Origin: Liolophura sinensis
Taxonomy: Eukaryota > Mollusca > Polyplacophora > Chitonida > Chitonidae
Reading direction: 5' to 3'
DNA: 64,000 bases
Assembly (NCBI RefSeq): GCF_032854445.1
Contig: NC_088302.1
Coordinates: 37,762,191-37,826,190 of the forward strand
This document shows, one piece after another, positions 1 through 64,000 of the stretch; position 1 is the first letter of the stretch, and each line of letters opens with the position of its first letter. The notes under the pieces were generated by a model. That model had not been told where the DNA came from, did no database searches, and saw only the letters and a program-made list of their open reading frames with translations. The position numbers and the translations under genes were made by a program.

Positions 1-3000
1 AACAATACGCAATCATAGCTATCCCAAGAACTGCTACATGCGCAGACACGACTCTCTCTTCTTTCAGCGTGTAATATATTCACGTTCACAAATGTGAGCA
101 GTTTTTTGTTATAACAAGGGCTTTCAGGAACTGCCCACAGATTTATCTTTTTCATCTGTGCGGAAGTCATGAACTGTTTGATCAGCTTTAGAAACATTGT
201 GTGTAGAAAGGATGCTGTTGTAGGTTAGGTTGATGGTGAATATTGTGGAAGTATATGGACATACATGCTGATAATAACAGACAACATTGTTTTTATCGTC
301 GGATGTGTTTTTTAGTTCAGTCAGACTTATACATATATGTTGTGTAAATAGTAGGTGCTTTGTAGTCATAATGATGACTTATAGCAAGACTTATTCTCTA
401 TTTCATACTGCACGGGCTAAATGCGCCGAGTGACCAATTTTAGTTCTGGCAGGTTATGCTGTAGTCTGTCGGTTGGGCTATAAAAAACGATAACACACAA
501 TTATTCAAAACATTTTTGTTGTGGTGAGGAGATCTTCATACTGACCGTTCGGCTGTAAGAAATCCTCTATAAACAAGTAAAGAATTAAATTAAATTAAAA
601 GTAAGACTTTCATATTTTACACACATTATTAATATTAGATATTAGACAACTATGAAAATCTCAGCATCATAGCTGAAATAATATTAGTAGCAGTAAACTT
701 GAAAGCACGTGCCTGAAATGTACAATATAATAAAAGACTTACTGCACAGAGAATATACAAAACCAAACAACGACGATAGCGTGATAGTTTGGCAAATGGC
801 CACACGTAACCGGTGAAATGTGGATTCCAATCCTTCCAACGTTCATGACGCCTTGGTGGCACAATACGTTGGTAGCGTTTTACTTTTATGTAAATCCGCA
901 GGTGAAGATGAGAAAGGTTGTCGTTAGTAACCAGCCAAATAACAGTGGTTTCTGATTACAGATATACCTTCTACAAATATTGTTTCTCGGTGTGATAAAT
1001 ACATACTAGTAAACCTTATGTACACGTTTTGGTACGCGCCAATATGAACTCCTGTATACTCTACCACTTTTACCTCATATTTCAAAATCCACACATACTA
1101 ATTCTAGTTAACGTACTAGTGAAAGTCATTTCGACAATATGTTCTGGCAAGGCGCCAAGGAGAACAGCTGTTTTCCCTAACTCTTTTACCTGTGACATCG
1201 GCGACAGACGTTAGGCGCTGATATGAATCCTGTCTATTATTCTGATGACATCCACAGACATTTTGCGTCATCAGACATCAGGCAGCGAAAACCTTCCTCG
1301 GCCTGACCATCACCTCAAGACCTGACCCTAATTTACCAAGGTTTCCTGAGACGGAAGTGGATAGGACATCCTTAGTCACAAGCATCAGTTATCTCGTCCA
1401 CGCTCATATACGACGGGAAATAAAGCCAGTCTGCTTATCGATTGGAAGAAAAGCCTTTTTGAAAATGTGAAAAGCAATAAAATTTGTCTGTTCTTTGATG
1501 TGTTTGACATCTTACTTTAAGGATTTCGTCGAATATTTCTTTGTATACTTCATTGATGTATACATTGATATGATCTGGTTCAGGGAAGGTTATGGGTGAG
1601 GGTTTTTTCGGCCTGAGTCACTCATGTGAAAGGCCTGTTGTTTTCTTACATGATTGCAAGACAACTGTTTAAAAGAGAATGCCCGGAAGAATTTCTGGAC
1701 AAAATCTTTGCTTCCTCTGGTTAAATTATGCATTACTTTCAGAGCTTAGGCCAGACTGGACTGGAAATTCTACTTTTCTCCATGTGTCACTTTACAGTAA
1801 ACAACCATGTATTTGTCCTTACAAATAACTTGGTTTCATTGATAGGAACAAAAAAAATACCAAAACTTCCTCACGGGCTCAGACAAATCGATGGCGTTTT
1901 GCAAAGATGTTGGGTTTTATTCAATTTACCACTATCCTAATGAAGGCAAACAAGATTCCCTACTTAACCTAAATACATGAGCATCACCTTTTTTCCAAAG
2001 TAAATTGCCACGGAACTTTTTACATTTTTTGCGCTGTTATTTTCTCATCAGTTTGTCTGGATATACTGAGTCTAAATGAGTCTATACCTAGTACCCTCTG
2101 ATCCATTGCCCATTGTTTTATCCACTACACCAAGACTAGCCCCATTGTTCTCTCCACGACGAAGACTAATAAATTTGTCTTGTCATTTTGAATTTCATTG
2201 TCTGAATGCGGCCTTTTCTCTTCCAATCACAGTGACACTTGCTATACATTTAACGCACCGCTGTTCTGTTAAACACGTCAATACAATGAAGGCTGTTCTC
2301 TTCGGATGAAACCTCAAGCTTCTGTGAGCGACACAAAACAGCGTAAACTTAAAGACATACAGTAACTATACACCAAATACTTACTTATTTTTCAGTAATA
2401 ATGACAAATCCTAAACTTCATTTATCATCTCAAAACAATTTTGTTTCATATCAATAAGTACATAGATTAGAAGTTGTCTTACTTACAATACGATATTTTT
2501 CTTCAGAAGAAAATGCACAGATCTGTTGTATAGATGTGCTTTTTTTAAGGTAGAGTGATGTTATCTGTATATTTTATATTACCTTGCCCCATTTTTCTCT
2601 TAGATCTCTTCTTTTTTAAGTATTCCCTAAAGCCTATTCAAGTGACACAAATACAACAATGTGAGGAAATTTTAGGCTACAGAAAATTACAGTATCACGC
2701 TCTGTCCTCATAACATTTAGGCCTACTTCATTACTTATATGTATTACACCGACCGCAAGGTTCACAGGAATTATTTCAATACATGTCCAACGAATGATAT
2801 TAGGTTATTGTGAAGTGTTTTTGTACATTATGGAGTGGAATTGTACGAGTTTATTTGTTGTGTGGAAAATCCGTATTGGACGAGACGCCGACTAACTTTA
2901 AACTTTCCGGGGTCCAATATCACTCGAAGTACAGGACAGTCACGAGGTACAATCCGGCCCACATTTATAGGTATATAATAATGTTCTATACGTTGGCAAA

Positions 3001-4955
3001 TTAACCGTACCCGGTTCAATGCCTAAAACCTAACTCCTTCGATAGCCATGCAGACATATTGTAGTTCTATAATATTTGCATTTGAATGCTACTATAGATT
3101 AGTGGCGGGATTTGTTCTCTACTGTTTAGGGTTTGAACACAGTAGGAAATGTGTTTCCCTCACAACACGACAAACAAATCAATTACTTATTGTATCTAGT
3201 ATGTATAACTGCGTCTGGAATGGACTGTTGAATTTTTCCCAATGACATCTGACCAAAGACACAGATCTTCACTATTCCAGAGTGATTTCAAGATTCACCA
3301 GTAACTGGTTCACTAACAGTTACATTCCAATACTAATTACTAATATATGAATAGATGCATAAAAGCGCAACATCACACATACTGTTCCCAGTATTCATGG
3401 GTGTTCGATATTGGCTAAACAAGCATCTGAACAGAATACAAAATCTATTTCTGTTTCTATTTCTATTAATGTTTTTTGTCTTTCTTTCCCAGTAAAGTTG
3501 GTGTGGTGGATGCTTTCTCTTGGCAAAATACACGCATTATAATTACTTTGTCGAATTTGGAAATATATATGTATGTATCTTAACATCAACCAGCAAAAAC
3601 CAGTAATCCTGACTGCAATAATTTCAAAACTCTTGACCCATTACGATGCTACATCAGTGAAGGAGTTACATTTTGCATCTCTGTCTATCTCTCTCGCTGT
3701 CTGCAATTTCAGTTACGCCAAAAAAGTTAGATTAAAGATATAAAATACTCACAAGCATCATTTTATTTATTAGTTTTTTTTATTCAATTTGGTGTTTAAC
3801 GCCTTGTAACCAGCAAACAAGGCATACCGGGTACTAGTATGCCCTGGGTTTCCTTTGCTGTACTTGTTTTCATGACCTTGGAATCCAGGTCCCTGATTTT
3901 TCTCCATCGACATTCCTACATCTATCATTTATAAGAACTCTGTCAAAGAAATGAATTAGAAACTGTAGTGATTGCTCACTTGATAACATTTCGCTTTAAC
4001 TTCGATTAAAAACAAAATAGCGCGCCTTTCTCGCTTCACTAATCTACAACGGTCCGTGCTGTATGTGGTGATGGTCAGCATAACGGAACAAACCACGTGC
4101 TGGTACACATAGTGTCAGAACACGTTGGGTGGTTTCCATATCTGGTGTGAGTACTATAAGTATGTTGGCACTGTGATCTGTCTGCTGGTCAATTTCATGG
4201 TGAACTGATCGAAATAATTCCAAAAAGTTCTACTTTAGAGAAACAGATCTATTTTTCCCCTTCTGGACGTATAATTTAGAGCGCCTATCACCAAATGTGA
4301 CAGCTTTAATAAAGCCTCGGGCATGATTTTGTTTTAAATTACACTACGCTCGGTTCCCCGCCCACATCGTCTGCGCGTGGTACTTTCAGGTCAAATACAA
4401 ATATACATGTAGATATGTTAGTCGCGCTTTGATCGCACCTGTTCATAAATCACCAAGATGATGTAAAAAACACGAATAAACATAAATGTTGATACATCCC
4501 CTGACCCACATGAGGGATGATGCTACCATTATAATGAAAAACTTGTAAGGGATGCATTGGGTTCGGAATCAGGGGGAAAGGGGGAAACCCCCTCACGTTT
4601 CAAGTAGATGTGGCCCAAATATACTTGCCCCCTCTCCCACACCTTTTACCTGCCAAAAAGAATTTTATCTTACTGGAAATGCAATATATATATTGTAGCG
4701 CCACTTCCTAACGTTAGAACTCCTCAACATTTACTCTATCAACATGAGTAACAAATACTAGATAAAAATCTTTACTTCTTCATGAAACAGACAAAAAGTA
4801 CCTGTATCTCCACGGATGATTTTTATTTCTTTATAACTTTATTTATTTATAACTTTGGCTATACAGTATGGATCTAGATTCTCTTTGGTTTTCACAAATA
4901 ATATTCTGTGATATTTTCCCCTACCACCTTTTTAAATTCTTTCCTATACGCCACA
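1..4955. other. Gene-poor stretch at left edge
   Basis: About 5 kb of AT-rich DNA. I see no recognisable protein family. Open frames are short and lack convincing splice context, apart from one candidate exon at 743-951 (- strand). A degenerate fragment at about 3766-3815 resembles the reverse complement of a SINE tail (T-rich, then a GGTGTTTAACGCC-like stretch). Confidence 0.5.
743..951 (-). CDS. Candidate internal exon of unknown gene
   Basis: On the minus strand an open frame lies between a plausible acceptor (TCTGTAATCAG, ending at 952) and a strong donor (CA/GTAAGT at 743/742). It is 209 nt and encodes about 69 residues. The second half is basic and aromatic (RRHERWKDWNPHFTGYVWPF) and is followed by a hydrophobic run (CLVLYILCA) at the donor, which could be the start of a membrane segment. 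I do not recognise the family. No neighbouring exon was found, so this may be a chance open frame. Confidence 0.22.
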
Positions 4956-4957
4956 CC

Positions 4958-5690
4958 ATCTAGCCACTGTATTACAGAACCGATAAGGGTTGGTATCTCC
5001 ATCTAGCTCTTGTAATATATATTTATTTGATTGGTGGTTTGTACCGTACTCAAGAATATTTCACTTATACGGCGGCGGCCAGCATTATCGTGGGAGAAAA
5101 CCGGGCAGAGCCCAGTAGAAACCGACGACCATACGCAGGTTTCGGGCAGACCTTCCCGCATACGGCTATTGTAATACAGAACCTATAAGTGTTGAAATCT
5201 CTGTCTGGCCACTGTAATAGAGAATCTATGAGGGTTGGTATCTCTATCTAGTTATATTAATGCAAAACCGATAAGGGATGGTATCTCTGTCTGTTCCCAT
5301 GAAACACAAAACCAATTAGGCCCACAAAAGATTGGAACTATTGTTGTACAAACCCTATGGCTACGGCTGTGTTAGTGAGGGGCCAATGTTTTACAGGACT
5401 GATAAGGGTTCATTCTGTATGACCAGTGTGGTGACCAATAGCGTACAAAACTGATGAGGGTTGGTACGTGTTTCTGTGTGACTAATATAGAACAAAACTG
5501 ATGAGGGTTGGTACGTGATTCTGTGTGACTAATGTAGTGCAAACCGATGAGGGTTGGCAGGTGTTCCTGTGTGAGTAATGTAGTACAAAACTGATGAGGG
5601 TTGGCACGTGTTCCTGTGTGAGTAATGTAGTACAAAACTGATGAGGGCTGGCACGTGATTCTGTGTGACTAATGTAGTGCATAACTAATG
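4958..5690. repeat. Degenerate minisatellite, ~45-48 bp units
   Basis: Diverged tandem units share the core ACCGATAAGGGTTGGTATCT or ACTGATGAGGGTTGGTACGT. On the left (4958-5330) they are poorly conserved and a SINE fragment interrupts them. From about 5397 they become more regular 47-48 bp units carrying a TAATGTAGTACAAA-like segment. This block runs directly into the 33-bp array on its right and shares its core, so the two look like one array at different stages of change. Confidence 0.8.
5018..5166 (-). mobile_element. Partial tRNA-derived SINE (family 1) inside the minisatellite
   Basis: The reverse complement of the family-1 SINE 3' half: T-rich tail, then GTACTCAAGAATATTTCACTT, then the conserved body. 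It sits within the degenerate minisatellite. TTGTAATA occurs on both sides and is a likely target-site duplication, so the insertion post-dates that part of the array. Confidence 0.75.
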
Positions 5691-7325
5691 AGAGGTGGTG
5701 TATTTGTATGACCAAAGCTAATGAGAGGTGGTGTCTCTGTGTGACCGAAACTAATGAGAGGTGGTGTAGCTGTGTGATCAAAGCTAATGAGAGGTGGTGT
5801 CTATGTGTGGCCAAAGTTAATGAGAGGTGATGTGTCTGTGTGACAAAAGCTAATGAGATGTGATGTATCTGTGTGACCGAAACTAATGAGAGTTGGTGTC
5901 TCTGTGTGATCAAAGCTAATGAGAGGTGATGTATCTGTATGACCGAAACTAATGAGAGGTGGTGTATATGTGTGACCAAAACTAATGAGAGGTGGTGTAT
6001 CTGTGTGACCAAAACTAATGAGAGGTGGTGTATCTGTATGACCGAAACTAATGAGAGGTGGTGTATCTGTGTGGCCAAAGCTAATGAGAGTTGGTGTCTC
6101 TGTGTGATCAAAGCTAATGAGAGGTGATGTATCTGTGTGACCAAAGCTAATGAGAGGTGATGTATCTGTGTGACCGAAACTAATGAGAGGTGGTGTATCT
6201 GTGTGATCAAAGCTAATGAGAGGTGGTGTCTATGTGTGGCCAAAGTTAATGAGAGGTGATGTATCTGTGTGACAAAAGCTAATGAGAGGTGGTGTCTCTG
6301 TGTGACCAAAACTAATGAGAGGTGGTGTCTCTGTGTGATCAAAGCTAATGAAAGGTGGTGTCTCTGTGTGGCCAAAACTAATGAGGGGTGGTGTCTATGT
6401 GTGGCCACAACTAATGAGAGGTGATGTTTCTGTGTGACCATAGCTAATGAGAGGTGGTGTATCTGTATGACCAAAACTAATGAGAGGTGGTGTATCTGTG
6501 TGATCAAAGCTAATGAGTGGTGGCGTCTATGTGTGGCCAAAGCTAATGAGAGGTGGTGAATCTATGTGACCAAAGTTAATGAGAGGTGATGTATCTGTGT
6601 GACCAAAACTAATGAGTGGTGTATCTGTGTGATCAAAACTAATGAGAGGTAGTGTCTCTGGATGACCATAGCCAATGAGAGGTGGTGTATCTGTGTGAAT
6701 ATTGCCAATGAGAGGTGGTGCATCTGTGTGACCATGGCCAGTGAGAGGTGGTGTATCTGTGTGACCAACACATAGTTTGAGGTAATGTATCTGTGTGACC
6801 AAAACTAATGAGAGGTGGTGTGTCTGTGTGACCAAAACTAATGAGAGGTGGTGTCTCTGGATGACAATAGCCAATGAGAGGTGGTGTATCTGTGTGACCA
6901 TAGCTAATGAGAGGTGGTGTATCTGTGTGACCATAGCCAGTGAGAGGTGGTGTATCTGTGTGACCATAGCCAATGAGAGGTGGTGTGTCTGTGTGACCAA
7001 CACACAGTTTGAGGTAATGTATCTGTGTGACCAAACCTAATGAGAGGTGGTGTCTCTGGATGACCAAAACTAATGAGAGGTGGTGTATCTGTGAGACCAA
7101 AGCTAATGAGAGGTGGTGTATCTGTGTGACCAACACATAGTTTGAGGTAATGTATCTGTGTGACCAAAGTTAATGTGAGGTGATGCGTCTGTGTGACCAG
7201 TCAATGGGAGCTGTTGTATCTGTGTGGCCAAAACTAATGAGAGGTGGTGTATCTGTGTGGCCAAAACTAATGAGAGGTGGTGTATCTGTATGACCAAAGC
7301 TAATGAGAGGTGGTGTCTCACTGTG
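5690..7325. repeat. 33-bp minisatellite, about 1.6 kb
   Basis: Near-continuous tandem repeats of a 33-bp unit with core CTAATGAGAGGTGGTGTATC, then TGTGTGACCAAA; by length about 49 copies. Because 33 is a multiple of three, long open frames appear on both strands (an 11-residue repeat such as LALVTQIHHLS on the minus strand). A distinct variant with CACATAGTTTGAGG recurs near 6769, 6999 and 7131, about seven and four units apart, showing higher-order duplication. I read this as non-coding. Confidence 0.95.
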
Positions 7326-7933
7326 AGCAAACGCAGATGTATCCATTTAGACTGTGTTATCATACACTTAGGCTACACTGTTGGTTTTGGAGAACATATA
7401 TTAATAAGATATATAGGGCCTTGTATTTAAAAGTAGTTTTAATGAACAGTGATTAAAATCAATTTGACAGGAATCTGTTTATATTTGACTGCTATTGAAT
7501 GAATATATTGTCGACAAATAAAGGGGAGCTAACACCAAAAACTGTTCATAATTATTGCTGTGAACAGGTGGCCTCCCTTGATCCTAGTGCGGCTGTATTA
7601 ACTATTAATACTGCATTACTGCAGAAATGAATCGTAAAAGGAAAAGAATCACAAGTCAATGTTCAATTGGTTTCTGCAGAAAATATTTTAGTTCTCCTAA
7701 AATATATATAAAATATATGTGAGACACAGACGTCTCATCTTAGTTTTCCCATGCAACCATTACACGTAGGCATATGCATAGAGAATGTATGCAATTCCTA
7801 CATTCATGAGAAGATGTGGGCCTATATGCCTGAATTCACGAAAGATTACAAAATGCTACCAGTGTTTCTGTCAGGCATATAGACCTATGCTAAAAGCATA
7901 TATAGTCATATATAGCATATTTAAGTGGTTATT

Positions 7934-8115
7934 CAAGTCCAGCTAATGCTGGCTTCCTCTCCGGCCGTATGTGGGAAGGTCTGCCAGCAACCTGCGGATG
8001 GCCGTGGGTTTCCTCCGGGCTCTGCCCGGTTTCCACCCACCATAATGCTGGCCGCCGTCGTATAAGTGAAATATTCTTGAGTACGGCGTAAAACACCAAT
8101 CAAATAAATAAATAA
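7934..8115 (+). mobile_element. 5'-truncated family-1 SINE with target-site duplication
   Basis: The element starts within the B-box region (TTCAAGTCC), lacks the tRNA-like A box, and continues to the AATAAATAAATA tail. It is flanked by perfect 15-bp direct repeats ATTTAAGTGGTTATT at 7919-7933 and 8116-8130. This is the signature of LINE-driven retrotransposition with incomplete reverse transcription. Confidence 0.9.
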
Positions 8116-8731
8116 ATTTAAGTGGTTATTGCATTGTTTTAAATAACTTACAGGATGTGAAAAACCACGTTCAGTTTAATCATGTCTTATCTTAAAGATC
8201 TACACACAAGCTGTCAAGTGTGCTGTCAGCTTGTTTACTGCTTTATTATATTTTCCGCCAGTTTAATATGCATATGATCCCGAATGCCCTGCTTGGGACT
8301 TTTTGAAAAATCCGAAACGGTCGCACGGTATAAACCATATGTACACGTGCATGCACATGGTGTGTGAAATGTAATTCATGCTTGCAGCCATACACATGCT
8401 GGCTAGCATAATCAATGAAATTATGACGTTATGCAGATTTAGGTACATACGTACTCTCAAAGATCCGTATATGTATGGCGCAGACAGCTACCACGAACTG
8501 AACGCTTTGTCAGATCACCTGCATGAGCGCATTATATATTATAGACCGTCTTTACGCAACATCTGAATTCTCCAGTATTAGCAAAGGTGTCTCGGATCGT
8601 ACTGAATGTCTGGATAATGTGCAACAGGCATGGAGTTCAGGATGATGAAGAAAAACAAAACGACGAAAATCATTGAAGCGATAACTTTTTATCATAACCC
8701 CATATATGTATGCATACTTGAGATTTCTTGT

Positions 8732-9014
8732 CGTACTTAATACTGTTTCAGTCATATGACGACGAGGAGTCATTAGGTGTATGTACATATATTGTGGCAG
8801 GGCGGGTCCATGTCGCCAAAGTGTTGTTCCCACTGAAGTATCATGCCGAAGGATCCAGATATGACATCCAACCCAGTCACGATAAACTGACACGGGACTA
8901 TAGCCTCTCAACGCAGAGAGTCAAGCGAGGCAGCAGCAAGCGCCATTTTTGGAGTCTTTGGCCTCCCGACTTCGAGGCGGACGCTCTAACCATTATACGC
9001 TACCGGAGTGGCCC
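8732..9014 (-). mobile_element. Second SINE family, tRNA-like head
   Basis: Read on the minus strand, the head (CGGTAGCGTATAATGGTTAG, then AGCGTCCGCCTCG) resembles a tRNA A box. The body follows and ends at a conserved 3' segment whose plus-strand form is CAGTCATATGACGACGA. Related copies lie near 16905-17170, 24580-24725, 41290-41625 and 54890-55115. Confidence 0.7.
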
Positions 9015-9722
9015 ATTTGTTTATGTATTCTGTGTGTATTTGTATATACATGTACATACAGACAGGTCTGTCAAATAGTCACTTACAGTATTTATGATAA
9101 ATTACCTGTCAAGGAACACTACCCATGCAGCGATATATAGTGTTAGTGAATAGGGACCTACAAGCCATACCTATATAGTCACCCCCTTTTGCTGAGTGCC
9201 AAGGGAGAACCGTGGACTAAAGCGCTGAGAACCCAGCTATCTCCTCGCAGATTTTGTAAACAATTCTTACTGGTAAATACCATGCAATTAAGGACTTTGC
9301 AAAATGCTGATAACATTGTAGTAAATGTCACATAAAGATATATGAAAACAGTCAACCTTTCATTTTACAAAATGTCGAGAAAAAAAACAGTCAGTTTCAG
9401 GGAGACTAGGCCTATATACACATATGAATAAATTCATACGGTACCATCTTTTGCAAGCGTGAGTGCATATACATTGTATTTGGCGAGCCCTTGCACATAC
9501 ATACCGGCAGTATATTCAAATGAAGCGGATTTTGCTCTCGGAGGACCCATATGCACCGTCTTCTGTTTAATCTTATGATGTATATAGTCCTTATTATATA
9601 TAATAATTTTCATCGATGAAGTCAATACATAAATAATGGTCTTTATTTTAGAAATATGACAACGAATGTTGTACAGCCAATAAGACAAATTTTGCATGCG
9701 TTTTGCACGCAATAGTGATATA

Positions 9723-9811
9723 AATTTATTTATTTATTTATTTATTTACTTATTTGATTTGTGTTTTACGCCGAACTCAGAAATATTTTCACTTATACGA
9801 CGGCGGCCAGT
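9723..9811 (-). mobile_element. SINE family-1 tail fragment
   Basis: A (TTTA)n tract followed by GTGTTTTACGCCGAACTCAG and ATATTTTCACTTATACGACGG. This is the reverse complement of the family-1 SINE 3' end; the rest of the element is missing. Confidence 0.75.
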
Positions 9812-11303
9812 GATTCAAATTATTATATAGTAATAAGCTTGTCCCATAAAATAAAAGCGTTTGATTGCATCATTTCAATGTACATTGTGTTGCTTTATAT
9901 ATGTAATCCTTTCCATATTTAAAAGGATACAGAATCAACACTGATTTGATGACAGCGGGCAAAGGGTTTCCTGGGTTAAAGCCTTCAGCCTTGGTCACGC
10001 TTGAATAAATGTCCCATGCCTTCGGCTTGGGCTAAGCATAGCCTGGACATACCTAGACCCGTACCTATACCCTTGTTCCCTCCCCTATTCTGACAATACT
10101 TATCTGTCATATTAACCATTCAAAAATAGATTCTATATCCCTTTACTGGCCTTAGTTTTTAAAACTACTTCGTACTAGTGGTACACAGTTGTGGCAAAAA
10201 TGCATATCAACATGATCTTGCGTACCAGAAGTACACAAATTGTGTAGTTCATATAACATATCCACAGGGATTTGTGTATAGGGCCTATATTTGTGTACCT
10301 CTGATACACATGTCATTGTGGATGGGCAAATGTGTGGGCAATCGAGAATAAGGTGGTGGTTAATATAAAAGTCTTTTCATCGCATCGTTTTACTGTACAT
10401 TGTATTTAGCTATATGGGTAATTGTTTGGGTATTAAAAGTAATGGCTAAATACAACGGTACGCTAAAGATTGTCAATGCGTTGGACTGATGTGAGTTATT
10501 GAGATAGCTGCGACGGGTCCAAATTGAATTACATTGCCTAATTTACTTAGATTTTGGAAAATTCATGTTCAACTTAACAGATTCATTTTTTGAGTGTATA
10601 CCGTGAATATTGAATGAGTATGCAGGACCATAGTCAACATGAATTTAAAGCCAGCTGTTTTTTAAATACAAACGCTGTTCCATTAATAGAACGTATATTG
10701 TGTTCCTATCCTGGCACGCCCAATTCAGTCCTATTCAGTCCTATTCAGTGAATGACCGATAACAGCTGCAGCTGGGGAAAATCTGTTGCAGCTTTAACAA
10801 CTGCCTATACACACAATCATTGCTCCAGAACAATCTACAGCCAAGACACACGAGGCCGACGCCGCAAGAACAAGACACTGCTCGAAGAATGTCAACAAAA
10901 CGCATTATAGCAGAAGAAATAATATGCGTATTAGACTATATCATCATAGCAGCTTTGCCAAGCCTTGCCACAGTGGGGAGAAAAAAACGAGAATTTCGTC
11001 TTTTTTCTGAAAATTTGACTTTATTATAGAGGTCGAAATTTTGAAATAAGAAATATTCCCAGTTCACTGTGACAGTGGTTTCGGTGTTCGTACAGAGACG
11101 TATAAAAACACGCCTTGTAGTCTGGAAAATGAGGGCCTATATAGTATAGTCTAGATACATGTAGTCCCAGTCCTTCATACATGTACTTTAGTGAAGTACA
11201 GGTGTACAGTACGCTTCATTACCATTAAAATTGAGTTATTGTTCGTAAAAGTCATGAAATATATGTTTTTATAATGAATCATAACAAAAAACAAGAGGGC
11301 GGC

Positions 11304-11310
11304 TATAAAT
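11304..11310 (+). promoter_or_regulatory. Possible TATA box for PGRMC1
   Basis: TATAAAT lies about 200 bp upstream of the assigned PGRMC1 start codon. It would place transcription start near 11335 and give a 5' UTR of about 170 nt. The assignment rests only on motif and position. Confidence 0.25.
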
Positions 11311-11508
11311 TAAGGTATCTGGATGGCAGGTGTTGCAATGTCTTACAGACAGACGGTTTGTAGGTTAACATCTGTCAGACATAGAAGTCGACCGCCTAAC
11401 CGGCTAAATGTGCCGCCCACGTCTGTGATTGGCTCAGTTGCCTGCTGGCCTTTGACCTGCACTGAGTCCTTCACCTTTACTTGCTACATCCCAAACGTGT
11501 GTGTCAAA

Positions 11509-14167
11509 ATGGCGGAGGGAAGCGACAACAACACGGGCAGTGACGGTGTTTTATCGTCTCTTATGAAGGAGATCTTTACTAGCCCTCTTAACATTGGACT
11601 GTTAGCAATATGTGCATATTTGCTCTACAAAATCATAGCCGGTAGAAGAGCAAAACCCCCACCAGTACCTGTTCAACCTCAACTTCCGCGCATGAAGAAA
11701 AGAGATTTCACTCTGGAACAGCTACGGGAGTATGATGGGAAAGGGAAAGACGGTCGTCTTTTGATCGCTGTCAATAACAAAGTGTTCGATGTGACGAGAG
11801 GCAAGAGATTTTACGGGCCAGGTATGATGATGTACTTAGGATTTTCGAATCAATCTCTGCGAAGTTTGTCGACAGATGCGAAGCAGTGCTATGCAAACAT
11901 CTGCAACAAAATGCAGACATAGCTCATCTTTCTTTAGGTTTACATCATTATTATGACAGTGGAACACGCATATACAGAATCTGATGATCATGCAGCATGG
12001 TTATTCGCCTAGAAACTGAACCCTGGGTCACAGTGAACTTGTGTCGTACTGTGTGAATGTAAATATTTTAATCATGACGAGATAAATACGCCCTTCAATA
12101 AGTTCACCGTGACCTGTTTAATCCGAGATCGACACAGTTAAGCGTACCCAGGCAGTAGGCCAAGTCTGTTATAGCCTTAAACCAATCTAAAAGTAGCACG
12201 TGTACTTCTGTGACACAGAAATTACATTCAGTATTGCAGGTTTATGTACTTTCGTGATTGATCAACAGACAATGTAGTGTTAAACAATATTGTTCATATA
12301 TATACCATTATTAAAAATTGAAGTGAGTGCAACAGCTGCATTCATGTGGTGCCAGTGTGTCATGCAGACCTAGTACTGTGTAAATCGTTTAATAATGGAA
12401 AGATTTTATGAAACAAACCTGGTATGGTGATATGCCACAATGCGTCAGTATCAGGTTAAATTTTTTTTGTTACTATGACAGTATTACTTTTGTTTGATGA
12501 AATCTTGTGTACACATTGTCACATATTGTGACGCATTGTCATCATGCATGCACAGAAGCTTGCGTGAACTGCCCGTTTATGTCAGGTTTGTTTGGTAGCT
12601 GGAGGCACACTGTGGTTCATCATAGTTTTCTTCACTCAATTTTTGCTCTTTCGGTCATCTGAGGCAATAAATATTCTTTAGTGTCATGTACAACACAAAT
12701 CAATTGGTCAGGCAATGGGGCCCAGCTGTAATACACATTGGAATAGAATACATAGTGGTTTTATTATCGGTATTATGAATCACATTAACATTAGAGAACA
12801 TACTGTAAGTATAACTGGTGATAGAAATGTTCATTTAGATTTTGCAGACACTCAGACAGAAAGTAGTGACAAAGAATGGTACATCTCTTGTTGAGTTCTT
12901 TAGAATTTAGCCAGTGGTAAGATATAGTGGCTTAGATTCCAGTTATGATTCACATTAGGTGTGGTAATCAGTGGCCACCCTGGGCTGTTGCAAGATGTGA
13001 CCTATTGTTGTTGATCATGCCTTCAGTTTCAAGTTTTAACTGGATGATGTAGTTCAATTTATTTGAATGAAGTAGATATGTATACATGTGTAGCTACCTG
13101 CATCTGTATATTGAATTACACTGAAAATGAGACCCTAAGCTCTGCATGGAACATCAGATTGAGAGTTCTCCTCCTCTGCATTATTTAGTCTTAATTAAGA
13201 AAATGGAGTTGATGCATTTGTAAACTGTTAAAGATATGATATATCCCGTCTGTATTTGTGTATGTTTTCTGTTTTCAGGTGGGCCGTATGGAGTGTTCGC
13301 AGGGAGAGACGCCTCCAGGGGACTGGCCACATTCTCTCTCAGTGAAGAAGCCATCAAGGATGAATTTGATGATTTAAGTGACCTGAACACGATGCAGATG
13401 GAAAGTGTTCGAGAATGGGAGATGCAGTTCTTAGGTATATTTATATGAGAACGGGCCCATTATTAATGCAGATTCTTATGTTATATTGGAGTCAGTCTGT
13501 CAACCCATCTAGTTTTTATCTGTTTTCATATTGTAGACTTGACAGAAAGATTATTCTGCCTGAAGATAACATAAATGTCAAATTACTCAAGTTGCTCTTT
13601 GTTAAACATCGCCGCAGTACGGCTGAGAGATTGCCAGGGTGGTGTTAGGCTGTAATCATTCATTCTTTCTTGTTAAACACTGTGATCATTGGGACCATGT
13701 AATTTTCCAAAGAGAGGACATATTGTATACCTGCTGCAAAGGGTGGAGGGGGGGGACTTGTCACTCTCTCTTTATCTCTTGATGAGAGCTGACATTGTAC
13801 AAGTGCACTCTCACCCCCACCACACACACACAGCTCCTTCAAAAGTTGGCTGGAATAGGGCGGTTTGTATCATTTCCACATTCACTAACAAACCACCATC
13901 ATGCAAATTTCAGCAGAATAGAATGTATGAAACATTGTAAAACTCAAGCATTACAGATTTTGTATTCATAAACATTATATTTTGTGTCAATTTACAGAAA
14001 AGTATGAATACATTGGTAAGCTTCTGCGTCCTGGAGAACAGCCTGCGGACTATACAGATACTGAGGATGAACAGGGCGATGATAAAAAAAGACACTGCTA
14101 CAGAAAAGAAGTCACAGTGATAAAGGTGGCAATGTCTCATGCTAAATCAAGTCTTCTATCTCTATAA
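11509..14167 (+). CDS. PGRMC1: Membrane-associated progesterone receptor component 1 (PGRMC1-like)
   Basis: Three coding exons: 11509-11821, 13279-13434 and 13998-14167, all with GT/AG borders and phase-1 junctions. The product is about 212 residues (human is 195). Residues 21-28 (EIFTSPLN) and a membrane segment at about 27-45 precede a proline-rich linker. The cytochrome-b5-like domain follows, with the family signature RFYGPGGPYGVFAGRDASRG. Tyr102 and Tyr108 correspond to the conserved haem-pocket tyrosines. The family binds haem in ER and other membranes and acts with cytochromes P450 and in sterol handling. The start was chosen by matching the vertebrate N-terminal length and for its A at -3 and G at +4. 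The frame stays open upstream to an ATG at 11323. The last ~16 residues are unlike the family, and a donor-like AAG/GTGGCA near 14126 leaves the true C-terminus uncertain. Confidence 0.94.
13279..13434 (+). CDS. PGRMC1: PGRMC1 exon 2 (core of haem-binding domain)
   Basis: The acceptor is TGTTTTCAG and the donor TTAG/GTATAT. It encodes GPYGVFAGRDASRGLATF, then SLSEEAIKDEFDDLSDL, near-identical to the cytochrome-b5-like domain of animal PGRMC proteins. It carries the second conserved tyrosine. 156 nt, phase 1 at both ends. Confidence 0.95.
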
Positions 14168-14781
14168 ATCACTTGCCCACTAGCCAAGATACAAGCATAG
14201 TGGACTAGTGAGCCAATTGGTGGTGTATTCAGCATGTATTGTTTATACATTCGACTAGAGTAACCCTAAAACAGGTTGCTTAATGTAATTCTGACGCATC
14301 AAATCCTGTGTTTTTGTTTTTTTTTTTATTGTGGTATGAAATCATATTCGGTACGGTTGTCAGTTTATCCATGCGAGATGATTACTTCGGTCAGATGATG
14401 TGCGTTGAGCTTGTCGAAAATCATTTTATTTGCTCAGTGTTCACAAACATTTCACTTAAATTGACTTTAAATCTTATCCACCTCACATGTTTTAGGGAAA
14501 AATGCTGTATGTCACAAAATATTTAAAGATCTCCAGACCTGATAGATATCAAAACACTTTTTTCTCACACTTAATAGTTTCTTTTAATTTTCCTCTTGAA
14601 GCAGTATCAGGAATATTGAGGGCTCCTTGAGCTAAAGCTTTCCATAGCCAATCAGCTGTACCAACCAGCTCGCGGATTGAATTCTGGCTGCTTTACTTGG
14701 TAAATTCAGGAGGTGGTTAGGTTTTGACTTTTTATTTCAAGTCATGGTGGGTGAGGAGTTAGACAGTGCACTCCAAGTTCC

Positions 14782-14868
14782 TCCACCCATAATGATAAAG
14801 ATGACCATTGTCACATAAGTGAAAATTCTGAGTGAGACATTAAAACCAGTCAAATCAAATAAATTTCC
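14782..14868 (+). mobile_element. Degenerate SINE family-1 tail
   Basis: CCACCCATAATGATAAAG, then ACATAAGTGAAAATTCTGAG and a CAAATCAAATAAAT end follow the order of the family-1 3' half, with many substitutions. An old copy. Confidence 0.55.
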
Positions 14869-16904
14869 TGTAATTGAATATTTATACTAGTGGTGCTGTA
14901 CCTGTTAGGTTTGCCATATTTATAGTTGAATGGTGCTTCTGAAAAGAGACCACTACCCAGACACAGGAAAAATATTTCAATCACTGAGTTCAGTTGAATT
15001 CTTTACAATGAAGAAGTAATACAAAACCTGGATGCTGAGTATTACATGTAGTTACATGTAGAAGTATCCCTTTTGTTATCCCAGCTGTGACAGATAGAAG
15101 TATTATAGTGTCAGACATTGCTTGTGTTTCAAAGTAAGGTTGGTATATATTCACCTTTTTTTCTTGTTATTTGAGTATTAATATGCATATTCACATGTGT
15201 TCAAGTCATCAGACCACTTATCCATCTTTTCTTTTCAGTCCATCAGTTTAATTTCCGTTATATATTTTTCCCCAAATATGCCTGTATCAGTAATTGATTA
15301 TGCTTTAAATCAGATTGTTAGATTTAAATTCAAATCCACCTCCAGTCGCTTCCTTGGCTGAAAAAATAAGGTTCTGTGTCAAATTTGTGAGCCCATCAGA
15401 GGCTCTAAATCGCACTTCTTCCAGCACTTTTGAGTCATAACCTGTTTCTATTTCAGACTGTAACATACGTGTGTATTGTTCTTCGTTGTAAATAGGATGA
15501 ATTATGTACAGGGTCATTGGATTAACCAACTATACATGTACATGTATGTGAATGAGTTATGTACATATATTCAAGGTATGATATATATTACACGCTGTTT
15601 ATAGATAAACAGTGTCTTTGTACATGGTAATTTAAGAGAATTCTTAATAATGGATAGATCTTTAGCAGAGTTCTTCATCTTGATATATCTTTAAAGCCTG
15701 TAGAATAAGTCTGTCAAGGTATGGAAGTATATAAGCAGAAATCAATGGCATATTAAATTACTTGTATGTGTACTGTTGTGGTGTTTTTACGTGCTTTGAC
15801 TTTTACTATACCAGATGTTGCATATCTTTCAGTAAAGTAAATGAAACCCGGAAACTATTTTTCATGTTGGCTGTTTACTACAGCCCTGTTCTGGCATCCT
15901 ACTTGGCTCCGTGTAGTGTTACGTAGAGTTTACATACTACTGAAGGTTGTGAGTAGTTCACAGTTTTTTGATTTAAGGTGTTCTTTGTGGAAATATATGG
16001 GAATGACTGACTGTCAAGGTAGTAGAGCCTTTTTCCATGAGCTATCGGTTTTGCATGTATCCTTTACTGTTGACATAATGCAGATAACATAGAAAAGTAT
16101 GACTTTGGAGATTTGATCGACCGTCTCACCTTATTTTACCTTGGGGCACTTTCTGTCCAGGGTACCAAACCATAGTGACATTTATGAAGTTGTAAGAGTG
16201 CTAAAAATATGGTACATTATGAAAGTTATGGAAAGTTGCCTGGTATACTTACATATACGTTACCCAACTAAATATATGGATTTGGTATTTCTCACTTGCC
16301 TCTTCAAACAACCCTGGTCAGAGGGGTTAGTTCGTCCTACATAGAAGTCTACCGGTTGTATCATTCTTTTTAATCTACCCATATGTTTGTCTCAACAACC
16401 TGTAAATGTATTTTAAAAATAACCATAGAAGATTTATTATGTGTTGCATTTTATCCATCCCGTTGTTAGATTTGTCCTGCTCCATTTCCCTATATGTTGT
16501 GTCTTCCCATCATGTTACTTAGTGATTTACTTTAAAATGTTCGTCACTCCACCTTCAGCCTGAAGTTTTGGCACATGCGGATCACCTATACTGCCTTTGT
16601 CCATTGTACAGCAAAGATGTTTGCAATATTTTTTTGAGTCTTCAAACTGTGAATTTTTCGATTATGATCATGATATTGTATAAAGTTGGAATTATTAAAA
16701 ATTAGTTTAACTTAAAATTTGTTTATCGCTCTTTATTATACCCTCAACAGTCTCATTATATCTCACTAATGGTGTAGATTATAATGTTAAAGTTGGGCCT
16801 TTACAGAAGTTTCGATGGAAGAGACACAAGATTAAGGGGTTCCCTTTAGTGGTAAGCTTTCGGGGCTGACTGGTAATGTGTTTAATGATCTTCTCAAATT
16901 TCAA

Positions 16905-17172
16905 GGATTAGAACTGTTTCGGTGGCCAAAAAGACCGTCCGCCTTGAAGTCCGGAGATCTTGGATCAAACCCGGAGAACATGGAAACAGGACTGGTTGGC
17001 CCGGTGTCAGTATAATGTGACTGTGCAGGGTGTCTTAGACACGATACTTCATTGGTGAAGCACTTTGGCGACATGGACTCGCCAGTCATAAGAGGACAGT
17101 ATATATTTTGTACACACACGCCGAATAATTCCTTGTCGTCAAATGACTGGAAAATTGTTAAGTACCACGTAA
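16905..17172 (+). mobile_element. Second-family SINE, plus strand
   Basis: A tRNA-like head remnant (ACCGTCCGCCTTGAAGTCCG) and a B-box-like GGATCAAACCC are followed by the family-2 body (GGCCCGGTGTCAGTATAATG) and its 3' end (CGTCAAATGACTGGAAAATT, GTTAAGTACC). It parallels the minus-strand copy at 8732-9014. A second tRNA-like segment (GTGGCTCAATGGTAAGGTG) begins near 17210, just downstream. Confidence 0.65.
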
Positions 17173-18489
17173 AAACCCAAGCATACTTGTAAAGGACGAA
17201 CCATTGGGCAGGTGGCTCAATGGTAAGGTGTGCGGTTCCGAACTGCTGATACACAAGGTACGAAAGTTCTAGAATAGGCGATGGACGGCACGAGAGTCCA
17301 CGGTTTACCCGCGGCGTTCTACTCCAGTCACTGCATAGAAGTGAAAATGGTTAGTGGGAATATATGTGATCTTAACCTCGTTCCAACAATCAGAATTGTC
17401 AATACAAAATAATTTCAGAATAATGGTATGAATTGTTTCGAACGGATCGTGGAATATTTCCCATGGCCTGCCATATACCCTTCACTTTGGATGATGACCG
17501 AACCATCTTTTAAACAGATGAGAGATTTCTTCGGGCGTTGATGACTGCGGCTTTAAGTGTGGAAGTTTATCATGTACCTGGCGTAGTTAGGGCGGTGTTT
17601 TACTGCATATACATGTAAATACGAACACTCCGATTTCTTCCATTCACCCATAAATCTGACAGGGCGCAAATGTAAAAATAAGTGACAAATTTTTCAGTAT
17701 GATGTTACACACCAATCAAACCAAAGGCTTTTATTGTTCAGGGCCATGGGCAACTGTTTTGTGTATACTCCAGCAGTTAAATTTCACTTACCACAATTTA
17801 CACCTCGAGCTCATCGAAATGTTTGGTATACACGTATTCCCCAATTAATCCGGTTTGTAGATAAGCCAAACACTACACCGTTAAAGAACCTTGTAAAAAA
17901 TCCAGCGTGTTGAAGTACAGTATTAAACACTCTTTCCAATACAGAAAATATACATATGCAGAGCATGAACAATACAAAAACCATCTCTTTTTATTGTGCT
18001 TTACATGTACGCAAAACTGGAGCTAACAACATGCAGTGCTATATTAGATATCACCCGTAACATTTCGCTTAATATTACTTCCAGTACACAACTAGAGGCT
18101 AACCCATGAATTTTATCATTTACGGAAATTAATATGCACACAGGACTTTCCTTACCTTGTGTCATTGTGATTTGCGCGTGTGCAAAACCTGAACTCACTA
18201 TTCGTAGTACTCTTTGAGATATCATGCACCGTTATATTTACCACAACATTGAATACAATATACAAGCGGTCAACCAGAGTTCAATACACGCAGTAGGGCT
18301 TGTTAGATATCCCTAATAAAGTAATATAAACTCTAAAGCTGAATTAATTAATAAAGTAGTATTCCAGAAATGTTCTAAAAATACTTAAAAAATCCTACAC
18401 CGCTTATCAACAAAATAAATAGCAAACAGTCGTCAGCACCTAGCCACTTATTTTGTGACGCCATTTTGTCATGTTACAGCTATACACAG

Positions 18490-18497
18490 TGACGTCA
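18490..18497. promoter_or_regulatory. Perfect CRE-like palindrome
   Basis: TGACGTCA, the consensus for CREB/ATF factors. It sits in an inverted repeat: TTTTGTGACG at 18451-18460 pairs with CGTCACAAAA at 18493-18502. No gene start is recognisable nearby, so function is unproven. Confidence 0.2.
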
Positions 18498-19293
18498 CAA
18501 AACGTAGGAGCTCTCTGGCACCATTGGTATTAAACAATGTGACAATGGCAAATACAAACAAAAAGACCTGATACCCAACCAGATAATATCAGCTCCGTTC
18601 CGCGTTCAAAGAGCCGATGTTTCTTTTAGTTTGGCGCTCGTTCAGAGTGATGTTTGTGGACACAAGCGTCCTGTTTTAGCGGTCCTGCTCGTCCTCGTCC
18701 GGCATAGGTGTAAGCACTTGGCCTATAGCTGGCTGTACCGACTTCAGGGATTTAACCGAACATATCAGGACCTTCTAAATTATATCAGGCTCTTTCATTC
18801 AGATTTGGGGGAGATATTTTCGTGATAAATCTGACTTTGTAAAATAATACAAAGTCACAATATTTTTCTATATTTTTTTATTTTTCACAATAAGAAATGA
18901 CTCTCCCGAAAGGGGTTTCTTGCCAGCTCACCCAAACAAGTTACTGTAGTATCCTGCCCAACATGTACGCATTGTGACATGGGTAGTCGTTCCCAGCTCC
19001 CTGCTCATAAATATGTGGTTCAAAACCCATCAGTTTAACACCTACACTAACGACAAAATCCAATTTATTGCATCCATAGGTATCTACCCACTATAAGAAA
19101 CCCCTCTAACAATGGAGAGCGTACAGGTTTTTTGACGTGACAGCAAGTTATCACCTAACGCTTTAAGCGCTAGTGATTGGCCAAGTTCATCAGGATTTCT
19201 ACAACATGGCTTCTCGGAGTGAATTGTCCATCAGTGCCATATCCACAATGCTGAACTTCACCATCTCGGTTTTCAAATCTTAATAGAATTTTT

Positions 19294-19295
<2 letters not shown>

Positions 19296-19373
<78 letters not shown>
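19296..19373. repeat. (AT)n microsatellite
   Basis: An uninterrupted alternating AT tract of about 77 bp. Open frames across it are artefacts. Confidence 0.98.
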
Positions 19374-19376
<3 letters not shown>

Positions 19377-20609
19377 GCAGACTATGTTCACTTTAACATT
19401 TAATTTATTATTAATTTCACTGTTATTGGATGACGACGCTCGCAGTGTGACATAAACTTCTCCTGTACCCTGTAAAACAAAATAATCAACGATGGAAATA
19501 GTCACGTTGGGAGAAATTTTCGAACCGCCAACATGTACGTACATTGCTGGATGTTCGAGTATATAAAAAATTGTGATTTGACTTATTCAAAAGTTACAAT
19601 GACTAAATCATTGACTGAGAAGGCTTTATTAATGTCGATTTTAACATATTCGAGAACAGGATCACTTTAGGATTCAGTGTACACGAAACATAAGGACGAT
19701 TCGAGTTGTGAAGGTAAGTAACATTTTCCTCGTGCATGGACTTACATACAGGATCTATGCTGAGCTCTACATACATATATATAGTGGCCTATAGCTTGGG
19801 CTACAAGGGTTATGGAGAGATACATGTACCTTTACAGATATTTCAGAATCACTCGATATCTTGAAATGAGCAAATAATTCTATATATCGAGGGATATAAA
19901 GTATATATATTGACGCCCTGAATAATCCTTTTCCTGGATGACACCCAAGACAGATTCTTTGAAGTTTCTCACAACATCGCTGTTGGGATGGTTAACCCAT
20001 TGAGGGATTTTTCACTGATTCCAAGCGAGTCCCACTCAGGACACTGCACTGTAATTTTCTGATGTCGTACAGGCGTTTTTAAGGGTTTATACTGTATGAT
20101 GTTTATTCATCTAGATAAAAGTTAGAATAGATGGCCTCGTTCCAGGGACATGAAGCTCTTTTAGGCTTAATCCAGTCTTAACTTGTATTATTTAATCCTT
20201 TGTTTGAAATTAAACTCCAGTTTTCAGTTATATCATCAAAGTTTGTCATGAAAGTCATGCAAGACAACCAGTAATAAAAAAAATTCTAAGCTAAGCTCTA
20301 ATATTTTGTGTAGGGTACTACTTTGAAGATAAGACTAAGTCTGACTTTATGTCTAAGACAGCTTCTTGATCCTGGAGTCCTGTACTTACTTTGCTCTGAT
20401 AGATGTACTGGCACCGTACCCTTTACATTGGGACATCACAAGAACTGATTTGAACACGAAGGCTTCAAAGTGTTATACATACACGTATATATTATATAGA
20501 TGGTATGATGGTCTTCACTGAGCTCACCGCTACCTGTTCTTTCATCCATAAATCTGACAACGGTCGTTAAATAGGCCTTAAGAAGTAAAACATCCTTTAC
20601 TGATGTATG

Positions 20610-20705
20610 TATTTATTAGATTTCTGTGTTATGTCGTGCTCAAGAATATTTTACTTATATTGGGGCCAGCGTACATGATGGGAGAAAACTGAGCAGGTCC
20701 CTGGG
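20610..20705 (-). mobile_element. Degenerate SINE family-1 fragment
   Basis: TTATGTCGTGCTCAAGAATA, then TTTTACTTATATTGGGGCCAGC, matches the reverse-complemented SINE 3' half with many substitutions. Confidence 0.55.
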
Positions 20706-21495
20706 CTAACTGCGCCATCCTCTTACACTATACTGAAACCGAGTGAATCATGCAATACCTGGTCTCTCCCGTGGTTCGGGGTGACAGTTTGCAGGGAAAT
20801 GCAAGGATTGTCGATTTGCAAGTCATCTCCATTATGGCCGTGCTCCTGTTTGAATCCGTGGAGATCCAGCCTACCTGATGAGCGTTCTAAACTCTCAGCC
20901 AACGGAATGTAGATAGATATATGTGCTGTGAATCTGTATTATAACTGATTCCCATGTGGTTTTTGTTCACCCATAAACTGACCATCGTCGTATGAGTGAT
21001 ATTGAGCGCACACCACGTAAGTTGAGCACTTTTAAACAGGAACTATGGGGTATACTGTCAACTGTCAACTGTTTCGCCTTCTTAGATCTGGCGGCTCAAC
21101 TTTGGCTTACCGAAGCCAATGGGGAATTTAGATTATGGGGAAGATAAGTTTATCAAAACATAGGCCATAAGAAAGTTGGTTCTGCTCGGTGCATGTAGGT
21201 TATATATAATATACAGATCTAGAGTGTACCCCATCATAAGTCATCTTAACCCAAACAAGGTGTGCGCGCGCATGTTAGCCAAAATCGTGAAATCACGCTA
21301 TACTGAACCGTCTTGGGCCGTGCGTTACTGCTCAGAACGGTTCAAAAAACATTTTCATATCGGTATCGTCCAGTCAGTGACCGCACCATACAATACAGTG
21401 TAGCCATACACTTCATGATCCGCTGCTCAGTGTACATGGTTAATTCTGTGCGGTCGTGGGCCAAAGAGTACACCGCAGCGTGCAGCCACTAAGTA

Positions 21496-22007
21496 TACTC
21501 AACAAAAATATAAACGGATGAAGCAATGTTATACTGTTTTCTCTCAGTATTAAATAAAGTGTAAACTCAACAATTATACCCCGTTCACACGGGCAAAATT
21601 TAAACCGGATCAAATCTGAAATGGTTTAAATCGAAGCCTGTTGTAAATATGCCCCCTCTTTGCGTTTACACGGGTGACGTCAAACCGACTCAAAGCTACT
21701 TTCGCAATTTAAGCCAGCTAAACTTTGCCCGTGTGAACGGGGTAACAGATTAAGTATTTATTATCAATTGTGGCTTCAATTTCCACCAGTTTTTCACAGT
21801 TTAGGGCAACAATCCAGGAGCTATGGCGGCTTGAAAACAGTGTGGTCGGTTATCACATTACCGCCCTGAAATGTGAAAATCTGGAGGGCATTGAAGCCAC
21901 ATTTGTTCATAAATACTTAGTCAAATTGATGAGTTTAGTTATTCAATAATGAGGGAAAACAACATAGGCTAAAATTGCTTATCGTGAGTTTATATTTTAG
22001 TTGAGTA
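21496..22007. mobile_element. Non-autonomous DNA transposon with nested inverted repeats
   Basis: Outer terminal inverted repeats of 20 bp with one mismatch (starting TACTCAAC, ending GTTGAGTA) bound a 512-bp segment. If the termini are CTCAAC and GTTGAG, each is flanked by TA, as in TA-targeting cut-and-paste families. Inside lie two hairpins. Hairpin A pairs ACCCCGTTCACACGGGCAAA (21578-21602) with its complement at 21719-21743. Hairpin B pairs about 48 bp at 21751-21800 with 21872-21919. There is no transposase frame, so it would depend on an enzyme in trans. Confidence 0.7.
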
Positions 22008-22926
22008 GGCCTATACTTTCAATAACATGCCTACCGGTTACAATCGCGCAGTAGGGTATGGCTGCTACTCTGAGCCACAATGTTCCTGTGGTAGGCATAT
22101 ACAATATGGGACGTTTCTGTCGTGTTTGGGCTATATTATACATAGCATATGAAACACTACAGCACCGTTCCATTCAATAATACTTGTAACTGGTATCCTA
22201 TCTATCAGTTCCCATGATATGGCTATAGGTTAATGTAAAAACTAATATAGCAAGGATGTTGTTTTACCTTTAAGGTCATTGTAACATAGTACACCTGTTG
22301 CTATCACGCTTCATTGGGCGTACAAATTCTCTGTATTCTGGTCGTGCTTTGCCAATCAGTTCAGAAAAACATCGTCAGTTTTAATAATGAACATAACATA
22401 CAATTAAATAAGAGTGTCCCGGGGAAGTTTTTGGCCTACATTCCCGCAGGTATATAAATGCAGGGGGATCACAAAAACAAGGCAGAATCCACACTGTAAC
22501 ATATGGCCACAGATATAAATGTCATTCATGTATTTTGCAAAATTGAAAACAACCAGTCCGAAAAGAATACTCCTTTTCCTGGATTACAGTTGTGTAAAAG
22601 TGGATATAGATGTACAAAAAAATATGGCTGGTACTCTATGTGGCCAAAATTTATTCTCTAAATTGCAAAAATTTGGAAAAAAATACAGTGCAATATATTC
22701 TTTTTGTATATAACAGAAGAAGTTTCAGATTTGAGTGGTAGGAGCTCTGTAGAACTAGGACTGATTGCATAAAGGTATTTTGATCTTGACTTTCTGAAAT
22801 GACTTTATACCATATTTGAAAACAAGAACCAAAATTTGTGATATGTAAAAGACAACTTACTCACACTTACATTCTCACAAAACCAGAGGCCCACACTTTA
22901 TTTCTGCAAACTTAGTTCACTTAATG

Positions 22927-23186
22927 GGGGCCTCTGTGGCTCAGCTGGTTAGCGCACTTGCGCAGCGTAATGACCCAAGAGCCTCTTACCAATGCGGTCG
23001 CTCTGAGTTCATGTCCAGCTCATGTTGGCTTCCTCTCAGGCCGTACATGGGAAGGTCTGCCAGCAACCTGTGGATGGGCGTGGGATTCTCCCCAGGCTCT
23101 GCCCGGTTTCCACCCACCATAATGCTGGCCGCCGTCGCACAAGTGAAATATTCTTGAGTACAGCGTAAATCAAATAAATAAATAAA
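22927..23186 (+). mobile_element. Full-length family-1 SINE with target-site duplication
   Basis: It begins GGGGCCTCTGTGGCTCAG (A-box-like) and has a B-box-like GAGTTCATGTCC. It ends in a conserved tail with an AAATAAATAAATA end. Perfect 14-bp direct repeats TAGTTCACTTAATG lie at 22913-22926 and 23187-23200. Confidence 0.95.
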
Positions 23187-23866
23187 TAGTTCACTTAATG
23201 TAGCATGAAACCATCACAAATGTCCAAGAGCAAATGATGCGTTTAAGTCAAGGGGTCCTAATGCAGACACACTGCCATGTGAATGAGAACAGCTGACAGT
23301 GCAAAATTGTGACAACTATAGCTACCGTGGTCATTAATCATTTGTAAATCGAGGATTGTCACGCGCTCAGCTCCAATACTAAAAAAAACCAAAAACAAAG
23401 ATGTAAAAGATTATATTTTCTTCAGTGAAATACGTAAAACTGAATGTCAGAGTAAATATTGTTCAGTTTGTGTACACAATATTACTACATCTAGGTATAC
23501 ACAATAATTGACAAACAGTTTTGCTTCTGAATTTTAAAAAGGAGTATAGGATGTAGTTTTTACACAATAACCTAACATACATATACAGCAATGCATAACA
23601 AGATGCTTGAAAATGTTATTAAAATATTTCCCTACCAATGGTTTTATATCATTAAAAGAGTTGAACATCTGGATTAATGGAACTAAAGACTCTCCGTAAG
23701 AACGAGAGAGAAGCCTGAGAGACTAAACTTTCACATCAAGCATAAATGAAAAGAAGGATAAGCCAACAAAAGTTTAAGGACTTTGTTGTTTATTTCACAC
23801 GACTACAAATAGGTTTCATACATATATACATGCATATATTTACAACTGAAGTGATGTGCTTTCATC

Positions 23867-23872
23867 TTTATT
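23867..23872 (-). terminator. Candidate poly(A) signal for ETFDH
   Basis: AATAAA on the minus strand about 190 nt past the ETFDH stop. A second AATAAA lies at 23789-23794. Which one is used cannot be told from sequence. Confidence 0.3.
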
Positions 23873-24060
23873 TCCTTGAAGTATTATCTCACAAGTGTAC
23901 ATTGCATATGCCACCACCCTCAGATAAATGTTCACCACCTTCACTCTTCTGAGGGGTAAACTCTATCACAACAGGCAGCCATTACTTTGCACTGCATTGC
24001 AATTGCTTACTATGAAGATACCTGAGAGAATAAATGCTCTGCTATGAGTGTGATGAGGCC

Positions 24061-24224
24061 TCACATGCCGTTATAAGCGGGCCCCTCCCCACCCTGTGGG
24101 CACACCCAGTTGATGTTCTGACTGGGGTCCTTGATGTCACACGTCTTACAGTGAATACAGTTCTGAGCATTGATCTGTAACCGGCTGCCCTGGCCATCTT
24201 CTCGCTCTACGTATTCATACACAC
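24061..24224 (-). CDS. ETFDH: ETFDH exon 14 (4Fe-4S ligands, C-terminus)
   Basis: The terminal exon encodes [20 protein letters not shown], carrying three of the four cluster cysteines, and ends GPAYNGM-stop. The fourth cysteine (FCPAG) is at the end of the preceding exon. The acceptor is TTTTGACAG. Confidence 0.97.
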
Positions 24225-27200
24225 CTGTCAAAATGTAAGAACATGTGTTAATACACATGCTGGAACTATTTTTCTTACGCTCCTCTTTCCCCTACTAATA
24301 CCCCACTAAGGACAATGTCTTGTTCTGAAAGGGAGAGATACTTTTTCTGGTTTTGTTTGAACCAATCAATCACTTACCAGTTACAAAAAGACAATCAAGC
24401 TTATTGGTTACCGAGAGAGGAAGTAAACCACCGCCCTTCCCTGGGTACTTTGCAAAACTCTTCACTTGCAGTTGCAGCCAAACTAGCCGTATTTGAGGCT
24501 GTGACCTAACTGGTCATGGACTATGGTAACCGTGAGAATGTTTTCATATTTCAGTGGAAACACATTTTATGTTAGGACATAAGATAAAGGTCAACATTTT
24601 TCAGTCATATGACAACGAAGGAATCCTTAGAGTGCATGTGATGTGCTTCCTTGTTGCAGGACGGATTTCCTCCGCTCTTTTAGCTAGTAGTGCTTCACTG
24701 AGGTTCTGGTTTAAGGGCACATGTGACATTAATATCAACAGTAGAAAACATATCCATATTAACGATGTTAATAGATCTCCTATATTTTTAAAATTACTAT
24801 TTTTTACCTTTTGCATTATCACAGCCATATGTACCATGTATATATCTTAAACAATGTACAATTCTACTAAACAAGCCCCTGAAATTATGCAATTTACTGT
24901 GCATTACCTGCAGGGCAAAAGCGTTGTTCAGGGCCGTCATACAGCTTCAGGTTTTGGTTGACAGGCACACTGTCATCCATCAGAGTCAGGTGGGCAGGCT
25001 GGTCATGATCATGATTGGTCCCGGTCAGTGACACAGAGGTCAGGAGGTCAAAACTTACCACTCCGTCAGGTTTAGGGTATTCTATAGGAGTACACTCCGC
25101 AGCAGGCTTCAGTTGAGCATGGTCCATTCCTAAACAACATTGATATATTGATATATCAGAGTTTTCTCAGCACTCACTCACCAACATTTTAAATGATTAA
25201 GAAAAGACAACACATGATATAACCAGAGTTATTTAAGGACAGGGGCGAAAGCAGACTTAAATGCTCACAAGCATTTCTTCTGACATGCTTGGGAACTCTA
25301 TATATCAACTTCTAATAATCTTAGAGCAACCGGAAAGACAATGTTGCATCACTCATATCTCACCCACAAAAAGTTGAAAAGCAAAGTGGGGTTCGGAAGA
25401 CCCAAGCAGAAACAGATGCCTCCCCATATTACATAAATAATTAGGACAAATGAATTTTTAACTGACAAGCAACTTTACAGGGATGAAACACAATCATTCA
25501 GTTACAACATTGTAACAGATGTCTCAGCTGTAACACGTCAACAGGTTCACACATCTGAGGTAAAGACCCACCTTTATGAGACAAAGTCCAAGGCTCTTTG
25601 CCTCTCAGTAAGCAGTAGAAGATACCTGTGTACACCAAACCTCCATACAGCCCCAGGGGACTGTTGAAAGACGGACGTACATTGCGGACAGCTTTAATCT
25701 CATCCCACACCCAGCTCTTACGGATCATCTCTTCATAAACAGCAGGCTCCAATCCTGATCACAGGAAATCATCAACACAGTTATTTAATAAAGCCTATCT
25801 AGATTTAAACGGTAAACAGTGTAGCCGAAAATATTCTAAGTAATGGAGAGGATATGACTTCACAAACTGTCACAAAATAAGGTATTCAGCCTCACAGCGA
25901 TATACTGTATTGGAGCTTTTCGAGTATTCAATTCAATTTTATTTTTTTATTTATTTGTTTGATTGGAGTCTTGTGCCATACTGAAGAGTATTTCATTTAC
26001 TTTTTTCAACTCAAGAACAATTCACTCATACAATGGGAGTAAAAGAAACCAGAACAAAACCTAAAAAAACAAGTTCTAGTTTACAATTATAAATGTGAGA
26101 TCATTAAACTGATGAAGATGAAAACCCATCTTCTTCCAGTTCTTATTTCTCGATTTTTTATTGTTATAACACTATGATGAAGAAGCTTGAACCTGCAGAG
26201 CTATGCATCATAAGGAAGCACTCTCTTCTTCATCTAGGCAAATGTATAGGGGTTATCGACACCACAGTCCTTGACATTTCACATTCACTGACATGACTCT
26301 CCAGGACTTCACTCACCCTTGGTGGCTGAGGTAGGGCTAGTCTCCTGGTCACAGATGGTCTGAAACACTGCCTCAGCAGCCACCATTCCACTCTTCATGG
26401 CGTTATGCGTGCCCTTGATCTTAGGCACATTCATGAAACCTGGACTGCAGCCTATCAAAGCTCCTCCGGGAAAGGTCAACTTGGGAAGAGACTGAACAGA
26501 ACAGGATGTAAAGTAATGAAAATATTTTCACATGTGCTTTTCCTTAGAACATGTAAGCAGGGTTCTCATCCAAAATATTTCAAGGATTTGCAAAGACCTA
26601 ATATTGTGCGCTTTCCATCACTTTACAGAAGCATAGATCTTCACGAGGAGTAATAGATAATGTCGGGGTACCTTGTTTATTTGTCCCTTTTCAACATTAT
26701 ATAATGTGATATTTAAATAAAGCAATTTCAAGGACTTAAAAAAAAAACATTTTTCAAAAGTGAATATCTAAATTCACAGTCGAGTGATGATATATTACAA
26801 GACTTTAACTCAACATACATGTCACAGATCAATACCTGCTCGTCCATTCGTATAACTTTTCATCACTGATAGGTGTGACAAAAATGGATTACCTGAAGGC
26901 CGCCTTCATTGAGAGCTCGGGCCCCATACGCCACTCTTGTGCCAGATCTAAACATAGGTTCTAAAGATGGGTGGTGCTTGAATCTCTGGAACTCGCGGAA
27001 GGGGCTCAGGTAGGGATTTTTGTAATCTAAACCAACCTGCAAACATACACAATAACACTGGAACATCAAAACTCAACATTAAAATGTACAAATGAGTTTG
27101 AAGAGGTTTTGGCAAAAGATAAGTAATGGAGGCCAAACATAGAGGGTTCACTGCTTTGGTTAAATATGATCCTGACACAGAATTTTCAAACAGAGTCTGG

Positions 27201-30200
27201 ACTGAACAAATGTTGTCCAAATATTAATTCACTATTTTTGATGGGCAACAATATGTACTTCCATGCTTTTTTTTATCTTAGAGGTACACAGAATCAATTT
27301 TCATCGGCTGGTGTGAAGGAAAGCTCAGGCTATGCCTAGTCTAAGCTGAAGTTTAGATGTGGTACGTTTATTCAAGCATTACCGAAACTGCAGGGCTTAA
27401 CACAGAAAACCCTATCTTCACCATCAGCCAATCACCATCGATCCTGTTAACTCAAATTCCAAAATATATAGCGCAAACATATTTTAAACCTAGAGCCCAA
27501 GGACTGTGAAATGGGTCTATTGTTCTTCTTCTGTTTTTATATTTGTTGTAACTAATGACCAATTGTCTTCTAGTACAATTCACTGATCTTCACCCACAAA
27601 GTGTCTATCAGTTATTCTGTTTGTAATGGAGGACCCAGCCCACCGCATAATGACTTGACTTCAAAAAGAATGCATTGCACCAGAACGTCATATTATGATA
27701 TACTGTAAGATTGTAGACATTTTCTCAAAATTTTTTTTTTCAACTAAGTCATTTCCATTTCTATTTGTTCAGTTAGTGCAAGCACAAAAATCTTCATTAT
27801 TTGTACCACTGCTGTATGTGGCAATAGATCAAGGCAACATATCATTATACTTGTTTTATAATGTACAGTTGTACTTTAACAGTATAAATATAGTAAGGAC
27901 ACATAAAATACATGTACAAATATGGTAAGGACGCATAAAATACATGTACGATCGGTCAATCTTTTTAGGATTATATCCAAATGTTCATCACTTATAGCAA
28001 ACATAAATGACAGCTCATTCCACAATTTTAGAGATGCATGTAAATTCTTCAACGAACTATGAAATAAGTTTGTTGGCATTCACACAAATAGGAAGACAAA
28101 CTATTGGGCAGTAACTTACGGGGTCAAGCAGTGCTACAGGTAATTTTCACAGGTAGTGCGGTACTCCCTACTATACTGGGTGAGGGAGTACTTGGTAAGC
28201 CTACTGCGGTACAATTGGTTTGAAAATACGGAACGCTTCACTATTTTGGGTCCCCAGCAATATGTCTGGAAAGTGTGAAGTTCATTGTGTGAGGGGAGTT
28301 GAGAAAATCAAAAGACATATATGTGCATATGTGTATAGGCCTACCGGTTCAGAGATTCTTGTAGTTACATATAGGACTACAAGTATATGTATGTGCATGT
28401 CAATTGCCCAGAATACGCATGTTTCGAGATATGACGTTACGACGACAGAGTGACGTCCCTTTATGATATGACTTTGTCACTTTACGACACGGTAGGGCCA
28501 ATCTGGTAATTTTAACATGGGGTGGTATACAAAATATAGAGAAGTAATTGAAAGGATTACACTGATCTTCTGAATTGTGTTCAGGGGTGAATTAGCATTC
28601 CCCAATATTGCACAAAAAATGATGTTCTACCATTACTTTGATCTACACACGCTCGCTGCCATCTTAAAAGATAGGCAATTAGCCCTACTGTGCCATAATG
28701 TGGCGACGTCTTTTTGCACGGAGACGTCATTCTGTTGTCGTGTTTGGCGTAACTCGAAAACTGCGTATTACGACTTGTCATAACATTCTAGAATAAATTC
28801 CTTATTTATAAATCTTCGTCATGAGGGATGAATCTGAATGACACTCACAGGCCTACATTATTTATTACACCTCAACCTGTAGGTTTACTGGGTTTATTCC
28901 AATAACCCACTTACTGACAGCCTTACAATTTCATTTTGCTTTGATACCAGGGGTTGCAGTATTATTTCATTCTATGGTAACTTGCCTGATGCGACTGGTA
29001 ATTTCTTTTTACATGTTGGAACATTTCTGTATACAAGAACAACTGCCGTTTTGGGATCAAAATATGATACGCTTATGCTAAATCCAAATGCAGGCCTACA
29101 AATTTATCATCTGTGCTTTACTTAGTGGCAGTATACAGTATAAATCTAAAGTGTTTCTGAATATTCGCTGTTCTTGTGATTGTTGTATTTCTTTGCATTA
29201 GCTGAATTTGCTGTACAGTAACCCAAATGACCACTTTTTTTTAGCTTTGCTACATCTTCTTCAGGGCAAACACTAGAGATTGTCACAAATACAAATATCA
29301 CAGCAGTCATTCTCCGTGACTGGGGGTAGTGGTACATGAGCCTTTGCTGTAACCGTCAGTTTCTGAAAACTAACAGGTCATGGAGAGCGCCGCGCACATA
29401 AACTACTTTGGAGATCTACTTTTAATTCTGACAGGACTGTTTGCTTTAAATTTCGCATGTACTATTCCATAGTTTTCAGGAATTTAGTACTAAGCTCTGT
29501 TTTAATATTAGAAGCATATCATCTAATTTTTAAGCACATTTACGCCTGCACGCCCCTTATTTATAGCACTGGGGTCAAGGTCCAATGGCATACCCGCCAT
29601 CTGACAACTTTTATTTTTATCATTTTAGTGACTAATATGAACGTAGGCTACCTTATAGTAAATCTTTTTGCTGCTCACACTTTCACAGACAATGAAGGTA
29701 CCTCCAGGTATCTGACATTTACTATCACAATCCTAAAAACAGTGCAAGCACATTCGATAACCTTTTGTGGCACGGAACTAAACAAATAATAAATGAAAGC
29801 ATGACTCCTAACATAACTAAAATTTTTATTCAATGCATAATCATAACATATAGATCCCAACAAAACAATGAAGAAACCATCATGAAAGGAAGCTAATATC
29901 TGACCATAACACATGGTCTATTTCATTAAGCGCACTGACACGTCGTACTTGATTGAAACTACTTCCAACAATTTTTCTTCACATTTCTTCAAGCCTCTAT
30001 AATGGGACTCTGGCGATTCTCCCCAGTAGGCCCATAAAAATGCAAAACATCAGTCTATTCATTGTCATACCCACATGAATTTCTATTATTAAATTCATAC
30101 CTTAAAGTATGCAATTTATAGTGTTTATAGAGAACGAATCTACTAGAAAACACAAAGACTTGGTGCCATTTGAATTCAAGTTGAAGTTTATCTAGGATTC

Positions 30201-33200
30201 TGCAATAAGTTTAACGTATTAATATATTAAGACTGTAAATTATAATGTAATAGAAACAATTAGTGATTAATAATAGAATCAAAGAGTTTACTCTTCACAG
30301 ATAACCTGGTTTTATCAGATTAATCTTCATATATTATTACTTACCACCATGCCTACAACGACTTGTGGTGATCCTTCATCCAAATGATACAAAAATGTTC
30401 CACCATACGTGTGAATATCCTGTTAGAAAAAGGAGACGTTAACCACCGCACACAACTTGTTTAGCACCCTATTAATATATCACTACATGTTTTATTCACA
30501 CAATACAGCATCAGTAACCTCTGTTCATGTCATGGAGGACTGGTAGTAAGAAGTTATAATTTTATCAACATCATCACCCCTTAGAAGAGAACAGGAGTTT
30601 CATTAGCACCTCTAAATTTATTCACCCCTGACTTTTGATTTTTCAGGTGTGCCTTACTATCACACCAAGACTTTGTTTCAGGACTGTATCAGCTGTGAAA
30701 GTGTGCACAGTGAACAGTGAGTGTAAGCCCCATTCCTTGGTACCTGAAACCCTCTCCCTTAAATACATGAACATGTACCTCCTGTGGGGGGATAAAATTG
30801 AGTGAGCTTCCATACATACGTCGATTTGTAGGACAATATAGCAACGAGAAAACATAGGCCATGAGCTACAGGCTTTGCGATGATAGATAGACTGGATGCA
30901 TGTATTAGGGTACATCAGCCTGCTCTTGGTCGTTAGTCCAATACAAGGGAAATAACTCTATTGTGACCAATGTAAAATCAAACAATAGGAGCAGCAACTG
31001 ACTCCAGAGATGTTTTATGTTCCTAGTTTACATCAAGACATCCAGTGATATTTTTCACTCATCTCTTCATTAAATGTTTTGATGAAATATTACTAGAGAA
31101 TTTATGTTATCACCTGAAGGTCTTCCCTGCTACTATTTATTCAACCAGCATTTAATTACTATGGCAGTCAGTTTTATGAGTGGAAATACAGACTTGCATC
31201 ATATCAGTGGAAGACAAGTGGTCTCCTATGGAAGTGGAAGTCTCATATACAAGTGGAAGACGATGAATGTTAGACTGTGCAAATCGCCAGGGTTGTTAAC
31301 CACTTACTGTCAGAAAGGCCCTACAAGCAGTCAGAGTGTGTGAATGTACAAATTCCCTGTACAAAGCCGAATTTGAACCCCCACTCTGTGTGTCGAACGA
31401 CTGAATGACAAATTTGGCAATTACAGGTAGAGAAGCATTGATTTATTCATTTATTTCATTGGTGTTTTACGCCGTAAAGAATATTTGACTTATACGACGG
31501 GCGCCTGCATTATGGTGGGAGGAAATCAGGCAGAACCTGGGAGGAAACCCACAATCAACGAGAAAAGAGGAGCTAAGTTGTCACTTGTAGTGTGTGCGTG
31601 GAGTAATATTACATGGATGTCTACTCACAAATGGCCATCCAACTGTGTGCTCCACTCTGCCTGGGTGATGATGTTCTGGGGCTACCTCCCATAGCTCCTT
31701 CAGCCCAATCCCGTATGTCTGAGGCTGACAGTTCTCACGGAGGTTAAACTGTTTGTATAACTGCTTGGCCAGATGGCCATGGCAACCCTCTCCAAATATC
31801 GTCACTTTAGCATGAAGCTCCATCCCTCTCTCAAACGTTTCCTTAGAAACAAGAACACAAATAAAATGTTTAAAATTAATGCAAACTATTGTGAGCACAG
31901 AAAACGTCCTACCCTTTAAACATAAAATAAATCTTTAGGTTATTAACCGCACAACACAACACAGCGAACACACAAAGTATTATATGCTGGTTGTCGTGAG
32001 TAAGTAAAACATTCTTGGGTATAACATGAAGCACAAATAAATAAATTATTCAATGTTTCTGTTAGAATATTTTGCTATAAAATCTAGACTACATATACAT
32101 ATAACACACCACTTTGATACAAGACAAAAACATTTAAAAAAAAAATACTTGGTGATTTCAGATACAAATAATACTATCATCACCAAAGAAGTTTATAAAG
32201 CAACAATGTACATCAAGGAAAGAAAACCCTCAATAAAAGTATTTGCTTACCTTTGGTGAACCATCCTTGTGAATTCCTACATCATTTGTTGCTATACCTT
32301 TCACACTTCCATCGTCATGAAATAAAACCTGAAATTAAAAAGTTTTTTCAATAAATCAAAAAAAAAAAAAAGTACAAAAAATGAAAGACATCAATGTAAC
32401 AAAAATAAATGGATTATTAACATGTAAATCATGAATCAATATAGTAGAATATCATATAGATGTAGAATGGTGTAGAATTACCATTAGTGATACCTTCTAG
32501 ATATATCTATATTTATTTTAGTCCATGCTCAATGACACTTAACTTTCACGCTGTCAGGATGTAAAACGGGCAGAGTCTGGAGAGCACTAATGCACTGCAT
32601 CACATAACTGAATAGCCTTAAAGTAGCACAGAATTAGCACAACATGTATTTAAACTTTATATGAAAGTTGGTGATTTAACATGAGGCTTTCAAATACCTT
32701 TCTCTCCATAAGTACTTATGTGCAGTGGTTCATTCTATAACTTCTTATAACCTTGCTTGTGTGCCAATAATATGCCTAAGCACACTATCATAATATATAA
32801 GGAGTATGGCACCTCAACTGCAAAAAGTATGGCAGTGTATCCTATAAATGCAGTCCTCAAAAGTTGGACAGACAAAAAAGTAAAGAGAAAAAGTTGATAC
32901 AGTGACTGCTACCCAGAAAAAGTAATGCCTCAGCTGACTCACCTCACTAGCAGCATAGCCCGGGTATAGCTCTACCCCCAGCTCCTCTGCCTGCTCTCCT
33001 AACCACCTCACCACATTACCCAGCCGCACTATGTAATTACCATGGTTATTAATAGGCATTCCTGTAAGAACATATGTAGCAGATTACACTCACAATATTA
33101 TCATGTTGCTTACACCAATATTGAGGGATATATCTGGCATTATTAGTAAGAGAATGTGTTATGTTCCTTTCCCAGCTTTTAACAGCCACAATACCTGTAT

Positions 33201-36200
33201 CATAGCTGTACTGATCACATACTGTGAGTGAATATCTCCCATGGTCTTTATACATGGTCATGATGATATAGGGCTTTTCTTTACAATTTATCTCATCATG
33301 AGTGTTTCATGCCAGGCTCAATAATATTTTAGTTTACAATATGTTTAGTGATCGTACCTGGTAATACTGGAATAGGTATTCTGCCTGTCTTGGTCAGCAG
33401 TGAAAATTTGTCACCTGTTACCTTCGTTTTCAGGGGAGCCTACAAATACCATAGCAATTTGGCTGTAATTAATATACTGACCACAAAACACATGGTGAAT
33501 ACATACAATCAGAGAAATGGTGTGAAACTGGAAAGATCCAATGACATCTAGCTATTATCTGCAAAGCAAGATTAAAATAAATCTACATATCAACTCATTT
33601 TCACATACTTGCATTAATACTTTGATGCTAAGGGTTTTCAGTCTGTCTGTGCCCTACTCAAGAATACTTCATTTTCTCAAAAACATTTTACTGAACAGTT
33701 CTTGGGAACTGATTCCTCGGTTGATTTTTGATCCTCGCTGATTCATCCAAAAGTTCATACACTAATAAATTTGTATTAACATAACACAAAACACTTTTCA
33801 TGTCGACAAAATATTTTTTCATGTTTCAAATTTTGTTTTTATGAAATTGAAACTTTCTTTTGCACATAACTGCCTGTGCATTTCATAAAACAGGAATCAT
33901 AGTCACACAACATCATACCATGGATTGTTATTTCAAGCATTAAAATGTCTTTTTCCTTCCTCACTTACCCCTCTCTCTTCCCAGTCTGGGAACAGCTCTG
34001 ACATAGCCCGGGGCTCTATACATGCTCCTGATAGAGTGTGACCACCTGTGGGCAGAAAGTAATGACAACTGTTCACAATAGCCTATCTACCTGAGAGAGA
34101 GGAGTACAATGTATGAAAGACTTTACAGTTTAGACAGTTAATTTTTCAACACTGAGAACCAGCTCTTTGTCCAGACCAATGTGGTATAGTAGCCTACTTC
34201 ACAATAACATTACACTCAGATATTATATGCTATAAACATGAATGCTTGAACAGCATGCTAACGATGATGTACGGGCTCTTGCTGACTCGTTTGGTTGAGA
34301 TGTTGTTCTTGCTGTAACTGACGGGCCCCTAAGCAATGAGGCCGCAGGCTAATACGACAGACAAGCAAATAAATTTCCTCCTTAATAAATACAGTATATC
34401 ACCTTTTTCACCCTGCTATAATAAGCTGGCGAAAAATCATGTGAAGTTAGATGTGATTTATTGTTTATCACATACAATTTCATGTGATTTTTCACCTACT
34501 TAGTATAGTAGACCCAATATTTTAATAAATTTAACAGAAAATTTCACCCTCCTAAACGCTGGACATGGCAATTATAATAAGGTGAAAAATTTGATAAAAT
34601 TATAACTTATTTGCTGTATATGTAAATGAAGAGATATTATTTGCATGATAGAAGCAAAGATCAATTGTTTTCAACAAAAATGCAACTAGCTTTGTTGACA
34701 AACATGTTAACATCATAGGCACAGCACAAAGGTAATATCCAACATTCGTATTTTCTTCATGTACAGTACATGTTTGCTATTATTTATGCACCTCAATCTA
34801 TATAGGAATAAAGGGATTAGTGGGCTCCGTTGTCCTACTAAATAAACCTCACCTATTTCTGAAGCCTTCTCCACCAGGCATACTCTGAGTTCTCGGCTTT
34901 GTTCATTGGCTAACTGTTTGAGTCGACAGGCAGCTGACAGTCCAGCTGGTCCACCTCCCACGATTACAACGTCTGCCTCATCGCCATACCTCTCCATATC
35001 CACATCTGTCAAACAACAACAACAACAGCAATGGAGACACACATATACATGTAGGATGCTTACATGCTGTACAATGTTGAAATCACACAAGATTGGCTAC
35101 ACAGTATAAAAATATTTCCAATATAAAGAATTTAACAGTTTGGGCGTTTATTTGAAAAAAAAAATGACAAAATGGAACCATAAATAATTGGTACACAAAT
35201 ACATGAAGATAACAGTGCATGTATTTACAATTCATACATGTATTACATATATATTTATTTATTTGATTGGTGTTTTACGCCGTATTCAAGAATATTTCAC
35301 TCGTATAGAGGTGGCCAGCATTACAGCGGGAGGAAACCGAGCAGAGCCCAGGGGAAATCCACCACCGTCCACCATCTGCAGACTGCTGACAGACCTTTCC
35401 ATGCATGGCCGGGGAGGAAGCCAGCATGAGTTGGACCTGAACTCACAGACTGCATTTCTGAAAAGCTCCTGGGTCATTTCGCCATGCTGGCGTGCTAAAC
35501 CCCTCCGCCGCAAAGGCCCCTCATTACATACACATGTATAGTTCTAGTTACATGTACGTGTAAGTCCATAACATGACATAACAGATTTATAGTAACATAT
35601 AAAGGTACCTTTCCTATTCATCGGGGCCAGTCAAGCATGAAATAAAAATTATTTAACCTTCAAAGAGGACATACACAACAATTACCAAACCAGCAAATAG
35701 ACTTATATACAAACACAGCTATACACTGACCTTTCCAGCGAGGGTCGCTCTCCCTGGGAAATACTGTGTAATGTGTTGTTATTTTGGGAAGAGAAGATTC
35801 CGATCTGTAAAACTGTCTGAGCAAGTTGACATAGCATCTTGCTGTAAGAGAACATAATTTAATTTATTAAAATTTAATAAATTGGTGTTTTACGCCGTAC
35901 TCAGGAATATTTCACTTATATGACGGCAGCCAGCATTATGTTCGGAGGAATCCAGGCAAAGCCCAGGGAAAACCCATGACCATCTGCAGGTTGCTGGCAG
36001 ACCTTCCCACATAAGGCTGAGGAGGAAGTCAGCATGAGCTGGATTTGAACTCACAGTGACCGCATTGGTGAGAGGCTCCTGGGATCATTAGCGCACTAAC
36101 CAACTGAGGAAAATAATTTAATCCATTCAAACTAAAGAGAATTATATACATGTAACTTAACTGACTTCATACTCTGAGACTAGGTCAAGTTAAAAAAAGT

Positions 36201-37343
36201 TTCCAGTAAAAGCAAACACATGAAACGAGTCATGTTACAAACAACATTTTATCAGCCCCAACAATTTTATAATTATTGTGTTGCAATTCCATTCAATTTT
36301 GATAACCTCTAAACTTCATAAACTTAGCACCAAAGAACAGCTCTAATAAGGCAAAGATACTTAATTCAATTTGTGACTCACATATGAGCAAACTATGACC
36401 TACTTTCATATCCAAATGAAAGAGATCAAAGTCCACTTATACATAGTTTATATTTCCAGCAAATATTTATGCACCGGTTAGAACTAGTAGAGTATGAAAT
36501 AACTGCCCTACCTCTGACAGTAGACAGAGCTGCTGATACAAAACAGAGGCAGTTCAAACCAGACTGACAAGGATTTACCTACATACCAATTTTTCATCCC
36601 CCATCATCATATAATTTGCAGCCCATTTAACACATGTGCATCTATGGTAATTTTCACATACATGTAGCCCTGTCATTGTTTTGTGGTTATATTTCATAAA
36701 GAATCCCATACTGATCTGCCTACATAAATATGAGAGCTAATATCATTATTAAATTCAACCATATATCATTCTGAATGTGCTTTCTTACATGTACTATTAA
36801 AAACATATTTAGTTGGTATAAAATTCTATAACCCCGTGGCGTAATTTGGTGGAAATTGCCATGAATTCATTTTTGAAGCTGATTATGAAACCTACATTTC
36901 TAACTTCAATGTTTTCACACACCAGTAGCGTAGTAAAATACAGGTACAGTACGCAGTCTACCTATGACTAGCTGGTACATAATCAAACTGCTCAGATTAG
37001 AGTAAAACTGAATCATTTCTAGGTCTTCAAACTAAAATTGGGGTAATAATGATCCCTAGAATGATACTGAGTATGTGTTAGTCTTTCGTAATTGCCTCTA
37101 GACTGTTTGATAACACTGACCACTGCCAACACGTCGTAAATGTCAACTTGACCGTCTTGATATCAATTTTATACAAGCTTTAGTACAGTAATCTCAGACG
37201 CTGCTTTGAGCAGGAAGAACGGAATGCCTTTCATATTTAATCACGATTATATAAGGGTACACAGGATAGTAATGAACAACATCTACTTTAGAGAACGGCT
37301 TCTTACCATTCTTCAATGTCAACCTCTTCGATAGTAACGCCAT
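24061..37343 (-). CDS. ETFDH: Electron transfer flavoprotein-ubiquinone oxidoreductase (ETF-QO), mitochondrial
   Basis: A complete gene with 14 coding exons. In gene order: 37343-37307, 35841-35731, 35005-34853, 34045-33969, 33439-33358, 33061-32943, 32328-32251, 31841-31629, 30419-30345, 27036-26893, 26491-26317, 25754-25572, 25129-24908, 24224-24061. They total 1833 nt, 610 residues plus stop (human 617), and every junction keeps frame. The enzyme passes electrons from ETF through FAD and a 4Fe-4S cluster to ubiquinone in the inner mitochondrial membrane. Residues 1-35 are basic and hydroxylated, fitting a mitochondrial presequence. The FAD dinucleotide motif GGGPAG is at 66-71. Cluster ligands Cys554, 579, 582 and 585 match human 561, 586, 589 and 592. 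The C-terminus GPAYNGM is family-typical. The start is the first in-frame ATG (G at -3 and +4). No lesion was seen. Confidence 0.97.
24580..24725 (-). mobile_element. Partial second-family SINE in ETFDH intron 13
   Basis: TTTTTCAGTCATATGACAAC, then the CCTTGTTGCAGGACGG body, matches the copy near 41310 more closely than the one at 8732. The tRNA-like head is missing. It lies between ETFDH exons 13 and 14. Confidence 0.6.
25928..26010 (-). mobile_element. Degenerate SINE tail in ETFDH intron 11
   Basis: ATTTATTTGTTTGATTGGAG, then a TCTTGTGCCATACTGAAGAG-like stretch and TATTTCATTT, follow the order of the family-1 tail in reverse complement. Strongly diverged. Confidence 0.5.
27895..27951. repeat. 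Tandem duplication of ~29 bp in an ETFDH intron
   Basis: Two adjacent copies of a segment reading roughly GTAAGGACACATAAAATACA then TGTACAAATAT, with one or two differences. Intron 9 of ETFDH. Confidence 0.8.
28415..28769. mobile_element. Long inverted-repeat (MITE-like) element in ETFDH intron 9
   Basis: About 105 bp at 28415-28520 is repeated in inverted orientation at about 28659-28769, separated by about 140 bp. Shared blocks in order are ACGCA-GTTTCGAG, CGAC-ACAGA-TGACGTC, CAC-TTA-G-CAC-GTAGGGC and TTTTAA-ATGG. The arms are diverged but co-linear. No coding capacity. Confidence 0.6.
31441..31558 (-). mobile_element. Partial family-1 SINE in ETFDH intron 8
   Basis: The reverse-complemented tail (ATTTATTTCATTGGTGTTTT, ACGCCGT) is followed by the conserved ATATTTGACTTATACGACGG and GGTGGGAGGAAA. 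The tRNA-related half is missing. Confidence 0.75.
31629..31841 (-). CDS. ETFDH: ETFDH exon 8
   Basis: 213 nt, phase 0 at both ends. Encodes [20 protein letters not shown] and onward to VEHTVGWPF, a highly conserved central block of ETF-QO between the FAD and ubiquinone-binding parts. Acceptor TTTCTAAG, donor TTT/GTGAGT. Confidence 0.95.
34853..35005 (-). CDS. ETFDH: ETFDH exon 3 (FAD-binding motif)
   Basis: Encodes [20 protein letters not shown] and onward to VEKASEIG, the N-terminal Rossmann beta-alpha-beta fold that binds FAD, with the downstream acidic residue in VCLVEKA. The acceptor is TTTGACAG and the donor ATAG/GTGAGG. Confidence 0.96.
35253..35522 (-). mobile_element. Near full-length family-1 SINE in ETFDH intron 2
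   Basis: Complete from the tail (ATTTATTTATTTGATTGGTG) to the 5' end (GGGGCCTTTGCGG on the minus strand). ATTACATA flanks both sides as a probable short target-site duplication. Confidence 0.85.
35868..36110 (-). mobile_element. Family-1 SINE in ETFDH intron 1
   Basis: Reverse complement of the SINE from AATTGGTGTTTTACGCCGTA to the CCTCAGTTGGTTAGTGCGC-like tRNA end. ATAATTTAAT occurs on both sides and may be the target-site duplication. Confidence 0.85.
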
Positions 37344-37548
37344 GACTATGTGGGACCACTTTCCGGCTATCGTCCTCGTTCCCAGGCGCTCACAGCTAAA
37401 TGTGAACGGCGAACCTATTAAAGCTGTCACTGCCAATGGGACTCGACTCGAAAGTCACGTGGTTTGTGGTAAGTCTGTTTGTCGTAAAATCAAGAGACCT
37501 GTTTACGGCAACAAAATAAAAAAATGCGCAGAAGGATTGTTTTCGAGA
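37344..37548. promoter_or_regulatory. Divergent promoter region, ETFDH / HJURP-like
   Basis: Only 205 bp separate the ETFDH start codon (37343, minus) from the HJURP-like start codon (37549, plus). Visible motifs are TTTCCGG at 37360-37366 (ETS/GABP-like), CCAAT at 37433-37437 and a CACGTG E-box at 37456-37461. There is no TATA box. ETS sites and missing TATA boxes are common in housekeeping bidirectional promoters. An upstream ATG at 37524 opens a 13-codon frame that ends at 37565 and overlaps the HJURP-like start in another frame. Confidence 0.6.
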
Positions 37549-37620
37549 ATGGCGGTAAATTTTGAACTGTTGCACAGTGAAAGACGGTTCCGATTGAACT
37601 TGGAAAGCATTATCCGAAAG
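37549..37620 (+). CDS. HJURP-like exon 1 (Scm3 helix)
   Basis: Encodes MAVNFELLHSERRFRLNLES then IIRK and ends at AAG/GTAAGG in phase 0. Together with exon 2 it forms the predicted amphipathic helix and the KYNRPF motif diagnostic of the Scm3 family. Confidence 0.72.
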
Positions 37621-40600
37621 GTAAGGATTGTACGGTTTCTAATATGAGAACAAAAGGTAGAAAAATATTTAGAAATTTCGAAGTCAGGAATGTTTATTAT
37701 GAAGCCATTGTTGTTGTTGCATTCAGCTTAAACTGTCAGACGGGAGCCTATGTGGCTCAGTTGGTCAGCGCGCTAGCGCAGCGTGAGTCTCTCACCAGTA
37801 CGGTCGCTGTGAGTTCAAGTCCAGCTCATGCTGGCTTCCTCTCGGCCGCACGTGGGAAGGTCATCCAGCAACCTGCGGATGGTCGTGGGTTTCAACCGGG
37901 GTGTGCCCGGTTTCCTCCCACCATAATGCTGGCCGCCGCCGTCGTATAAGTGAAATATTCTTGAGTACGGCGTAAAACACCAATCAAATAAATAAATAAA
38001 TAAACTAAAGACATCCATACAACACTGATTGGACCAACAAATTGGAGACTTGCTTTTACATTGTGTCAGTTATCAAAACTGGGAGCATTTAACATATTTC
38101 TTCCGGACTCACATTGCAGATGGTAATATCCAATATTTCTGGGTTCCACAATCCTAGTTGTCATCGGGGCCCAGTTGTTCGAATGTGTATTATGTAATAC
38201 TGGTATTAAGTACGTTTAAGATTTTAACCCAGTTCTGCATCCAATATATTTGTCCAAAGTCAGAGTATAAAAGCAGCAGATTTAGTTCATATGTAATATA
38301 CTGATACACAATTACTTTGGGCTAAGTACAAAATTGAAGACTTGACTTAAATCTGGTATTAAGACTTGAAACAGTTTTGAACAACTGGGCCCAGGGCTGA
38401 GTGTATGTACTTAAACTTATTGTGTAAACCATGAAGTCTTCAATGATAGACAGCTCTGTATGCCCACATGTACTGTTGGATTTATATATCATAATCCTCT
38501 GCAGCAACCTGTGGATGGTCGTGGGTTTCCCCCGGGCCCTGCCCGGTTTCCTCCCACCATAATGTTGGTCGCCATTGTATAAGTGAAATATTCTTGAGTA
38601 CAGCGTAAAACACTATTCAAATGAATGAATAAATGTATATCGTAAGTCATGTGAAAGTTATTTAGTTTACAGTCTGTACACTACAGGCATTTTTCTTTAT
38701 GTCAGGCATATGATTAAGGTACATACAACAAGCTTAAGTTTTAACACCACATTATCCTAAATGTTCATCTATGCCACAATGTGAAATGCCATGTGCATCC
38801 AATTAGAGGGATTTGAGAATTGGGTCCTTTGGGGATGTATCACGAGGGCTTTTAGTCTTCAACTGTGACATCAAGGAAGGGCTCTGGACACTTGTCTTGA
38901 AAGTTGTACTTCTGTTTATTAACTGTATGTTTTACTCTCTAGAGTGAAGTCTGGAAAAAGTTTATATATTGGATATAACAGTATTTAACAGTCATGTCCA
39001 AAGTTGGCATGGTTGCCATAGCTAATTCCAGCATAGACTGAACATGTTTGAACTAGATGAGAAACAGTTAACAACATAACAAAAATCTGCATTAAAATTC
39101 TGACTAAAAGATTAACATTGATATAACACATTGATGTATGTAGGCAATTCCAATTCTATCACCAACGTAACAGACGCACATAGGTTGACTATAATGATAC
39201 ATAACAAATAGTAACCAGTGCAAGTCACCTGGTCATAGATGGCGTATAGTTTGGTCAGTGTTAATTGGCCTGAAAGTAACTCTGGCTACTGGTAATTCTG
39301 AAAAGGATGTTGCATATATAGATTAGGATACATTTTGGGAACGTTATGATCTCAAATCTATAAAAGTGATAACTGTAGTGTTTGACTGGTCAGGAGGGTT
39401 TTCTTTTTATGTTATTCTGCATATACACCGACATGAAATTTCACCACTGCTCTCCATGCACACACTTACCAAACTGCTGAGTAGTGGCCCTTGATAAATT
39501 TACAGAACAATTAGACATTGTGTCCATGCAGACTGGTCATCATGTCAGACTTGAGTATAAATTTGTTGGCAAGTTTAATTGGTGGATTCTGGTAAATACC
39601 AACCTTGCTGTGCACAGTTTCTCAGCTCACCATGACCTTTAGTGGTGGTCAACTATCAAGTTGTGCTATTATACTGTTTTTGTGGTCAGGCTTGGCAGTG
39701 TTGTTCTTGCATCTTCAATTAACATTGTTGTTTTTGTTTCTACAAGTGAAACAAATAATTATATTGTTTCAAATACTCCAAGGAGTATATGCCTAATACC
39801 AATGTTTTTGTATGAGGGGACGTCAGCAATATGCTTTTACTTGTTAAAGGTAAGAGCTAGCTGCAATAATCTGAACATGGCTTGAGATTTAGATGTTATC
39901 TTTCTGTCCTGGTGTGTTTTCGAAGATACACAAGGAATACATAAGTTTTGTGATGTGGGTCATTATCTAAGAAGTTATAATGTTTCTCTATTTTGTTACA
40001 GTACAATAGACCTTTTCATGATGATGATGAATTAGACCTTTCAAATTTTGAAGTTGTCTCGGATAATGGTAAGTCAGGAACTCATCTATCTTATCTAAGC
40101 AATGGCAATAGTCTATACACATGTAGATATGATTGTTGGCTCCAGTTGAGTGTGTAGGATACTGCTTGTCTTGTATAATCTTTATTTTTTTTTTTTTTTT
40201 GATTTAGAAATTAACTATAAATGTTCTGTATTACAGTAAAAATAAGTAATAATTTCTAGGTCTCTCACTGGCTGTGATTTTCCTTGACCAATGAAATTTC
40301 ATGTTCAAATCCAGCTCTCCCTGGTTTAACATATATAAGTCGGGAGGTTTGTCCGTTATCTTGCAAAGGGCAGTGGCTTATTCGAAACACTCCTTTTGCT
40401 TTCAACATGACCCATTAGTCTCACCATAGTAGTATATTAAAAGTAAAGTTCTTGATTATGACCTAAATGCCAGTGAATTTATTTGTTTATTTGATTGGTG
40501 TTATACACTTTACTTAAAAACATTAAAATGAACACCCAAGTAGCTATAAAAGTGAATGTGCAATTCAGTGGAGAGAAATTACTATTGGAACTGTTTTAAT

Positions 40601-43600
40601 GTCTTAACTAATTGATAAAGCTGTTCTTCTCATTTTCAGGAAAGCTTGAACACATTGAGCCACGATACTTTGGGGCCTCTAGATTGCAAATCACAAAACG
40701 AAGAGGTAACTTATGGCTTACAGTTTGTAGTGTCCTAAATTATGATTGTACAGATTTGATACTTTTGACTCACTTTACAGTGATATACAAGAAAGTACAT
40801 GTTTCAAACTTTCACCAGGCATATTAAAAAGGTAACAGGTGTATCAAACTTTCAATTGCTGCTCAAGAATACTTTGAACCACATTCCCCAAAAGTATGTG
40901 TGTCAAACTTTCAGTAGCCACTCAAAGAAAACATGCTCAGTTGGGTAGTGCGCTAGCGCAGCGTAATGACCTAGGAGTCTCTCACCAATGCGGCCACTGT
41001 GAGTTCAAGTCCAGCTCATGCTGGCTTCCTCTCCAGCCGTATGTGGGAAGGTCTTGCAGCAATCTGCGGATGGTCGTGGGTTTCCCCCGGGCTGTGCCTG
41101 GTGAAATATTCTTGAATATGGCGTAAAACACCAATCAAATAAATAAACAAATCAAAGAAAACTTTGAAGTGCATTTCCCCAAAAGTTAATATATCAAACT
41201 TTCAGAAGCTACACAAGAAAACTTTGAACCACATTTCCAAGAGGTACATTTGTCATACCTTCACCAAATGGATATAAGTGAGGGAGTGCTTAGGGTTTAA
41301 CATCGTACTTAATAATTTTTCAGTCATATGACAACGAAGGAGTCCTCAGTGTGCATGTAGGAGTAATGTGCCTCCTTGTTGCAGAACAGATTTCCAAGGC
41401 TCTTTTATCTAGTGCTGCTTCACTGAGACAACTTACCGAAGGAAAGTAAGCTGCCCCGCCCGAGCCATTATACTGAAACAGTCGTTGCACTATCCCCTTA
41501 AAGCTGAACGCCAAGAGAGGAAGCTATAACTTCTTCGTTTAAAGTCTTAGGCGTGACCTGACCTAGAATTAAGCCTGGATCTTCTGCTCCTGAAGTGCTC
41601 TCTTCCAACTGTGCTATCAACCCCGATAGATGGATAAGAAAATACATGTACATGTATTCCAACATCACCAGATGTATAGTCTTGAAATTGGAAGTATATG
41701 TATAAGAAAACTCCCCTGACTAGGACTTTGGAAAATTCTTGAGTATGCCATTAACGTGCAATAAGAACCTGTTTAGATGGATAATATTTTGAAATGAAAA
41801 TACACTCAAAGCAAATTTTAAGGGTTCTGCATTCACGTAGAACAATAATACCATTTAACTTTATGAGTATTTTCTTGGAGGTGTTTGTGAGGGTGAAATA
41901 TGTAGCATTTCTGTTGTAGTGCACTCAGAGCTATTTCATTAGAAAAGTTTACAGGTAGCAAGCCTGATTAATTAAATTTACGTGAATCTCATTTTTGTAT
42001 ATCAGATCGGTCAAGTGATTCAGCATACGGAACTGCTTCTTCTGCCTCTGCTTGTGATGGGGATGATGATCAGCTGTCAAGGGTAACTGTCGCATCAAAA
42101 ATGATTCTCCCTCTCACAGTGTCAAAGCCATCTGCAGCATCTGATCACTTTAAGCAGAAACCATGAGTTAAAAGTGTAGCTGATAGTCTGTTGGTGATGA
42201 TGTTTGTGGGATTTTCATTTGTATTGTCTGGTTTGAGGTTAGATGTCAAGTATACATTCAGAGATCAATATTATAATTAAATGTTCTTTAGCAGTCTGGG
42301 ACCAATGGAGCTATATATCCAGTTCTCATTACCTGCCTTTTGAAATGGCATGATCTTGGTTATAACACCGTGAGATTATGAGATCAGTTACAAAACCTTG
42401 ATTGACAAAATGTTTGTGAATGTGAACTGTGATTACTAAATTAATTTGTAAGAAAACGTGTTGAAAAAAAAAAAAAAAAAATTCCTGACCATGAAAGATT
42501 CCGTCCATTTTTTCCTTTTTGCTTTCTGTCATTCATTATGAAGTATGTATCAGCAAATCAGCATATTACACAGATCTGACATTAAGATTCAGTCAAGTGC
42601 AGAGTTTGAGACTTTCCATGATCTCATTCTAGCAGGACCAGTATGTGTCCTACAACAACCAGAGTGTGCGCAGTACCCTGGAGGATGAGTCCTGGATGAT
42701 CAGGTACACAGCTTCTGAGAAGTCTGCAAACATCACAGCTATTGAAGGTTAGTTCCCTCTTGGTACAACTTATAGATCCTGAAACTTTTTATGTGTAGAG
42801 AAGATGTTTCTTTTGTTCTGCTCTGAGACTACTGCTCTTTCTATATTACAAAAATGACCTTAGTTCATCTTTTTTCTCCACTATATGGCTTATATGCTTC
42901 CATTGTGGCATTAACCACATCTTTCATTCTTTCTGCATTATTTTGGTCAGATCACAACATTGCAATAGTTCTGAATTTTGAGCGAAAATAATGTAGAATG
43001 TGATGTTAGGAGTTAGGAGGTGCGGGTTAAAGCCTGTTCCTGGGCACAAAATTTATATGTTGGCCCACTGTCGTTGTTTGGGGGGGGGGGGGGGGGGGAG
43101 CATTAATAACAATATGCACACAAGAATACTTGAACGGCTGTTTGCTGAGTCAATCATTCGTTGAAGACCAGTTGCCTTCCAACAATAAGGTGTGCCTATT
43201 ATAATGTGTACCGGTACCATGCATGTGGGAAAGTCTTGTCAGTTACTTGCCAAAGTCAGTGGTCTACCCTGGAGTAGGTTTCATTGGGCATACTTCATGC
43301 TAAGTATCCCTTAACCTAGAGCACGTCATATCTCTACAACACATGCTGTCATGGTATTCAAGGGCTTTCCTAGGTAAGTACATTTCATGAAACTGTGTCC
43401 TGAACACTCTGTTTTCCTCCATCCCATGCAACTGACTGCCATTGTAAACTGAATTAAATAGAGTCTTGCTTATGGTGTAAATCTACAATCAAGTAAATTA
43501 AACTCATCAATAGATTAATTCAGAAACTCACTAATGCATTCGTTTTCAGAGATCAGAGAGGCTGTGGCAAAGGAAAGTGCAGAAGAGGATGTAGATGAAA

Positions 43601-46539
43601 CGAGTGATGCAGACACCATTACTGAAGACTCCAGTTACTTTTCCAGTGGTTCAGAGAGTGATGTGGCCTGTAATGACGAGATCGAGGAAAGTGACGGCAA
43701 TGATGCTGATCTGGACACAGAAGAGGACCCCAAAGACACAATGAGCAAACGAACTACCGAGAAGAGCAGGTCTTATGACGCCGACATTGACACTGACTCT
43801 ACTGCCACGTCACAAATGCCCCCGTCTTCTGCAAGGGCTAATCCAAAAACCAACCCACTTCTAGAGCTCCTGTTCAAAGGAGGAAAAGTAACCCAGAATA
43901 ACGGTTCTCCTTCAAATGCTTGTCAGGCGGCACTAAAAGCTGTTGGGAAACATTCTCTTGACTTTACTGGGGTGAAATTAAAACCTGTCCAAGGAAACAA
44001 TGACGTGGTTATTCCAAGCTCACCAGAGAGTGAAGAAGATGAAATTATTACTCTAGATTATGATAGTGGCAGACCCTCAGATTGCCCTTTAAACACAACG
44101 TATGTTGTTAAAGCAGGACAAGACCCTGCTCAGCAGCAGCCTGCCCATGACAGTGACAGAGTTGTTAGCGGTGTGAATTGTAGAAAGGTAAACCTTAAGG
44201 AGGAACCATCGACAGGGGAGAGTCGAAAGAGTGTGGACAATGGTCATGATACAACTCTGATTCAGCTTGGTAACATAACGTTTGATCCCGTCTTCAATTC
44301 CACCAGGAATGACATGGACCCCTCCACTATCATAACGTCTACGCACACATCCGGACACCATGGCCTATTTTTTCAGAAGTCTGCTGTAACAAATTCCGGG
44401 AGGAGGCTGGTTTCTCCGCTTAGTAGAAGTAAAGCTACACCAAAGACTAGCTCGTCCAGTGGAACCCAATCCAAATGCCACCCACCCAAAAGTAAATCAG
44501 TTAATGTAGATCTGTTTATGTCGAAGACCAGTTTTTCTAGCGAGAAGTTGGAAGAGATTGTACCGATTAAAGAAAACATGGTTGAAGACAAAACGGCTGA
44601 CATTCAGTCTGTTGCTAAACAACAGAATTCACAGACTGGTCAACAACACTTGGAACAACTTCACATTATCAAGCGAGCCTCCAATACAAGCCTAGACTAT
44701 ACCGTCCTAAGGTCTTCGGAGAACTCTGTTGCATCATCAGGCAGTCCAGCATCATTTCTGACAAGCAAAAGTAATCAGTCTAAAGTGAAGGAGACTGGAG
44801 CACGATGGATGGAAAACAGCCCTCGTGACCTTGTGACATCAGCAACTCATGAATCACGGTCAGCTGTCTTAAAGACACCAGATCTTCTTAAATTTAAAAA
44901 GCTTAGTCTAAATTCAAAAAATGGCCCAGTGTCCTCTCTTACATATAACCATTCGGTTGATAATACCAGTGAAAGGTCCATCTCTCACAGTTCTGAAACG
45001 GTCTGCACGGATATTCAGAAACAGTTTGATAACCTCTTCTATCAAAGCAGGCCTCCTGACGAAATTGCTGCTTTACTGTCTCCTATGCCCATCATTGTGG
45101 CGAGAAAGGGGGGCCTCATGACTCCCATTCACAGAAAAGATGCATCTCCCGCTACTGTTCTGTCGCATTTGAAAAACGTGTACTTAAAGTCTCCTCTTGA
45201 GACTGGAAAGACCGCCGGTAAGTTTTCTCATCCCACTGAGATGCAAAGCAAGAGTCAGTCCGGGGTGTCAAGAAGGTTAGGGCAAAAAGAGGTAGAATTT
45301 AGCAGTGATACAGTTCATGATGCTACTAAGGCACGGCTTCAAGTCCGTTCCGCATTACCGAAGCTTGTCACCCATACCAGCAGAGGTTTGAGAGATCACA
45401 GCTGTATCTCTGATTTGACGCCCAGTTTGACCCCACCCAAAAAGTCTCCTGTAAGTAACTCCATGGGGTTAACAAAACGCGCTACCAGCACACCACGTGG
45501 GAAGCACCTGAAGAACTCCACCTTTGACTGTGGTATATCTACCATTGAAGTAAATGACGCTCAGAATTACAAAGAACAGCAGATTCCTTCAAATCCCATG
45601 GAATGCCTTCAAATAAACTGTCTAAGAAGTCCTGTCAGCAGTTTGAATAAACAAGCTAAAAACAAAAATGAGCACGATTCCTGTACAGTCCTCAAGAAGC
45701 GCTGTTCTTCTCCGCAGCCAAGACGAAGAAAAGAACGAATTTGGGGTCCGGAGAAAGATGAATACCATGCAGAGATTCGACCTTTAAAGAAAAGAGAGCC
45801 AGACGACGACATTGAAGGTTTTGACTTCAGGCAGTTATCGAATGTTCGTCTTTCCTCTGAAAATCACGACACGAAGGAAAAACGTCTGAAGTTGAAGGAA
45901 AAGGGAGTTCCTAGACGCGAGAAATCTTCCGTCTCGCAAGCGACAATGTACAGTCCAGATGACTCACCACAAACAACGAATGGCATGACCTCCCCTCGTA
46001 AAGTTTCGGTCCGTAAGAAAATCCACAAGAAAAATGAAATCGATCGTATATACGAATTGAATTCTGACGAATCGGATGATATGTCTTGTCGACCATTATC
46101 CGGAAACAGTGGAATGACGTTTTCTGATGATTCAGAAGGTAGTAGTGCATCGTCTCACAGCTCGCCTGAAAACTCTTTCGAACGGCGTATAAAGAAGTTA
46201 CGCTCTCGCAACCGAGAAAGCGTTCCGGCCAGAAAAAGCTTAGCGGGAGCTTTCCGTGTTGTTATTTCAAGCAGCGGAAGCGGTTACAATACGGAGCTGA
46301 AAACAAAACGACCTGCCGTCAAAATAAAGCAATCGCCAGTATCCTCCAAGCGACGTTTATCATCAGAGGATGAAGATTCTGAATTCTCGGACTTGAATCC
46401 AGTTCCTAAAAAGCAACGCAGTGTGAGAAAGATGTACCGTGCCACATCAAACAATAACTCGCCTAATACAACCGTAGGATGCGGCGGTCCTGGGAAATGT
46501 AAAAAGTTCTTCTGTTTTGATTGTAGTGATATTTCGTGA
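37549..46539 (+). CDS. HJURP/Scm3-like CENP-A chaperone (putative)
   Basis: Six coding exons: 37549-37620, 40002-40068, 40640-40705, 42006-42082, 42636-42747 and 43550-46539. They total 3384 nt, 1127 residues plus stop, and all junctions keep frame. Residues 11-29 (RRFRLNLESIIRKYNRPF) followed by an acidic stretch and GxxxxxPRYFGASRLQITKR resemble the vertebrate HJURP/Scm3 N-terminus (RRMQ-L-EKYN-PFED, then R-WGGRLIKER), which binds CENP-A/H4. Residues 619-626 (DIQKQFDN) recall the HJURP C-terminal repeat (EIKEEFDKLH). The rest is low-complexity, rich in Ser, Lys, Asp/Glu and SP/TP sites, as in nuclear cell-cycle proteins. The last residues contain CGGPGKCKKFFCFDC, which I cannot place. Human HJURP is 748 residues. 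The start has A at -3 and G at +4; an in-frame ATG at 37342 could add 69 residues. The assignment rests on short motifs. Confidence 0.72.
37741..38005 (+). mobile_element. Full-length family-1 SINE in HJURP-like intron 1
   Basis: It begins GGGAGCCTATGTGGCTCAGT (A-box-like), has GAGTTCAAGTCC (B-box-like), and ends with an AATAAATAAATAAATAAA tail. The 5' half has a small deletion relative to the 63040 copy. Confidence 0.9.
38167..38392. mobile_element. MITE with GGGCCCAGTTGTTC termini
   Basis: Terminal inverted repeats of 17 bp with one mismatch (GGGCCCAGTTGTTCGAA at 38167-38183; complement at 38376-38392) bound a 226-bp non-coding element. Subterminal segments are partly complementary too. 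It lies in HJURP-like intron 1. Confidence 0.75.
38499..38635 (+). mobile_element. Partial family-1 SINE in HJURP-like intron 1
   Basis: The 3' half only, from GCAGCAACCTGTGGATGGTC to GAATGAATAAATG. The tRNA-related head is missing. Confidence 0.8.
40002..40068 (+). CDS. HJURP-like exon 2
   Basis: Encodes YNRPFHDDDELDLSNFEVVS then DN. The YN-PF plus acidic pattern aligns with vertebrate HJURP after the helix. Acceptor TTTTGTTACAG, donor AATG/GTAAGT. Confidence 0.72.
40800..41275. repeat. ~59-bp tandem repeat in HJURP-like intron 3, split by a SINE
   Basis: Units start TCAAACTTTCA and contain ACTTTGAACCACATT and CCCCAAAAGT. Starts fall at 40804, 40844, 40903, 41194 and 41253. The large 40903-41194 gap drops to 61 bp once the SINE and one duplicated target site are removed. 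Confidence 0.8.
40933..41151 (+). mobile_element. Internally deleted family-1 SINE inserted in the 59-bp repeat
   Basis: It has the tRNA-like head and the GTGAAATATTCTTGAATATG tail but lacks about 40 bp between them. 11-bp direct repeats TCAAAGAAAAC lie at 40922-40932 and 41152-41162. Confidence 0.88.
41290..41625 (-). mobile_element. Second-family SINE variant in HJURP-like intron 3
   Basis: It has the shared 3' segment (TTTTTCAGTCATATGACAAC) and body. Its minus-strand 5' end reads GGGGTTGATAGCACAGTTGG then AAGAGAGC, a tRNA-like A box different from the head at 8732-9014. Confidence 0.6.
43080..43098 (+). repeat. Poly(G) tract of 19 in HJURP-like intron 5
   Basis: Nineteen consecutive Gs on the coding strand. 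The run could form G-quadruplex structures in DNA or pre-mRNA, and its length is likely to vary between individuals and assemblies. Confidence 0.95.
43550..46539 (+). CDS. HJURP-like exon 6 (large terminal exon)
   Basis: A single 2990-nt exon entered by CGTTTTCAG. It codes for about 88% of the protein: an acidic start (AEEDVDETSDADTITEDSSY), a long Ser/Lys-rich disordered region, the FDNL motif near 45010, basic clusters such as PRRRKERIW, and the Cys-rich tail. Antisense and out-of-frame open frames inside it are shadows. Confidence 0.8.
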
Positions 46540-46588
46540 ATCATCCCAATTTGCGTTTGTGGTAAATGGGTTATATCTCACAGAATGA

Positions 46589-46594
46589 ATTAAA
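46589..46594 (+). terminator. Possible poly(A) signal for the HJURP-like gene
   Basis: ATTAAA, the common variant signal, about 50 nt after the stop codon. It would give a very short 3' UTR, so another site may be used. Confidence 0.2.
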
Positions 46595-47637
46595 TTAAGA
46601 TTTATTTTTTCTATACAGGATTAAGTGCATGAAGTAAAGTAGCAGCAGTTGTGCAGCTCACATATATTTATAGTTTTCTTGTGTTTATATTGTTTATAGC
46701 TTTGCATAACTCTGGAGCATGGGGTGCAGATTTTGTTGCATGTCGCACTCCGCTTGTTGGTCTATATAGAATCTGGATTTGTACCACAGTGCCACAAAAT
46801 CGCCTGATTTTTACTGCATATGCTCTCAGTATATTTGCAGCAATCACTCGCATGGTTAATGTATCATTTTGTAAAGTTGTGCCTAGGTTTTTATCATAAC
46901 TCACTTAAAAGTATCGAAATCTTGCAGTGGTTTCTCCATGACCTATATAGGCAGTTATTCATCGATGTAATAGAGGCAAACAGAAAAGATGCCATGCTTT
47001 TCCAAGTAAGCATCATGGAGTTGTGAAACTCAAAATGTTTATTTGGCTGGGGTCAAGAATATTTCAGGAAAACGCGGATCACGTGGTGGAAATTGGACAG
47101 AGCTCGGCCATGTATTTGATACAGGTCCTGCATGACATAAAGCCGGTGATATGCTAAAGGTAGACAATCTGCTCGCTGACTAACGTTAAGGTGTTCTATA
47201 TAGCTCCCACTTGCATTGTCACCCACGGCTTAGTGGGAAGAACTGCCATATTCCTCGTGATGTTGGTCAAGTTTCCTGTTGCCTTGATAACTTTGATTGA
47301 ATGGCATAATTTGATTGAATGGCATTGAGCATAAAGAAAGACAAACTCGAGGAATTCCACATGTGCTGAATAAAATATGAACAGATAAGGGCATATATAA
47401 CCAGTGTCGACATATTGGAAAGGTTGAACAGAATTGATGGACTTTATGGGCACATTCAAAATTTAGTGTAGGTATGTTACATATTTGCTAGTGGTAAACT
47501 TTAAAGTTTATCTCCACAAGAAAAATAGAGGTTTGCCTAATTGTTATATCAGACGTAAATATTTTCTTGAAATTTGATGGTCTGAATTTTCTCAGAGAAA
47601 AGATGTTGAATTTTGTAACGATTTAGATGTATTTTAC

Positions 47638-47880
47638 TAGATTGGAGTTTTACGCCGTACTCAAGAATATTTCACTTATACGACAGCGGCCAACATTATG
47701 CTGGGAGGAAACCGGGCAGAGCCCGGACAAAACCAAGGACCATCCGCCGGTTGCTGGCTTACCTTCCCACGTACGGCCGGAGAGGAAGCCAGCATGACCT
47801 GGGCTTGAACTCACGGCGACCGCATTGGTAAGAGGCCCCAGGGTCATTACGTTGTGCTGGCGCACTAACCAAGTGAACCA
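47638..47880 (-). mobile_element. Family-1 SINE
   Basis: Reverse complement from ATTGGAGTTTTACGCCGTAC to the tRNA end (CACTTGGTTAGTGCGCCAGC on the minus strand). Similar flanks GTAACGATTTAGA and GTTACGATTTAGA look like a slightly diverged target-site duplication. Confidence 0.88.
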
Positions 47881-48064
47881 CTGTTACGATTTAGAAATTT
47901 GAATGAAAATGCGACAGGGACACCTTTCTACTAAAATCGAATGAGAGTTTACACCTTTTAATTTTGTCTTTACGTCAATGCTCTATTTTAGGCAGTTAAT
48001 GTCCAGTGGTTGTAAATGTATTTAATTTGCTGAAAATTCTATTGTTTGTTTCAGTGACTTACTC

Positions 48065-48164
48065 CATCGGGCTCTGCCCTTTTTCGTCTCACCAGAATTC
48101 TGGTCCTCGTCCTATAAGTGAAGTATTCTCGTAAAAATCAAACAAACAAAAGAAATAAATAAAC
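48065..48164 (+). mobile_element. Degenerate SINE tail
   Basis: CGGGCTCTGCCC, then CACCAGAATTCTGGTCCTCG and TATAAGTGAAGTATTCTCGT, ending in AAATAAATAAA. An old partial family-1 copy. Confidence 0.7.
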
Positions 48165-48276
48165 TACATACTCGAAGAATTTTTCACTTTGCTATATTCT
48201 ACAATAGGGGTGATTTTTGTAACTGCATAGGTTCGATCCCGCGCTTGATTTGCCCTATAGAAATTGAAAGACCAGA

Positions 48277-48486
48277 GGCCAATTTCATAAAGCCATCTCT
48301 GACTAAAGTCAAAATTTAAAACCTCTTCAAAATGCTTCATTTTCGGTCTGAAGTTGAAATTTGGACACAGTCTTAAGATAACATTGATCAGGTGGACACA
48401 ATATTAATTTGTTAAGCTGATTAATAAGCTTTAACAAAGTATTTCAGATTTTGACTTAAGTCAGAAATGGCTTTGTGAGATCGGCC
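48277..48486. mobile_element. MITE with ~40-bp terminal inverted repeats
   Basis: GGCC-ATTTCATAAAGCCATC, then TCTGACTAAAGTCAAAAT, at the left is mirrored at 48446-48486 with few mismatches. The element is 210 bp and non-coding, so it could fold almost end to end. Confidence 0.8.
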
Positions 48487-51400
48487 CCAGCGCCTTTAAA
48501 CATTCAGCAACGGGTCACTCTCTATTCATGCGGTTGTGAAACGGATCAGATTTGAACCCTGAGCAACTACAGTACAAGCTGGTAACTTATTAACTCCTCC
48601 ATATAATATGGAGGTAAAACAGTCATTGGTTTAAGCAGTGAGATCTACTTATACTGTTTCGATTATGGATTAACGAAAAGCTTCAGCTCAGTTCAGAAAT
48701 AAATATCATTCTTCGCGATTACAACAAATGCGTTTTTTGTTTTGTTTTTTTTTTTTTGTTTTTTTTGTTTTTTTCGCATTGTAACTGTACCACTCGAATG
48801 GCAGTTAAATTTTTGCAACTGAAAACTATTTACGCCTAGTTTCCTACTATATAGGTTACAACCCGAAACACCGTTCAGGGCTTTGAATTGAAACTTGTTG
48901 CATGGATTCACAATAATGAGTTAATGATCGTGCTCGGGATTCGGCCCTTTTCGTCTCCCTTTGGCAAAATTGTTGACGTTTTTGTTCTGTTGCTGACTCG
49001 GAATTAGTTCAACTAATTCTGAAATATTAGCATATTCTGTAGGATGTTACGTCGCTAGTAAGGGGGGCAACTCGGGCAACATCAGTTCGACTTGATATGA
49101 ATGAGAATTTGGGTCAGCCATATAATCGGCAAACATTAATCCGCAAATCGACCAGGCCTGCAACTCCGCTTTCCTTGCGCATAGCACTGTAACGATGGAA
49201 GGTGATTTCCCTGAGGTTACCCATGTGGGGGATGGGGCTTTGTCAGCAGAAGAAAATAGCTTCTACTGGACCGATTATTCACTAATATCCACAGTGATCT
49301 ATAGTAGACACTTATTCAATTTGAAGAGCTGTAAACGTGGGTCTTCTTATCAACAGTATCCTGTTATCGACCTTTCCCCCGGAGATGTGTGCCCCACCCG
49401 TCGTGCGCCACAGTGATTTAGCCGGCTATGGTGACCTTGGTTGATCCCAGCCTGCCATTCCTGCCGAGTGTAAGCCGGGTGACAGTGGCGGGCTACCGGT
49501 CCTCGATAACCACCAACTGGTGCCTCAACATAACTCTCACATTCAGATTGCTTTCTGCTAAGGATTCGGGATTTACTGGGGGACAAGGAATTGACAACGA
49601 TTTGATCACATCATTAACCACTATTGTCACAAACCCAAAAACTGCCTGGAGAATTTGAAGGTAGGTAAGAGAAACTTGAACGCATGAATTCGCCAGGGGT
49701 AATTGGTTAATATAAGATATCAAACACGATCGAAGTCTGGGTAATAATGATCTTTTGTCACGGGTGGGATCAGGTATCAAGTGATTGTTTCTTACAGGTG
49801 GTATTTTGAAACAGCGCAATGCGTTTAAGGTAATGCCCCGCGAAAACAGTGATCTGCATGGTGTAAGCCGTTTGCTATAGGAAGCTTAATCCCTTAATCC
49901 GTGTTATATGCATATAGGTGTCCATGACGGCCCTCTAGCACACTATGTCAAAATCTGCTGAAATAAAGACCGTCTGTATAGAAGATCATCACATCAGCTG
50001 ACGTGAACACGTCGTACTATGAAGCCTGCTCAGCGTGAAAAGGTTCTTTGTTTACGAGATGTCTTTCCCTTTGTTTGCATGCACTTAGACGTCCTTGCTT
50101 AGAGCGTGTTGCAAAAATGTGGAAAATATCCTGTATATCGCTAAGCACTGAACAAAATGTTATGTTTAGAACTCCCGGATTTAGCCTATATTTCTCTATT
50201 CACCGGAAAGCCCTGTTCTCTAGCTTACTTGCAATTTCAATGAAGCTGTATAGGTATTAACATATTTACTCATTCCTGCATGGAATTACCTTAAGAATAT
50301 TCTTAACGTTGATTACTATAGCCACTAGTGTGAATTTGTGTAGGGCAGGTGTGGTCAAATTATATTCCTTCATTCCTGGAGATGTGGCAGTCCTAAATAC
50401 TAGGGACAACAGTAAATCTCGGATCTGGGATGAGGTAGCCTCCAAGAGTCACTTTCATCGTGCTGCATAAACCGTGACAGAGGCCAGGTAAAAGTATAAT
50501 AGAGCGAAGGCCGGGGTAGAGCTGCTGTACAGGTGTATTAGAGGTCGTTTGCATTGCTTTGTCATCAAAGGCCCCTCCCCGCGGGGATCCTCTGGCACAG
50601 GGCATGGATGGGTTACCCTCAATAAGGCCTTGTCAAGCCTATACCTTTGTGTTTTTTTGTCAGATTGTCCGAAAGCTCTAATTGCTACCTGGCGGTGTGT
50701 ATAATTGCGTATAAACGGAGCCATAATGGAACATATAGCGAGAGTGTTGACTGTTCCGATCGCTGGCATGTAAAGCCTGCGTAACGTGCTGATCTCGCCA
50801 ACAAGAACACGTCAGAATGCGTCACCTTTCCAGGCCGAGGACCATGCTTCTGAGGTTGAAGCATGCATCTTGATCAGTTACCAATAACCGCTGCATAGCA
50901 CAAATATTCCATCCTTAGCGACAAAGACCGTTGTCCCCACACCACACGTGCTTCTTCTGTGACACACTCTGATGCCCCGATCGATTCGCTGGAGTCCCTA
51001 CATAGCCAAAACAATATGAAGCCTGTCGCCTCCACACACAGCGTTGTCATATATATGTCGGGTTGGACTCAGAAGAAGTCGTCATAAATTCATCATTAAG
51101 CATGTACGCGTTTAGATCCAGCTTGAAGGTTTGAAGGTGAAATTTAGTTAGTCATAAAGGACATGTTCACATAATGAACAGATCAATAGTGTCATTTTAA
51201 ACCACTATCGAAAGGGATGTCACAATCGGAGTACCGCTAGCCATCATGAATGTTGTGGACTAAACCAGTAATTGACATGTATGTCGCTGATAACATTAGA
51301 TGCACGGCTGTAAGTTAGGTATCTCATACAAGGCACGGTGGTTGCCTTCGGACTATATCTCGTTTCTTCCGTCATCTAACCAAAACCCTGTCGTAGGAGA

Positions 51401-52154
51401 AGTAAACATTGAATATATATACGAATATATATAATTTTCAAAAGACCAGCATATAAATATAAATTTTGCACTGTGCATGCAGTGTGACTGTATTTACGAC
51501 AGAACATATATATGTCTATAAATTTCTCCAGAGATATCATTAGATGATTGGACAAATCATCCCAAATGATAGACGAGGATGATTCTGAGATAGTTAATGT
51601 AGTTTAAGTGTTATTAAAATTAAGCACCCGAGGTGGTATTTTCTCTGTAAACTTTGTGTATGGAGAAGTCAGCGAACCGTGTCAACAAACTTATTGTATG
51701 TCTTTGTTTGATAGGCAAGTGTGTGGGTTCAAGACCTCGTGTGCAGCTTTATTATTTTTTCTTAACGGAAGCTGTATTTTGTGTACTTTTTCCACAAATG
51801 ACAATTGCTTGTTGACGTGATGGCAAAAAGAAAACTTCCTCTGGTTGACTTCGGGTCGTTTTTCATAAACAGTATTGGAAGATTGTATGGTGGCTCTTCA
51901 AGCATCTGCATGTATGATATCCCACACATTGCTTGATTTGAATTCTGTGAAGCTGCAGTCGACCGTCACCTCCCATAGTTAGATCAGAGTTTTGGAGATT
52001 TGAGAAGGTAACTGGAGAATGTAATTGAACATGTTTGTGGTGCGTGGTTTGCGAGTCTCTGTATATATGTATTGTAATGGCTTGGTGTGAACAAGATACG
52101 CCAAGATGCCATGGCTACGGTGTATGTGGCGCGTTATGTCATAGCAGTTCTGAG

Positions 52155-52520
52155 GAGTAGATGCACAACGTAGTAGACATACGAAACTGGTGTAGTAGAT
52201 TCAGTGTAGTAGATTCGAAACTGTTCCTTCCTCGGTGTATTATCTACGAGACTGGTGCTTCTTTAGCGAAGTATATACGAAACTGGTGCTCCCTCAGCGT
52301 AGTATATACGAAATTGGTAATTCCTCAGCGTAGTATATACGAAACTGGTGCTTCTTCAGCGTTGTATAATTATGCAAAAGTGATGCTTCTTCAGGGTAGT
52401 AGACACGAAACTGGTGCTTTTTTAGCGTAGTATAATGATGCGAAAGTGATGCTTCTTCAATGTAGTAGATACGAAACTGGTGATTCTTCAGTGTAGTAGA
52501 TAAGAAACTGGTGCTTTTTC
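52155..52520. repeat. ~31-bp degenerate minisatellite
   Basis: Units of the form GTAGTATATACGAAACTGGT then GCTTCTTCAGC recur about a dozen times with substitutions and some units altered to AATGATGCGAAAGTGATGC. Short open frames over it are repeat artefacts. Confidence 0.85.
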
Positions 52521-53009
52521 CAGCCGTTATACTTGTTAAGTTTTTGGCCCATTTGTCCGTATCCCACGCGCATTGATGGCGCGATCAAACCAGTTACCTG
52601 TATGGCGTGTACAACGTCTTTAAGTAAGCATGATTGGCCACCTTTACTTAAAAAGTTTCTATGAGAATTTTGTCTACTTGCTGCATATACAATACAGAGG
52701 GAAGTAGGAGAGCAGGGACTTTCTCTTCCACCGCCCAACCCCAATCGTCGTTATTAATATTAATTAAAAACTGGAGACAATCCATCAAGTGCGATGGCCT
52801 CCTTACTGTCCAGCCACAACTCTCGTCACAGTACGTAAAGATGGACCTGTCTAGGGCAGGTGTACTGGCCCGCTTCTCCGTCCAGTCTTTGCCATCTTCT
52901 TCACTGAAGACAGCTAATCAGAGACTGTTCGATGATCTCGATCCGTTGAAACCTTTGTAAAGGTGCAGTGATACAATTGTGTCCTTCAGTAATGCACGGC
53001 AAATGCAGT

Positions 53010-53560
53010 CCGTTAGAATCAGTCTCCGTCTATGATTTGGCTGAGATGCATTCGCAGTGAAATACACGATCCATTCATAACAGTCGTTGATGGTCTTCAT
53101 CAAAAACTCCCTTGAGGAGCAATGGTCTTCACCTTTCGTCGGTGACACACACCATGAAATATTTCGTCAAGGTATAGTAATCTCTTTTCTCTCCCGTTCC
53201 GGACAGTGATCGTTATACGAGACAATCGCTTGAAAAGGAAACTTTGCGATGGTTTCCGTCTGTGACTTTGTTGAGGTGCATTGCCGTCATACATCATCCA
53301 TTCTCCACAGTCATCATTATAATGGAGAGTCAGTCAAAATCTTTTCATCGGTCTCCGCCTATGACTGTTGAGGTGAACTGGTGTCCTTAACCATCCTACT
53401 TTGCCTAGTGTATCTGAGAGCGAGTCAAAGTTTTTGTTGCGGAGAATTGGTCTCCAGCACCATCCATTCCTGACAGTCATTTTTTGTGATTGAGAGTCAA
53501 AGTTTTTTCACTGGTCTTCGTCTGTTGATATGAACTGACTTCCTTCACAAGCCATATTTC
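53010..53560. repeat. Highly degenerate tandem repeat
   Basis: Motifs such as GTCTCCGTCTATGA, GAGGTGCATT, CCATCCATTC with CACAGTCAT, and GAGAGTCA-TCAAA recur in the same order at irregular spacing of roughly 100-230 bp. I read it as an old array of 100-bp-scale units. Confidence 0.45.
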
Positions 53561-54415
53561 GCACCATTGTAAGAGAAAATCAGCTTATCAGATACTATCA
53601 GAACTCCGTCAAAGACTTTCGCGTTTTCAGTGGGCATGCACCACCATCACTCATGGGTTAGAATAAACTGTGGCAACCACCAGACTGCATGACCTAAATT
53701 TCCTGACTGTTTTGTGCAGCGTTGTGCATCTATATTTAAATGTAGACCAGGAACGTGTGTAACAACCACTCAAGAGAATTGCGCAAATTACCGTTTTCAG
53801 CTGGCCTGCTCGTGCGTGCCCCGACCAGTGGGTTCTCTTACCAGTGAGGGTTCTCATGGGCATGGCCCGACCAGCAGGCCCTAACCTAACCCATGACTCA
53901 CACCTCATCTAGTCTAATTTACTCTCTTATGGACACATCATTATTTTCTACTCTGCATCAGCATGTATATATATTCAAACGCGCATGTACTCTCCGAACT
54001 GTTATATATACGTCCATACCATCCCCTCACCGCGACTTTAATATCAAGCCCAACACAAATATACCGACAGGCATAAATATACGCGTTGTGCCTGGGGACC
54101 ACCTTTGAGCAAAACAATTATCTGTGGTGTTAATTATAGCTGTGGATGGGAGATAATACAAATGCTTATGTTGTTATACGCGCACAAGCTCTAATTGTCG
54201 TTGAAATCAGCCTGGCACAGTACCTCCGGTTACAAATTCGCTGTACATGATTCATACACACCACTAAATAACCATCTAAGGTCACCAGGTCGATGCGAGA
54301 ACACGGAGTGTATAATTTGTCACCTTGGCCTGACCGGACCTGAGGCGGCATATTGTACAGTCAGCCATGTACACGATCATTGTTCTGGACATGGTGTGTA
54401 CTGTATATCATGCTA

Positions 54416-54659
54416 GGGGCCTCCGTGGCCAAAGTGATTAGCGTGTCTCTTACCATGCCTCTCACCATGCCATGCGGTCACTGTGAGTTCAAGTCCAGCT
54501 CATGCTGGCTTCCTCACTGGTCGTACGTGGGAAGATCTGCCATGCAGCAACTTGCGGGTGGTCGTGTGTTTCCTTCGGGCTCTACCATAATTCTGGCCAC
54601 CGTCGTATAAGTGAAATATTCTTGAGTACGTCGTAAAACACCAATCAAATGTAATAAAC
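54416..54659 (+). mobile_element. Family-1 SINE
   Basis: It begins GGGGCCTCCGTGGCCAAAGT, has GAGTTCAAGTCC (B-box-like) and ends CACCAATCAAATGTAATAAA. Small internal deletions suggest it is moderately old. Confidence 0.88.
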
Positions 54660-54783
54660 AACTTTACCATGCATCCAAGGACTGGAATAATGGAATAATT
54701 CTATGCTTCTGCATTTATGAATGCAAGCCATTCATACATGTACATGTATACACGAGGAGGAGGCCCTACAGTGAAAATGAACT

Positions 54784-54830
54784 TGTAATTAGTTTTCTCT
54801 AACAATTGTAATTAGTTTTCTCTAACAATA
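54784..54830. repeat. Two tandem copies of a 24-bp segment
   Basis: TGTAATTAGTTTTCTCTAAC followed by AAT is repeated exactly once, head to tail. Confidence 0.9.
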
Positions 54831-54889
54831 CAGATTTAAAGTGTGAAACGACGATTTAGCGTCTATGAGCCATTGTACTGTGCGACCTA

Positions 54890-55115
54890 CAAAGTAGGCC
54901 TGTATGTATCAGAGAGCAAGGGGACATGACTGGTTGCCCCGGTATCAGCATAATGTGGCTGGGTGGAATGTCTTGTCTGGTGTCTTCGGCATGATACTTC
55001 AGTGGCGGCAGCTCTTTGGGGGCATGAACTCGCCCGGCTACAAGAAGAAACAATATATGTGCATACAGCTAATGGCTCCTCCCTGTCATATGGTTGAAAC
55101 ATTGTTAAGTACGGT
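54890..55115 (+). mobile_element. Second-family SINE body, plus strand
   Basis: GGTTGCCCCGGTATCAGCAT, then CTTCGGCATGATACTTCAGT and CATATGGTTGAAACATTGTT, with AAGTACGG, matches the family-2 body and 3' end. The head is truncated near 54890. Confidence 0.65.
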
Positions 55116-57417
55116 ATTAAACAAAAGTATATATCTATATATGCAAATACACATTCTTGTTACTGGGTAATATTCCATGTAACAATACTCAATCAATGTT
55201 TCTATACACTGGTTTGTTCAAGTTATGCGCTTTATTATAAGGATACGTATTGTGAACAAATGGACTATTGTGTTAACTTGTGTCATGAAAAATCCCTGTG
55301 AAATGCGGGCATTACAGAACCCAAAAAATATCAAAAAATGACGAATGATTGAGTGAGTGTAAGCGTCAGGTCCGACATGTGTATACCAGTCAAAGACCAT
55401 GAAGGAGCATTCCAAGTCAATAAAGCGCATGATCCAGCGCCAACGAATCAGAAACGTAACGATATGTACACGTAAGAGAATGCATCACAACAGTAAGTAA
55501 AGATGGTAGCGTGTAACAGAAAGGCAGTAATCATTTTTCAGTGATGCTCACAGGGTATGCTCGCATCGATATTCTAGGCATGACATGTACAATTTAAATT
55601 TAAAACTCGTATAATTAGTGAATAATTTCCTTGTCGAATACATTCTCAGTTGCGCTTTAGTTGAGTTATCTTGTTGTAGTTATACGTTAGCCCTACGAGA
55701 GTATAGCAAGTATGAGGTTTGTATCAGACAAAGTAAAGAGCCTATGACCATGTCGTTTATGGCGTGGGAACAGAAATATTTATATTTTGTCGGGCACGGC
55801 AGTTGCGATAATGGGCTGTTGCATTATCATGAAAAAGGTGTTTTATGTGAGTTATTATCATTATTATTAGTGTCATGTAGTGTACGTTCCCATAGCGACA
55901 GCGTAATTGTGGAACCCTTTATGTTCATCTTTATAACTGCGAATTAACAACTCCACTATCATGCAGATAGATGTTTGAGCAGAGTTAACTACAATACTTT
56001 TGCTCATTGTTTATAATCGTGTGTAATTACATTCGAATGTAATGTAACCTATCTTCGCTGTGATTACGAAATCTTCGATATGACAAAACATATTTGCCTG
56101 AGAGTCATTCTAAATTTATCAAAGGCATGACTGTGTGAAGAAGTCTGCAGTATTTTTAACAAACACACCCACTGTATGTAACAAACCATTTATACTTGCA
56201 ACGAAGAAAGCCTACGACGTGCATACATAATTACAGTATTTTTATACAGTGGGAAAATAGTCAGACAGATTTTTATTTTACGGTTGGAAGAGCACTATCA
56301 GATAGCCCTGAAACTCAGTAATTGTATACGGGGTTGAGTGTGCACTAAGTATGGTAGACCAGAACGGTCACACACTTATAGATGTAATTATTCATACAGA
56401 TGCATCAACTGACACTTCAAAACCTTTTTAGCCTCGGAAAATCTGTACTTCAGTGCTTCTGTGGTGAGGATAACTTTCCGTTGCCTTGTCAATTATATCA
56501 TGACAACATGATTCATCTGTCGTGGTTCATCTGTGGTTCATCTGTGGTTCATATGTCGTGACATGAGCAATGTAGTTATATTTCACTGTCAACTATATGA
56601 TCATAAACCATCGAAAAGCTTTGTTCCATTAGATCACAGTGTTTTTCAGATGCATAATCATCCAATTATTTGGCCACAAAAGTTGTTTTTTTTTTCGAGA
56701 CATGGATACACTGGAGTAATTACAAAGAAATGCGGACTTTCTGCTCTCCCATAAACTGCGGAGGCTATACATGCAGCGTTGTACATGTATATTCACATAC
56801 TGCGAATCGTTATACGCCGGCAGTGCAAGGACTTTTGTATCCAGTTACACACGTGGTGGGTTTTAACCTGAATGTCCCAAAATAGTGGAAAAAAAATTCT
56901 TAACTCATTGTGTCACAAAATGTGTAAGTTCTTTAACCTACATACCTTACTTGCTTAGAGCAATTGTGCGGCTCAAAAATGCGACAATGAGGAACACATG
57001 CGGGCTTTGTATGTCACACCCACTGACAGGGCCAGAGTAAAACCCAACGACGTAATATTGCAGGCTTATACGATTACTGTGTGTAAAGTCTCGTGGATAG
57101 GTGGAAACTGAAAACGGCCTGAATGGACGTCACAGTATTGGTGTGAACAAAAGAACAGTGGCATTTAATTCAAGAGTATTTTCAACTGTTTGACAACTCA
57201 TGGGCATATGATGTTTAAAATGTATTGCATCGCCAATTTCACTGATGTGCGTGTGAAATGTCGCCATGACTGTCGTCAACGTTATTCAGTAGGACGCCGT
57301 AATTTCCACAAAATAAGCAGATCGGAATCATCGCGATATAGAGCACCCAGATGGTGTACATGTAGAGAAGAAGTCTATGTATATGTGTTTAACCTCTCAG
57401 GAATTATTCGTTTTGTT

Positions 57418-57475
57418 TTATTTTTTACGTGTTTTAACGTCGCACTTATTAAGAATATTTCACTTACACCACTCC
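57418..57475 (-). mobile_element. Degenerate SINE tail
   Basis: TTTTACGTGTTTTAACGTCG then AAGAATATTTCACTTAC resembles the reverse-complemented family-1 tail. Confidence 0.45.
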
Positions 57476-58399
57476 GGTTAGGTTTACGGGTTTGACGGAA
57501 ATCTGTAAGAGCTTGAAAAAAATCAATTCATTTCGCCAAAAAATCGGCAAGCTTACAACTGCATTCCATATTGGTTAGCGCACTTCTTCTTCAAGGTCAA
57601 GGTCCAACCGGTTGCTGTGAGAGCGATGCGTTATTCCAACGAGTCAGCGATTGAAGCCCCTTTAAAGCATTAAAGTGGGCATAAAGTAAAAAGGAATGTG
57701 TGCCTTAAAATGGAGGCGACAGAGCTTTGTTTATAAGTATTTAAGTTATTTTTTTACATTTTTAGTTAATGTAATCAGAAATCACACCACTTAATTGGAT
57801 ATAATCAAATGCTTTTCAATGTGCATCCAAAATTCTAAAAAAAAAAAAAAAAAAAAATGAAATGAAAATACCTCTGGGTACTTTTGCGACAGGACTTTGA
57901 ATGACACTAACTTTGTTACATTGTTTATGTTCACTGTTAACATGTGTCATATTATACAGCGCCACATACAATCTTACATGAGCAGCCTGTACATGCAAAG
58001 CTGAGATTTTCGTTACCGGTGTAGGCCAATATGTATAGCATACCACGGCGACATGAGACTTGACATAAATACAGTCTCCACTACAGATAAGGAGCCAGGA
58101 TTGCAGTACTGTGGAGAGCAATCTTGACCTTGTTTTGTGTAGTAAGTGCAAATTCCTGTTTTTGTCACATCCATAATATAATGTATAGACATGAGTTTAC
58201 CGGATTCAGGTTACTAGATGAAAAACCGCTGAACACGTATCCATATGACACTCTGTCCTTTTATATTATCGCAGCGTTTTAACCAAATTTTCGCTTTAAT
58301 CTAATTATTTTGATAATTATGTACATTAGAAAATACGGAAGCTTTATGTTATAATTGAGGGAAATCAAGACAGAATTGACAACATTTTTTTATGTTTCA

Positions 58400-58920
58400 T
58401 TAATTGAGAGGTATCGATAAAGGTTTAAACTGACCTTTGTCGTGATTATAATGCATCTGATACTCTTCAATACTGTAGTTGCAACATACAGCAAGTGACC
58501 TTTATGTGGTGGTTGTAATGTATGTGAAAGTGTCATTGTAACATGTAAATAGAGGTGTAGCTTGACCCTGATGTCGTGAGTGTAATGTATATATCTGAAA
58601 GTCTCGGTTGTTGTGGTTGTACCATACAGCAAGACGTCTGTAATGACCTTGATGTGGTGTTTACAATGCAGGTTAAACTGTCATTGATCTACCTTGACCG
58701 TAATGTCGTGTTTATACGTATATGAAAGTCTCATCAGTTGTAAAATAAGAGACGGAAGACTAAATTTCCTTTAATATAGTGATTATAATATACCAGAGAG
58801 ACTCAATAGTTGTAACAGAGATAAAACCTTTCTATGGTGAATATGGGAGTTCATGTTAAAGTCAGTCTTGACCTAAATATCTTGATTAGGTACAATATAC
58901 CTGACAAGTGGTTTTCTTAT
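58400..58920. repeat. Degenerate tandem repeat with TGACCTTGATGTCGTG core
   Basis: Units carrying TGACC-T-ATGT-GTG, TATAATGTAT and GAAAGTCTCA-TTGTTGTA recur at roughly 60-80 bp with heavy divergence. No coding signal. Confidence 0.6.
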
Positions 58921-59099
58921 TCGCTATACAAGACGGAAGTTCAAATGTAGTGTTTAAAAACCCATATGCTATCAGTTATAATAATGGCGTGAATGCAGTT
59001 GGCTTTAATATATTTTGGACATTTCAACGCCCATTCATTGTTCTAGCTGCAATGCAGGATGGAATGAAAATTAATGAATGATTACTTAACGCACATCCG

Positions 59100-59514
59100 C
59101 AGTTATATTTCAGCCATATATCGTGGCCACAGAATGCAATGTGTGAATGATTATGGCGTAAGGCCACATCGGCAACATTTCAGCGAATATCGTGGCGACA
59201 GAATGGAATGTGAATGTATGAATGATTATGGCGTAGGGCCACATCGGCAATATTTCAGCGAATATCGAGGCGACAGAATGCAATGTGAATGTATGAAGGA
59301 TTATGGCGTAACGCCACATCGGTAACATTTCAGCCATATCGAGGCGACAGAATGCAATGTGAATGTGTGAATGATTATGGCATAAGGCCACATCGGCAAC
59401 ATTTCAGCGAATATCGTGGCGGCAGAGTGGAACGTGCATGTATGAATGATTATGGAGTAACGCCACATCGGCAACATTTCAGCGAATATTGTGGCGACAG
59501 AATGGAATGTGAAA
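59100..59514. repeat. 75-bp minisatellite, five to six copies
   Basis: The unit contains GATTATGGCGTA at 59149, 59224, 59299, 59373 and 59448, spaced 75, 75, 74 and 75 bp. The rest reads GGCCACATCGGCAACATTTC, AGCGAATATCGTGGCGACAG, AATGGAATGTGAATG. Because 75 is a multiple of three, both strands stay open across units, apart from the one-base shift in the 74-bp unit. Confidence 0.95.
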
Positions 59515-60575
59515 CTTATCCAGCGAATTCAGGAGCACGCGTCGCGTTCTGACCTTGTATATAGTTGACAACACCTCCACACTGCTTGACGTGTATGTCG
59601 GTCACTTCCTGGACAACATGTGTTTGTACTGGTATTGTGTTCTCTCCTTGTATTGTTTTCCAGGTGCTAAAGTGGATTTCCTAGACTGAGGGTTGCATAA
59701 TGCTGATTGTCTTGGCTACCTATACATGCATGTATAATTATATGTGCAATACCTTGATAAGGAACAGGCCGTACAGCCTGTATGTTGTATGCAGTGCTGG
59801 TGTGCAGTATGCATAATATGTATGTTACATGCTTAATATGTATTTTAAGCATTATATGTCACCCTGCTCGTTAAATCAGTGGAGGAGGAAATTGATAACT
59901 GATGACATACCAGATGTACACGATGAACATATATTATTTTAACCCATTTGTCACAATTATTCTTTTCTTTCTGCTTATAAGCTACACCTAAAGAGAGAAC
60001 ACGTGCTTTAAGTGTTACAGTTCGCTTTTCAAACCGCATGTGCGCAAACAGATTTATGCGAGCTTCGCCCAGAAAGGGGAACAAGAGATATGAGAAATAC
60101 ATAAGGTAACGCTGCAGGGATTGAGAATAATACGAAAGAGACAAAGCACACTTCTGGAATGCGGACATTTCACCAAGCCAAGCCCCCTTTATAAATGACC
60201 TTGGTGTGAAAGAAACTTTACGTGTTTCTTCGAAACCAGCCAATATAGCGGATGATTCATAGGACTTTTTGTTAAAAAGATGTCATTGTATAAATGCGTG
60301 ATTAAAGTTGAAAAGAGGGGCTACGTGTACATTATACACCTCTTTTCTTGTGCTATCCTGTACTCGTTGTGCAAGGAATAGAACACTGTAGTTTTATGCT
60401 GTTGAAAAGCTAAAACTTTGTTTTAAGAATTGCCCTTGGTCCTCATTTATCCACTTTCTGTTATCTGAATTTCAGTCATGACCTGGGGTCTGGGTATGTA
60501 CTGGGGCTGATGTCTATGTACCGCGGAATATGATGTAATATCTGCTGAGCTGTTTCCTGTTGGTTTTTACACATT

Positions 60576-60686
60576 ATATTTATTTATCTATTTATCGGTG
60601 TTTTACACCGTACTCAAGAATATTTCACTTATATAGGCCTACATTATTTTAGGAGTAAAAACCGGACAGAGCCCGGGGGAATTTTG
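60576..60686 (-). mobile_element. Partial family-1 SINE
   Basis: ATATTTATTTATCTATTTAT, then GGTGTTTTACACCGTACTCA and AGAATATTTCACTTATATAG, ending near CGGACAGAGCCCGGGGG. The 3' half only. Confidence 0.75.
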
Positions 60687-61673
60687 CATTTTATATAGCT
60701 TTCGTTCATGACGTGTTTTCTGTTTCCTTTTCACTTGACCTGTTCACATTTTCACACCTGTAATTTAACACTAATGTTATACACCTGTATCTTAGCACAC
60801 CTATTCTGCACCTAACACACATTTATTAAAAAAAATTCTTCCACTTCGAATAAATGTACTACAAAAGTGCTGCATTTGTAATTTTTGATCAGAAACAAAA
60901 AGAATGGAATGTTCATAAATTAATGTTACATATACATATACATAAGCTTTACAGGCCATGAATGGACACCAACACAATAGTGGGTTGACAATGGAGGCAG
61001 TCAGCTATTTCAGACACGTAACCTTGAGAATTATAGAGTTAGAGAGCCGTGCATGCAGACGATATTTTTGTCAAACAACGACATATTTCAAATAACAAAT
61101 CTGTGCCTGTCTATTTTACTCTATCATTCTTTATCAAAGAGACTTGACAACAGCATAGCACCATAGTGTCGTATTCACCATTGCACTGTACAGTACATTA
61201 TGTACAGCGCTTTGACAAAAAATGTTTGACATTTCAGTCTAGTTAACTTTTGCCCCACAAAGAGAAGTACATAAAATAGACGATGGTTGAAATTTGAAAT
61301 TTGCAGAATGTGTATACATACAGTGCCTTTCATGTATATGATTGCCAAATATCGCCATTAAATTGCCATGAAAGTTAGGTTACGGGTCAAGTTTTTGAAT
61401 GATATGTTATGCACGCTTATGTTGTGATCATGAAATTAAGTTTAACAGGTCATCCTTGCTAGATTTTTTTCTTGTCTTTTTTTAATCATTTGCGAACATG
61501 TACGTTGTATAAATGTGCCTGCCTGTATGAAAAAAAACACAGTTAAAATCCTGAAGTTGTGAAATTTACGCATATGTTACATCTGTCAGAAAATGTTAAG
61601 ATCTGTACTCTACAATCATTGTCCCTTTTTTTACACATCACAACAACCAACCCATCAATATAAACCTCGGAAA

Positions 61674-61741
61674 ACATAGAATGTATAAAACATAGAATGT
61701 ATAAAACACAGAATGTATAAAACATAGAATGTATAAAACAT
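61674..61741. repeat. 16-bp tandem repeat, about four copies
   Basis: ATAGAATGTATAAAAC repeated head to tail with one substitution. Confidence 0.92.
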
Positions 61742-63039
61742 ATCAAAGCTACTTGTATACACTAATGAAATTATTCTGTCTTATTATCTTGGGCTAGAAC
61801 CTGCAGACCGTTTGTAATTTCCAGTTAACGACACAGGATAAGACAGAAAAAAAAAAGCATCTCGTATCCCCCTAATTAACCGTATACGCACATTTTAGGG
61901 AATTTCTGACAATGGCAGTGTCAAATCAATCATTTAACGCTCAGTATTGATGTAGTTACATAATCATTTCGCTGATCAATGGTATAAACTGGATATTTTC
62001 AATAAAACTCAAGTGCTGTGCCCTAGATGGACGCATGAGATATGTATATCATGATTTATACATGCATGTATAAAAGAAATAGAAATGGATTTGAACGTTC
62101 TATACCATTTCCTTATCATAGCATATATTGATGTCATTCATGATGTCTGATCGTTTTACTTATGTCGTCTGTATTCCCTATTTAACGAGCATTTTACCAA
62201 GCTTTCAATGGTTTGATATGTTAGGTATAAACTAAAATATGGCCCCATTGCAAATTTGCAGATATCTGACATCATGCAGGAGAATCCTAATGTATTGTAC
62301 AAAAAAGGCCTCTGGCACTGGTTCTATATGTATCTTCTAGGGTGGGGTTCAAGTTTTTTATTCAGCCATTTGTCGAAACGTCTGTGTCACTAAATACAGC
62401 CAGCCCACATTCGTAGATTCAGTCTCTATTGTACACCAGACACCAATGATTACCTGTTTGATTGTACATGTATTTACTTAGTACTGATATATGCTGGCCT
62501 TTGATCACTGATCCGTGTCGTTATTCCCTCACTACAGAATGCAAATACCTGTTACTTGTACCTGTTCATGAAAACTCAACAGTTTTTTTCATGAAAAACC
62601 GCAGAGAGGCCTGCATGCCTATGTTGTGTTAGTACGCTAAGTACAGGTACAATAGCCTGATTTAGACGTGAATGCCCCTGGTCAGTCAATTTTGACCAGT
62701 CTGTTCTTCAGCTAACAGGCTACAACATAAAAGACCGCTATTAAATTTCGGTAAATCGGGAACATGCACATGACAAAAACTTAATTGTCATAATAATGGT
62801 TTAGCTCAGCGAAATGATTTAGTACAAAAATATTTCAGGCTAGGAAAAAAAAAACACGCCCCATTGATAGTCGTGAATGTGGACTGAACTGTAGCGAGTA
62901 AATGTCATGCAGAGAATACAGAGTAACACTTTTAATTGGCTGCTGATCAAAATGAAAATGAAAGGTTCCTGACTACTGTAGCTGTGAACACATCCATTCA
63001 TGGCTATAGTCATGCTTACAATACGTAGATTGAAATAAC

Positions 63040-63306
63040 GGGGGCCTCCGTGGCTCAGTCGGTTAGCGCGCTAGCGCAGCGTAATGACCCAGGAGCCTCT
63101 CACCAATGCGGTCGCTGTGAGTTCAAGTCCAGGTCATGCTGGCTTCCTCTCCGGCCACTTGTGGGAAGGTCTGCCAGCAACCTGCGGATGGTCGTGGGTT
63201 TCCCCCGGGCTGTGCCCGGTTTCCACCCACCATAATGCTGGTCGCCGTCGTATAAGTGAAATATTCTTGAGTACGGCGTAAAACATCAACCAAATAAATA
63301 AATAAA
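63040..63306 (+). mobile_element. Full-length family-1 SINE with intact tRNA-like promoter
   Basis: The best copy in the window, 267 bp. An A-box-like TGGCTCAGTCGG (63051-63062) and a B-box-like GTTCAAGTCC (63121-63130) are placed as in a Pol III internal promoter. The body and TATAAGTGAAATATTCTTGA tail follow, ending in AAATAAATAAATA. Perfect 14-bp target-site duplications TAGATTGAAATAAC lie at 63026-63039 and 63307-63320. It is a SINE, not a tRNA gene: the tRNA part does not fold to a cloverleaf end. Confidence 0.96.
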
Positions 63307-63557
63307 TAGATTGAAATAACAACTCTGGTCAGCAGTTCAAATCTAAAGGTGTGGGCGATTTTAAGCTTCCTGGGACGTTAATACACAGGAAGTTGTGTAT
63401 AATTTACCTGTGAAAACTGCAGGACTGTCTCAAACTTAGAACTCATAACAACCTTTAGGCCTACATCACTTCTCCCACACAGATATGGCCAATGTGTATT
63501 TTGTTGTGTACTCTGAACTAATGCATTTGAATTCTTTTATTTTACAGAAGTGTCAAG

Positions 63558-63608
63558 ATGGCGAATAGGCCGATGGCTTATGGTATGACAGGGGAGGTGA
63601 GGAGAAAG
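63558..63608 (+). CDS. First coding exon of a transgelin/calponin-family gene (partial)
   Basis: After an acceptor (TTATTTTACAG, exon from 63548) and ten untranslated bases, ATG opens MANRPMAYGMTGEVRRK and ends at AAG/GTGAGT in phase 0. This matches the N-terminus of transgelins and calponins (MAN+GPSYG-S-EV--KI), including molluscan myophilin-type proteins, just before the calponin-homology domain. These proteins bind and bundle actin in muscle and cytoplasm. The rest lies outside the window, so the subfamily cannot be decided. An intron precedes the exon, so a non-coding first exon lies upstream. Confidence 0.75.
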
Positions 63609-63825
63609 GTGAGTTCAACGATCTTATTCTAACAAGCTTCCAAATCATTAAGTTCTCTATAATCAGTATGCCATCAGCGTCATTATGTTTGCCCCAGAAC
63701 CTAATAATATAGTCCTGATAATGACCAGCATTTGTTGATAATGACTAGCACCTCAAGCTGACATTCAAAAGTCATAATAAAATTTACCTTCATCGTCCTA
63801 TAATGCCGTTCTTCCTTTCTTGATT

Positions 63826-63913
<88 letters not shown>

Positions 63914-64000
63914 GTTGTAATTAGCACCAAGATTGCTGATACTCCCAGCGATGTAATTCTGAAGGCGGTGTACGAGCTTTAGAGTTATCTCCCTTGTATT
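63609..64000 (+). other. First coding-region intron of the transgelin-like gene
   Basis: It begins GTGAGTTCAA and continues to the window end. The only notable content is the AT microsatellite at 63828-63907. Confidence 0.6.
63828..63907. repeat. (AT)n microsatellite
   Basis: An uninterrupted alternating AT tract of about 80 bp, in the intron after the first transgelin-like coding exon. Confidence 0.98.

Follow-up and report, generated by a model that had tools for sequence, protein, structure and literature searches.

A six-exon gene on the forward strand of the window (the whole stretch of chiton DNA analysed here, 64,000 nucleotides long) is predicted to encode the chiton Scm3/HJURP, a CENP-A chaperone. 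Judging from the sequence, we put the probability of this reading at roughly 0.94. A first-pass annotation had proposed that this place encodes a lophotrochozoan CENP-A chaperone of the Scm3/HJURP type, and the proposal is borne out by the test that it had named, a match to the Scm3 profile. The chiton gene is one more member of a described Scm3/HJURP group, snail, annelid, and flatworm copies of which had been reported shortly before.

The gene spans positions 37549 to 46539. It has six exons, as the annotation had proposed; they are separated by introns that all begin with GT and end with AG, their phases agree, and together they join into an open reading frame of 1,127 codons followed by a stop codon. 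The gene model is a prediction from genomic sequence. The exons, all on the forward strand, are as follows.

37549-37620, forward strand: exon 1, residues 1 to 24, with the start of the scm3 helix; its final residue is the K of the KY motif, and it ends at a GTAAGG donor in phase 0.
40002-40068, forward strand: exon 2, with the Y of KY, NRPF and an acidic stretch, and the remaining scm3 core; AG and GT sites, phase 1.
40640-40705, forward strand: exon 3, with the end of the scm3 region and RYFGASRLQITKR.
42006-42082, forward strand: exon 4, a linker rich in S and D, with agreeing phases; it gives one of the six genome matches to residues 1 to 160.
42636-42747, forward strand: exon 5, DQYVSYNNQSV...WMIRYTASEKS, with no family match.
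43550-46539, forward strand: exon 6, the long serine-rich C-terminal region with the stop codon, within an open frame at 43519-46539.

The intron after K24 splits the KY pair, and HSERRFRLNLESIIRK, YNRPFHDDDELDL, and RYFGASRLQITKR were all found as the annotation had described them. Serine accounts for 14.9% of the whole 1,127-residue protein, and the C-terminal region encoded by exon 6 is probably largely disordered. The likeliest start codon, itself predicted, is the ATG at 37549, which has an A at -3 and a G at +4. Upstream of it the reading frame is open to 37276, and two in-frame ATGs at 37342 and 37348 compete with it; use of these upstream codons would move the scm3 match by 69 or 67 residues.

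Several other features were observed in the window. An interspersed repeat is present in eight copies, including those at 37809, 40999, 54483, and 63117 (31-base probe, at most 3 mismatches, 0 copies expected by chance), and the HJURP gene carries two of the eight, in its introns 1 and 3; we take this repeat to resemble the tRNA-derived SINEs of molluscs. A minisatellite at 5685-7331 consists of approximately 50 copies of a 33-base unit, and is crossed by open frames as long as 359 codons. On the reverse strand, 34716-35096 is an exon of an FAD-dependent oxidoreductase, presumably ETFDH-like, that is transcribed away from the HJURP gene. On the forward strand, 11314-11919 is an exon with a cytochrome-b5-like domain (22.9 bits, just below the cut-off of 23.7), which we assume to be PGRMC-like.

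The family assignment is carried by the N-terminus of the protein. We searched the translation against 24,736 Pfam models with a limit of E 10, and Scm3 (PF10384, a model of 53 positions) was the sole family listed for the whole protein, matching residues 10 to 52 with 35.2 bits against a cut-off of 24.3 (E 9.6e-9). When residues 1 to 77 were searched alone, the same family matched residues 9 to 52 with 40.6 bits (E 2.1e-10). A phmmer search of PDB sequences returned four sequences at E<=10, the top one being HJURP of 3r45, which matched residues 7 to 39 weakly (E 0.014); the next had an E of 0.46. The 3R45 entry is the crystal structure of the human HJURP-CENP-A-H4 complex, as given in the available part of PMC13322267.

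We also aligned the chiton protein locally with the scm3 region of human HJURP and obtained a score of 69, which none of 2,000 shuffles reached (best 59). The alignment follows the pattern ...RRF......I.KYN.PF.D..., and the KY motif is found at K24-Y25 within NRPFHDDDELDL, aligned with KYNQPFED of human HJURP and followed by an acidic and hydrophobic stretch. By eye, RYFGASRLQI of exon 3 sits opposite RIWGGRLI of human HJURP, outside the local alignment. Two further searches gave no match. PF10384 had no hit in the six-frame translation of the genome, because the domain is cut into three short exons, whereas the spliced protein matches; 14 control genomes likewise gave no match, so this null is uninformative. 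Residues 1 to 160 had no match in NCBIfam, as expected of a library of prokaryote proteins.

The conserved part amounts to about 45 of 1,127 residues, and the rest of the protein has no family match, so one could suppose that the N-terminal helix resembles scm3 by chance or through convergence and that the protein is some other serine-rich nuclear protein. We consider this very improbable given the strength of the Scm3 match for the whole protein against the full set of models, the presence of KY and of the exons in the right order, the failure of every shuffle to reach the score of the human alignment, and the fact that this genome also contains exons of CENP-A-type, Mis18, and SANTA-domain genes (below). 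A second alternative is that the gene, though a true scm3 homolog, has decayed into a pseudogene or is not expressed, the gene model having been built from genomic sequence. Against this stand six exons with agreeing phases, which keep approximately 3.4 kb of coding sequence open, and the finding of no second genome copy that could carry the function. The copy count comes from a search of the genome (609,464,459 bases in 632 contigs, with the window on contig C8) with residues 1 to 160, which gave six matches from six candidates scored, all at this locus and one per exon; short or diverged exons of a second HJURP copy could escape such a search. We regard loss of function as highly unlikely, and a functional chiton Scm3/HJURP as the reading to be preferred.

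The layout of the protein agrees with that of known animal relatives. An N-terminal scm3 domain followed by a long polar rest is the animal HJURP layout described in the available text of PMC13322267 (1 July 2026), and the chiton protein likewise has its scm3 match near the N-terminus (residues 10 to 52 of 1,127), the KY motif, and a long polar rest. We found a single copy in the chiton, as in most of the deuterostome genomes of that study, as far as its available part goes. The same source reports that Scm3/HJURP orthologs are kept in most of the animal lineages investigated, with candidates from Biomphalaria glabrata (KAI8798300.1, HMMer E 3.9e-15), C. teleta (ELT94853.1), Schistosoma japonicum, and Priapulus caudatus, and it includes functional work on zebrafish and C. 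elegans. By its argument, CAL1 too is an HJURP ortholog, though a highly diverged one. Like the chiton protein, Drosophila CAL1 belongs with the CENP-A chaperones, and it has an scm3-like fold (PMC13322267, available part); however, the chiton protein retains KY and matches the curated Scm3 family, whereas the KY constraint is reported there to be lost in flies.

These reports alter the setting in which the annotation had placed the gene. It had called CAL1 unrelated, which is at odds with its placement in PMC13322267 as a highly diverged ortholog, and its description of invertebrate HJURP-type proteins as poorly described has been overtaken by the orthologs given there for most animal lineages investigated. 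It had further expected a lophotrochozoan copy to help date the replacement of Scm3/HJURP. Given orthologs in most lineages, among them the snail, annelid, and flatworm candidates, and CAL1 as a diverged ortholog, such a copy can no longer serve to date that replacement. A literature search for HJURP in molluscs found no chiton HJURP among the titles listed, and a word search of the available main text of PMC13322267 found no mention of molluscs, lophotrochozoans, annelids, oysters, bivalves, spiralians, gastropods, flatworms, Capitella, Lottia, Crassostrea, Octopus, or introns.

The chiton protein differs from vertebrate-type HJURP in that it has no HJURP_mid or HJURP_C match. The annotation had pointed to an HJURP_C-like FDNL motif in the last exon.

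45025-45036, forward strand: FDNL, residues 624 to 627; proposed HJURP_C-like motif, not supported.

The word is present at residue 624, as noted, and its identity as an HJURP_C-like motif did not hold up. Neither HJURP_C nor HJURP_mid was listed for the whole protein or for the FDNL segment (limit E 10, with filters that drop most matches above approximately 0.1). Nor is the word rare by chance: among 5,000 composition shuffles, exact FDNL occurred in 0.8%, FD[KQN]L in 2.0%, and FD.L in 13.9%. We therefore dropped the motif. According to the available part of PMC13322267, the homology that tetrapods share with teleosts in the Mis18-binding R2 region does not extend to echinoderms; therefore, it is not expected in a mollusc.

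The C-terminus of the protein carries a cluster of cysteines.

46480-46524, forward strand: cysteine cluster CGGPGKCKKFFCFDC, residues 1109 to 1123; candidate zinc site.

Four of the 18 cysteines of the protein fall in this cluster, in the pattern C-x5-C-x4-C-x2-C and inside the final 19 residues. A looser pattern covering CGGPGKCKKFFCFDC occurred in 0.1% of 5,000 shuffles, a frequency that must be weighed against the choice of the pattern with the cluster already in view. Searched alone, the last 39 residues gave 17.9 bits with Pfam C1_4 (E 0.0037), below the cut-off of 28.9, and this family was unlisted for the whole protein. The same 39 residues had no match in PDB at E<=10, and their single match in the genome was their own locus.

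Fungal Scm3 (S. cerevisiae, K. lactis, and S. pombe) has the scm3 domain (PF10384) in common with the chiton protein, and it has a cysteine-rich domain as well. In S. pombe Scm3, this domain is C-terminal and binds zinc. To go by the title of a 2024 paper by Folco and colleagues, the cysteine-rich domain of Scm3 reportedly ensures centromere targeting. The chiton cluster may correspond to the fungal domain, with homology at the level of a candidate; by analogy with S. pombe Scm3, a zinc-binding targeting role for CGGPGKCKKFFCFDC would be a guess. Within the animal HJURP group, the cluster was noted in the chiton protein.

Genes for likely partners of the chaperone are present in the same genome. 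We read the following places, two of them on contig C1.

C13:16859601-16869500: CENP-A-type gene, histone-fold exons open.
C1:77488501-77498400: CENP-A-type gene, histone-fold exons open.
C1:31335814-31335945, reverse strand: Mis18 exon, from PDB matches and PF03226.
C6:3160148-3160716, reverse strand: SANTA domain of M18BP1/KNL2 type, in two collinear exons.

The CENP-A-type genes were found with the human CENP-A histone fold as query, which gave 33 genome matches from 37 candidates scored. Twenty-four of the 33 scored at least 96.8 bits and were taken for H3 from their near-equal scores. Eight of the remaining nine places were read, through seven loci, and C3:22528851 was left out. Two of the eight are the last exons of CENP-A-type genes, one on C13 and one on C1; upstream histone-fold exons adjoin both, and the intron positions are identical in the two genes. 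Compared over the histone fold, leaving N-terminal tails and starts aside, both genes have a loop 1 that is two residues longer than that of H3, W in place of the H3 F, LVH in place of LVG, and S or A in place of the Q of PFQRL. Human CENP-A likewise has the longer loop 1, the W, the H, and the S. The two genes are 72.3% identical to each other over 94 aligned residues, and their identities to H3 (70.3 and 73.9%) exceed their identity to human CENP-A (65.5% each). For each gene, the best 60 of 176 PDB matches were mostly H3. Overall score and identity thus do not separate the two genes from H3, so we call them CENP-A-type by their diagnostic residues.

The Mis18 exon matched the PDB entries "Kinetochore protein mis18" (E 4.8e-8) and "Protein Mis18-alpha" (E 4.8e-4) and gave 40.1 bits with PF03226. 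A second Yippee-Mis18 match, on C6, is by the features of its sequence probably a Yippee protein and not Mis18. The SANTA domain gave no genome match at E<=0.001; at E<=10 its two exons scored 26.5 and 20 bits singly, and joined they scored 62.3 bits against a cut-off of 21 (E 6.3e-17). For the CENP-C C-terminal family, the genome gave 0 matches at E<=0.001 and 3 at E<=10, none of them reaching the cut-off, a result that is uninformative: among 14 control genomes, 4 at E<=0.001 and 8 at E<=10 gave matches, all below the cut-off, and those control genomes that are named are prokaryotes. The family searches of the chiton genome were run without an animal control genome.

The finding of one chaperone gene beside two CENP-A-type genes may be a new side result, as may the C-terminal cysteine cluster. 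No report of two CENP-A genes in a mollusc was found in the literature among the titles listed. In the available part of an annelid study, cenh3 is one of the histone variant genes named as present in single copy in three species (PMC12153100); for Gnathifera, a loss of CenH3 is reported (PMC12460157, available part).

We envisage the following mechanism. The scm3 helix, the KY motif, and the next strand would bind CENP-A and H4 as a dimer before deposition, by way of loop 1 and helix 2 of CENP-A; we infer this binding from the solved human and yeast complexes, to which the chiton protein is connected by homology in sequence. The long serine-rich C-terminal part would then bring the CENP-A/H4 complex to centromeres, where the Mis18-M18BP1 machinery would license loading. 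Recruitment by Mis18-M18BP1 is plausible, with exons of those genes present in the genome. The C-terminal cysteine cluster may also take part in centromere targeting.

A broader conjecture combines these elements. The chiton would keep an ancestral opisthokont layout resembling fungal Scm3, with an N-terminal scm3 domain and a C-terminal zinc-binding targeting domain that was lost from vertebrate HJURP, and its single chaperone would serve two CENP-A paralogs with different loop-1 sequences. We hold this conjecture tentatively and think it rather unlikely. If it is true, a single scm3 domain has to recognise two distinct targeting domains, or else it favours one of them.

The analysis yields a clear HJURP of a chiton (Polyplacophora), taken from a genome assembled nearly to chromosome level, together with its complete exon map and exons of its likely partners. 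An ordinary profile search is enough to show that this mollusc kept an scm3 chaperone. Mosquitoes reportedly co-retain paralogs of both Cid and Cal1, according to the title of a paper, whereas only one chaperone gene was found in the chiton. If this one chaperone uses both CENP-A proteins, the chiton would offer a natural test of how the specificity of HJURP follows a duplication of CENP-A.
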